Part shown: one piece after another, positions 1-42,383 of the stretch
Layout of the letters: each line of letters starts with the position of its first letter
Position numbering within the stretch: position 1 is the stretch's first letter
Assembly (NCBI GenBank): GCA_019308745.1
Contig: JAFDHO010000013.1
Coordinates: forward strand, 1 to 42,383
Direction of reading: 5' to 3'
Source: Deltaproteobacteria bacterium
GTDB lineage: Bacteria > Desulfobacterota > DSM-4660 > Desulfatiglandales > HGW-15
DNA: 42,383 nt
Program-made: the position numbers and the translations under genes
Notes under the pieces: model-generated
The model's database searches: none
What the model saw: the letters and a program-made list of their open reading frames with translations, nothing else
Told to the model about the DNA's origin: nothing

Positions 1-53
1 CGCTGGGTTACTACGTTGATGACAATGGGGTCTTACAGATCTTGAACCGCTAA
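1..53 (+). CDS. C-terminal end of an unidentified protein (5' end outside window)
   Basis: The reading frame beginning at base 3 stays open to a TAA at 51-53 and gives a 16-residue tail ending GVLQILNR. The gene starts to the left of the window. The tail is too short to assign a family, and I cannot exclude that this is a chance open frame. The next plus-strand gene, the antitoxin at 177, starts about 120 bases later. Confidence 0.35.
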   Translation, partial: LGYYVDDNGVLQILNR

Positions 54-176
54 TACCGCGCCCATGGCGCTATTGAGAGGCCTGAGCCATTTTATCTCTG
101 AAACTCCTGTCAAACACTACCAAAAAAGCCTAGGGACACCGCTATTTCGGGAGAGAGTCCTGAGGAGGTTCAGAAA

Positions 177-368
177 TTGCTCGATGATGCAGAACCTTTC
201 AGGGTTCCTCGCCCTGCCCGTGTACCGGTCTCCCTCCGAATGGACCCCTTTGATATTTCGATCATAAAAAGACTCGCTCGCAAGAAAGGCATCCCTCACA
301 CCCAACTCATGGCAATGTGGCTTCGCGAAAGAATCGAAAGAGAAAAGAAAATTCATGATTTAGGATAA
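177..368 (+). CDS. CopG/BrnA-like ribbon-helix-helix antitoxin
   Basis: A 63-residue basic protein whose second half has the pattern of CopG/BrnA antitoxins: a short strand (VPVSLRMDP), then a helix with KRLARKKGIPHTQLM, then MWLRERIEREK. Proteins of this kind bind DNA as dimers and usually neutralise a BrnT or RelE-type toxin while autoregulating. I chose the TTG at 177 because AGGAGG lies at 163-168, eight bases upstream. The same frame is open back to about 102 (with GESPEEVQKL just upstream), so a longer protein from a rarer start is possible. No toxin gene is visible on either side: the region upstream holds only the end of another gene and the downstream region has no recognisable toxin. 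It may be an orphan antitoxin or a TA remnant. Confidence 0.55.
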   Translation: MLDDAEPFRVPRPARVPVSLRMDPFDISIIKRLARKKGIPHTQLMAMWLRERIEREKKIHDLG

Positions 369-647
369 ACTCCATGATTCTGAGTGCTCGAACGAGCGAA
401 GCGAGTGAGCGAGAGATTTTCTTAAAAGGATTTCAGCTTCGGGGAGTTCATCAGGCCCAGCTTTGGCGCATTCCGGGGCAAACCCATGGGGATCAAGGTT
501 GGGTTTTCCCGGAAGTGGTCAGTTACATCAAGGAAAAGATCTGGCACGAAAACCAGGAGATTCACCCCCAGGCCGACGACGCCATTGTTTTTGAGGCCGA
601 CGTGGCAGGAACTGACGCCCTCAAGGGTTCACAGTTGGTAGGTGTAA
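369..647. other. Region between antitoxin and tRNA-Glu; no confident gene
   Basis: Several frames are open here on both strands (one plus frame from ATG 374 runs into the tRNA-Glu gene), but none gives a recognisable domain. An ORF that reads through a tRNA gene is an unlikely real CDS. Bases 384-413 carry a purine-rich motif with repeated GAGCGA/GCGAG words. I read this stretch as degraded coding sequence or spacer. Confidence 0.3.
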
Positions 648-725
648 TGGCGTCCCCAAGGGGATTTGAACCCCTGTTGCCGGATTGAAAGCCCGGTGTC
701 CTGGACCTGGCTAGACGATGGGGAC
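648..725 (-). tRNA. tRNA-Glu (UUC)
   Basis: On the minus strand the cloverleaf starts GTCCCCA at 725 and closes with TGGGGAC, discriminator G and an encoded CCA at 650-648. The anticodon loop is CTTTCAA within a CCGG-type stem, giving anticodon UUC for glutamate. The T arm has GTTCAAATC. The length is 78 nt. It is the last gene of a minus-strand tRNA cluster and is probably co-transcribed with tRNA-Lys upstream. Confidence 0.93.
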
Positions 726-785
726 GCTGGTATTTCAAGCAATCATAAGGCTTCTACCATCTGCTCCAGTTTAGCTCCGGTGTTG

Positions 786-859
786 TTCCGCCAGAAGGCG
801 GGGTGTCCTGGACTCCCGCGAGGCGGGATCTACGACTGGCTAAACCAGACGATGGGGAC
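786..859 (-). pseudogene. Broken second copy of tRNA-Glu with an insertion in the D arm
   Basis: Read on the minus strand from 859, this begins with the same GTCCCCATCGTCT as the intact tRNA-Glu, and later repeats GTCCAGGACAC at the D-stem/anticodon-stem boundary. Between these blocks lie about 20 extra bases containing a small hairpin (TCCCGC-GAG-GCGGGA, plus strand 814-828). The anticodon arm is CCGCC-TTCT-GGCGG, so the loop has only four bases, and no T arm or 3' acceptor strand follows. It cannot make a normal tRNA. It looks like a partial tandem duplicate of tRNA-Glu that has been interrupted and has decayed. Confidence 0.6.
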
Positions 860-989
860 GCTCCTCAATTTCCAACAGGAGATGGCCCAATAACCATATT
901 CCTGACTTGGAAATCCTTTTGCTACCGGATAGCGTATGAATGGCCACCGCCGAGGGTTGCCCCTCAAGTGGGTCCGAAGCCAATACCTA

Positions 990-1066
990 TGGTGGGCCGT
1001 GCAGGAATCGAACCTGCGGCCAACGGATTAAAAGTCCGCTGCTCTACCTGACTGAGCTAACGGCCC
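990..1066 (-). tRNA. tRNA-Lys (UUU)
   Basis: Minus-strand cloverleaf starting GGGCCGT at 1066 and closing ACGGCCC, discriminator A and encoded CCA at 992-990. The D arm is GCTCAGTCAGGTAGAGC, the anticodon loop CTTTTAA (anticodon UUU), and the T loop GTTCGATTC. It is 77 nt long and the first gene of the minus-strand tRNA cluster. Confidence 0.95.
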
Positions 1067-1082
1067 CTTTCGAGAAGCTTAA

Positions 1083-1111
1083 AAATTAATATCTTTCGCC
1101 CATCTTGTCAA
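1083..1111 (-). promoter_or_regulatory. Probable promoter of the tRNA-Lys/tRNA-Glu cluster
   Basis: On the minus strand a perfect TTGACA (plus 1106-1111) lies 17 bases from a weak -10 (TAATTT, plus 1083-1088). The start point would fall roughly ten bases before mature tRNA-Lys. The -10 match is poor, so the exact hexamer is uncertain. Confidence 0.45.
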
Positions 1112-1155
1112 AAGGTTTTTGGAAGGCCTTGTTCTTTTCAAGGAGCAATACCGAT

Positions 1156-2205
1156 CTATCCCTTCAGGAAGATCTTCTCAATGACGAGGCCCAGTTCCTC
1201 CCCATTGGGTAAATAGGGATAGTTCCACTGGCGGGGGCCAGGAAGACAGTTTCCAAAGGGGCGGTTGCACGCCACTCTTCCATCTGGTCCCAGGCAGCCG
1301 GTCGTCATAAAGGGAGTCCCGCTGTTGATAATTTCCATGAGGACCGTTTCTTCAAGCCCAAAATGGGTTATACGCCCTTCCGGATCAAACCCCATATCAT
1401 TATGCCTGCTCCTTCCGCTTTCAATGAGATAACGTGCAAGCTGTATTCTCAAATAACTGGACCAGGGGGGCTGGGGCCGGTCTGCCAGCACGGAGCCGTC
1501 CTCAGCATAGAAAGAGAAAAGATGATTGGCAACGCCCATGTTCCACAGCTCATCCATCAAACGAACCATTTCATATTCTGTCTCCCCCATCCCCACCATG
1601 AGATGGACGCCGACCTGGTATCTCCCAAAGACCTTGAGACTCGTCTCCATAGTCTGCCAGTACCTTTCATACCTGTGCGGGCCTCCCACGCCATTTCCGC
1701 GATATCTTTCAAAGAGTTGCTTGTTGGCCAGGTCCAGGGCAATACCCACCTTGTCAACACCCATGTCTTTGAGAACGACCAGGTCATCCTCTTTGATGAG
1801 GGTCGGGCTCAAAAGGACGGACACCGGAACTTCCGTCTCCTTCTTGAGCCGTCGTGCCATTTTTATTGTGTCGTCCCCGGCCTTTCCGTTCGTTATCATA
1901 GAGATGCAGCTCCGTTTCACATATCCTGGCGCGTGATTGATCCCATCGATGATCTGATCAAAGGGATACAAGGGCCAGTCCACATGGATGAAGCTTTTTT
2001 CATGATACTGACCCGGTCGCCTCTTGGCCAGGCCGCAGTAGGCGCAGTTGGCGGAGCAGCCTTCGGGATAATAGAGGAGGATATTGACACACCTATTTAC
2101 CGCATCCCGGTACATCCTCCCTCGGATGAAGCCAAGGGCGATTGCCGTGGCACGACTGATCTTGGCATATTCAGGACTGCAAATTCTTCTTGATAACCGA
2201 TTCAT
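1156..2205 (-). CDS. Radical SAM enzyme, LipS1/LipS2-like (BioB/LipA-related fold)
   Basis: With the ATG at 2205 the protein has 349 residues. The radical SAM motif CSANCAYC sits at about residues 50-57 and would bind the SAM-cleaving [4Fe-4S] cluster. A second cysteine set, CX8CX6C, lies near the C-terminus (GCLGPDGRVAC...NC) and suggests an auxiliary cluster, as sulphur-inserting enzymes of the lipoyl/biotin type have. GxGET and the barrel residues around VGVHLMVGMGE resemble BioB-type proteins. It follows the lipoate-protein ligase and GcvH-like genes in the same direction, so I infer a role in inserting sulphur into octanoyl groups (LipS1/LipS2 pathway) rather than classical LipA. Only one such gene is in the window, whereas LipS1 and LipS2 normally act together, so the partner must lie elsewhere if this is right. 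The frame is open to a TTG at 2265, but conserved-looking sequence starts near 2205. Confidence 0.7.
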   Translation of the reverse strand: MNRLSRRICSPEYAKISRATAIALGFIRGRMYRDAVNRCVNILLYYPEGCSANCAYCGLAKRRPGQYHEKSFIHVDWPLYPFDQIIDGINHAPGYVKRSCISMITNGKAGDDTIKMARRLKKETEVPVSVLLSPTLIKEDDLVVLKDMGVDKVGIALDLANKQLFERYRGNGVGGPHRYERYWQTMETSLKVFGRYQVGVHLMVGMGETEYEMVRLMDELWNMGVANHLFSFYAEDGSVLADRPQPPWSSYLRIQLARYLIESGRSRHNDMGFDPEGRITHFGLEETVLMEIINSGTPFMTTGCLGPDGRVACNRPFGNCLPGPRQWNYPYLPNGEELGLVIEKIFLKG

Positions 2206-2328
2206 CTCATTAGCCACAAACTCACACAGACACAGACATTTTGTCCGGCGGACATGGCCGAACAAATAATGCCATCCGCCTTCGGCAGAATGGAGAAACT
2301 TTTGCCGGCACCTGGCCGTGCGCCGTGC

Positions 2329-3399
2329 TTACAGTCTCACCTGATTTTCCTTGGCCATCATGATAGCTCGAATCAGGCTTTCGGGCTCGAGGCCATAGAT
2401 CATATCCTTGCGCCACTCTCTAATGACCTTTTCTCTAATACTCTCTTCCCTGGCAGAGGCCCAGCGGAGCGCGCTTTCCAGGCGACCCAAATCCTCTTCT
2501 GCTGCAAAGAAATCCCCTGTAATGATGACGTTCTCTATTGAACCACCGGAGAGGGAAAGATATACCTCGAGGAGACCCGCCCCAGTCTTCAATCGACCTA
2601 TTCCCATTCTGGACCTCGGGTGTTTGTGGGAGAAGATCCAATCCCTGTTTCTGTACCGATTGACTATGAGCCGGTCAATGTTTTCCCTTTCCCATTCATC
2701 AGGCTCCGAGTCCTTGAGCCCGATGTCCAACTCCCTTTCAAAGGACCCCTGGATCGAGTCCATAACCTCCCATACCTGAATATCCCTTCCGGTCTCCCTC
2801 CTTACGGTTGTCATGCGCTGGCTGAAGCAGTTGTATCCTTTGTCCTGGACCTTGATTAAGGGAGTGTTCATGATATCGAGCATGAGTGGTATATCGAAAT
2901 CCACCAGAAGGCTGGTATGAAACAGCAGTCCCCTCCCCTTCTCCGAAGCTGCAGACAGGCCGGCTATCTTCCTGCCTTCCACCTCCAGGTCGTTTTTCGG
3001 CCTGAAGCGGGCCTTGATATGGAATCTCTCCAGGGCCCTGCAAAGAACCCGGCCAAGGGATTGGAAAATCCCGCCCACGGTACCGCCATTCAAACAGGGA
3101 TGATTTATCCCTATTCCCAGACCCAGGGCGACGATTTCAGGACCCATGATCACCGTTCCCCCACCCGTACTTCTCCTGTTGTATTCAATCCCCCTTGCCA
3201 TACACCTCTCCAGTCTCAGGGCGGCCTCAATGTCTTGATATTTTCCGATAATGACAGATGGGACAAAAGTGTAGAGGTGCAGAACAGGGGGAGAATCATG
3301 TTCAGTGACAGATAGGGGCAGGCTATCATCCACTGCCAGGCCTTCCGCAGTAGAAACAGGAACAGACACATCCTTGAATAATCGCCAGGATTCCTTCAT
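2329..3399 (-). CDS. lplA: Lipoate-protein ligase A family protein (two-domain)
   Basis: About 356 residues from the ATG at 3399 (the frame is open to 3477). The biotin/lipoate ligase core is present: SVIIGKYQD, then RRSTGGGTV, the signature of the lipoyl-AMP binding loop, then the NDLEVEGRKIAG-type motif with the catalytic lysine. A C-terminal accessory domain (about the last 100 residues, SRMGIGRLKTGAGLLEVYL) corresponds to the LplA C-terminal/LplB part, so ligase and accessory domain are fused. It would activate lipoate or octanoate with ATP and transfer it to a lysine of a carrier protein. The GcvH-like gene just upstream is the obvious acceptor and the radical SAM gene downstream a likely partner. 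Confidence 0.85.
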   Translation of the reverse strand: MKESWRLFKDVSVPVSTAEGLAVDDSLPLSVTEHDSPPVLHLYTFVPSVIIGKYQDIEAALRLERCMARGIEYNRRSTGGGTVIMGPEIVALGLGIGINHPCLNGGTVGGIFQSLGRVLCRALERFHIKARFRPKNDLEVEGRKIAGLSAASEKGRGLLFHTSLLVDFDIPLMLDIMNTPLIKVQDKGYNCFSQRMTTVRRETGRDIQVWEVMDSIQGSFERELDIGLKDSEPDEWERENIDRLIVNRYRNRDWIFSHKHPRSRMGIGRLKTGAGLLEVYLSLSGGSIENVIITGDFFAAEEDLGRLESALRWASAREESIREKVIREWRKDMIYGLEPESLIRAIMMAKENQVRL

Positions 3400-3510
3400 G
3401 GGGGACACCATCTCAACGGAACGAGGCCTCCCATCGCCTAACGGGAGGCCAGGGCTCCAACACAAAAGAGATAACAAGAGGGGGAAATCTCCTTCGATAA
3501 ATCCCCTTGC

Positions 3511-3951
3511 CTAGGCCTTGGCCCTTTCTTCCTCCGCCCTTTTTATCTCTTCTTCAATAAAAGCAACGACGGCATCACCATGAATCAGGTTTTCCAACTC
3601 GGACTCGAGATCATCGGTGGCCTCGATGACGACTATCCAGCCTTCTCCGTAAGGATCGCTGTTTATGAGCGTCGTATCCTCCTCAAGCTCTTCGTTGATC
3701 TCAACGATCTCTCCGGAGATGGGAGCAACAAGGTTTCCGATCCATTTCCTTGATTGGATCTTTCCGCAGACTTCTCCCTGGCTCACCTCATCCTCCTCGT
3801 CAGGGAAATCAACAAAGACGATGTCCCCTGCCTCCTTTTGGAAGAAGTCCGTCATACCCACAGTCACCCTCGTCCCATCGACCCGGGCCCAGCTATGTTC
3901 CCGATGGTAATAGAGATCATCCGGCATGTTGTAACCTTTGATATCAGCCAT
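3511..3951 (-). CDS. GcvH-like lipoyl carrier protein
   Basis: 146 residues from the ATG at 3951, chosen over a GTG six bases upstream because AAGGAGG is better spaced for it. It has the glycine cleavage H-protein fold: YYHREHSWARVDG at the start, GDIVFVDFPDEE, then the lipoyl-lysine hairpin GKIQSRKWIG with the acceptor Lys at about residue 69, followed by VAPISGEIVEIN and the GWIVVIE strand. Canonical H proteins have S-V-K-A at the modified site; here it is S-R-K-W, so it may be a dedicated carrier variant. The C-terminus is extended by a charged Glu/Lys-rich helix. No gcvT or gcvP is nearby. Its place next to lplA and a LipS-like enzyme supports lipoylation. Confidence 0.8.
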   Translation of the reverse strand: MADIKGYNMPDDLYYHREHSWARVDGTRVTVGMTDFFQKEAGDIVFVDFPDEEDEVSQGEVCGKIQSRKWIGNLVAPISGEIVEINEELEEDTTLINSDPYGEGWIVVIEATDDLESELENLIHGDAVVAFIEEEIKRAEEERAKA

Positions 3952-4058
3952 TCGCACACCCTCCTTCTCTTTAGGCTATTGCGCACATCCTTTCAACGGC
4001 TCTACGATAGGAAAATGAGAGCGGGGCTTCCCCGGACCGCGGTCATGGCCCTGTTCTT

Positions 4059-5354
4059 TCATTTCTTGAATCTGGCCTGTACCGCCCGGGCATGAATGGG
4101 CAAGCCCTCTGCCTCTGCGAGCGTGACGATTACGTCCCTCAGCCCCTCCAAGCCGGATCTGCTAAGGTATTGGAAAGTGGGTTTCTTGATGAAATCGTCT
4201 ATGGATAACCCTGAAAACATCCTGGCACACTGACCCGTGGGGAGAACATGGTTGGTCCCCGAAGCATAATCTCCCACCGGAACGGGCGCGTAGGGTCCCA
4301 AGAAGATAGACCCGGCATGTCTTATCTTGTTCAAGGTAATAAAGGGGTCCTCCGTCAGGATCTGCAGGTGTTCGGTCGCGTACTCATTGGTGAAATCTAT
4401 GGCCGCCTCCATATCATCCGCAATCAGCACATGGGAGTGCTTGGAGATCGATGACTGGAATATCTCTTTCCTGGGGAGGGTGTCGAACTGATCATCGATC
4501 AATCTGCAGACCTTTTCAGCCAGGATCTCTGATGTAGTCACCAGTACGGCTGCTGAGTCTGGATCATGTTCGATTTGTGACAGGAAATCCACGGCGATCC
4601 ATTCCGGATCCCCGGTCTCATCCGCCAATATCAAGGCCTCACTTGGTCCTGCAGGAGAATCGATATCCACTTGGCCATAGACCGCCATCTTAGCGGCGGT
4701 GACATACTTGTTTCCAGGACCCACGATTTTATCAACGCGGGGTATGGTCTCGGTACCGTAAGCAAGACTCGCAACACCCCATGGTCCTCCGACTTTGAAC
4801 ACCTCGTCGCACCCGGCTATGTCAGCTGCCACGAGCGTTGCGGGATTCGCAACCATTCCCTTGTTCGGAGGCGTAACAGCGACTACCTTTCCAACACCCG
4901 CGACTTTTGCTGGTAGTACCGTCATGAGTATAGAACTCGGATAGGCCGCCGTGCCTCCTGGTATATAGCAACCAACGATATCCATGGGTCTCGTAATACG
5001 GCCGGCCAGGATACCCTCCTTGATCTCTATGGACCACATCTCCCTTTCCCGTTGGGCCCGGTGAAACCTGACAATGTTCTCGGCAGCAACCTTCAGGCCG
5101 TCCACCACCCTATCATTCACCTGCTTATAAGCCAGATCTATCTCTTCCCTTGTGACCTTCAGGTCGGCAGGAGAAATATCTTCCTTGTGTTTCTTGTAAT
5201 GTCGGAGTGAGACCGAATCCCCGTTCTCCCTTATGTCCTTCACGATCTTAAGGGTCTCTTCGTATATGGACGAGATGTCCTCCATGGATCTCTCCATGAT
5301 GGACCTTCTCTTCTCGGAGTCCAGGTCACTTATTCTTTGAGGTTCTATGATCAT
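4059..5354 (-). CDS. hisD: Histidinol dehydrogenase family protein (HisD or paralogue)
   Basis: 431 residues, the normal HisD length. Visible motifs: [47 protein letters not shown] (the Gln and His zinc ligands), YATEHLQ (catalytic Glu-His), GDYASGTNH and the terminal [10 protein letters not shown] (Glu and His). All expected zinc and catalytic residues therefore seem present, consistent with NAD-dependent oxidation of L-histidinol to histidine. Several family signatures are altered: [12 protein letters not shown] instead of the usual GGAQA-type, and [11 protein letters not shown] instead of PT-G-AR-SS. No other his gene is nearby, so a HisD paralogue acting on another amino or hydroxy alcohol is possible. 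The start overlaps the stop of the Nudix gene by four bases (ATGA), so the two are co-translated. Confidence 0.75.
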
Positions 5355-5893
5355 AGATGCCTTTCATACTCCTTTCTGCTGAAGTTTTCTCGCCTGCAAT
5401 AGTCCTTGAGCGCATCCACCGTACTCTGAAATGCGAGCTCCTGCCAGGGTATCTCATCCAAGGAATAGAGCCTTGCATCATCCGTCTCATCCCCTACGAT
5501 CAGGTCCCCTGATTTGTGCTCTGCGATGTAAACAACGACCACCTCCGTTTTCCCGCCGTAGGAATAAATGCCGAGCAGATCCTTCAACTCGATCCTTACC
5601 CCACACTCCTCTTCTGCCTCCCTTAGGGCCGCTTTCCTGATCTCCTCGCCCCTATCCACAAACCCGCCCGGCATCACCCACTTGCCTTTCTGGGGGTCTA
5701 TCGCCCGCTTCAACAGAATCACTTTGTCGCCGACTTCCACGATGGAACAGACGACCAACTTAGGATCAAGGTAAAAGACAAACTCGCAGTCCTTGCAGAC
5801 CAGCCTGGAAGGTTCCTGCTCTTTGATATTCTTGTTCTCCAGGTGGCCCCCGCAAACCGGGCAAAATTTATATGTATATTGTTGATGATGCAT
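5351..5893 (-). CDS. Nudix hydrolase with N-terminal zinc ribbon
   Basis: I start it at the ATG at 5893 (180 residues), preceded by an AAGAG element; the frame is open to 5959. Residues 10-40 contain two CxxC pairs (CPVCGG, CKDCEF) forming a zinc ribbon as in NADH pyrophosphatase-like Nudix proteins. The Nudix box fits GX5EX7REXXEEXG exactly (GGFVDRGEEIRK, then REAEEECG). It should hydrolyse a nucleoside diphosphate linked to another group, using Mg2+ bound by the box glutamates. The substrate cannot be told. It heads the hisD-gcvH-lplA-radical SAM string. Confidence 0.85.
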   Translation of the reverse strand: MHHQQYTYKFCPVCGGHLENKNIKEQEPSRLVCKDCEFVFYLDPKLVVCSIVEVGDKVILLKRAIDPQKGKWVMPGGFVDRGEEIRKAALREAEEECGVRIELKDLLGIYSYGGKTEVVVVYIAEHKSGDLIVGDETDDARLYSLDEIPWQELAFQSTVDALKDYCRRENFSRKEYERHL

Positions 5894-6068
5894 TTTATCA
5901 ACTCTTTTTTCGCTTTTTGGCCCTGTCATTAAATGCTTGACTCCGAATCTTTCTATCACTTACCCTAAACATAGGCAAGATCAATAATCCAGGCATTGAG
6001 AAATTCTCCCGAACTCTCTGATTTTAGTGATTGTTCTTGGACGCAGATATAGGACGGATCTAGGGCCC

Positions 6069-6695
6069 ATGACCTCTGGCGACTATCCTAAAGAAGTTAT
6101 TCTCAGGGACGGGACGGGCGTGACCCTCAGGCCCGTTGAAGAGGCTGATGCCAGGGCCCTTTGCCGTTTGTTCGACCGAATCCCGGAGCATGATAGGTGG
6201 TTTCTTGGCGAGGATGTCAGGGACCCGCAAGTGATCCAGAACTGGATGAGTATGGAGGAACGGGGAAAGGGTTTTTCCATCGCCTCCATCCTCGAAGGAA
6301 GAATCCTCGGGTTGGCAACCCTCCACAGGACCCATTTCGGATCAAAGAGCCATATTGGGGAAATAGAGATATCTGTGGATCCGGAGTTTCGGGAAAGACA
6401 CCTTGCAACATGGATGTTGCTCGAACTCATTAACCTGGCCATGTCAGCAGAATTGGAGATCCTGGCTATGTACCTCGCCGAGGATAGGGATTCCGCCCTG
6501 CTCGGCAGCCTCAAGAGACTCGGTTTCAAAGCGGAGGCCGTCCTCAGGAGTTTCTTGAAAGACAGGGAGGGCAACCTCCACAACATGGTCATCATGGTCA
6601 AACACCTGGACATTGGCCTTTCCAATGGTGATGGCTTCGAAAAAAGTCCGAAAACGCTCATTTCTGCCATTCCTGCGAAAGCAGGAATTCAGTGA
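6069..6695 (+). CDS. GNAT-family acetyltransferase
   Basis: 209 residues from ATG 6069; the frame is open to a GTG at 6027. The N-terminus, YPKEVILRDGTGVTLRPV, is the usual opening of a GNAT domain of the type found in protein or small-molecule acetyltransferases. The acetyl-CoA region is around EIEISVDPEFRERHLATWML, where the usual R/Q-x-x-G-x-A loop is degenerate (RERHLATW). Activity or cofactor binding may therefore be altered. The last ten or so residues (ending SAIPAKAGIQ) are encoded inside a dispersed palindromic repeat, so the native C-terminus was replaced or extended by the repeat. Confidence 0.75.
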   Translation: MTSGDYPKEVILRDGTGVTLRPVEEADARALCRLFDRIPEHDRWFLGEDVRDPQVIQNWMSMEERGKGFSIASILEGRILGLATLHRTHFGSKSHIGEIEISVDPEFRERHLATWMLLELINLAMSAELEILAMYLAEDRDSALLGSLKRLGFKAEAVLRSFLKDREGNLHNMVIMVKHLDIGLSNGDGFEKSPKTLISAIPAKAGIQ

Positions 6696-6787
6696 TTTCA
6701 AGACGTTCTGGATACCGGATCAAGTCCGGCATGACGGTTTTGGGACTTTTTACGGGCGTATCAATTTTGACTTTTTACGAGTTCATG
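6641..6787. repeat. Dispersed palindromic intergenic repeat (REP/MITE-like)
   Basis: It contains two tight hairpins, TTCCTGC-gaaa-GCAGGAA at 6670-6687 and CCGGA-tcaag-TCCGG at 6715-6729. These are followed by two similar short T-rich phrases (GGGACTTTTTACG and TTGACTTTTTACGAG). The wording is that of repeat families scattered through many proteobacterial genomes, familiar as the protein tail IPAKAGIQ and the phrase WIPDQVRHD when translated. No second copy occurs in this window. It overlaps the 3' end of the GNAT gene and separates it from uvrC. Confidence 0.7.
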
Positions 6788-6827
6788 CCATTTGGTGCCT
6801 GGAATTTGTGATCCTGGTCCCATAACC

Positions 6828-8657
6828 ATGCAAGCATCGAGAAATCCGAACCTGGAGTTAGAAAGATCTGCCCAACGCGCGCCTGAGGCCCCGGGGGTCT
6901 ACCTCTTCCGGGAGAAATCCGGAAAGATCATCTATGTTGGCAAGGCAAAGAATCTGAAAAAGCGTGTCCTCTCTTATTTCAAGTCCTCCAATGGGCTTTC
7001 CCCCAAGACGGCGATGATGATGAGCCGGGCCAAGAGCCTGGAGTACATGCTGACCTCAACGGAAAAAGAAGCCTTTATCCTCGAAAGTAATCTCGTCAAG
7101 AAGCATCTGCCCCGATACAATATCGTGCTGAGGGATGACAAGCAGTACCCCTGCCTGCGCCTGGATATTCAGAACCCCTATCCCAGACTCGTAATCGTCA
7201 GGAAGATCAAGAAGGACGGCGCCCTCTACTTCGGGCCCTACTCCTCCGCCAATTCAGTTCGTAGCACCATGAAGCTGATCGACCGGATCTTCCACCTGAG
7301 GAAATGTAAAGGCCTTTCCCTGCCGAAACGCACGAGGCCCTGCCTCAACTACCAACTTGGCAGGTGTCTCGGGGTCTGCGTCAATGAGGTGTCTGATCCC
7401 ACCTATAGAGAAATCGTCGAGCAGGTCAAACTGTTTCTGGAGGGCCGTAATCAGGAATTGACCAACAAACTTGAGCACGACATGGTAGCTGCCTCGGATT
7501 CCTTGAACTTTGAGAGGGCAGCCAAGATAAGAGATCAGATAAGGGCCCTTGAGCGAGTGATGGAGAGGCAGAATGTGGTCTCCACCAGGTTGGAAGATCG
7601 GGATGTGATTGCTATGGCGGAGAAGGAGGGTTCATTTCTGATCCTGATCCTGTTCGTAAGGAAAGGCTACCTTACGGGAAGCGGTGACTATCAGATCAAG
7701 CAAGAGAATGCCGGGTCTTCGGAGGTCATGGAGGCCTTCATAAAACAGTACTATTCTCGCGAATCATTTATACCAGGAGAAATATTGGTTTCTCGACCAA
7801 TAGAAGACCATGAATCTATCACGGAGTGGATTTCTGAACTGGCCGGGAAGAGGGTCCGCATTCGCTGCCCCGTACGCGGGGAGAAGCGGAAACTCGTCAT
7901 GATGGCCCTCAAGAATGCCCGAGAGCTCTTGATCAGAGAAGATAAGGCCCGGACAAAGCCGCTCGGGGAGGTGATCCGGGACAGTCTCAGACTGCATAGA
8001 ATCCCCAGGGTGATAGAGGGGATTGACATTTCCAATATCCAGGGGGACTTGGCCGTGGGAGCCGTCGTGTCCTTCGTGGACGGCCGAGCCAACAAGAAGG
8101 GCTACAGGAATTACAGGATAAGAGGAGTGAAGGGGGTTGACGACTATGGAATGATTGCTGAGCTGGCAAGAAGACGTCTTTCAAAGGCCGATCTTCCAGA
8201 CCTTTTTTTGGTTGACGGAGGAAAAGGGCATCTCAACGCAGTAAAGAAGATGATACACAGATTCTCCCCAGGGGATCCGCCCGAAGTGGTTGCCCTGGCA
8301 AAACCAGGGGGAAAGGATCGGTCCGAGAGGATCTACCTCCCGAACAGGAAAAACCCTGTCTTACTCAATCCAGATCACCCTGCGCTCCTCTTTTTCATGC
8401 GGGTAAGGGATGAAGCTCACAGAAGGGCCATTCTCTACTATCGCACACTCTCGAAAAGGGGTTTCAAGGAGTCTGTTCTGGATGAGACCCCAGGGCTTGG
8501 GCCAAGAAAGAAGAAGCAAATATTAAGGTATTTTGGTGGCTTAGATAAATTGATTGACGCAGAGATTGAGGACCTGGTCAAGGTTCCCGGTATTGGACCA
8601 TCCCTTGCTCAAAGGATATATGAGTCGGTTACGATGAAGGGTGAAAAAAATTATTGA
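6828..8657 (+). CDS. uvrC: Excinuclease ABC subunit C
   Basis: 609 residues from ATG 6828 (frame open to 6792), the usual UvrC length. Order of domains: an N-terminal GIY-YIG nuclease (GVYLFREKSGKIIYVGKA) for the 3' incision, a Cys-containing linker (CLNYQLGRCLGVC), the UVR helical hairpin that binds UvrB (SLNFERAAKIRDQI), the RNase H-like C-terminal nuclease (IEGIDISNIQG, FLVDGGKGHLNAV) for the 5' incision, and tandem helix-hairpin-helix DNA-binding motifs at the end (LGPRKKKQIL, VPGIGPSLAQRIYE). It works with UvrA and UvrB in nucleotide excision repair. It stands alone, between the repeat and the M23 peptidase gene. Confidence 0.97.
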   Translation: MQASRNPNLELERSAQRAPEAPGVYLFREKSGKIIYVGKAKNLKKRVLSYFKSSNGLSPKTAMMMSRAKSLEYMLTSTEKEAFILESNLVKKHLPRYNIVLRDDKQYPCLRLDIQNPYPRLVIVRKIKKDGALYFGPYSSANSVRSTMKLIDRIFHLRKCKGLSLPKRTRPCLNYQLGRCLGVCVNEVSDPTYREIVEQVKLFLEGRNQELTNKLEHDMVAASDSLNFERAAKIRDQIRALERVMERQNVVSTRLEDRDVIAMAEKEGSFLILILFVRKGYLTGSGDYQIKQENAGSSEVMEAFIKQYYSRESFIPGEILVSRPIEDHESITEWISELAGKRVRIRCPVRGEKRKLVMMALKNARELLIREDKARTKPLGEVIRDSLRLHRIPRVIEGIDISNIQGDLAVGAVVSFVDGRANKKGYRNYRIRGVKGVDDYGMIAELARRRLSKADLPDLFLVDGGKGHLNAVKKMIHRFSPGDPPEVVALAKPGGKDRSERIYLPNRKNPVLLNPDHPALLFFMRVRDEAHRRAILYYRTLSKRGFKESVLDETPGLGPRKKKQILRYFGGLDKLIDAEIEDLVKVPGIGPSLAQRIYESVTMKGEKNY

Positions 8658-8763
8658 CTGGACTCATCTAGTTAAATATAAGTTTAATCCAAGTACGGAA
8701 GAATTGCCTTGGTGTTACCATATCGCCCCTTTTTCTTTAACATGAATATACCCTGCCCAAAAG

Positions 8764-8792
8764 TTGACAATTTTGAGCTTCTTGTGTAAAGT
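8764..8792 (+). promoter_or_regulatory. Strong sigma-70-type promoter before the M23 peptidase gene
   Basis: TTGACA at 8764-8769, a 17-base spacer, and TAAAGT at 8787-8792. Transcription would start at about 8799. That coincides with the longest-ORF GTG of the peptidase and so argues for the downstream start codon, which has a clear Shine-Dalgarno sequence. Confidence 0.75.
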
Positions 8793-8831
8793 AGTTATGT
8801 GACCTTTCGCTCTATTCCAGAAGGAGGGTCT

Positions 8832-9743
8832 GTGGTGGCTACGAGAAAGACGACCATAGTTTTCCTGCCCGAGGGAAACAAGAGGGTGAGGCAGATCAGG
8901 ATCCCTCGCTGCCTGCTCCCCATCGCTTCCGTTCTCTGCCTGTTGTTCCTCATTTCAACCGGGCTCCTGGTGGCAGACTACCGTTCTGCAAAATCAAGGA
9001 TCCCCTATTTGGCGAGGCTCAAGAAGGAAAACGAACTCCAGCGGACCCAGCTCATCGTCTTGACCCAAAAGATCGATCAAATCAGCAAGAAACTGATCGA
9101 GCTGAAGAAGTTCGACCAGAAACTGAAGACCATGGTCAACTACGACATGGGTAAAGAAAATGTCAAGGGTCCGGGGATCGGAGGGTCTGATCCATCTCTG
9201 ACGGATCCAGATGTCGCCATGGAAAAGGCCCACAAGAAGCTCATCCGGCTCATGCACCAATCACTGGAAGACATCGAGGAAGAGATCTCCATCCAGAAGA
9301 GCGAGAAGAACGAGCTTTATGATTTCTTTGACCAGCAGAGATCCATGCTCGCTCACACGCCCTCGATCTGGCCTACCAAGGGATGGGTGAGTTCTCGATT
9401 TGGGTACCGGATTTCGCCCTTCACGGGAAAAAGGGAGTTTCACAGGGGGCTTGATATCAGCACTAGGAAAACGGCTCCCATCATCGCGCCGGGCGACGGC
9501 GTGGTTTCTTCCGTTCGATGGGATCACGGTTACGGAAAGGTCTTGACGATAAATCACAATTACGGAATCAAGACGGTCTATGCCCACCTTGACAAGGTGT
9601 TGGTCAAGAAAGGACGGCGCGTAAAGCGCGGCCAGACGATAGCCCTGGTCGGCGAAACCGGGCGCACGACAGGCCCCCATCTCCACTATGAGGTCCATCT
9701 GAACGGTGTGCCCGTAAATCCCCTCCGTTATATCCTCGATTAG
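8832..9743 (+). CDS. M23-family (LytM) peptidoglycan endopeptidase, membrane-anchored
   Basis: Started at GTG 8832 (or 8835) because AAGGAGGG lies at 8821-8828, while the longer GTG start at 8799 falls on the predicted transcription start. About 303 residues: a basic N-terminus, one membrane segment at about residues 28-50 (LLPIASVLCLLFLISTGLLV), a coiled coil at about 60-110, and a C-terminal LytM domain. The zinc site is complete: FHRGLD (His, Asp) and PHLHYEV (HxH), with the catalytic YAHLD histidine. Such anchored proteins cut cell-wall crosslinks or activate amidases during division. It is transcribed from its own promoter, ahead of secA. Confidence 0.9.
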   Translation: MVATRKTTIVFLPEGNKRVRQIRIPRCLLPIASVLCLLFLISTGLLVADYRSAKSRIPYLARLKKENELQRTQLIVLTQKIDQISKKLIELKKFDQKLKTMVNYDMGKENVKGPGIGGSDPSLTDPDVAMEKAHKKLIRLMHQSLEDIEEEISIQKSEKNELYDFFDQQRSMLAHTPSIWPTKGWVSSRFGYRISPFTGKREFHRGLDISTRKTAPIIAPGDGVVSSVRWDHGYGKVLTINHNYGIKTVYAHLDKVLVKKGRRVKRGQTIALVGETGRTTGPHLHYEVHLNGVPVNPLRYILD

Positions 9744-9751
9744 CTTTCAGA

Positions 9752-9780
9752 TTCCCATCTCCGTCTTTTTTGTGTATAAT
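9752..9780 (+). promoter_or_regulatory. Probable promoter upstream of secA
   Basis: TTCCCA (9752-9757, four of six matches) is spaced 17 bases from a perfect TATAAT at 9775-9780. The transcript leader before the secA ATG at 9959 would be about 170 bases. No clear regulatory structure was identified in it. Confidence 0.6.
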
Positions 9781-9958
9781 CTGTTTCTGGTCCAAAGGCG
9801 GCGGCAACTTCTCGGGAAAGGCCTGTGAATCGCTCCGAGGCCCTTTGATTCGAGAAAGAACCTGGGATGATGGAATGCAGGAACAATGGCCTGCTCGCCG
9901 ATGGCCCGACCTCAGTTCAGCGCCACAACCAACATCATGAGATGAGAGAAACCGAGAG

Positions 9959-12826
9959 ATGCTAGGAACCATCATCAAGAATATTTTCGGAAGCAAGAAC
10001 GAACGGGAATTGAAGAGAATCAGCCCCTTGGTAGAGAGGATCAATACCCTTGAGCCTGCGTTTCAAGGTCTGTCCGATGCCGAACTCCGGGCCAAGACCG
10101 ATGAATTCAAAGAAAGGTTTTCACGGGGGGAGACACTGGACGATCTTCTTCCAGAGGCGTTCGCCGCCGTGAGAGAGGCCTCTGTGAGGGTTCTGGGTAT
10201 GCGTCACTTCGACGTCCAGCTGATCGGAGGTGTGGTGCTCCATGAAGGCAAGATCGCCGAAATGAAGACCGGAGAAGGCAAGACCCTTGCCGCCACCTTG
10301 CCCCTTTATTTGAATGCGCTTACCGGAAGAGGAGTACACCTGGTAACCGTTAACGACTACCTGGCCAAACGGGATGCCGAATGGATGGGGGGAATATACA
10401 ACTTCTTGGGGCTGTCCGTCGGTGTCATCGTCCATGGCATGAGCGATGCGGAACGGAAGGAATCCTATGCATGTGATATCACCTATGGAACCAACAACGA
10501 GTTCGGTTTTGACTACCTCCGGGACAACATGAAATTCGATCTGGAAGACTTTGTCCAGAGGGAATTCCACTACGCGATTGTTGACGAGGTCGACAGTATT
10601 CTGATTGATGAGGCCAGGACCCCTCTGATCATAAGTGGCCCTGTGGAAAGGAGTCAAAACAAGGTCTACGTTGAAGTGAAGCCCCTAGTCATAGCCCTTA
10701 AGAAGAAACAGAGCGCGGTCATACGATCTATCCTGAAAGAAGTCCGCTCTCGACTCCAGGAGGGTGACGAGAGCGACAAGACTATTGAGATGCTCCTCCA
10801 GGTCAAGAGAGGCGACCCCAAGAACCCTGTCTTCCTGGATATACTGGCAAACAATCAGGCCCTAAAGAAGCATATCGATCGAATGGAGAGTATCTTGAGT
10901 GCTCAGAAGCTCCTCCCCGATCTGGATAAGGAGCTGTATTGCACGATCGACGAGCGGACCAACTCTGTTGACCTGACGGAAAAAGGGATCAGGCTCCTCG
11001 CAACCGCCGGCCACGGGGACTTTATACTGCCTGACCTAGAGCAGGAGAGCTTCAACATAAGGGAGGACGACAGACTCGGCGAAAAAGAAAGGGCCGAACG
11101 ACTCCAAGAACTGGAAGAACGCTACATGAGATCCAGTGAACTCCTCCATGCCACACAGCAACTCATAAAAGCCTATTGGCTCTTTGAAAAGGACGTCCAC
11201 TACGTCATTAAGGACGATCAGGTTGTCATCGTGGACGAATTCACGGGCCGCATGATGCCAGGCCGGAGATGGAGTGACGGGCTGCACCAGGCCGTAGAGG
11301 CCAAAGAAGGGGTGAGTGTGGCAGAGGAAAACCAGACACTTGCCACGGTCACCTTTCAGAACTATTTTCGAATGTATGAGAAATTGGCCGGCATGACCGG
11401 AACCGCCGACACAGAGGCAGCGGAGTTTGCAAGTACCTATAACTTGGAAGTCATTGTCGTTCCCACCAACAAGGAGATGATCCGGGTCGACTTCCCTGAC
11501 GTAATCTACAAGACCGAAAGGGAAAAATTCAAGGCGGTTGTGGGTGAGATCAAGGAACTCTACGAAAAGGGTCAGCCTGTGCTCGTGGGAACCATTACCA
11601 TCGAGAAGTCCGAAATGCTGAGCAAGATGTTGACGCGTACTGGTATCCCCCATTCCGTGTTGAATGCAAAACACCACGAGAGGGAAGCCGAAATCGTTGC
11701 CATGGCCGGCCAGCCAAAGACGGTCACTATCTCTACGAACATGGCTGGTCGCGGGACGGATATTGTCCTTGGGCCCGGAGTGGTTGACCTGGGCGGCCTC
11801 CACATCCTCGGCACGGAGAGACACGAAAGCCGGCGCATAGACAACCAGCTGAGGGGTCGAGCAGGCCGCCAGGGAGATCCGGGTTCCTCCAGGTTCTATC
11901 TTTCCTTAGAAGATGACCTCCTCAGGATCTTCGGCTCCGATCGACTGGCCTCCATCATGGATCGCCTGGGGATGGAAGAAGACCAACCCATTGAACACGG
12001 CCTCGTCTCCAAGGCCATTGAAAATGCCCAAAAGAAAGTGGAGGCCCATAACTTCGATATCAGGAAGCACCTGTTGGAATACGATGATGTCATGAACAAA
12101 CACAGGGAGATCATCTATTCCCTGAGAAAAGATATCCTTACAGGGGAGAGGCTGGACGAAATCGTCCTAAGCATGATGGAGGAGAAGGTTGACTCCCTCG
12201 TTGAGAGGCATACGGACCCCCGGACCCATCCCGAAGATTGGGATATTCAAGGATTGAAAGAAAGCACCTTTCGGATATTCGGCTTCCAACCCCGAGTAGG
12301 ACCCGACGAATTGGGCGAGGACGCCTTGGACACCTTAACGGTGCAATCATTGTCGGAATTGATTAAGGAGGAAGCCCGGAAATCCTCTGAGAAGAGAAAA
12401 GAGCTCATAGGAGAGGAGGACATGGCGGCACTGGAGCGCTATGTTATCCTTCAGATTATTGATAACCAATGGGTTACTCATTTGCAAGACATGGAACACA
12501 TGAAGGAAGGCATCGGCCTAAGGGGCTATGGCCAGCTCGATCCCCTCAGGGAATACCAAAAGGAAGGCTTTGCCCTTTTCGAAGAACTAATGGACCGAAT
12601 AAGAGAAGAGACGCTCATGACCCTTTCCCGTATCCAGCTCCTGAGACAAAGACCGGCCGAGGAAACCGTCCCGAGAAAGAGAAGGCAGGCCGTGCGTTAT
12701 AGCCACGGGGACGAAGGCACCCGGCCTGAGACAGTTCGCCGGCAGGGCAAGAAGATCGGGCGGAACGCCCCCTGTCCCTGCGGGAGTGGGAAAAAGTACA
12801 AGAAGTGCTGCGGGGCGACAGCATAG
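9959..12826 (+). CDS. secA: Preprotein translocase ATPase SecA
   Basis: 955 residues, longer than the roughly 840-900 of typical SecA. The Walker A motif MKTGEGKT is at about residues 102-109 and the [12 protein letters not shown] Walker B region near 209. The second nucleotide-binding domain has [15 protein letters not shown] and the [13 protein letters not shown] finger. The C-terminus carries the zinc/SecB-binding tail [13 protein letters not shown]. It drives export of unfolded preproteins through SecYEG using ATP. Between RTPLIISGP and [11 protein letters not shown] (about residues 220-330) there are about 60 more residues than in E. coli SecA, a helical, charged insertion. The ATG at 9959 has GAGAG upstream. 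Confidence 0.98.
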
Positions 12827-12845
12827 ACACCGGGGGAGAAAGAAA

Positions 12846-14039
12846 GTGAATGGCATGAAAGAGGTGCTCATTAACGGATTCAAGGGATCCGCAGTAGCCG
12901 CGGGAATCAAGAAGGACGCCTCCCTCGATCTGGGCCTGATATTCTCTGAGGGGGAGGCGGTCGCTGCAGGAGTGTTCACGAGCAACGCGGTCAGGGCCGC
13001 ACCCGTCCTTCTTAGCCAGCAACACATAAAAAGGGGGAGGGCCAGGGCAATTCTTGTCAATTCAGGCAATGCCAATGCCTGCACAGGTAAAGAGGGATTG
13101 GAGACCGCAAGGCTCACGGCTGACCTGGTGGCAAGGGATCTGGGCATCGGGGCGGAGGAAGTCCTGGTTGCCTCCACCGGTGTTATTGGGGCCCCTTTGG
13201 ATAGGGATACGGTCGGCGGGGCCATCCCGGGCCTTGTCAGGGCCCTTTCGGGTGGCGGGCTTTCTCAAGTTGCAGAAGCCATCATGACGACCGACTCATT
13301 CCCCAAGATCAGCAAATTCCAGGGGACGGCAGGAGGAAGACCCTTCCACATCCTGGGGATGGCGAAGGGTGCGGGTATGATCATGCCTCAAATGGCTACG
13401 ATGCTGTGCTTCATACTCAGCGACATAGGGATCGAGAGGTCAAAGCTCCAGGATGCCCTTTCTGGGGCCGTTGAAAAGACTTTCAACAGGATCACTGTTG
13501 ACGGAGACACGAGTACAAACGACACTGTTTTTGCGCTGGCTAACGGGACGGCGAACAGCAGCCCCTTGTCCGAGAGCGAGTTAGAGACATTCAAAAAAGG
13601 GATGTTTCTGGTCGCTGAAGACCTGGCAAGAATGATAGTAAAGGATGGTGAAGGTGCTACGAAACTGGTATCTGTGAAGGTCAGGGGCGCGGCTTCACGA
13701 GAGGATGCGGAGAAAGCATCCAGGACCGTTGCCAATTCAGCCCTGGTCAAGACCGCCTTCTATGGACAGGACCCAAATTGGGGCAGGATAATGGCGGCCC
13801 TGGGGCGTTCGGGTATTCATATGGATGAAGAGAAAGTCTCCATAAGAATCGACGACATCCTTGTCGTGGAAGGAGGGCTGGCAACGGGAACCGACCAGGA
13901 AACGGATGCGGCTGAGAGGATGAAAAGGGATGAATTCACGGTGACCATCGACCTCAACAAAGGCGGACACGAATCTCGGGTCCTGACCTGCGATCTGACC
14001 CATAAATACGTTTCAATAAACGCGGCCTATAGAACTTGA
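12846..14039 (+). CDS. argJ: Glutamate N-acetyltransferase / ornithine acetyltransferase (ArgJ)
   Basis: I start it at GTG 12846, which is well spaced after GGGGAG; an ATG at 12855 is also possible, and the longest frame (12786) overlaps secA. About 397 residues. Family marks: AAGVFTSNAVRAAP, LVNSGNANACTG, TGVIGAPLD, and the autocleavage site PQMATMLCF, whose Thr (about residue 185) becomes the N-terminal nucleophile of the beta chain. VDGDTSTNDT and GQDPNWGRIMAA follow. The enzyme moves the acetyl group from N-acetylornithine to glutamate in cyclic arginine synthesis. No other arg gene lies nearby. Confidence 0.96.
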   Translation: MNGMKEVLINGFKGSAVAAGIKKDASLDLGLIFSEGEAVAAGVFTSNAVRAAPVLLSQQHIKRGRARAILVNSGNANACTGKEGLETARLTADLVARDLGIGAEEVLVASTGVIGAPLDRDTVGGAIPGLVRALSGGGLSQVAEAIMTTDSFPKISKFQGTAGGRPFHILGMAKGAGMIMPQMATMLCFILSDIGIERSKLQDALSGAVEKTFNRITVDGDTSTNDTVFALANGTANSSPLSESELETFKKGMFLVAEDLARMIVKDGEGATKLVSVKVRGAASREDAEKASRTVANSALVKTAFYGQDPNWGRIMAALGRSGIHMDEEKVSIRIDDILVVEGGLATGTDQETDAAERMKRDEFTVTIDLNKGGHESRVLTCDLTHKYVSINAAYRT

Positions 14040-14135
14040 GCTCCCTATAAGGCGAGCCGGCCTCTGAAGGGGATATGATTTCCACAGGCCGCAGAGATTC
14101 TGAGATGCGGGAGTAGAAGATAGAAGGAGGATGGC

Positions 14136-15200
14136 ATGCACATGGTCGTTATGGCTGGTGGCTCGGGCACCCGGTTCTGGCCAGCAAGCCGAAAAGACCG
14201 GCCAAAGCAGTTTCTCAACATCAGCGGAAAGGAGCCGATGCTCGTGGAGACGTGCAATCGCCTGCATCCTTTGGCAAGGGATGAGGAGATAATCATAGTC
14301 CTGGGCGAGAACCACCTGAAGCAGGCACAGGATCTCCTTGAAGGCCGCAAGGTTCACTTTCTGGCCGAGCCAATAGGGCGAAACACGGCCCCGTGCATCG
14401 GCTTTGGGGCAATCTATGCTTCCCATCTTGGTTGCAAGGGGCCTGTGGCCTTTCTCCCGGCTGATCATTATATTGGAAAGCCCGGGGCCTTTACAGGGAA
14501 TCTGAGAGATGCCCTGGACATTGCTGATTCGGGGGCAATTGTCACGCTTGGGATCGTTCCCACAAGGCCAGACACGGGCTACGGATACATCCGCAAATCA
14601 AAGCATCAGGACAATCGCGCTTACAGGGTCGAGGCCTTCGTTGAAAAACCCGATCTCCATAGGGCCGAGCAATACCTTGTCTCCGGTGAGTATCTGTGGA
14701 ACGCCGGCATCTTTGTGGCCACGCCCGAAACCATTATGAGAGAGATCAAGAGGCACCTCCCCAAGGTCTTCGAAGGACTGGAAAGGATAAGAAGGGCACT
14801 GGATACCCCCCGCTTTCAGGAAGAGGTCCTCAATGTCTACGAAGGTCTTGAAAGCATTTCCTTTGATTACGGAATCATGGAAAAGACCCGGGAGCCGGTC
14901 TACGTCGTTCCAAGCGATTGCGGATGGAGCGACGTCGGCTCTTGGGAGTCCCTCTTTGTCTTGAGATCAGAGGAACATGACAAAGATTCCAATCTCGCTG
15001 AGGGGGAAACGATCCTCGTCGATTGTGCGGAAAACTTCGTGTCAAGCAGGAACGGGAGAATGGTTGCCTGCTTGGGATTGAAGCGTTGCCTGGTGGTAGA
15101 CACCCAGGACGCCCTGCTGGTGGCTGACTTGGGGAGATCCCAGGATGTACGGGAGATCATCAGGCGTCTTGAGATTAATGGCATTAAGCATCTGCTCTAG
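14136..15200 (+). CDS. manC: Mannose-1-phosphate guanylyltransferase
   Basis: 354 residues, the single-domain GDP-mannose pyrophosphorylase form without a fused isomerase domain. The nucleotide-binding opening is VVMAGGSGTRFWPASRKDRPKQ. Further family marks are FLPADHYI, GYGYIRKS, VEKPD, WNAGIF and SDVGSWESL. It makes GDP-mannose from mannose-1-phosphate and GTP for surface polysaccharides. AGGAGG lies a few bases before the ATG. It sits between argJ and rdgB, all plus strand, but spacing of 96 and 73 bases leaves co-transcription uncertain. Confidence 0.93.
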   Translation: MHMVVMAGGSGTRFWPASRKDRPKQFLNISGKEPMLVETCNRLHPLARDEEIIIVLGENHLKQAQDLLEGRKVHFLAEPIGRNTAPCIGFGAIYASHLGCKGPVAFLPADHYIGKPGAFTGNLRDALDIADSGAIVTLGIVPTRPDTGYGYIRKSKHQDNRAYRVEAFVEKPDLHRAEQYLVSGEYLWNAGIFVATPETIMREIKRHLPKVFEGLERIRRALDTPRFQEEVLNVYEGLESISFDYGIMEKTREPVYVVPSDCGWSDVGSWESLFVLRSEEHDKDSNLAEGETILVDCAENFVSSRNGRMVACLGLKRCLVVDTQDALLVADLGRSQDVREIIRRLEINGIKHLL

Positions 15201-15273
15201 TCGAGGCGTGTCATCCCTTTGATCATGGTCTCCGCCTCAAACGTAACGCCAAGAAAGGTTGAATAATCCCATA

Positions 15274-15900
15274 ATGGTCGACAGGCCACTCGTCCTTGCG
15301 ACCCGCAACCGGGGCAAAGTCGAAGAAATCAAGAGCCTCCTCTCAGGTTTCGATGTTGTCATCAGAGGCCTGACAGAGTTTGGGACCATTCCGCCTATCG
15401 AGGAAGATGGCGAAACCTTTGAGGAGAATGCATACCGGAAGGCTCATCTTACGGCAAAGGTGCTGGGGCTTCCGGCCCTTGCAGATGATTCCGGCCTGGT
15501 TGTGGAGGCCCTGAATGGAATGCCCGGTGTCCACTCTGCCAGGTATGCGGGGCCCGGTGCCACGGATAGGGACCGCAATTTGAAGCTCTTGAAGGCCATG
15601 GAAAGAATAGAAAACAGGAAGGCTCTCTTTGAGTGTGTCATAGCCATTGCGGTACCAAAGGGGCCGGCACTCATATTTGACGGGGTCTGCGAGGGAGAGA
15701 TAGCACTCGAGATGAGGGGTGAGAACGGCTTCGGTTACGACCCCGTATTCTACTATCCCCCATTGAAGAAGACCTTTGCAGAGATGACCCCGGAAGAAAA
15801 AAACAGAGTCAGCCACCGAGGCAGGGCCATGGCCCAACTCAAGGCGGATTTCGAGAAGGTCCTTGTCTGGCTCGAGCACAGATTGTCAGAGGAGCCCTGA
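15274..15900 (+). CDS. rdgB: XTP/dITP diphosphatase (RdgB/HAM1 family)
   Basis: 208 residues from ATG 15274; the longer frame starts at a TTG (15259). The family signatures are LVLATRNRGKVEEIK, ETFEENAYRKA, ALADDSGLVVEAL, PGVHSARYAG, and GENGFGYDPVFYYP with FAEMTPEEKNRVSHRG near the end. It removes deaminated purine triphosphates from the pool by hydrolysing them to monophosphate and pyrophosphate. The stop is only four bases from the stop of the converging ALDH gene. Confidence 0.96.
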   Translation: MVDRPLVLATRNRGKVEEIKSLLSGFDVVIRGLTEFGTIPPIEEDGETFEENAYRKAHLTAKVLGLPALADDSGLVVEALNGMPGVHSARYAGPGATDRDRNLKLLKAMERIENRKALFECVIAIAVPKGPALIFDGVCEGEIALEMRGENGFGYDPVFYYPPLKKTFAEMTPEEKNRVSHRGRAMAQLKADFEKVLVWLEHRLSEEP

Positions 15901-15904
15901 ACTT

Positions 15905-17434
15905 TCAACTGCTTTCGAATCGGATCCCCTGGGCCAAAGGCAGGTCCTTAGACCAGTTTATGGTACAGGTCTGACGGCGCATATAGCCTTTCCACGCATC
16001 TGAGCCCGCCTCGCGACCGCCCCCTGTCTCCTTTTCACCTCCAAAGGCGCCACCGATCTCTGCCCCCGACGTTCCGATGTTTACGTTGGCTATCCCGCAG
16101 TCGCTTCCCGCGTGACTCAGGAAGATCTCCGCCTCCATCAGGTTGTTGGTAAAGATGGAAGAGGACAGGCCCTGGGGGACCCCGTTTTGGTATTCGATTG
16201 CCTCATCAATGTGATCGTATTCTATGACATATAAGATAGGGGCAAAGGTCTCCTTCTTGACCACGGGGAAATCAGCCTTCGCTTCACATATACAGGGGGT
16301 AACATAGGTTCCGGCATCATAGATGCCCCCGGTCAGGATTTGGCCGCCATAGCAGACCTTTCCACCCCGCTTCCTCAATTCATCCAAGGCTTCCATCATT
16401 CCGTTGACCGCTTCCCGGTCCACGAGGGGGCCCATTAGGACCCCGTGCTCAAGGGGGTTGCCTATCTTCACCTGACCGTAGGCGTTGATCAGCCCCCCGA
16501 GGAGCTTTTCCTTTATCTTCCTGTGCACGATCACTCTTCGTGTGGTGGTGCACCTCTGTCCTGCCGTCCCCACTGCCCCAAAAAGGATGGCCCTCACCGC
16601 TAAATCCAAGTCCGCCGAAGGAGTGACGACAACAGCATTGTTTCCTCCCAATTCCAGTATTGTCCTGCCCAGCCTCGATGCAACCACTTGGCCCACGTGT
16701 CTGCCCATGGCAACACTGCCTGTTGCTGAAATGAGTGGCAATCTGCGATCCTTGATCATGGATTCACCCACGTCTCTTCTCGTCCCGATGACGACGTTCA
16801 ACACGCCTTCGGGCACCTTGTTCTCTTCGAGGACACGCCAGACCAGTTTCATGGTGGCAAGGGCCGTCATTGGGGTCTTTGAAGAGGGTTTCCAGACCAC
16901 CGTGTCTCCAGCTACGAGCGCTATCATGGCATTCCAGGACCAGACTGCCAAGGGGAAGTTGAAGCTGGTTATGACCCCCACCGGGCCAAGGGGATGCCAT
17001 TGTTCGTACATCCGATGCCTGGGCCTTTCGCTGTGCATGGTGAGACCGTAAAGCATCCTCGACTGCCCCACGGCAAAATCCGCGATGTCTATCATCTCCT
17101 GAACTTCCCCTTCCCCTTCAGCTCGTATCTTTCCCATCTCGAGGGTTATGAGAGCGCCTAACGCTTCTTTGTGATCCCGCAACTCGTTGCCTATCTGGCG
17201 AACGATGTCCCCCCGCTTGGGGGCCGGGACCATCCGCCACTCCTTGAAGGCCGAATCTGCTCGGGCAACGACAGCGTCGTACTCTTCAGGTCCCGCACAA
17301 CGGATCTGACCGATGACTTCTCCATTGATGGGCGACCTCGATTCCAGGATGTCCCCCCTGCACCTGATCCAGGTGCCCGTTCCCGCACCTTCCTGGGTCC
17401 CCAAAAGGTCCAGTTTTTCCAGTAAGTCCTTCAT
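15905..17434 (-). CDS. ALDH7-type semialdehyde dehydrogenase (alpha-aminoadipate semialdehyde dehydrogenase-like)
   Basis: 509 residues. Aldehyde dehydrogenase residues are in place: SFNFPLA with the catalytic Asn (about 159), LELGGN with Glu 261, and GQRCTTTRR with the nucleophile Cys 295. The stretches IGTSGAEIGGAFGGEKETGGG and MRRQTCTINW mark the ALDH7 (antiquitin) branch, whose known members oxidise alpha-aminoadipate semialdehyde (piperideine-6-carboxylate) to alpha-aminoadipate with NAD+. The start codon overlaps the stop of the upstream aminotransferase by four bases, with AAAGGAGG before it. Together they fit lysine breakdown, with the aminotransferase making the semialdehyde. The substrate is inferred from family and context only. 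Confidence 0.85.
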   Translation of the reverse strand: MKDLLEKLDLLGTQEGAGTGTWIRCRGDILESRSPINGEVIGQIRCAGPEEYDAVVARADSAFKEWRMVPAPKRGDIVRQIGNELRDHKEALGALITLEMGKIRAEGEGEVQEMIDIADFAVGQSRMLYGLTMHSERPRHRMYEQWHPLGPVGVITSFNFPLAVWSWNAMIALVAGDTVVWKPSSKTPMTALATMKLVWRVLEENKVPEGVLNVVIGTRRDVGESMIKDRRLPLISATGSVAMGRHVGQVVASRLGRTILELGGNNAVVVTPSADLDLAVRAILFGAVGTAGQRCTTTRRVIVHRKIKEKLLGGLINAYGQVKIGNPLEHGVLMGPLVDREAVNGMMEALDELRKRGGKVCYGGQILTGGIYDAGTYVTPCICEAKADFPVVKKETFAPILYVIEYDHIDEAIEYQNGVPQGLSSSIFTNNLMEAEIFLSHAGSDCGIANVNIGTSGAEIGGAFGGEKETGGGREAGSDAWKGYMRRQTCTINWSKDLPLAQGIRFESS

Positions 17435-18756
17435 CCTGACACCTCCTTTAGGACCTCTTCAAGAATGTTCAGGCATGTGTCTGCTTCCTCCCGTCTTACC
17501 GTGAGGGCAGGACAGAACCGAATGGTGTTGTCCCCGCAGGGCAGCAACAACAGGCCTCTTTCAAAGGCCCTCCGTAGGATCTGGTTTCGCAATTCAGGGG
17601 CCCTTTCCTTGGTTTCCCTGTCCTTAACCATCTCCACGCCCACCATAAGCCCTTTTCCCCGCACATCTCCCATGCATTCATAGCCCTTTTGAAGTTCCCT
17701 CAGGCCTTCCATAAGCACTGCTCCCTGCTCTCTTGCGTTGTCCAGAAGTCCCTCTTGAAGGAGCCTTATGGTGGCAAGGGAGGCCTGGCAGGAAACCGGG
17801 TTTCCTCCGAAGGTCGAGGCATGGGAGCCTGCCTCCCAGTCCATTATGTCTGATCTCGCCACCATCGCCCCCAGGGGAAGGCCCGAAGCGATGCCCTTGG
17901 CCAAGGCAATTATGTCAGGGGCAACGGTGTAGTGTTCCATAGCAAACATCTTGCCTGTTCTCCCCATGCCTGACTGAACCTCGTCCGCAACATAGAGCAT
18001 TCCGTATTTCCGTGCCACCTCGCTCAGCCTGCTGTGGAACTCGGGGGGCGGGACTATGTATCCGCCCTCACCCTGTATGGGCTCTACAAAAATGGCTGCC
18101 ACTTCCTCAGGCGGGATGGTCGTGCGAAAAAGGGTCTCCTCCAGCCATGTTACGCATTCTATATCACACTCCGGATACGCCAGGTTGTAGGGACATCTGT
18201 AGCAATACGGATACGGGATATGGGTTATCCCCGGCACCAGGGGGTAATAGTGCTTCTTTTGTATCGCCTTGCTGGCCGTAAGGGAGAGAGCGCCCATGGT
18301 GCGTCCATGGAACGCACCGAAAAAGGCGATATTGAGCTCTCGCTTCGTATGCCATCGAGCCAACTTAAACGCAGCCTCCACGGACTCTGCACCCGAGTTA
18401 CCAAAATATACCTTCTTGTTCCCGTCACCCGGAGCCAGTAATGACAATTTTTCCGCCAGATAGATCTGTGGTTCATAATAGAAATCCGTTCCTGCCATGT
18501 GCAGGAGTTGATCCGCCTGCGCTTTTATGGCCTTAACGACCTCCGGGTGACAGTGCCCGGTCCCGCAGACCGCAATACCGGAGGTGAAATCCAAGAAGAT
18601 GTTGTCGTCCACGTCACAAATCCACGCTCCCTTCCCCCATTTCACTACCAGAGGATAGACGCGGGTGTAAGAGGGCGACACATATCTACTGTCCAACCGG
18701 ATCAATGACGATGCCTTTGGTCCCGGGGGCGGGACCTTGATTTCAGGTCGCCTCAC
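17431..18756 (-). CDS. PLP-dependent class III aminotransferase (lysine 6-/4-aminobutyrate-type)
   Basis: I start it at GTG 18756 because AGGAGGGG precedes it by six bases; the frame is open to a TTG at 18786. About 441 residues. PLP-site features: GNSGAES, FFGAFHGRTMG, ADEVQSGMGRTG and the Schiff-base lysine in IIALAKGIASG (about residue 287). It would move the terminal amino group of a diamine or omega-amino acid to 2-oxoglutarate. Coupling to the ALDH7 gene suggests lysine or a related substrate. Mid-protein it has four cysteines as CYRCPY-x7-CDIEC (about 185-201), an insert reminiscent of archaeal-type members that might bind a metal. Confidence 0.85.
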   Translation of the reverse strand: MRRPEIKVPPPGPKASSLIRLDSRYVSPSYTRVYPLVVKWGKGAWICDVDDNIFLDFTSGIAVCGTGHCHPEVVKAIKAQADQLLHMAGTDFYYEPQIYLAEKLSLLAPGDGNKKVYFGNSGAESVEAAFKLARWHTKRELNIAFFGAFHGRTMGALSLTASKAIQKKHYYPLVPGITHIPYPYCYRCPYNLAYPECDIECVTWLEETLFRTTIPPEEVAAIFVEPIQGEGGYIVPPPEFHSRLSEVARKYGMLYVADEVQSGMGRTGKMFAMEHYTVAPDIIALAKGIASGLPLGAMVARSDIMDWEAGSHASTFGGNPVSCQASLATIRLLQEGLLDNAREQGAVLMEGLRELQKGYECMGDVRGKGLMVGVEMVKDRETKERAPELRNQILRRAFERGLLLLPCGDNTIRFCPALTVRREEADTCLNILEEVLKEVSG

Positions 18757-18786
18757 AGCCTTCCCCTCCTCTTCGCGAGATTTCAA

Positions 18787-19094
18787 GAAATCCGTGCCAT
18801 GATATTATACCCTCCCGGGAAAATGCAACCGCATTGAACAAGAAGCATCGGCACTCCAAGCGATGTATGTCCGATGAAAGGACCCCTTCTCCTTGAAGCC
18901 ATGCTGGAGCCAGTGCGCACAATCAAAAGGAGCCCCGACTACCTCGAGCCTGGAGGGGTCCTGCCCAGCCACGGCTGCCCCCTCGCGGACTGAGGGGGAT
19001 CCTGCTATGGGCGAACAAAAAAGTATACATTTTGAACAAACTATGCTATAGATATATAAAAATGTGAACACTCCTTGAAACGAGGTTAGAACCT
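18787..19094. other. Divergent intergenic region with promoters for both neighbours
   Basis: No gene was seen. On the minus strand a perfect TATAAT (plus 18804-18809) sits about 50 bases before the aminotransferase GTG, but no good -35 precedes it, so its activity may need an activator. The plus-strand promoter is listed separately. Around 18981-19002 there is a GC-rich inverted repeat (CCCCTC...GAGGGG) without a following T-run. Confidence 0.45.
19032..19060 (+). promoter_or_regulatory. Promoter of the sigma-54 activator gene
   Basis: TTGAAC (19032-19037), a 17-base spacer, and TATAAA (19055-19060), in an AT-rich stretch about 35 bases before the ATG. This is a sigma-70-type promoter, so the regulator itself need not depend on sigma-54. 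Confidence 0.7.
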
Positions 19095-20597
19095 ATGGCC
19101 GACAGGGTAATTTTCAATGAGTCCCCCATCGCATTACTGAGGGAAATCTCTACATGGGTATCCTCCATCCTGGATCTCGATGAACTCCTTGAACTCATCA
19201 TAGACACAGCCACTCGCATGATGAATGCCAAGGCGAGTTCTCTGCTGCTCGTGGACGAAAAGACCAAGAAGCTCTATTTCAAGGTGGCCACAGGCGAAAA
19301 GAAAGACGAGCTCGGCAAATTTGAGATAGATCTGGGTACGGGCATCGCAGGTCATGTTGCCCAGTCCGGAGAACCTTTGCTGATTCCCGATGTGAATAGA
19401 GATCGGCGGTGGTATAGGGAAATAAGCGAATCCATAGGCTTTGAGACCCATTCCATAGCATGCGTCCCCATGAAGGCAAACGGCCGAGTCATAGGGGTCG
19501 TTGAAATCGTTGACAAGGAAGATGGAAGCCCGATTACTGACCAGGACATGAATACCCTGACCTCCTTTGCTGATCTGGCATCAACGGCCATAGCCCATGC
19601 GCAAAAGATCGAACAGTTCAAGAAGGAAAATATAGATCTCAAGGAGGAACTGGCCGCAAAATATCAAATCATTGGGGAGAGCAGTTCCCTGAAGAAAGTC
19701 GTGTCAGACGCCCTCAAGGTGGCGAATTCTAAGACAAGTACACTCATCCTGGGGGAAAGCGGTGCAGGAAAAGAGCTTCTGGCCAGACTCATCCACAGGG
19801 CGGGCCCCCGAAAATCCAAACCCATGATCGTCATCAACTGTGCCGCCCTCCCCGAGACGCTCCTGGAGGCAGAGTTGTTTGGCCATGAGAAAGGGGCCTT
19901 TACAGGTGCCCTGGCGACAAAGGTCGGGAAGTTCGAGCTTGCCGATGGGGGGACCGTCTTCCTGGACGAAATTGGCGAGATGTCCACGGGAATGCAGGCG
20001 AAGTTACTCCAGGTCCTCCAGGAAGGGGTATTTTACAGGGTCGGCGGTAATGTCCCAATCACGGTGGATGTTCGCGTGATATCGGCCACTAATCGCAACA
20101 TAGAAAGAGACGTCAAGGAAGGCCGCTTTAGAGAGGATCTCTTCTATCGTCTGAACGTCGTCCAGATCCATATGCCGGCCTTGAGGGAGAGGAAAGAGGA
20201 CATCCCGATCCTCGCCAACTATTTCCTCAACCTCTTCAAGGAGGAAAAAGGCGTCAAGGAGTTGAGGATCTCTGAGGCTGCCATGCGCAAGATGATGGAG
20301 TACGATTGGCCCGGTAACGTGCGGGAACTGAGGAACGCCATGGAAAGGGCCGTCGTGATGGGTAACGAGAGAGAGATCCTGCCCGAAGATCTCCCCATCT
20401 CCGGGGAAAGACTGGGACAACCTGGGATGGAAGTGGGATTGACTCTGAAGGAGGCCATCGACAGGTTTAAGAGAGAGTTCATTCTCCTCAACCTGAGACA
20501 CACGGGCGGAAACAGAAGCAAGGCTGCTAAGATAATGGACATCCAGAGGACTTACCTCTCCAGGCTCATTACCAAGTATAACCTGGAAGACATCTGA
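19095..20597 (+). CDS. Sigma-54-dependent transcriptional activator with N-terminal GAF domain
   Basis: 500 residues: a GAF sensor at about 15-165 (KASSLLLVDEKTKKLYF, GIAGHVAQSGEPLLIPDV, GVVEIVDKED), an AAA+ domain at about 190-430, and a Fis-type helix-turn-helix at the end (GGNRSKAAKIMDIQRTYLSRLI). The AAA+ domain has Walker A GESGAGKE, the sigma-54 contact loop GAFTGA, Walker B GGTVFLDEIGEM, and RFREDLFYRLNV. It would sense a small ligand or redox cue and open sigma-54 promoters. It diverges from the aminotransferase-ALDH operon, a plausible target, although I found no good -24/-12 site there. GAGGTT precedes the ATG. Confidence 0.93.
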   Translation: MADRVIFNESPIALLREISTWVSSILDLDELLELIIDTATRMMNAKASSLLLVDEKTKKLYFKVATGEKKDELGKFEIDLGTGIAGHVAQSGEPLLIPDVNRDRRWYREISESIGFETHSIACVPMKANGRVIGVVEIVDKEDGSPITDQDMNTLTSFADLASTAIAHAQKIEQFKKENIDLKEELAAKYQIIGESSSLKKVVSDALKVANSKTSTLILGESGAGKELLARLIHRAGPRKSKPMIVINCAALPETLLEAELFGHEKGAFTGALATKVGKFELADGGTVFLDEIGEMSTGMQAKLLQVLQEGVFYRVGGNVPITVDVRVISATNRNIERDVKEGRFREDLFYRLNVVQIHMPALRERKEDIPILANYFLNLFKEEKGVKELRISEAAMRKMMEYDWPGNVRELRNAMERAVVMGNEREILPEDLPISGERLGQPGMEVGLTLKEAIDRFKREFILLNLRHTGGNRSKAAKIMDIQRTYLSRLITKYNLEDI

Positions 20598-20645
20598 CGA
20601 TTGAGCCCGGTAACGCCCGGGAGGGATTTCGAAGACAACATATAT

Positions 20646-20733
20646 AGCGGGTGGCCGGCGGGAAGTCTTTTCCGAAGGCTCAAAATTCGCCCTAACCCTT
20701 TTTCGCGCCCCTGTAAACCTCCTTGGTATCCAT
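20646..20733. repeat. Structured repeat, copy A (see copy at 42296-42383)
   Basis: Aligned without gaps from 20651 against 42300, 39 of the first 50 bases are identical, in the same orientation. The stretch carries GGGAA-gtctt-TTCC and AAGG...CCTTTTT elements, corresponding to the two hairpins of the other copy. It lies between the converging sigma-54 activator and PPP phosphatase genes, just past both stops, so it may serve as a terminator or 3'-end element. Confidence 0.65.
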
Positions 20734-20743
20734 TTTGTCTCTC

Positions 20744-21406
20744 TCAGTCAAGGGATGAGGCCTCCACCCAGTGAAACTTGAAGGAGGGAAGTTCGAGGCA
20801 GGTCAATTTGTTCCCGTAGACCGCGCCCGTATCCAGTCCTATCTTGCCCTTTGTCACAAAAGGCTCGGCAAAGGGAGTGTGGCCAAATATCACTGTCTTT
20901 CCAAAATCATATCCGGACAACAGGAATTCTTCCCGGATCCACACCATATCATCCAGCCTCTGGTTATCCAAAGCCACCCCGGGACGGAAGCCTGCGTGAA
21001 CCACGTAATAGTCATCCAACTCTATCCAGGGACGCAGGGACCGGAGAAAGACCAGGTGGTCATGGGGTACAATGTTGTGCATCTCAGCCGTGTCATAAAC
21101 ATCATAACACCTCAGGGTTGTTTCCCCCCCATTGAGGAGGAAAGGCCTGACATCTCCCCCTTCCAGGAAGCTCAAGAAACTGCTTTCATGGTTGCCCAGA
21201 AGGCATTGGACATGAGGCGAAACCTTGGACAGGGCGATTATGTAGTCAATAACCCCCCTTGAGTCTTCACCCCTGTCAATATAGTCCCCCAGGAATATCA
21301 GCCTGTCCTTTCCGGGCCGCCAGTCAATCTTGTCCACCAGCCTCTTCAGCATGATCAGGCAGCCGTGCACATCACCAATGATGAATGTCCTCTCCTCTGT
21401 GCTCAT
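20744..21406 (-). CDS. PPP-family serine/threonine (metallo)phosphatase
   Basis: 220 residues with the complete PPP metal-binding series in order: IIGDVHG, FLGDYIDRGEDS, LLGNHESSF, VVHAGFRPG and VIFGHTPF. These hold a two-metal centre that hydrolyses phosphoesters. The size and spacing fit bacterial PrpA/PrpB or ApaH-like phosphatases; protein substrates or dinucleotides cannot be distinguished. The start codon overlaps the stop of the PflX-like gene by four bases, so the two form a unit, though I know of no established link. Confidence 0.88.
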   Translation of the reverse strand: MSTEERTFIIGDVHGCLIMLKRLVDKIDWRPGKDRLIFLGDYIDRGEDSRGVIDYIIALSKVSPHVQCLLGNHESSFLSFLEGGDVRPFLLNGGETTLRCYDVYDTAEMHNIVPHDHLVFLRSLRPWIELDDYYVVHAGFRPGVALDNQRLDDMVWIREEFLLSGYDFGKTVIFGHTPFAEPFVTKGKIGLDTGAVYGNKLTCLELPSFKFHWVEASSLD

Positions 21407-22347
21407 GGGCTGAAAATTATCCTTATGACGTCTCTTTTATCCAGACGATCCAGACCTGCCTTCTTGGCTTCATCCATGGCCTGTCTGAATTCCCTCGCCT
21501 TCAGACGGCGATTGATAAATTCGTCATCGTAGGCCTCTCCACAGGGCCTGTACTGGTCCATGACGTTCACATAGGTATTCGCGGAAATGCCCTTGGCCAA
21601 GAAGTCCAAGATTTCGCCTGTCCCTGCCACCTTGTTTGGCATAACAAGATGCCTCACCAGTAAACCCCTCTGAGCTATGCCCCTCTCGTCCAGGATCAGA
21701 TCCCCCACCTGCCTGTGCATCTCCTTGATCGCCCCCATGGCCACCTCCCGATAGTCGGGCGCCTTGCAATATCGATCAGCCCACTTCCCGTCCCAGAACT
21801 TGAAATCAGGCATGTATATGTCAAAGACACCATCCAGGATCTCCAACGTCTCCTTCTTATCGTAGCCACTGGAATTATAGACCAGAGGGACCCTGAGCCC
21901 GGCCCTCACGGCTATGGGCAAGGCCTCCAGAATTTGTGGTACCACGTGGGTCGGCGTCACAAAATTGATATTATGGCAACCCCTCCTTTGGAGTTGAATC
22001 ATCATCTCGGCCATCTGTTCGGGCTCAACGTCCACTCCTTCCCTTCCGTGACTGATCTCGTAGTTTTGACAAAAACCGCACAATAGATTGCAGGAACTGA
22101 TAAAGATCGTCCCAGAACCATGCCTTCCGACAAGGGGAGATTCTTCTCCGAAATGGGAGTTGTAACTTGCCACCCTTGCCCTTCTCCCGGTGCTGCACAC
22201 CCCCATTTCGCCCTCTAGGCGGTCTACACCGCAGTCTCTGGGGCAGACGCTGCAGGCCTTCATGAGTGAAAGGGCATCCTCTTTCCTCTTCTCGAGGACA
22301 CCCCTTTCAAGAAGCTCAATGTATGAGGGCACAAACGCCATAGGCAC
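21403..22347 (-). CDS. PflX-type radical SAM protein
   Basis: 314 residues from a GTG at 22347, favoured over ATG 22341 because AGAGGA sits six bases before it. An N-terminal cysteine block (CSVCPRDCGVDRLEGEMGVC) precedes the radical SAM motif CNLLCGFCQ. This arrangement is that of PflX/COG1313 proteins, relatives of pyruvate-formate-lyase activating enzymes whose own substrate is not established. No glycyl-radical enzyme gene is close by. It differs from the AmrS type that accompanies MEMO proteins, so it is probably not the direct partner of the MEMO gene at 39544. Confidence 0.85.
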   Translation of the reverse strand: MPMAFVPSYIELLERGVLEKRKEDALSLMKACSVCPRDCGVDRLEGEMGVCSTGRRARVASYNSHFGEESPLVGRHGSGTIFISSCNLLCGFCQNYEISHGREGVDVEPEQMAEMMIQLQRRGCHNINFVTPTHVVPQILEALPIAVRAGLRVPLVYNSSGYDKKETLEILDGVFDIYMPDFKFWDGKWADRYCKAPDYREVAMGAIKEMHRQVGDLILDERGIAQRGLLVRHLVMPNKVAGTGEILDFLAKGISANTYVNVMDQYRPCGEAYDDEFINRRLKAREFRQAMDEAKKAGLDRLDKRDVIRIIFSP

Positions 22348-22416
22348 GAAGAGTCCTCTAAATGCGTCTCCCTGAGCTCATCCAGGTTGATTGGGACCGT
22401 CCGGCTCAGCGCTCGA

Positions 22417-23121
22417 CTATTCTCTGCCCTGGCCAAAGATCCGGAGGAGCATTAGGAACAGGTTGATGAAGTCGAGGTAGAGGGAAAGGGCACCCAGAAT
22501 AGCCCCTTTTCTGACGACAGAACCTTCTAATCCCGCGGGCTGGGTCAAGGCCATGTATTTTAGTTTCTGGGTATCATAGGCGGTTAATCCCACAAAGACG
22601 AGGACCCCTATGTAGCTCACTATCATGCTCATTGAGCTACTCCTCACAAACAGGTTTACCAGAGAAGCAATGATGATCCCTATGAGCCCCATCATGAGGA
22701 ATCCTCCCAAGGAGGTGAGATCCCTCTTGGTGGTCCAACCATATACACTGCACGCCAGGAACGTGCCAGAGCAGATGAAGAACGTGCTCACGATAGACGC
22801 CCTTGCATAGATGAGGAACACGAAGGAAAGAGTAACGCCGTTAAGGGCGGAGTAGATCACGAAAAGGGCGGTGGCAGTCGCCGCGCTCAACCTGTCTATC
22901 ATTCCTGCTATGGAGAAGACCAGTGCCAGCTCGGCAATGATCAAGAGGAAGAAGACCATCCTGTTCTGAAATACCAGCCGCAACAGGGTTTCGCTTCCCG
23001 ATACATAAAGTGCCACAAAACCCGTCAGGGCGAGACCGACGCACATCCAATGGTAGACGCTCCTGACAAAGCTGTTGACAAGGACGCCAGCCTTCTCTCT
23101 TTCCATGGTTATCGTCTGCAT
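22417..23121 (-). CDS. Bax inhibitor-1 / YccA-family multi-pass membrane protein
   Basis: 234 residues from ATG 23121, chosen for the AGGAGGT seven bases upstream; the longer frame runs into a hairpin. A short soluble N-terminus (MQTITMEREKAGVLVNSFV) is followed by about seven hydrophobic segments. The family pattern is clear in the later helices: FVGLTAYDTQKLK, then GALSLYLDFINLFLMLLRIFG. Bacterial members are inner-membrane proteins linked to Ca2+/H+ leak or to FtsH control; the role here is unknown. It is followed by an RFGQ-type short tail. Confidence 0.9.
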   Translation of the reverse strand: MQTITMEREKAGVLVNSFVRSVYHWMCVGLALTGFVALYVSGSETLLRLVFQNRMVFFLLIIAELALVFSIAGMIDRLSAATATALFVIYSALNGVTLSFVFLIYARASIVSTFFICSGTFLACSVYGWTTKRDLTSLGGFLMMGLIGIIIASLVNLFVRSSSMSMIVSYIGVLVFVGLTAYDTQKLKYMALTQPAGLEGSVVRKGAILGALSLYLDFINLFLMLLRIFGQGRE

Positions 23122-23163
23122 GGCAGTACCTCCTTGAGACCAGACACCTTTGGCCTTTAAGTC

Positions 23164-23430
23164 AATAACCACCCGTGGAAGGGGTGGTTTCAATGCTGAC
23201 CCTAAAAGGGTCCAAGTTATCTCTCGCAGAGCGAAGCCGAAAGGGAACCCCGCAGGGGCGGGATCTCCGCTATGCTCTGACGGGCGAGAGAAACATTATA
23301 ACGGGACGGTTTGAATCATTCACCTACCCGCAAAGCTGGAACCACCACCTGCAGGAACAGGCAGTGGCCTGTGTTTCGGGATAATAACCTCGTGGAACTG
23401 AGAATCCCTCTTCGCTCAAGTGGTTATTAT
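23164..23430. repeat. Hairpin-rich element with inverted terminal AATAACC repeats; possible transposon relic
   Basis: The left end carries AACCACCC-gtggaag-GGGTGGTT (23167-23189). The right end carries ATAATAACC...GGTTATTAT as an inverted pair (23384-23430). Between them lie further small inverted repeats such as GGACCCTTT/AAAGGGTCC-type pairs and CCCCGCAGGGGCGGG. There is no ORF worth calling. The end hairpins near TCAA/TTAC-like tetranucleotides remind me of IS200/IS605 ends or a MITE, but this is inference. It separates the BI-1 gene from the glycosyltransferase gene. Confidence 0.45.
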
Positions 23431-23435
23431 ACCGT

Positions 23436-24512
23436 CTAGTCCGATTTATTCAAGCCATAAAAGCCCTTGGATTGTAATGAGCATTTTACCTTTTCCCAGA
23501 CCTCCTCCACTCCTATCATGTCCATGCAATTGTCATCCGGTCGAATACACACCTCTTGAGGACAGCCACAACAGGGCACATTCTTGAAGACTACTTGGGC
23601 CACGGAACTGTAAGGCCGCCACTGGTGAGGGAAGGTAGGCCCGAAAAGAGTAACGGAAGGACAGTTCACCGAGGCAGCTATATGACCCGGTGCAGAGTCG
23701 TTCCCTAGAAAGAGATCGCAACCCTCGATCAAGGCAGCCATCTCGAGGAGGCCAAGTTTTGCAGACTTGAAGGAGGCATCGAATCCCATCTTTGCTTCCA
23801 CCTCATGAATCAACTCCTCTTCGCCGGGTCCGCCAAGCAATAGGATGGGAGCCCGGAACTCCTCGCGGAGGAGTCGTGCTATTCCCGCGAACCTCTCCGT
23901 GCCCCATTGCCTCAGTCTCTTCCTTGCTCCAGGGTGGACCACCACCTTTGGAGCATCGGGGCCCGCATCGAAATGAGCCAGAATCCTGGAGACCTTTTCT
24001 CTCACGCTATCAGGGATATATATCTTGAAGGACCGGTTGAAATGGTTGATCCCCAGGGTGCGCAAGAGTTCAAGCTGATAGTCCACAATATGGTATTTCG
24101 ATGGGTCCAGGAAGACGATACGATTCATTAGGGTGCGGGACAACCTGCTAGCCACATGATGGGTTATGCGATAGGGTGCCCTGGTCATAAAGGAGAGGAA
24201 TCCAGACCTGTCTCCGTGGGTAAAATCAATCACGTAATCATAGCGCTGCCTTCTCAGAGTTTGGATTAAATATATATGATAACTTATTGAAGATAAGATG
24301 TTTTTCTTGGCGACTTTCCGGTCGTAGATCCAGAGCTTCCTTATTCCAGGATGGTGCGCCAGGACCTCCTCGGTTCCCCTGTTGACCATGATATCAACCA
24401 CCGCACCGGTCGCCTTCTCCTTGAGGTTTTCGACGATCGGGAGAAGGCTGAGGGTGTCTCCAATGTACCGAAGCTTTATTATGAGAATTCTCTTGCCACT
24501 CAGGTCATTCAT
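23436..24512 (-). CDS. Glycosyltransferase family 9 (heptosyltransferase-like)
   Basis: 358 residues with GT9 marks: KRILIIKLRYIGDTLSLLP at the N-terminus, VVVHPGARKRLRQWGTERF in the middle, LLLGGPGEEEL, and LGNDSAPGHIAASVNCPSVTLFGPT. This family adds heptose to LPS inner core from ADP-heptose. A Cys-rich patch follows near the C-terminus (PCCGCPQEVC). Its start overlaps the end of the GT2 gene by eight bases, so both are translated from one mRNA for cell-envelope sugar assembly. The sugar substrate is not proved. Confidence 0.9.
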   Translation of the reverse strand: MNDLSGKRILIIKLRYIGDTLSLLPIVENLKEKATGAVVDIMVNRGTEEVLAHHPGIRKLWIYDRKVAKKNILSSISYHIYLIQTLRRQRYDYVIDFTHGDRSGFLSFMTRAPYRITHHVASRLSRTLMNRIVFLDPSKYHIVDYQLELLRTLGINHFNRSFKIYIPDSVREKVSRILAHFDAGPDAPKVVVHPGARKRLRQWGTERFAGIARLLREEFRAPILLLGGPGEEELIHEVEAKMGFDASFKSAKLGLLEMAALIEGCDLFLGNDSAPGHIAASVNCPSVTLFGPTFPHQWRPYSSVAQVVFKNVPCCGCPQEVCIRPDDNCMDMIGVEEVWEKVKCSLQSKGFYGLNKSD

Positions 24513-25287
24513 TTACTCGGCCCGCTGCTCTTTCCTTGCTCTTTTGGGACCTCACCAGTTCCCTGGCCTTAGCATATTTCAAGAATGAGCCGCCCGCGTT
24601 CATAATCGAGATAACAAGACCATCGAAACCATCAAGGACTCCAAGCTCCATAATGTAAGTCCGAAGAAACATCCACGCCCCGTGCAGCGCAGGGGTAAAG
24701 GGGCTCACCCTCTTATTGTTGTCCAACAATTCCATAGCACCCAGGTTTGAATAATTCTCCATCTTGTGGACAAGCTCTGAATAGTCCCTGAAACTGATAT
24801 GATCGATGGGCACATCGAGCTTCTTGACCTGTCCCTGTGTTATCCAGCTTTCATGAACACGCCTGCCGTCAAACCTGCCTTCCTTCCTGTTGACGAGGCG
24901 TACGATCCTGTCCGGCCACCAGCCACAATGCTTGATCCATCGCCCGTGGAGGTAGTTTCTTCGCCTAAAACTATAGGCGGACACTCTCTTCCCACTGTCA
25001 GCGATCACGTTCCTTATAGCCCTTGCTGTTTCCTCCGGTATGCGTTCATCGGCATCGAGTATGAGGACCCAATCATGAATGCAGTGATCCACTGCAAATT
25101 GCTTTTGCCCGGAATAGCCCCTCCACGGCTCAGTCATGACCCTGGCGCCGAGGGATGTTGCGATCTCAACGGTCCTGTCTGTGCTGTCAGAGTCCACAAC
25201 AAGGACATCTTCTGCAAAGGATACGCTCTTGAGGCAATCGGGGAGCCTTTCTTCTTCGTTTTTGGTTACTATGGCAATAGAAAGCAT
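24505..25287 (-). CDS. Glycosyltransferase family 2 (LPS core KdtX/WaaE-like)
   Basis: I start it at ATG 25287 (261 residues), which gives the normal GT2 beginning MLSIAIVTKNEEERLPDCL; the longer frame adds an unrelated prefix. Family features are DVLVVDSDSTDRTVEIA, WVLILDADERIPEE (metal-binding DxD) and HGRWIKHCGWWPDRIVRL, and the protein closely resembles WaaE/KdtX-type glucosyltransferases of the LPS core. It precedes and overlaps the GT9 gene. A TATAAT (plus 25370-25375, minus strand) lies upstream but no good -35 was found. Confidence 0.88.
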   Translation of the reverse strand: MLSIAIVTKNEEERLPDCLKSVSFAEDVLVVDSDSTDRTVEIATSLGARVMTEPWRGYSGQKQFAVDHCIHDWVLILDADERIPEETARAIRNVIADSGKRVSAYSFRRRNYLHGRWIKHCGWWPDRIVRLVNRKEGRFDGRRVHESWITQGQVKKLDVPIDHISFRDYSELVHKMENYSNLGAMELLDNNKRVSPFTPALHGAWMFLRTYIMELGVLDGFDGLVISIMNAGGSFLKYAKARELVRSQKSKERAAGRVNE

Positions 25288-25457
25288 TGTTCTCTCAGCG
25301 GCTGTTCCATGCCTTAAACGAATCTCTACAAGAAACTCATTAAACAAGGCTGCACATGGTTTAATTCTTATTATAGCAAAAATCAACAAAACCCAGGTAA
25401 TGTATATTTAGCCTCCGCTTCACTTCTCACCAGATCCCGGGAGATCGAAATGGCCCT

Positions 25458-25487
25458 TTGACTTTAGTGGCTCCGTTGGCCTATAAT
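25458..25487 (+). promoter_or_regulatory. Strong sigma-70-type promoter for the QueG-like gene
   Basis: TTGACT (25458-25463), an 18-base spacer, and a perfect TATAAT (25482-25487). Transcription would begin near 25494, upstream of both possible start codons of the gene at 25585. Confidence 0.7.
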
Positions 25488-25584
25488 TCATCCTTATTTC
25501 AGGGAAGAGCCCGCCTGCCCTGTAGCCCATTTGGAATTTCATCTTCATGGTGATCGAAGATTTCTGCACGAGGTGAGAAAAGAA

Positions 25585-26463
25585 ATGGAAAGAATGGCAT
25601 CAGAAGAGAATAGCCAGTCTTGGATCGAGTCCGTGATCAGTGATTTCTTGGATAAGTCTCCGAGTAATACCTTAGGAGGAGGCTTCAAGGAAAAGGCCTT
25701 TGAAAGGTTCGTTGTGGGCTTTTCCAGTGGTGATGACCCCCTGTTCCATTCCTATAAGACCTATGTAGGCCCTTTTCACTGGACCCCCCATGAAATCTTT
25801 TCCATGACCTTCACTGAACTGGATGCAAGCCCCCGTGACCTCACGGTTATAACCTGGGTGCTGCTTCAGAAGGAAGTAACCAAGGAGGACAACAGGAAAG
25901 AGACCAGATACCCTTCGGAGCGCTGGGCCAGGGCACGCATATATGGAGAAAAGGCAAACAAGGCATTGAGAAAGCATGTTGTAGATACCCTGACAAAGGC
26001 CGGGTTTCATTCCCTGGCGCCTCAACTAAGTCCTGAGTGGTCTGTCAGGGAGTCCGAGAAGTACGTGCTCGCCTCAAATTGGTCAGAAAGGCATGCTGCC
26101 TTTGCTTCAGGCTTGGGGACATTCGGCCTTTGTGATGGCCTCATAACCCCTGAAGGCAAGGCCATGCGCGTCGGCTCCATAGTAGCCCGTATTCAGATCC
26201 CTAGCACAGAGAGGCCTTACACGAGCCATAACGAGTACTGCCTCTTCTATACTAAGGGTCTCTGCGGGAAGTGCATGGAACGCTGTCCCGTGGGAGCCAT
26301 ATCCGAAAAGGGCCATGATAAAATCAAGTGCCGCAGCTACATCAAAATCCATACAGAGGACTACGTGAAATCCCGCTATGGGTTTGACGGTTACGGCTGC
26401 GGACTCTGCCAAACCGGAGTCCCCTGCGAATCCAAGATCCCGACCGAACACGACCTCGAATAA
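25585..26463 (+). CDS. QueG-like double-cluster [4Fe-4S] protein of unknown function
   Basis: 292 residues from ATG 25585, which has a GAGGTGAGAAAAGAA leader; the frame is open to a TTG at 25531. The C-terminal third has two ferredoxin-type cysteine sets: CGKCMERCPVGAI with a further Cys (KCRSY), and CGLCQTGVPCESKIP. The middle, SERHAAFASGLGTFGLCDGLITPEGKAMRVGSIV, matches the epoxyqueuosine reductase/reductive-dehalogenase-like core, which in relatives binds a cobamide. The N-terminal 150 residues do not match QueG as I know it. No tRNA-modification gene is next to it, so I do not assign queG. Confidence 0.72.
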   Translation: MERMASEENSQSWIESVISDFLDKSPSNTLGGGFKEKAFERFVVGFSSGDDPLFHSYKTYVGPFHWTPHEIFSMTFTELDASPRDLTVITWVLLQKEVTKEDNRKETRYPSERWARARIYGEKANKALRKHVVDTLTKAGFHSLAPQLSPEWSVRESEKYVLASNWSERHAAFASGLGTFGLCDGLITPEGKAMRVGSIVARIQIPSTERPYTSHNEYCLFYTKGLCGKCMERCPVGAISEKGHDKIKCRSYIKIHTEDYVKSRYGFDGYGCGLCQTGVPCESKIPTEHDLE

Positions 26464-26617
26464 CTGCCCTCCACACCATCCTCCCTCTCCCGTCAGGAAT
26501 TATTAGACCCTTGGACAAGCCCATCTAACCTGTCCCGAGGCAAATTCAAGGTCCTGTTGAAAAACATCACTGGATATGATAACTGGATAGGGCCTGTCCT
26601 CCGAAGGAGTATTGATA

Positions 26618-28045
26618 ATGGACCCAGAGACAAACCTCGACATCTTTTTTGGACCTGAATCAGTAGCAATTATCGGGGCCACAGAAAGACCCGGATCGTG
26701 GGGCTCCATCATTATGGAGAGTCTCCTCTCAAGGCATTTTCAGGGAAGAATCTGTCCCGTGAACCTGAATGCCAAAGCCATCCATGGCGTCCCCGCTTAC
26801 AGAGATATTCGTGAAATCCCCGGAGCCGTGGATTTGGTGATTCTGACAATACCGCAGGAATCTCTCGAGCAGACTATCGAAGCCTGCGGTGAAAAGGGAG
26901 TCAAGGGCGTTGTTATTGTTACTTCCGGGTTCGGTGAGACTTCCGACGAAGGCATGGATAGAGAAAGGATCATAGCGAAAATATCTCGAAGACATGAAGT
27001 GAGGATCCTCGGCCCTAATGTGAGCGGTGTCTTCAATCTCCATAAGAACTTCGTGGCATCAGGAGCACGTTCAAGACAATTGAAGGGAAGCCGTCTCGCT
27101 GCCGCCAGCCAGGGGGGGTTTGCCTTCCAGGATCTTCTGGCCGCCGGTGCCAATAGAGGAATGGGCGTGGGCAAATTCGTCCATACCGGGAATGAGAGCG
27201 ATCTCACCGTAACGGATTTTCTGGAACACTATTCCGAAGATAAGGATGTGAAGGCCGTCCTGCTCTATATAGAAAGCATTCGCGATGGCAGGAGATTCAT
27301 TGAAGTCGCTCGCAGGGCGACGGGAAGGAAGCCCGTTATCGTCTATAAAGCAGGCCGGACAGGGAGCAGTTCCAGGGCAGCCCGTAGTCATACGGCAGCC
27401 CTGACTGGAAACTGGAAGGTCTACCAGGGGCTTTTCAGTCAGGTGGGCATCATCGTCTCTCCGACAATGGAGATCTTGCTCCCTTTAGGTCATGCCCTTG
27501 TTGAGCGCCCTCCCCTGCATGGCAACAGGATAGGGATAGTTACAATGGGGGGCAGCTGGGGTGTGGTCCTGTCCGATTCCCTGGAAGAGGCGGGCCTGGT
27601 GGTTCCCGAACTGAGCTCACGATTACAAGAGCGTCTCCATGATATGGGGATGCCGGAACGGGCCTCCACGAGAAACCCCATAGACATAGGCGCAGCAGGG
27701 CCTTTCCCTCCCTTTGAGATGGTCCTTTCCGTTGGAAGGGAGGTGTTGACTTCCGGGGAAATAGATGCGCTTGTCCTCCATGGGATAGGAAGGCCCGGAA
27801 GGGTTGTAGGTCTGGCCGAGTCTGAAAGAGACCCCTTCCTGGACTTCGAAATCCGCTTTATGCAGGCCTTCGTGGAGCTTGAAAAAGAGATCTCCCGGCC
27901 CGTCCTCATTGGCAATCACCACTCCCCCTGGGAGAGCCAGGCTGTCCATGAAATGAACAAGAGAGGGGTCATGATCTACAATCGCATAGATGACATTGCC
28001 GCCATCCTCGCCCGGATGCACAAGTACTGGGAAAGGAAGAGATAG
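26618..28045 (+). CDS. NDP-forming acyl-CoA synthetase, alpha-subunit-like (CoA-binding/succinyl-CoA-ligase domains only)
   Basis: 476 residues from ATG 26618, eight bases after AAGGAG (the TTG at 26612 is too close). The N-terminal CoA-binding Rossmann part (FGPESVAIIGATERPGSWG, GKGVKGVVIVTSGFGE, RILGPNVSGVFN) is followed by succinyl-CoA-ligase-like domains with the catalytic histidine in ARSHTAALTG. Enzymes of this type make acetyl- or acyl-CoA with ATP or the reverse. The ATP-grasp beta domain that phosphorylates them is absent here and from neighbouring genes, so this subunit needs a partner elsewhere or has another role. Confidence 0.8.
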   Translation: MDPETNLDIFFGPESVAIIGATERPGSWGSIIMESLLSRHFQGRICPVNLNAKAIHGVPAYRDIREIPGAVDLVILTIPQESLEQTIEACGEKGVKGVVIVTSGFGETSDEGMDRERIIAKISRRHEVRILGPNVSGVFNLHKNFVASGARSRQLKGSRLAAASQGGFAFQDLLAAGANRGMGVGKFVHTGNESDLTVTDFLEHYSEDKDVKAVLLYIESIRDGRRFIEVARRATGRKPVIVYKAGRTGSSSRAARSHTAALTGNWKVYQGLFSQVGIIVSPTMEILLPLGHALVERPPLHGNRIGIVTMGGSWGVVLSDSLEEAGLVVPELSSRLQERLHDMGMPERASTRNPIDIGAAGPFPPFEMVLSVGREVLTSGEIDALVLHGIGRPGRVVGLAESERDPFLDFEIRFMQAFVELEKEISRPVLIGNHHSPWESQAVHEMNKRGVMIYNRIDDIAAILARMHKYWERKR

Positions 28046-28062
28046 AACCCCGGGGTCAAACT

Positions 28063-28287
28063 CAAACATTACAAAGAGACAATTCTTAACATCTGGAAAA
28101 GGGCTTTGTGTGCGGATACTGCAAGAGAACGATCATGGAACATGTATGGAACTACGACTTTGTACCAATGACAAATGTAGTCGAGACCCGAATATGTATG
28201 CTGAGGGAAAAGATTGACAAGGGTTTCGACAAGAAGCTTATCCATACAATCCGTGGTGTGGGTTATGTACTTCAAGAAGATCTTTGA
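28063..28287 (+). pseudogene. Remnant of an OmpR-family response regulator (C-terminal DNA-binding part)
   Basis: From about 28126 to the TGA at 28287 the frame reads IMEHVWNYDF, TNVVETRIC, MLREKIDKGF, LIHTIRGVGYVLQ, the typical end of an OmpR/CusR-type winged helix. Upstream homology continues only in shifted frames, with a stop (TAA) at 28087-28089, and the receiver domain is missing. It is a broken gene, followed by an overlapping kinase remnant. Confidence 0.7.
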
Positions 28288-28660
28288 GATTAGGACACTC
28301 ACTAGAAAGAGATTCACGACTCCTGGAGTTATTTCGAACAATATTTGGGTCATGTATGCTCGTTATCATCGTAGTCTCCGCCTTTGTTGGGCTATTCATG
28401 GCGAGAAATGCCCTATCTGATGTCGAGCAGGTGACCGAGACAGCCTTAGACATTACGGATGGAGCATTGGGTCAGAGAGTGAAGATTAAATATACGCGCC
28501 CTGGTGGTTCAGTGATCGTTTCAGTTCGCGAGGACAATGACTATGTCACCCTTGAGATTAGGGACACGGGTATATGCGGTAATGCCAAGCCTTCGGCCAA
28601 AGAAATAGGCCAGGTTATGGATTAAGCGGAAATGTACAAAATATTCGAGCGAACAAAGGG
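28284..28660 (+). pseudogene. Internally deleted, frameshifted histidine kinase
   Basis: A TTG at 28284 overlaps the regulator stop, as in ordinary regulator-kinase pairs. The frame gives a membrane helix (CMLVIIVVSAFVGLFMA) and a HAMP-like segment (DVEQVTETALDITDGALGQRV). It then jumps straight to the middle of an HATPase domain (KYTRPGGSVIVSVREDN, LEIRDTGI). The HisKA helix with the phospho-histidine and the N-box start are gone. After the stop at 28625 a KIFER box appears in another frame at about 28639-28653. The original pair was probably of CusRS/CzcRS type. Confidence 0.7.
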
Positions 28661-28729
28661 GAAGTTTTGGACCCCCTACATCCCAAAAGGATAAACCCTT
28701 GACCGAAGGGGTCGTTAGGAGGCACTTTC

Positions 28730-29692
28730 TTGGAAGAATCCGGTATCCCTTTGTCATACCGCGACACTGTTCTTTCTGATACTGTTACAGCTCAATACAG
28801 TTGGCGCAGGGACACGATAGTTAAAGGTATCCACGTTCTCCTGGCATTTGCCATGCTGAACATTGTATTTTATGATTTTTCATTTTTCATTAATGATAGG
28901 CTGGATTGGCAGATCCTCCTTTTCTTGAATCCAGACTCTCCTATCCCGCTTATTGACGATTTCATGGTTCTTGTAACCGATTTCTCAATGCCGATCTTCG
29001 GGGCTGCGCTCCTGTTCTGGGAAACTGCCTACCTCCTTTCAAAGCATCCCAGCATTACCAAAAGAGGGGCAGAGACCTTTCTGAAAATACTCGGAATAAT
29101 CCTGTTCCCCCCTGTCTGCACCCTGTCCTTTTGGGGCGGATATGTCCACAGATTCATATTCTTTCCCCTTGCAATTCTGGTTGTCATTACCTTTTGGTCC
29201 CTGGGCAATACCCTGTCTCGCTGTGACGAAAAGACACTGCATCATTTCAGTCTGCTTTTCTGGATTATCATTCTTTCGGCCCTATCTACGCAACTATCAG
29301 TGGAAATCATTAAAGATATGGTGGCTCGCCCCAGGCCACTGTCTGGATTCTATCCCGGCTACGACCATGGACTCCGTATCATAGCGGACGAGGTAGTAAG
29401 AAGTGGATACTCTTACCCTTCCAGTCATTCGGCCATGTTTTTCGCTATCTTGACGCCGGTAATCTTCTTTGTGTCAAATAAACGGATCAGATTATCTCTT
29501 TTTTCCTGGGGATTGCTTCATGCATTAAGCCGGGTCTATTTAGCAGCCCACTTTCCCTACGGTAGTTTGATGGGGGCTGCACTCGGCTTTTTTACCGGCA
29601 CTTTGATGGCAAGGATCTTTAAACCTGCGGAAAACGGGAAACTACCAAGAGCCTGGTCGACAATTCTGGGTGACTCCAGTGAAAGCCACTAG
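28730..29692 (+). CDS. PAP2-like membrane phosphatase family protein
   Basis: 320 residues from a TTG at 28730, seven bases after AGGAGG (28717-28722). Several hydrophobic helices carry the PAP2 motifs KDMVARPRP and YSYPSSHSAMFF. The third motif, normally SR-x5-H-x3-D, reads SRVYLAAHFPYG, so the final aspartate is replaced by Gly. The family removes phosphate from undecaprenyl pyrophosphate or from lipid phosphates. The missing Asp may weaken catalysis or point to a transferase-like variant. It stands between two degraded loci. Confidence 0.82.
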   Translation: MEESGIPLSYRDTVLSDTVTAQYSWRRDTIVKGIHVLLAFAMLNIVFYDFSFFINDRLDWQILLFLNPDSPIPLIDDFMVLVTDFSMPIFGAALLFWETAYLLSKHPSITKRGAETFLKILGIILFPPVCTLSFWGGYVHRFIFFPLAILVVITFWSLGNTLSRCDEKTLHHFSLLFWIIILSALSTQLSVEIIKDMVARPRPLSGFYPGYDHGLRIIADEVVRSGYSYPSSHSAMFFAILTPVIFFVSNKRIRLSLFSWGLLHALSRVYLAAHFPYGSLMGAALGFFTGTLMARIFKPAENGKLPRAWSTILGDSSESH

Positions 29693-29702
29693 CTCACAAA
29701 AG

Positions 29703-30303
29703 TCATCCGTGCTTTCCTTCCCTGTGGGACCTCATGTCAAAGACCCCTCCCCGCGGCTGCCATGTACGGCGTCTACGGGTTAAGATCTCAAAACACTCTA
29801 CCAGATCTCCCTTCTTTGCCCTCTTGAAACCCTTGATCTTCAGCCCCACTTGCTGCCCTTTTATGGCTTCTTCTACGGCATTTTCTTCGATATGAAGGGA
29901 TTCAATAGTTCCCACATAGACAGTCCCGGGCTCAAAGACGAGCCTGAACCTTTTCCCCAGGGCCAAAGAACCCTCCAGGACCTCACAGCCGAGAATGATC
30001 CCCTTCTGCCTCCCTTTGAACAGGGCTATGATCCGGGCCCTTCCAGTGATCTTCTCCTGATCTTTGACAGGGGCAAAGGTCTCTGCTATCTCTTTCAAGT
30101 CATTGATAAGTTTGTAGATGACGTCATAGAGGCGGATTTCAATACCGCGTTCTTAGGTCATGGATTTGATCTTCGGAAGGACACCGACGTTGAACCCGAT
30201 AACCAATCTGTCCCCTGTCTCGGCCATGAAAAGATCGGATTTTGAGATATGGCCGACCCCCGTATGGATGATTTTAGTCCTAATTGAAATTAGAAAGGTG
30301 CAT
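29703..30303 (-). pseudogene. 3' fragment of an infB (IF-2) gene with an in-frame stop
   Basis: Read from about 30303, the frame gives IRTKIIHTGVGHISKSDLF, LVIGFNV, then KSMT, a TAA (plus 30153-30155), and continues in the same frame with ERGIEIRLYDVIYKLINDL, ITGRAR and GCEVLEGSL to the end at 29703. This is the C-terminal half of translation factor IF-2 (domains III-IV). The stop occupies a position usually filled by Glu, so one GAA-to-TAA change explains it. A 131-residue piece could still start at TTG 30098. The 5' two-thirds of infB is absent, and homology begins about ten bases from the 3' end of tRNA-Arg, so this cannot be the cell's working infB. Confidence 0.75.
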
Positions 30304-30312
30304 CCTTGTTTC

Positions 30313-30389
30313 TGGCGCGCCTGGGAGGACTCGAACCCCCGACCCGCGGATTAGAAGTCCGCTGCTCTGTCCACCTGAGCTACAGGCGC
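30313..30389 (-). tRNA. tRNA-Arg (UCU)
   Basis: Minus-strand cloverleaf beginning GCGCCTG at 30389 and closing CAGGCGC, discriminator G and encoded CCA at 30315-30313. Anticodon loop CTTCTAA gives UCU (arginine AGA). T loop GTTCGAGTC. 77 nt. The infB fragment starts right after its 3' end, which makes the tRNA a possible integration or recombination site. Confidence 0.95.
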
Positions 30390-30567
30390 AAACGAATATC
30401 ACCGTGGTGGAGTTAAAAGACAAAGCCCTTGTCCTACCGCCATGAGGCTCTCAAGGGAAAAGGAAGCGAGATTAGTCCATTGTTGCAGCATATTGACAAT
30501 AATGTTTACCTCATTTGACGAGATTTTTCACTATGAAAATCCTTCGGAGGGCACAGGGCGCTCCTTC

Positions 30568-31959
30568 TTACGAATGCGGCTTCTTGTGGGGGGTGTCCTT
30601 CCTACATCTGTTCAAGACCTTCTCCGCCATGTGGCTGCTCTCCCCATTCAGGACCTGACTCAGGAGGAAATTCGTGTTCCTTTCAAGGTAGTGCATCGTA
30701 TCTGCCAGGGCCTTTAGCCGGGTAAGGGTCTTTCGAGATCTCTGCCGAGAGGGGATTTGAAGGGCCGAATTAGACAGGATCTCGATTATTCTCTCCATTA
30801 CCGATGCATCATAACGATCGTTGTCTCTGTAGATGAGATGGACCCACTCCCTCTTCACTTCTTCGGGGATGCTGTCATAACCCTCAACAATGCCGGGATC
30901 TCTTCCTATATGAAGTGACTTCTTGAGCTTCGCTATGTTCGCCCACACTTCCCTTGTCTCTTCTTCCTCCAGACGGACATGGCTCAACAGCTCCCTCCAT
31001 CGTTCTTCGATCTGTCGGGTCACCCAGTTTTCCCCTTTTTCGGGGGGCAGGGACATTTCAAGGAATTTCTTCTGGACTTCAATGAGATCGTCCCTAAAGG
31101 CCACTCTATCCCCGTTTATGCCCATCAAAATGGCATTCAAGGCCTCTATAGCCTCCTCTTTCATTCGGAACTCCTTCCGACCATTCAATAGGAGCCCCTC
31201 CCACTCCTTTCTGAGTTGCCCTATTTCCTGTTTTACCAGGGAAAAAATCAGCCCTGACTTTGTTATGGCGTTTCTCAGGGAATCGGCCAGGATGTTGCAT
31301 GCGTTTAATCTGTCCATGGTCAGTTTCTGGAGCGCATCCATGGAGTCCTGTCGCAACTGGTAGGAGAGCAGTTCGGTGCCCAGGGACCTGGATAGCTTCT
31401 TCAGGACCCTCGTTTCGTGGCTGTCAATCCGAATTGTATAGGGTTTGAAGTGTATCTTTATGACCGCGACGACCAGGTAGTCGGTCTCTTTCCAGATAAT
31501 GTCCCCATCATAGGTCCTTGGATACTCCAAGGGAGAGTACATGTTTATATTAATATCGCTCTTGCGCAGGAGGACGGGCTCCATGTGATGAAATCCCTGA
31601 TTGTTCTCCTGGGAATCAAGCGCAGATTTTCTCGTATCATTCTTCGGATCTTCAGCGATCCAGCTTTTCTGCTTCTCGACACACCAGGCGATGGCTTCCA
31701 GGGGGCGACCCGGCTCATCTCTATAATCATTCCACGGCAAACCAGGAGGATTGTATTCTGACTTTGCCGGAAGACCCCAAGAAATCTTTTCCCGCTTGCT
31801 GTCAATAATCCCGGAGGCTATCCTTTTGGCTATGAGTTCCGGAGGCTTACCAATAAGGTAAATGGTCCCTTTGAAGGCATTTGGAAGGCACCACAGCGCC
31901 GTCTCTATCATCTCTTTGCAGGCGTTTTCCAAAGTACTTTTGTCGATTTCTATGGACAA
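30568..31959 (-). CDS. Uncharacterised soluble coiled-coil-rich protein
   Basis: 463 residues from a TTG at 31959, eight bases after AAAGGAG. I do not recognise a family. The N-terminal ~110 residues look globular (CLPNAFKGTIYLIGKPPEL), a beta-rich part follows (DYLVVAVIKIHFKPYTIRIDS), and the second half is strongly helical and charged with likely coiled coils (KQEIGQLRKEWEGLL, RWRELLSHVRLEEEETREV). No signal peptide or membrane helix was seen. A weak likeness of the helical part to kinase dimerisation helices (DSMDALQKLTMDRLNAC) is not enough to assign function. It sits alone in the accessory zone with its own promoter. Confidence 0.65.
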   Translation of the reverse strand: MSIEIDKSTLENACKEMIETALWCLPNAFKGTIYLIGKPPELIAKRIASGIIDSKREKISWGLPAKSEYNPPGLPWNDYRDEPGRPLEAIAWCVEKQKSWIAEDPKNDTRKSALDSQENNQGFHHMEPVLLRKSDININMYSPLEYPRTYDGDIIWKETDYLVVAVIKIHFKPYTIRIDSHETRVLKKLSRSLGTELLSYQLRQDSMDALQKLTMDRLNACNILADSLRNAITKSGLIFSLVKQEIGQLRKEWEGLLLNGRKEFRMKEEAIEALNAILMGINGDRVAFRDDLIEVQKKFLEMSLPPEKGENWVTRQIEERWRELLSHVRLEEEETREVWANIAKLKKSLHIGRDPGIVEGYDSIPEEVKREWVHLIYRDNDRYDASVMERIIEILSNSALQIPSRQRSRKTLTRLKALADTMHYLERNTNFLLSQVLNGESSHMAEKVLNRCRKDTPHKKPHS

Positions 31960-32021
31960 GGTGCTGGCTCCTTTGTTTCCATGCTTGCTTTGATTTCAAA
32001 GCCCTGCTTTCAAAGCCTGTT

Positions 32022-32049
32022 AATTTAGGCTTTTTTCCCCGTTTGTCAA
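32022..32049 (-). promoter_or_regulatory. Promoter of the uncharacterised 463-aa gene
   Basis: On the minus strand TTGACA (plus 32044-32049) is 16 bases from TAAATT (plus 32022-32027), about 60 bases before the TTG start at 31959. The -10 lies inside a small inverted repeat (AAGCCT...AGGCTT, 32014-32032). Confidence 0.6.
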
Positions 32050-32156
32050 TAAAAATCAGCATCTAGACCTTGACAATAAATTATTCCCGATGCAAGACTT
32101 GAGATCGACGAGAAAGGATGGGCCGATCTGAGCCGTGAAAAAGGAGTATGGCGCCT

Positions 32157-32399
32157 ATGAGTCAAGACGCCTTTGAAATAGAGTTCATGCCCGAGTTCAA
32201 GGCCCCTGTCCTGATAGCGGGATTTGACGGCTGGGGAAATGCCCTCGACGTATCAAGGGGAATGGTGGACTACCTGGCCAACAAACTGGGTGCTCTCCCC
32301 TTTGCGAGAATCAACCCTGACCTTTTCTATCGGTTTGACGAAGAGCGCCCTGTCGTGGACATCGGTCTTTCAAAGGGTCCTGAGCATTACCCGGTCTGA
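32157..32399 (+). pseudogene. Truncated PAC2-family gene (N-terminal part only)
   Basis: 80 residues from ATG 32157, ten bases after AAGGAG. It matches the first part of PAC2/COG2047 proteins: PVLIAGFDGWGNALDVS, MVDYLANKLGA, FYRFDEERPVVDI. PAC2 proteins are normally about 250-300 residues; here the resemblance ends after RPVVDI and a stop follows at 32397. The next gene begins 50 bases further on the other strand, so the rest of the gene was lost, perhaps when that junction formed. Confidence 0.65.
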
Positions 32400-32447
32400 A
32401 GATCCCCTCATGGGGCCCTCGCGGTTTAGGGGAGATCCTGGGCAGGC

Positions 32448-33299
32448 CTAATGACCGAGCCTTTGCCCCCTGCAGGATGAATCCGCAAATAGGGCCGCAC
32501 CAAGGGCTGGTGCTAGCGCAGGGTCCCATTCAGCTTTGGGGGCCAGCGCGTTTACCTCTAATATTCTTTCCAGCCATTTCGTTATTCCCGAGTTCTTGGC
32601 CAAGCCACCTATGATTGCCAAATCCTCTTTCAGGCCCAGTCGCAAAACCAACGTGCTGATTCTCTTGGCCATGGCATAGTGGTAGGCAGTTACGACTTGT
32701 TCGAGGGGCACCTTGCTTCGCACGAGGTCGAGGGCCTCCGATTGGGCATACACCGCACAGAAGTCACTGAGCTTCGGGAAACCATCCGTTTGAAGGCCAC
32801 GCTTCCCGATTTTCTTCGGTTCTGCCCCGGCCAGGTCTGCAAATGATTCCAGGGAGCGACCAATACCGGCTGCGCACTTGTCATTCCAGAGAAAGGCGGT
32901 CGCTCGACCTTTTTCCGTGCAGTGGGTTATCCTGCAACTTTCCCCTCCGGCATCCAGGACCGTTCGCACAGACGGACCCCAGATGCGGACAGCCCCAGCA
33001 GCGCCGCACGGGATTTCGGATACCCTTCTATGGGCAAAGGGGACCTGGCTCCTCCCACAACCGGTTGCCACAACATAACGAATATCTTCTGCCTTCAACC
33101 GACCCTTTGCCAGGGCCGCGTCCATCGCCCTTGAGGCGGATTCCTTGGGTATTCGAGTGTCCACTTGGGAAAGGGCGTAAGGTTGTCCCTCCAGCAGAAT
33201 CACGACCTTTGTGCTCACGGCGCCACTATCCACGCCAGCTACTACCATCTCGGTTCCGGTCCAGGCCAAGTTCTCATTGACCGAAGCGCATTCTTTCAT
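32448..33299 (-). CDS. BcrA/BadF/HgdC-type activator ATPase subunit (second of two)
   Basis: 283 residues with the ASKHA fold: VVAGVDSGAVSTKVV (phosphate 1), VATGCGRSQV, VLDAGGESC (phosphate 2), IGGLAKNSGI (adenosine). The two cysteines that in HgdC/BcrAD hold the [4Fe-4S] cluster at the dimer interface are present in NDKCAAGIG and FCAVYAQSEA. Such ATPases drive one electron at low potential into the dehydratase/reductase subunits. An ATG at about 33248 could be the true start, since the first 17 residues are not typical. Its start overlaps the end of the other ATPase gene (ATGA). Confidence 0.88.
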   Translation of the reverse strand: MKECASVNENLAWTGTEMVVAGVDSGAVSTKVVILLEGQPYALSQVDTRIPKESASRAMDAALAKGRLKAEDIRYVVATGCGRSQVPFAHRRVSEIPCGAAGAVRIWGPSVRTVLDAGGESCRITHCTEKGRATAFLWNDKCAAGIGRSLESFADLAGAEPKKIGKRGLQTDGFPKLSDFCAVYAQSEALDLVRSKVPLEQVVTAYHYAMAKRISTLVLRLGLKEDLAIIGGLAKNSGITKWLERILEVNALAPKAEWDPALAPALGAALFADSSCRGQRLGH

Positions 33300-34093
33300 C
33301 TCTCACCCTCGCAGCTCATGACTGCGCCTAACGCAACCGCATATTCCGGGAGGTCCAATACGGTAATGTCCATTCCTATCAAATCCCGGAGGCGCATAAT
33401 AAGCGCTCGAGATCTGGCCAGTCCTCCCATTGCCACGATCTCTTTTGTGAGCGGCATATAGGTGCAGATGGCGGCAACCCGTTCTGCCATAAACCCCGTC
33501 ACAGCGCCCGCCACATCTCTTATGTCCTTGCCTTGACACAGCAGATCAATGGCATCGGATTCAGCGCACTGGGCGCAATGAACCCCAATGGATAGGTGAT
33601 CGTTGGATTCGAGGGCCAAATCGGACATCTCCTGCTCACTCAGTCCCATGGCTTTCGTTATCCTGGTGTAGAATATACCGAGGCCATCAGCACATTTGTC
33701 GTTTTGAACAACGTCCAGGAGATCCCCCTTCTGGTCATAGTGGATGGCCATATGCACATTCCCGCCAATATCGATGACTGTCCTGGAATCCCCATTAAGA
33801 AACAGGGCCCCCTTAGCAGCCGCCTCGTACTCGGGGACCGATCTGATCCTTTTCCAGGGGAGGTTCCCTACCACGTCTCTGAAAATCCCAGTGGTTACGA
33901 TTCCGCCCAATTCGCTGCACGAGATTCCGGCACTGTCCGCAGCATCATTCAGTGCCTTTCGAGCCGAGGCTCCCGCGTCGAATCCCGTGGGCACTTTGCT
34001 ATGACCCAGGATCTCCTGTCCCTTCATAATGACGGCCTTTGTACTGACGTGGCCTGCATCCAGTCCGCCCGGAATTCCCATCCTCTCGTTCAT
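33296..34093 (-). CDS. BcrD/HgdC-type activator ATPase subunit (first of two)
   Basis: 265 residues, close to HgdC length. Motifs: GGLDAGHVSTKAVIM, VTTGIFRDVVG, VIDIGGNVHM, NDKCADGLGIF and VHCAQCAESDAI (cluster cysteines), and VAMGGLARS. It is clearly different in sequence from the downstream ATPase, so the two probably form a heterodimer as BcrA-BcrD or BzdP-BzdQ do, rather than the homodimer of HgdC. Its start overlaps the stop of the BcrC-like gene by four bases. An internal ATG four codons in is possible. Confidence 0.88.
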   Translation of the reverse strand: MNERMGIPGGLDAGHVSTKAVIMKGQEILGHSKVPTGFDAGASARKALNDAADSAGISCSELGGIVTTGIFRDVVGNLPWKRIRSVPEYEAAAKGALFLNGDSRTVIDIGGNVHMAIHYDQKGDLLDVVQNDKCADGLGIFYTRITKAMGLSEQEMSDLALESNDHLSIGVHCAQCAESDAIDLLCQGKDIRDVAGAVTGFMAERVAAICTYMPLTKEIVAMGGLARSRALIMRLRDLIGMDITVLDLPEYAVALGAVMSCEGER

Positions 34094-35256
34094 GGTGTCA
34101 CCCGGTTTATTATTTCTATAAGGGCTTCTAGTTGCGTCCCAAACTGAATTCTTGGTAGGATTGTATCAAGTTCCAGCTCGGTCGACGGTATGCCCAATCT
34201 GTTCAAGACAGGCTTTAGTTCCACAACATCCATCGGCTGCGGGCTACAAAACCTCTGATAGACAAACACGACTCCGTCTGGCCTGAAGTCCTCGATGAAT
34301 TGCTGTATAAACCTGAACCTCTTTTTCTCCCCTGTTCCAGGGACATTGTCCTTTGCAGGACAGGGGATTCTGCTGACATATCCCTTAGCGATGGCCTTGA
34401 GTTTATCAGGTTCACCCTCGGGGACCTCAAACCAGAAGTACCTGGCTGCTGTACAGGAATCAATGAAGATTAAATTCGCTCTATAGCTTAGATTTTCCAT
34501 CAAATCGAAGATTCGCAGGTCGTCACAGGCGCCTCCTGTTACCATCAGCCTGACCCCTGACGCCTCTTTCCCCGAATCGGTTTCTAGGTTCCGGACAAGC
34601 TGCTCGAGCATTTGATTGCATTCGTGCTTGTCCATGACCTGTGATGCCAGTGTCACCATTTCCACCTCCCGCCCGTTTATGGGGAGGTTATCCAGCCTCA
34701 AGAACTCCCAGAGCCGCTTGAGGAGTCTCCTATTCTGGTTGTAGACTTTGATGGCCCTCTCAAGATCGTCATCCGTAACGGTCCTTCCCGTCAACTCCTC
34801 GATGAATTCCTTGAAACCCTGAAAAGACTCCACCAGGAAATCGACAGCAGGCTTGGCTTCTATGATATGAGGGAAGGGAAGGAGAAAACTCTTTTCCTGG
34901 AACCCGGCAAACCTGACCCAGACATTGAATGCCTCGGCCATATGAATGCAACTGCTACTGTGTGCGATCAGGTCCAAGTAATCATAGGTGTGCTGAAGTC
35001 CCTGATATGCGCAATCGTGTGAAAAAGAGCAGTATGTTTCGTGCAAGTAGCTCCTTGTCATTGCCTGCGAAACGTGGGAGCCTAGGATTCTCACGGGCAT
35101 GATTCTCGCCGCATATAAGACCTCTTCGGGGACGTGGGTGCACATGTATCCGGCCAAGAGGTGCCCTTTCCTCTGGAGGAATCTGGCATATTCATGCCTA
35201 TTCTCGGTCACCTGCCGAAAATGGTTGATTATGTCCTCAGAATCCTTCTTCACCAT
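34090..35256 (-). CDS. Benzoyl-CoA reductase / 2-hydroxyacyl-CoA dehydratase subunit, BcrC/HgdB-like
   Basis: 388 residues. Conserved cysteine-bearing segments of the family are visible: AGYMCTHVPEEVLYAARIMPVR, YCSFSHDCAYQ, the SSSC segment after LDLIAHS, and near the end GVVFVYQRFCSPQPMDVVELKPVL with GIPSTELELD. These cysteines normally bind a [4Fe-4S] cluster next to the CoA substrate. The protein would pair with the BcrB-like subunit, receiving electrons from the two activator ATPases. The gene begins four bases after the BcrB-like stop. Whether it reduces an aromatic ring or dehydrates a hydroxyacyl-CoA cannot be told. Confidence 0.88.
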   Translation of the reverse strand: MVKKDSEDIINHFRQVTENRHEYARFLQRKGHLLAGYMCTHVPEEVLYAARIMPVRILGSHVSQAMTRSYLHETYCSFSHDCAYQGLQHTYDYLDLIAHSSSCIHMAEAFNVWVRFAGFQEKSFLLPFPHIIEAKPAVDFLVESFQGFKEFIEELTGRTVTDDDLERAIKVYNQNRRLLKRLWEFLRLDNLPINGREVEMVTLASQVMDKHECNQMLEQLVRNLETDSGKEASGVRLMVTGGACDDLRIFDLMENLSYRANLIFIDSCTAARYFWFEVPEGEPDKLKAIAKGYVSRIPCPAKDNVPGTGEKKRFRFIQQFIEDFRPDGVVFVYQRFCSPQPMDVVELKPVLNRLGIPSTELELDTILPRIQFGTQLEALIEIINRVTP

Positions 35257-35259
35257 TTC

Positions 35260-36576
35260 TCACGCTCTTCCTTTCCTGCGCGCTTCCATGAGACGAACCA
35301 ACAACTCGGTCTTCCGTTGAGAACCCGGCAAATCCATTTTTCGGACATCTACCTGGTCGGTATCGTATTCCACGGTGGGAATCTTGTCTCTAAAGAGCCG
35401 CTGCAATGCTATGTAACCATTCCTGAAGTCAGTCTCGCAACTACGGCTTGGGGCCAGCAAAAGGCCGTCGGCCCTGTATTCTTCTACCATGGCCGCAGCC
35501 ATCTGTTCCAGTGCCCAATAGGACCTGACGCCTTGCCAGGTAGGCCACCCCAGGGCTATCTTGACGAGCGCTCGGATGGCATCTCGTCTGGTGGACAAAT
35601 CCAGTTGGTCCACCCATTCAGGGTCAATGGGTTCCCATGACCACTTACCGTTTACAAATCCCGTGAAGTTTCCTGCCGTGCCGAAGGTGTAAATAGAAGC
35701 GACGATCTCGGCGCCGACATCCCTAAGGATCCTGGCGATTTCCGGATGCCCGTAAGTATGGGCCAGACCGAAATACACTATTCTGTAACGCTGATCTGAG
35801 ACCACACTCTGACCTGCCTCAACCATGCGCTTTACTTCATCGAACAGGGCACCGTACATACGAACGGTCTCGTCGGTAGTCCTGTCCACCATGGCCGGCG
35901 GGAAAAGCGCTATGAGCCGGCGCTCATCGAGAGGCGCGGGGGCATGTTTGTTGAGTGCACATATGTTGCCCCATAGGACCAGCACTTTGATTTCGTTCCG
36001 TGCTGCCCTGATGAACAGCTTGTCTGAAAACTCCCTTCCCGTCACTCTCTCGAGCCACCATATTCCTTCTTCCACCTGATCGCATACATACTTCACGACC
36101 CTTGGGTCCTTCTCTGCTTTTCCTCCACCGATCATGTCTATTGCATATATAGGTATGCCCCCTAAGCGTCTTGACACCTCCTGATACCATTTTGAGTGCT
36201 GGCTGCATAGATGTGTCGTCCAGATCAGATCTGGTTTGGGATATCCTTCCTTGATTGTTCTGTCTGTGATGGCTATCTTGTTCCGCACCACCTCCCCCAC
36301 AAACAGCTTCAGGTAGCTACAGGAGTGAAAGCCCAGACCTGCAGTTTCAGCTGCCAGAATATCCTTACGGCCCTCATCGGGGAAGGTCCCCGCCGTTGAT
36401 GCAGCATGAGGCTCTCCCCCAATTAGGTGTACGTCTTCACCTAAGCCCTTTAGAGGGGCCAGCACACTCCAAGTAGAGCCCATGCACCGGAGACCATCGG
36501 AAGCATACAGGTAGTTCCTGTAGCAGGTGCTCTGGTAGTTCTTGAAATCATTCCAGGTTGTTAATGTGTATGACAT
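35260..36576 (-). CDS. Benzoyl-CoA reductase / 2-hydroxyacyl-CoA dehydratase subunit, BcrB/HgdA-like
   Basis: 438 residues from ATG 36576, five bases after GGAGG; the longer TTG frame (36588) would overlap that ribosome site. Family features: a CoA-site start (LKGLGEDVHLIGGEP), FHSCSYLKLFVG, LIWTTHLCSQHSKWY followed by GGIPIYAIDM, and near the end LLLAPSRSCETDFRNGY with IPTVEYDTD. The cysteines could hold a [4Fe-4S] cluster. It is the first gene of the four-gene operon and would form the catalytic heterodimer with the BcrC-like protein. Confidence 0.87.
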   Translation of the reverse strand: MSYTLTTWNDFKNYQSTCYRNYLYASDGLRCMGSTWSVLAPLKGLGEDVHLIGGEPHAASTAGTFPDEGRKDILAAETAGLGFHSCSYLKLFVGEVVRNKIAITDRTIKEGYPKPDLIWTTHLCSQHSKWYQEVSRRLGGIPIYAIDMIGGGKAEKDPRVVKYVCDQVEEGIWWLERVTGREFSDKLFIRAARNEIKVLVLWGNICALNKHAPAPLDERRLIALFPPAMVDRTTDETVRMYGALFDEVKRMVEAGQSVVSDQRYRIVYFGLAHTYGHPEIARILRDVGAEIVASIYTFGTAGNFTGFVNGKWSWEPIDPEWVDQLDLSTRRDAIRALVKIALGWPTWQGVRSYWALEQMAAAMVEEYRADGLLLAPSRSCETDFRNGYIALQRLFRDKIPTVEYDTDQVDVRKMDLPGSQRKTELLVRLMEARRKGRA

Positions 36577-36617
36577 TTCAACCTCCAATCTTGCATTCCG
36601 GGCCCGGAGGAGCGGGG

Positions 36618-36676
36618 CTTCAGTTGGTTATAGAAACCCACGCCCTGTGGGCGTGGGTTTCTATAACCAACTGAAG
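36618..36676. repeat. Perfect palindrome: 28-base arms, 3-base loop
   Basis: Left arm 36618-36645 and right arm 36649-36676 are exact reverse complements, with loop TGT. The centre is CCCACGCCC-TGT-GGGCGTGGG and the outer part CTTCAGTTGG...CCAACTGAAG. It starts three bases after the sirtuin stop, ahead of the BcrB-like gene. As RNA it would form a very stable hairpin, but no T-run follows. The centre resembles hairpins at IS200/IS605-type ends. Confidence 0.9.
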
Positions 36677-36678
36677 AT

Positions 36679-37443
36679 TCAGGCAGGAGTATCTCCGGTG
36701 CCTGCCAGTCTCTTCACTTCCAGTACCAGCGTTTCAATGACCTCCCCTGCCTCCCCCTGTAGGAAAACATCGGTCAGGCTGCTCGTCAGGTGTGTCCTCT
36801 CTTTGTTGATCTCGATTATCCTGGCCCCGCTCCTCTTGGCTAGGCCCGGAATCGTATTGGCGGGAGAGACGACAGCGGATGTCCCCACTACCAAAAGGGC
36901 CTGGGCCATTGAAGCGAGCTGAAAGGACCTGTTCATGGGTTCGGGCGGTATGGCTTCTCCAAAGAAGACCACATCAGGTTTCAGTATCTGCCTGCATTCG
37001 CATCTGGGGGGAAACTCCCCTTCTCTTTTCTCGTCGGCGCGGTATCTCTTGCCACACCCCAGGCAGGACAGAGTGCTGGAATTTCCGTGATACTCTATGA
37101 CATTCTTGGAACCACCGGCCTGGTGAAGATTGTCAACGTTTTGAGTTATGATCGCATGCAAGAATCCCATCTTCTCCAACTCCCCCATACCCCTATGTGC
37201 CTTGTTTGGCCTGGCCTTAATCACAAGTGCTTCCATCTCCTTGAGCATATCCCAGACCTTCTCTGGATTGCTCCTGAAGGCATCTATGGTGGCATATTCG
37301 GCAGGATCAAATCTCGACCACAGACCCCCGGCACTCCTGAAATCAGGAATACCCGACTCTACTGAAACCCCGGCACCCGTTAGGGCAATGGTCATTCTGG
37401 AGGCATATACTATGGACGCCGCTTCTCTGATCAGTTCTTCCAT
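36679..37443 (-). CDS. Sirtuin-type NAD-dependent protein deacylase
   Basis: 254 residues with the full sirtuin set: TGAGVSVESGIPDFR (NAD loop), ITQNVDNLHQAGG, EYHGNSS with the catalytic His, a zinc site (CLGCGKRY and CECRQ), KPDVVFFGE, and VVGTSAVVSPA. It removes acetyl or other acyl groups from lysines using NAD+. The start lies six bases after the stop of the CooT-like gene. Its place beside an acyl-CoA-type operon raises the idea that it removes acyl-lysine modifications formed by reactive acyl-CoAs, an inference from context. Confidence 0.93.
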   Translation of the reverse strand: MEELIREAASIVYASRMTIALTGAGVSVESGIPDFRSAGGLWSRFDPAEYATIDAFRSNPEKVWDMLKEMEALVIKARPNKAHRGMGELEKMGFLHAIITQNVDNLHQAGGSKNVIEYHGNSSTLSCLGCGKRYRADEKREGEFPPRCECRQILKPDVVFFGEAIPPEPMNRSFQLASMAQALLVVGTSAVVSPANTIPGLAKRSGARIIEINKERTHLTSSLTDVFLQGEAGEVIETLVLEVKRLAGTGDTPA

Positions 37444-37449
37444 GTCATA

Positions 37450-37641
37450 TCATTCAAGGGGCATCAGGAGGATCTTTCTTTCCGGGTTGCTGTAACTCAA
37501 GACTTTCGCCTTGAGCATCTTCTGCTCACCAAAGATATTGACCATCTTGATCTCTTCTCCCTCCACCACCAGTTCGTCAACGCTTTCCAAGACCTTTTCT
37601 TCTTTTCCGTCCTTCAGGACATAGGCATGGGCTTCACACAT
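37450..37641 (-). CDS. CooT-family small (putative nickel-binding) protein
   Basis: 63 residues. The form is that of CooT proteins: MCEAHAYVL at the start, where the N-terminal Met-Cys is the characteristic metal site, and the mid-segment VNIFGEQKMLKAKVLSYS ending ILLMPLE. CooT in carbon monoxide dehydrogenase systems binds Ni2+ during CODH maturation. No CODH gene is here. GGAG precedes the ATG. It is flanked by the His-rich small protein and the sirtuin, 14 and 6 bases away. Confidence 0.78.
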   Translation of the reverse strand: MCEAHAYVLKDGKEEKVLESVDELVVEGEEIKMVNIFGEQKMLKAKVLSYSNPERKILLMPLE

Positions 37642-37655
37642 CTCTCAAATCTCCT

Positions 37656-37862
37656 CTAAACGTTGCTCAAGGAATTGAGGGCCTTCTTCATGAGTTCATT
37701 GGTCTTTGCAGTCAAGGCAGCCACCTGCCTTATGTATTCGGCACTTTCCTTTCTTCCAGCCGCCTCAAGGTCTGCGGCAAACTCCTCGTAGTCCTCAAGG
37801 TGATGGGAATTGTGCTCCATCCAGTGCTCCAGTCGAATCTTCGCCTTCTCTATCATATCCAT
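37656..37862 (-). CDS. Small His-rich helical protein, unknown function
   Basis: 68 residues, mostly helix: KIRLEHWMEHNSHHLEDYEEF with four histidines and acidic residues that could bind metal, then EYIRQVAALTAKTNELMKKAL. I do not recognise a family by name, though such proteins do occur beside CooT-like genes, and a metal-related role is plausible. AGAGGG lies before the ATG. It is the first gene of the CooT-sirtuin unit. Confidence 0.7.
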   Translation of the reverse strand: MDMIEKAKIRLEHWMEHNSHHLEDYEEFAADLEAAGRKESAEYIRQVAALTAKTNELMKKALNSLSNV

Positions 37863-38084
37863 GGTGAATGACCCTCTAACAATATTGATAGGAAATCAGC
37901 CAAAAGGATTTCATCAATCCTACCGCCTCTTGTTTCGCAACGGTCGCGCCGCGAACCTTGGAAGAGGGGCTGTGCATATGTTCCATATCAGATTTCCTTT
38001 AATACCACAAGGCACCTTGCACCGAAAATCGATTCTCATTAACTCCCCTAATTCCTTATTATGATATCTGAATTAATTTAAGGA

Positions 38085-38113
38085 TTGACTATCTTGTTAT
38101 ATCAGAATACACT
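38085..38113 (+). promoter_or_regulatory. Promoter of the response-regulator gene
   Basis: TTGACT (38085-38090), a 17-base spacer, and TACACT (38108-38113), placing the start near 38120 and the ATG at 38146. The gap 37863-38145 holds no gene; a promoter for the minus-strand CooT unit must lie in it but none stood out. Confidence 0.6.
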
Positions 38114-38145
38114 CTTTCGTAAATCCTTCCCGAGGGTGGAAGAAC

Positions 38146-38670
38146 ATGTCCGATGAAGACATCCTGAAGGACAAGAAGATACTGATCGTTGATGACGAAC
38201 AGGATATTCTTGAAACCCTTGAAGACCTCTTAGACATGTGTCTCATTGACAGTGCTCCCAGCTTTGAAACCGGCAAGAAATTCCTGGAGAAGAACGCCTA
38301 CGATGCAGCCATCTTTGACATCATGGGTGTGAAGGGCTACGACCTGCTCAAATTGGCCACCCAAAGGGACGTCCCGGTCATTATGCTCACTGCCCACGCC
38401 CTTGGCCCGGATCACCTTGTCAAGTCCATCAAAGAGGGAGCCCACTCCTATGTCCCCAAGGATAAGATCCTGGAAATAGAATCTATACTCAGGGATCTTA
38501 TTCTTGCCCATGAAAAGGGGATTGACAAACACGGCCAGTGGTTTGCCAGGCTGAAGCCCTTTTTCGACAGGAAATTCGGTCCCAACTGGCGCGATAAGGA
38601 CCGGGAGTTCTGGGACGAGTTCGACAGGAAACGCCTCGTGAAGAAGGAAGAACTCCAGGACATGCTCTAG
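38146..38670 (+). CDS. Response regulator with a short atypical C-terminal extension
   Basis: 174 residues. A receiver domain (about 8-125) with ILIVDDEQD, the phospho-acceptor Asp in IFDIMG (about 58), the T in MLTAHA and the conserved Lys in YVPKDK. The C-terminus is not a DNA-binding domain: about 50 charged, aromatic residues (HGQWFARLKPFFDRKFGPNW...EFWDEFDRK) of no known fold to me. It may bind a partner protein. It converges with the sensor kinase at 38685-39425, 14 bases away, a plausible partner. Confidence 0.85.
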   Translation: MSDEDILKDKKILIVDDEQDILETLEDLLDMCLIDSAPSFETGKKFLEKNAYDAAIFDIMGVKGYDLLKLATQRDVPVIMLTAHALGPDHLVKSIKEGAHSYVPKDKILEIESILRDLILAHEKGIDKHGQWFARLKPFFDRKFGPNWRDKDREFWDEFDRKRLVKKEELQDML

Positions 38671-38684
38671 AGGTTTATGTCCCC

Positions 38685-39425
38685 CTATTCGGGGAGTATC
38701 ACGGAGAAGGTCGCTCCCCTGCCCACATCACTCTCGAGGATCAGTTCCCCCCCCATGTCTTCCACCAAAACCATGACGCCGGCCAGACCAAGACCATGAC
38801 CCCTTACACAGTGATTCTCATGCATGTCCATCTGGAAATAGCATTCGAAGATCTTCTTGTGGAAATCCGCAGGTATCCCCTCCCCATCGTCTTTCACAGT
38901 CAAGGTGAGGGAACCGTCTTCCCGGGCAATTCTCACATCCACCTGTTGCTTCCTGTACTTGAGGGCATTGCTCAGGAGATTTCGAGCGATCTGTCTCAGC
39001 TTGTTTTCATCCATGCAAACCTGCCCTCCCCACAAACCCTCATCCATATGGAGGAGAACTTTCTTGGGTGACAAGGCACTCCTTAGCTCGACAAGGCTTG
39101 CACACCCCCTCACCTTTTCCGCGACCTCATGGTCGGTCAAGTCAAAGACCTCTACAAGGGTCCGCTTTACAAATTCCGAGAGACGAAAGGTCGTCCTGTT
39201 AATAATGCCCTCACTGGACCTGCCGAGTTCTAAGGCATCGTTTACCAGGGAGCGCGTTATCATGGTGTTCCGCAAGATCCTCCGAAGCACCTTCAATTGT
39301 CTGTCGGTAAGAGGCCCATATTTCTCCGGCTTCTGGATCAAAGCAGTGACTCCCGCCTCTATGACGGCCAGCGGGACCTTGAGGTCGTGGACAAGAAAAT
39401 CAAATTTGATCCTTTGCTTATGCAT
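38685..39425 (-). CDS. Soluble histidine kinase without a sensor domain
   Basis: 246 residues. HisKA with the phosphorylatable His in FLVHDLKVPLAVIE (about residue 13), then HATPase: N-box RNLLSNALKYRK, G1 DDGEGIP, F-box KIFECYFQ, G2 RGHGLGLAG, and GRGATFSVILPE at the end. There is no membrane segment or sensor domain, so input must come from another protein or through dimer partners. Between the HisKA and HATPase parts lies a possible extra segment of about 50 residues. It converges with the response regulator at 38146. Confidence 0.88.
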   Translation of the reverse strand: MHKQRIKFDFLVHDLKVPLAVIEAGVTALIQKPEKYGPLTDRQLKVLRRILRNTMITRSLVNDALELGRSSEGIINRTTFRLSEFVKRTLVEVFDLTDHEVAEKVRGCASLVELRSALSPKKVLLHMDEGLWGGQVCMDENKLRQIARNLLSNALKYRKQQVDVRIAREDGSLTLTVKDDGEGIPADFHKKIFECYFQMDMHENHCVRGHGLGLAGVMVLVEDMGGELILESDVGRGATFSVILPE

Positions 39426-39543
39426 TCCATTCCCCTAAACCTAGTGGTTTCCTTCCAGTGTCTTGATCACGCGGGCCCTAAGCCGCTTCTTCAGAAAGAT
39501 CTTTCTTCCCTTTTGTTAGGACCCATGGGTGCCAGGGAGAGTT

Positions 39544-40398
39544 TCAGGAAAAGACGATCCCTACATATCCCACAAAGCTGTCGTCCGGCCTCACGTCATA
39601 ACTCGTGTAGTAATCTAATTTGTATCCTTTGGTTGCGCCTAGTCTTCTTGCAGCCTCGATCGCAGTTGCTGCAGCCCCCGAACAACAGGCGTTCAGGCTC
39701 TTGAGCGATTCCCGTATAACCCCCTGGGCATCCATCTTCAACATCAGATCAACGACCTTCTTGTCATTCTCGTTCTTTACCCACTCCACGGCTTTCCTGC
39801 CGCTCCCCTTCGGGGAGTAGCCGTAGTTGTACCCGTAATGAGTGAGATCTGTGGAGCCCAATACGATTATATTCTTTCCCAGCGAGCCGGCCAGCTCAAC
39901 GACTCGGGTACCTATCGCCAGGGAGTCTGCTGCGGGCGGTACGCCAAGGGGAAGAACCCTGACCTCGGGGAAAAAGTACTTGATAAATGGCAATTGGAGT
40001 TCAATGGTATTGTCGGGCTCGTAACGGGTGGGACTCTCCAGGTTGAACTTGAATTCTCCTACCAATCCGTCTGCCAGATCTCTATCGATCTCCAAGTCGC
40101 CAAGGGGGGTCGCCCACATCCCCTCACTCATGATATAGTTTCCGCTGCCCGGGTGGAGGTGCCTTCCAATGACTACGACGGTATCCGTTTTGGTTCGGGC
40201 TCGGAGACATCGCACCACATTGCAGGCAATACTACCGGAATAGAACCATCCCGCGTGTGGGACTATGCCGCCCACGGGGTCCCTGTCCGAGGAAGGGCAC
40301 GGGAGGCCCCTCTCACAGAACTCCTCTATGGCTTGGCGACAGTCATCGGCCCTGCCAGGGTACCAGCTCCCGGCGAAATCGGCTTTCCTTACCGCCAT
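39544..40398 (-). CDS. MEMO-family protein (AmmeMemoRadiSam system protein B)
   Basis: 284 residues. Metal-site residues of the MEMO1/COG1355 family are visible: GIVPHAGWFYSG (His ~48), VVIGRHLHPGSGN (His ~80-82), VLGSTDLTHYG (Asp, His) and SLNACCSGAA (Cys). In many archaea and bacteria it occurs with an AMMECR1 domain and an AmrS radical SAM protein; neither is adjacent here. The PflX-like gene at 21403 is of a different subgroup. Function in bacteria is not established. Confidence 0.9.
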   Translation of the reverse strand: MAVRKADFAGSWYPGRADDCRQAIEEFCERGLPCPSSDRDPVGGIVPHAGWFYSGSIACNVVRCLRARTKTDTVVVIGRHLHPGSGNYIMSEGMWATPLGDLEIDRDLADGLVGEFKFNLESPTRYEPDNTIELQLPFIKYFFPEVRVLPLGVPPAADSLAIGTRVVELAGSLGKNIIVLGSTDLTHYGYNYGYSPKGSGRKAVEWVKNENDKKVVDLMLKMDAQGVIRESLKSLNACCSGAAATAIEAARRLGATKGYKLDYYTSYDVRPDDSFVGYVGIVFS

Positions 40399-40463
40399 GT
40401 ATCTCCCTCCTTCCTATCGGGGCCTATGGCACCGGGGTCACCCCTGACATCCTGGAGCCCTGC

Positions 40464-40679
40464 TCACCTTCCCTTGACAAAGGATGTAGGGAGAGAGTTT
40501 ACCCGCCTTCGCCGGAATACCTTGCAGCTTGCAGCAGGGAGCTTCATGGAATGTGGGCCCAGGCCCCCTTCCAGCAATTGGGAAACGATCTCCCCAGCGA
40601 CGGGCCCCCGTTGATATGAATGGACCTTTCCCTGATAGCCTATCAGCCGCCCATCGGCCTCTATCCACGGAATCCTCAC
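40464..40679 (-). CDS. Small basic protein preceded by a CPRC pair; hypothetical
   Basis: 72 residues from GTG 40679, the first usual start. In the same frame just upstream is FRKCPRCA, a zinc-ribbon-like beginning, so a non-standard start (ATA/ATT near 40700) could give about 78 residues. The rest contains RIPWIEADGRLIGYQGKV and ends VFRRRRVNSL. A promoter lies just before it and codon use is reasonable, but no family is recognised. It precedes the MEMO gene by 65 bases. Confidence 0.4.
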   Translation of the reverse strand: MRIPWIEADGRLIGYQGKVHSYQRGPVAGEIVSQLLEGGLGPHSMKLPAASCKVFRRRRVNSLPTSFVKGR

Positions 40680-40707
40680 CGCACATCGAGGGCACTTTCG
40701 AAATATT

Positions 40708-40735
40708 ACTATATATTATTTTCCCCGTTTGTGAA
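40708..40735 (-). promoter_or_regulatory. Promoter for the small CPRC ORF and MEMO gene
   Basis: On the minus strand TTCACA (plus 40730-40735), a 16-base spacer, and TATAGT (plus 40708-40713). Transcription would start near 40701 and run into the small ORF and then MEMO. Confidence 0.55.
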
Positions 40736-40886
40736 ATAATGAAAATAGTATCAGAGAACTTCAATCCCTGGCAAGTGCTGGGATGCCCGTGAACCACAAT
40801 AGCTGGCCGATGGTTATCCGGGTGGCAGACACTTGGCGCGTTGCCGGATTGAAATGCATGAAGATTGAGGAGAGCAGAGAGAAGAC

Positions 40887-41564
40887 ATGGGCATCGACAC
40901 ACTTCTCAAAATAGGCATCTGGGCAGTGCCCGTCTTGTTTTCTATCGTCATACACGAGGTCTCCCACGGCTGGGTGGCCCATAGACTTGGTGACAGGACC
41001 GCCAAATCAATGGGACGTCTAACCCTCAATCCTGTCCCCCACATAGATCCAGTGGGGACAATTATCTTGCCACTCATCATGATCATAATGGGAGGGCCGG
41101 TCTTTGGGTGGGCAAAACCGGTCCCCTTCAATCCCTATCAGTTCAGGCAAGACGTGGACATCAAGAGGGGCACCATGCTCGTTGCCCTGTCCGGCCCCCT
41201 GTCAAACTTCACGATTGCTTTCGGGGCCTCATTTCTGTTCATCTTTGCCCAGAAGTTTCTTTCCTGGTTACCAGCCCTATTGTATATCTCCCTTCTGCAA
41301 TTGGCTCAGGCCCTCATTTTCATCAATCTCATTCTTGGTTCCTTCAATCTCATCCCTATCCCTCCCCTCGACGGGAGCAAGGTCATCATGGGACTCCTGC
41401 CCGATAAGCTTGTCCCCCATTACCTGATGCTGGAGCGCTATGGTTTCCTTATCATCGTAATTCTGCTTGCGACCGGGGCATTCTCCGGGATCATCATGGG
41501 GCCGGTGAGGTTCCTTTACAAGGTCTTCACCATCATCCCGGCATTCCTGGCCAATCTGGTCTAG
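40887..41564 (+). CDS. Site-2-type membrane metalloprotease (M50 family)
   Basis: 225 residues, mostly membrane helices. The zinc motif HEVSH is in the first helix (about 23-27), and the third ligand region is NLIPIPPLDGSKV (Asp ~170). LNPVPHIDPVGTIILP follows the first helix. This is the short, PDZ-free group common in bacteria. It would cut substrates inside the membrane; targets are unknown. GAGAG-rich sequence lies before the ATG. The gene is divergent from the CPRC ORF and MEMO. Confidence 0.93.
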   Translation: MGIDTLLKIGIWAVPVLFSIVIHEVSHGWVAHRLGDRTAKSMGRLTLNPVPHIDPVGTIILPLIMIIMGGPVFGWAKPVPFNPYQFRQDVDIKRGTMLVALSGPLSNFTIAFGASFLFIFAQKFLSWLPALLYISLLQLAQALIFINLILGSFNLIPIPPLDGSKVIMGLLPDKLVPHYLMLERYGFLIIVILLATGAFSGIIMGPVRFLYKVFTIIPAFLANLV

Positions 41565-41592
41565 ATGGAATCCCTCTTCCCATAAAACAAAA

Positions 41593-41621
41593 GGCAGAGC
41601 CTCCATTTCCTTGGCTCTGCC
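41593..41621 (-). terminator. Hairpin terminator, best read leftward
   Basis: Perfect 9-base arms GGCAGAGCC (41593-41601) and GGCTCTGCC (41613-41621) with an 11-base loop. On the minus strand it is followed by TTTTGTTTTATG, a reasonable T-tract. On the plus strand it comes 28 bases after the protease stop but lacks a T-run. Confidence 0.6.
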
Positions 41622-42295
41622 TCAAGGTGGTAAATCGGATCAATCTGGTTGGTTCTTGGTTAGGTTAGTTCCAGTGTTCCCAAAATCGTCTTTTTCAAGT
41701 TAGGCTGATGGTTAACAAGTCAACTGGGCCCCGGACCTGGGAAAGGCAAGGTGCCTTTCCCTAAGCACAAGTTTGTAAGACTTCCCAGGATGCCGTTTTT
41801 TCCCCGGTGCAAACCTCTTCTCTCGATTTTGAGGAGCCTACCGAAAAGGAAAGATGCACGTACACCAGAGAAGTCTTAACGTAAGCGATGAAGTTTCTAG
41901 GATTTATGAAGAATTCGAGCATATCAACTGCCAACCAATCATGTCGTTCTTTCGCCTAGATTCATAAGCAAGATCGGTGCCAATTTTGGCCTCGAATAAT
42001 TATCCTTAATTATCAAGAAGTTACAAGAAGGCTCGCAGAAATTAGGAACGAAACCTAACTTTGAGTATACATTATTACACATAACCATGTGCATTTTTTT
42101 GCACTATACCGAAAAACTGATGGATGAAAACAGGGCCCTTTAGCCCCTGTCGCCGCCTCAAGCAACTGATAGAAGGCAAAATATCATTGCAATTATTTAT
42201 TAATTTTGTATAATTAAATCTAATAATACTCATTGGTGTCCGGTTAGGATTTTGCAAAAGCAGACACTTGCCAAAGGCTTGATCAAGAACATGAG
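41622..42295. other. Gene-free, AT-rich stretch with hairpins
   Basis: No convincing CDS. The hairpin GGGAAAGGC-aaggt-GCCTTTCCC at 41739-41761 is perfect (9-base arms, 5-base loop), and another loose one surrounds 41805-41850 (CGGT...ACCG with CCTC...GAGG). I looked for riboswitch cores (TPP, cobalamin, SAM, c-di-GMP, glycine) and saw none. From about 41980 the sequence is AT-rich. A minus-strand frame at 42075-42332 has no family signal. Confidence 0.4.
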
Positions 42296-42383
42296 GCCCG
42301 TGGCCCCTGGAAGGTCTTTTCCAGAGGCTCAATATTCGTCCTGAGCCTTTTTACGCCCCCATGAGCCTCATAGTCATCGCCTC
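42296..42383. repeat. Structured repeat, copy B, with terminator-like hairpin
   Basis: Homologous to 20646-20733 (39 of 50 bases identical from 42300). It has two hairpins: CTGGAA-ggtctt-TTCCAG (42307-42324), and AGGCTCA (42325-42331) with TGAGCCT (42342-42348) running into a T-run, which reads as an intrinsic terminator on the plus strand. The repeat may continue beyond the window. Confidence 0.65.

Follow-up and report, generated by a model that had tools for sequence, protein, structure and literature searches.

Which enzyme is encoded by a four-gene operon that joins two catalytic-type subunits to two short, unequal activator ATPases, and which substrate would it reduce? The operon lies in a stretch of 42,383 nucleotides, here called the window, which is contig 136 in a 418-contig, 5.06-Mb assembly.

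Organization of the operon

The four genes, named O, N, P, and Q after their BZD counterparts, form a complete set of BZD-like subunits (Table 1). Coordinates and subunit lengths given in a first-pass annotation of this DNA, including the 265 and 283 residues of the activators, were correct on re-reading. The 4-base overlaps that it described throughout are present at the N/P and P/Q junctions (ATGA), whereas a gap of 3 bases, with no overlap, lies between O and N. The O start codon is the ATG at 36576, with GGAGG just 5' of it.

Several other features of the window were recorded. An 83-residue plus-strand open reading frame without a Pfam match is located just downstream of Q (32148-32399), and a succinyl-CoA-ligase-like (ADP-forming) CoA-binding protein is encoded on the opposite strand, approximately 4.4 kb past the operon end (26612-28045). 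Genes for radical SAM, lipoate ligase-like, and GcvH-like proteins adjoin each other at 1156-3957.

Table 1. Features of the operon and its upstream region in the window
Feature	Position	Strand	Length	Description
O	35260..36576	(-)	438 aa	BzdO-like catalytic subunit; aryl-CoA site, expected [4Fe-4S]-OH2 cluster
N	34090..35256	(-)	388 aa	BzdN-like catalytic-dimer subunit; expected [8Fe-9S] double-cubane carrier
P	33296..34093	(-)	265 aa	BzdP-like ASKHA ATPase activator
Q	32448..33299	(-)	283 aa	BzdQ-like ASKHA ATPase activator
Perfect inverted repeat	36618..36676	.		28-base arms, 3-base loop; between SIR2 gene and operon

Family assignment and phylogeny

The Pfam profile HGD-D matched O (E 4e-33) and N (E 9e-70), and BcrAD_BadFG matched P (E 7e-30) and Q (E 3e-35), profile evidence that puts the predicted family of the four subunits far beyond chance. 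Among NCBIfam profiles, O scored 201 bits with TIGR03191 bzdO (cut-off 449), N 223 bits with TIGR03190 bzdN (cut-off 454), and Q 217 bits with TIGR03192 bzdQ (cut-off 380), thus attaining just 45-57% of the bzd equivalog cut-offs. The cut-off of TIGR00241 was passed by P (136 bits) and by Q. In comparison with the Bcr/Bad type, O reached 52 bits with TIGR02260, against 201 with the bzdO profile, and TIGR02259 for the long BcrA-type activator of ~430 residues gave P/Q scores of only 59 and 81 bits.

The best PDB matches were BzdO for O (8s02_A, E 1.9e-58) and BzdN for N (8s02_B, E 8.8e-65), with the dehydratase HadBC well behind; N scored 222 bits to BzdN versus 71 to MbdN, and the matches of P include MbdQ, HadI, and HgdC. 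O was modeled with AlphaFold (mean pLDDT 80.7), and Foldseek gave this model a TM score of 0.88 with BzdO 8s02_A, 0.76-0.78 with HadB (query-normalized), and 0.76 with MbdO. The Pfam, NCBIfam, and PDB matches together uphold the earlier placement in the benzoyl-CoA reductase/dehydratase superfamily.

In the trees for each of the four subunits, the window sequences belong to a clade with 100/100 support beside BZD. The trees were built without BcrB, BadE, and HgdA, the Bcr type being represented by profile scores alone, and the O tree, whose branches are long and whose backbone is only loosely rooted, is firm for the clade itself only. Phylogenies of all four subunits had been suggested by the first-pass annotation; they did not place all four inside an established clade, and the distinct group stands. 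Judged by ~30% identity and its own fully supported clades, the operon represents a clade sister to the BZD type and not BzdNOPQ itself. These sequence comparisons support well that the proteins belong to the class I aryl-CoA reductases, while they fall short of BzdNOPQ proper.

The activators were analyzed in a tree of 59 sequences, in every row of which both bridging-cluster cysteines are kept. P was the sister of BzdP (100/96) and Q the sister of BzdQ (100/99), and both fell apart from HgdC, HadI, MbdP, and MbdQ. A heterodimeric activator, as claimed previously, is supported by the origin of P and Q from separate BzdP and BzdQ sister clades, which rules out an HgdC-type homodimer. The lengths of about 435 and 280 residues quoted before for activators of benzoyl-CoA reductases hold for the Thauera/Rhodopseudomonas type but not for the MBD and BZD types, in which both are short: MbdQ has 269 and MbdP 273 residues, and in genuine bzd operons of the same order and phylum the activators are 254-270 and 290-309 residues long. 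A pair of short activators that differ in length is thus usual for the BZD type and no anomaly. The view that the set fits neither textbook layout was therefore wrong; with P beside BzdP and Q beside BzdQ, its make-up is that of the BZD type. Separately, a single reading frame of 1022 residues that carries two domains of the activator type was observed at G000:C404 (103083-104813).

Catalytic residues and the ring pocket

The cluster ligands and active-site residues named in the BzdNO structure paper (PMC11971306) were used as reference positions. The window proteins have retained every one of the nine Fe-S cysteines of BzdNO, together with its acid/base residues. O keeps the cluster cysteines Cys95, Cys128, and Cys380 as well as Glu65, His131, Trp46, Ser44, Tyr97, and Tyr298, in every clade member, and the six double-cubane cysteines Cys36/73/100/263/293/327 are kept by N of the window and by all 14 full-length N proteins. 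BzdN His330 is replaced by Gln in window N.

Because all six double-cubane ligands are kept, the catalytic dimer looks reductase-like and not dehydratase-like. A 2-hydroxyacyl-CoA dehydratase resembling HgdABC or HadBC, in which one activated electron is recycled, would belong to the same superfamily, with HadBC the next relative in sequence and fold. HadC, however, has Pro at position 36 and Ala at 263, HadB has Val where O has His131, and the activators correspond to the BzdP/BzdQ pair instead of a single homodimer gene. A dehydratase is accordingly highly improbable and was rejected on the cysteine and His131 patterns.

In the BzdO pocket, the aromatic ring lies among Trp46, Leu302, Leu383, and Tyr97 (PMC11971306). 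Leu302 is replaced by Thr, Gly382 by Thr, and Gln274 by Ala in O of all clade members, whereas most bzd relatives within the same order and phylum retain Leu302 and Gln274. At position 383, Asp was aligned by MAFFT and Phe by HMMER instead of Leu; as a one-residue indel shifts the alignment there, only the Leu302 change is firm. The hydrophobic BzdNO-type ring pocket (Leu302 plus Leu383) was not found in O, and a polar ring substituent would plausibly fit the Leu302-to-Thr pocket.

Within the clade, 258 of 437 O columns are invariant among 15 members. At clade-invariant positions the window proteins deviate only a little more often than those of the other members, and they keep the catalytic residues; they accordingly do not resemble pseudogene products.

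Distribution of the clade

O orthologs with 77-83% identity were found in 12 genome records plus further genomes, and the next homologs have ~30%. Two pairs of records are double entries (G379 = G472 and G413 = G464). The complete O-N-P-Q operon is present in 13 genomes, window included, and a 14th (L063) has a contig that ends before Q is complete. A search of other genomes for the same four-gene order, proposed earlier, thus returned O-N-P-Q without exception wherever all four genes are present. The G081 contig carries just the first 90 residues of O, and in G013/CP070673 (L045/L068) the operon is decayed: N breaks off at residue 239, and the locus lacks P and Q.

The host records are labeled Syntrophorhabdus, Syntrophorhabdaceae, Syntrophobacterales, Deltaproteobacteria, and Dethiobacter (Bacillota), so the family is conserved in at least two bacterial phyla. 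A Bacteroidetes bin has the operon on a 4-kb contig only and may be misbinned. N, P, and Q of the window are on longer branches than most orthologs. The plasmid search returned remote relatives only, and the literature search, with most subscription papers lying beyond its reach, found no paper on the present clade.

Additional HGD-D sets were noted. The genome of the window has a second set on contig C370 (L048, 7470-12235) in the order activator-N-O-activator, with all six cysteines in N, Arg at position 131 of O, and profiles divided between dehydratase and reductase. In G379 and G413, HGD-D pairs scoring much like this set occur at a distance of ~20 kb from O-N-P-Q.

Upstream region and putative regulation

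Putative TGAA-N5-TTCA operators were present within 300 bases before O at 13 of 14 loci checked, 22 sites in total versus 0.18 expected from dinucleotide shuffles, often directly after a TTGACA-like promoter. In the fetched loci, the motif is found mostly before the O-N-P-Q operon; at L065 (9199-14540) it also precedes the TRAP transporter genes and occurs near the TetR gene start. A putative TetR-family (YsiA/FadR-like) regulon was observed at this Dethiobacter locus, and likewise upstream of O in L058, L062, and L066.

The window was the sole exception, with no TGAA-N5-TTCA in the 300 bases upstream of O, and a close TetR repressor was not found in its assembly (best 30% identity). The place of the promoter/operator seen in the other operons is taken by the inverted repeat (Table 1), which occurs at a single place in the assembly. 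Expression of the window copy is uncertain, since it has neither operator nor close repressor and its N, P, and Q are on longer branches.

Genomic neighbors and co-occurrence with class II enzymes

An AMP-type CoA ligase or ring-cleavage gene was not found next to the operon in the window. The description of the operon as having no catabolic neighbors therefore holds here but not elsewhere, as orthologous operons adjoin catabolic genes. At four loci (L058, L060, L062, and L066), genes for a TetR-family regulator, an SDR, and an AFOR-family protein come after the operon; in L058, the AFOR-family protein is BamB of class II benzoyl-CoA reductase (PDB 4z3w, 1134 bits, whole length). Fe-S and CCG-domain genes, BamC-/BamD-like by position, and fdhD lie beyond bamB; in L060 the contig stops within bamB. 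A TRAP transporter and an AMP-forming ligase are encoded near the operon in L059 and L065, a ligase in L067, and a BenE transporter in L061. PEP-utilizing and PPDK_N proteins, which we take to resemble phenylphosphate synthase, are encoded just upstream of the operon in L064.

Tetrahydronaphthoyl-CoA reduction in strains N47 and NaphS2 is catalyzed by a class I enzyme, encoded in an ncr cluster (ncrABCD in NaphS2), and sulfate reducers that are strict anaerobes use bzdNOPQ-like enzymes for this reaction (PMC12016498). A reductase of this type, serving polycyclic aromatic degradation, is nevertheless very unlikely here: old-yellow-enzyme-family genes sit close to the ncr genes (PMC12016498), whereas no protein of that family was found among the scanned neighbor proteins, a comparison with ncr made by gene neighborhood alone.

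Other candidates from the neighborhood were also dropped. A MoCo trio upstream in L058, L062, and L066 was considered as a pointer to 4-hydroxybenzoyl-CoA, but the L058 copy scores nearer xanthine dehydrogenase than 4-hydroxybenzoyl-CoA reductase. The benzene 'Magic' cluster comprises different enzymes. Reading the substrate from neighbor genes was abandoned because they differ too much between loci; the earlier decision to leave the substrate open is upheld, the variable neighbors pointing to no single compound.

Class II genes were surveyed in fifteen operon-bearing genomes (G081 counted, G013 set aside). BamA at E<=1e-100 was found in 12/15 hosts, compared to 102/395 genomes in the phylum sample and 58/85 in the host order, and full or near-full BamB in 13/15. 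In the genome of the window, C414 encodes BamA, while BamB-like proteins are encoded by C308 (71%) and C382 (61%); BamA was absent at E<=1e-100 from G013, with its broken operon. This co-occurrence is moderate evidence only, because the hosts are related, the counts are non-independent, and BamA is common in the host order. The context ties the operon to aromatic catabolism.

Proposed function and substrate

The operon likely encodes an ATP-dependent class I aryl-CoA reductase, of the enzyme kind that attacks aromatic rings in the absence of oxygen, from a sister clade of the BZD type. We infer its cluster content, electron path, and dearomatization reaction as follows. The P/Q heterodimer would hold one bridging [4Fe-4S] cluster and be reduced by one electron from ferredoxin or another low-potential donor, and ATP hydrolysis would push this electron to N. 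Electrons would be stored on the double-cubane [8Fe-9S] cluster of N and handed to [4Fe-4S]-OH2 of O, where the CoA-bound aromatic ring would receive a hydrogen atom, then an electron and a proton, in a Birch-like dearomatization.

The substrate is probably not plain benzoyl-CoA, since most hosts encode class II BamB and position 302 is Thr in every member. Were the operon to encode an ordinary benzoyl-CoA reductase, sharing the substrate of BzdNOPQ, it would be a redundant second enzyme beside class II Bam. The whole catalytic set and the thioester-oxygen ligands Tyr97 and Tyr298 are kept, as this reading expects, and class I (bzd) and class II enzymes are found together in Desulfotomaculum gibsoniae (PMC4148979). 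It is nonetheless unlikely, as Leu302-to-Thr and Gln274-to-Ala are fixed at positions where bzd relatives mostly keep Leu and Gln, and an ATP-costly duplicate would seem wasteful in low-energy anaerobes, judging from PMC11971306. A polar, e.g., hydroxylated, aryl-CoA is favored as the substrate of the class I reductase, as a weakly supported guess. Tentatively, the enzyme may be a specialized ATP-dependent dearomatizing reductase for a polar aryl-CoA with a ring substituent, hydroxybenzoyl-CoA for example; its strictly anaerobic hosts would leave benzoyl-CoA to class II Bam, and a separate TetR-type repressor would control the ATP-dependent enzyme. If so, one cell would have two ring reductases that differ both in mechanism and in substrate.

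Comparison with known systems

ATP is consumed by class I reductases, which are as a rule attributed to facultative anaerobes (PMC11971306). In the strict anaerobe D. gibsoniae, with class I and II, the class I genes share 47-68% identity with bzdNOPQ, the roles of the two enzymes are unresolved, and the ATP need for benzoyl-CoA versus 3-hydroxybenzoyl-CoA was left open (PMC4148979). A conserved, regulated class-I-type enzyme in class II carriers bears on which aromatics need ATP, and its complete operons, recognizable putative operator, and fixed pocket differences make the substrate testable.

BzdNOPQ of Aromatoleum sp. CIB (PDB 8s02) is alike in its four subunits, two short distinct activators, nine Fe-S cysteines, Glu65/His131/Trp46, and fold (TM 0.88). 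It differs in gene order, N-O-P-Q compared to O-N-P-Q here, and the window proteins are ~30% identical to it, below the equivalog cut-offs, with Leu302, Gln274, Gly382, and BzdN His330 changed. MbdONPQ, the MBD-type 3-methylbenzoyl-CoA reductase of Thauera chlorobenzoica (PDB 9gai), also has two catalytic subunits and two short activators but is much more distant, and MbdN lacks cysteines aligned at 36, 263, and 293. The Bcr/Bad type (Thauera BcrABCD and Rhodopseudomonas BadDEFG) shares the overall enzyme class; the window, with activators of 265 and 283 aa, has no 430-residue activator. The (R)-2-hydroxyisocaproyl-CoA dehydratase HadBC with HadI (PDB 3o3m and 4eht) shares the superfamily, the ASKHA activator, and HGD-D catalytic subunits, but its activator is homodimeric and it has neither the double-cubane ligand set nor His131. 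Class II BamBCDEFGHI belongs to the same presumed pathway, with BamB in most hosts and beside the operon in four loci, but is a non-homologous tungsten enzyme that employs bifurcation in place of ATP.
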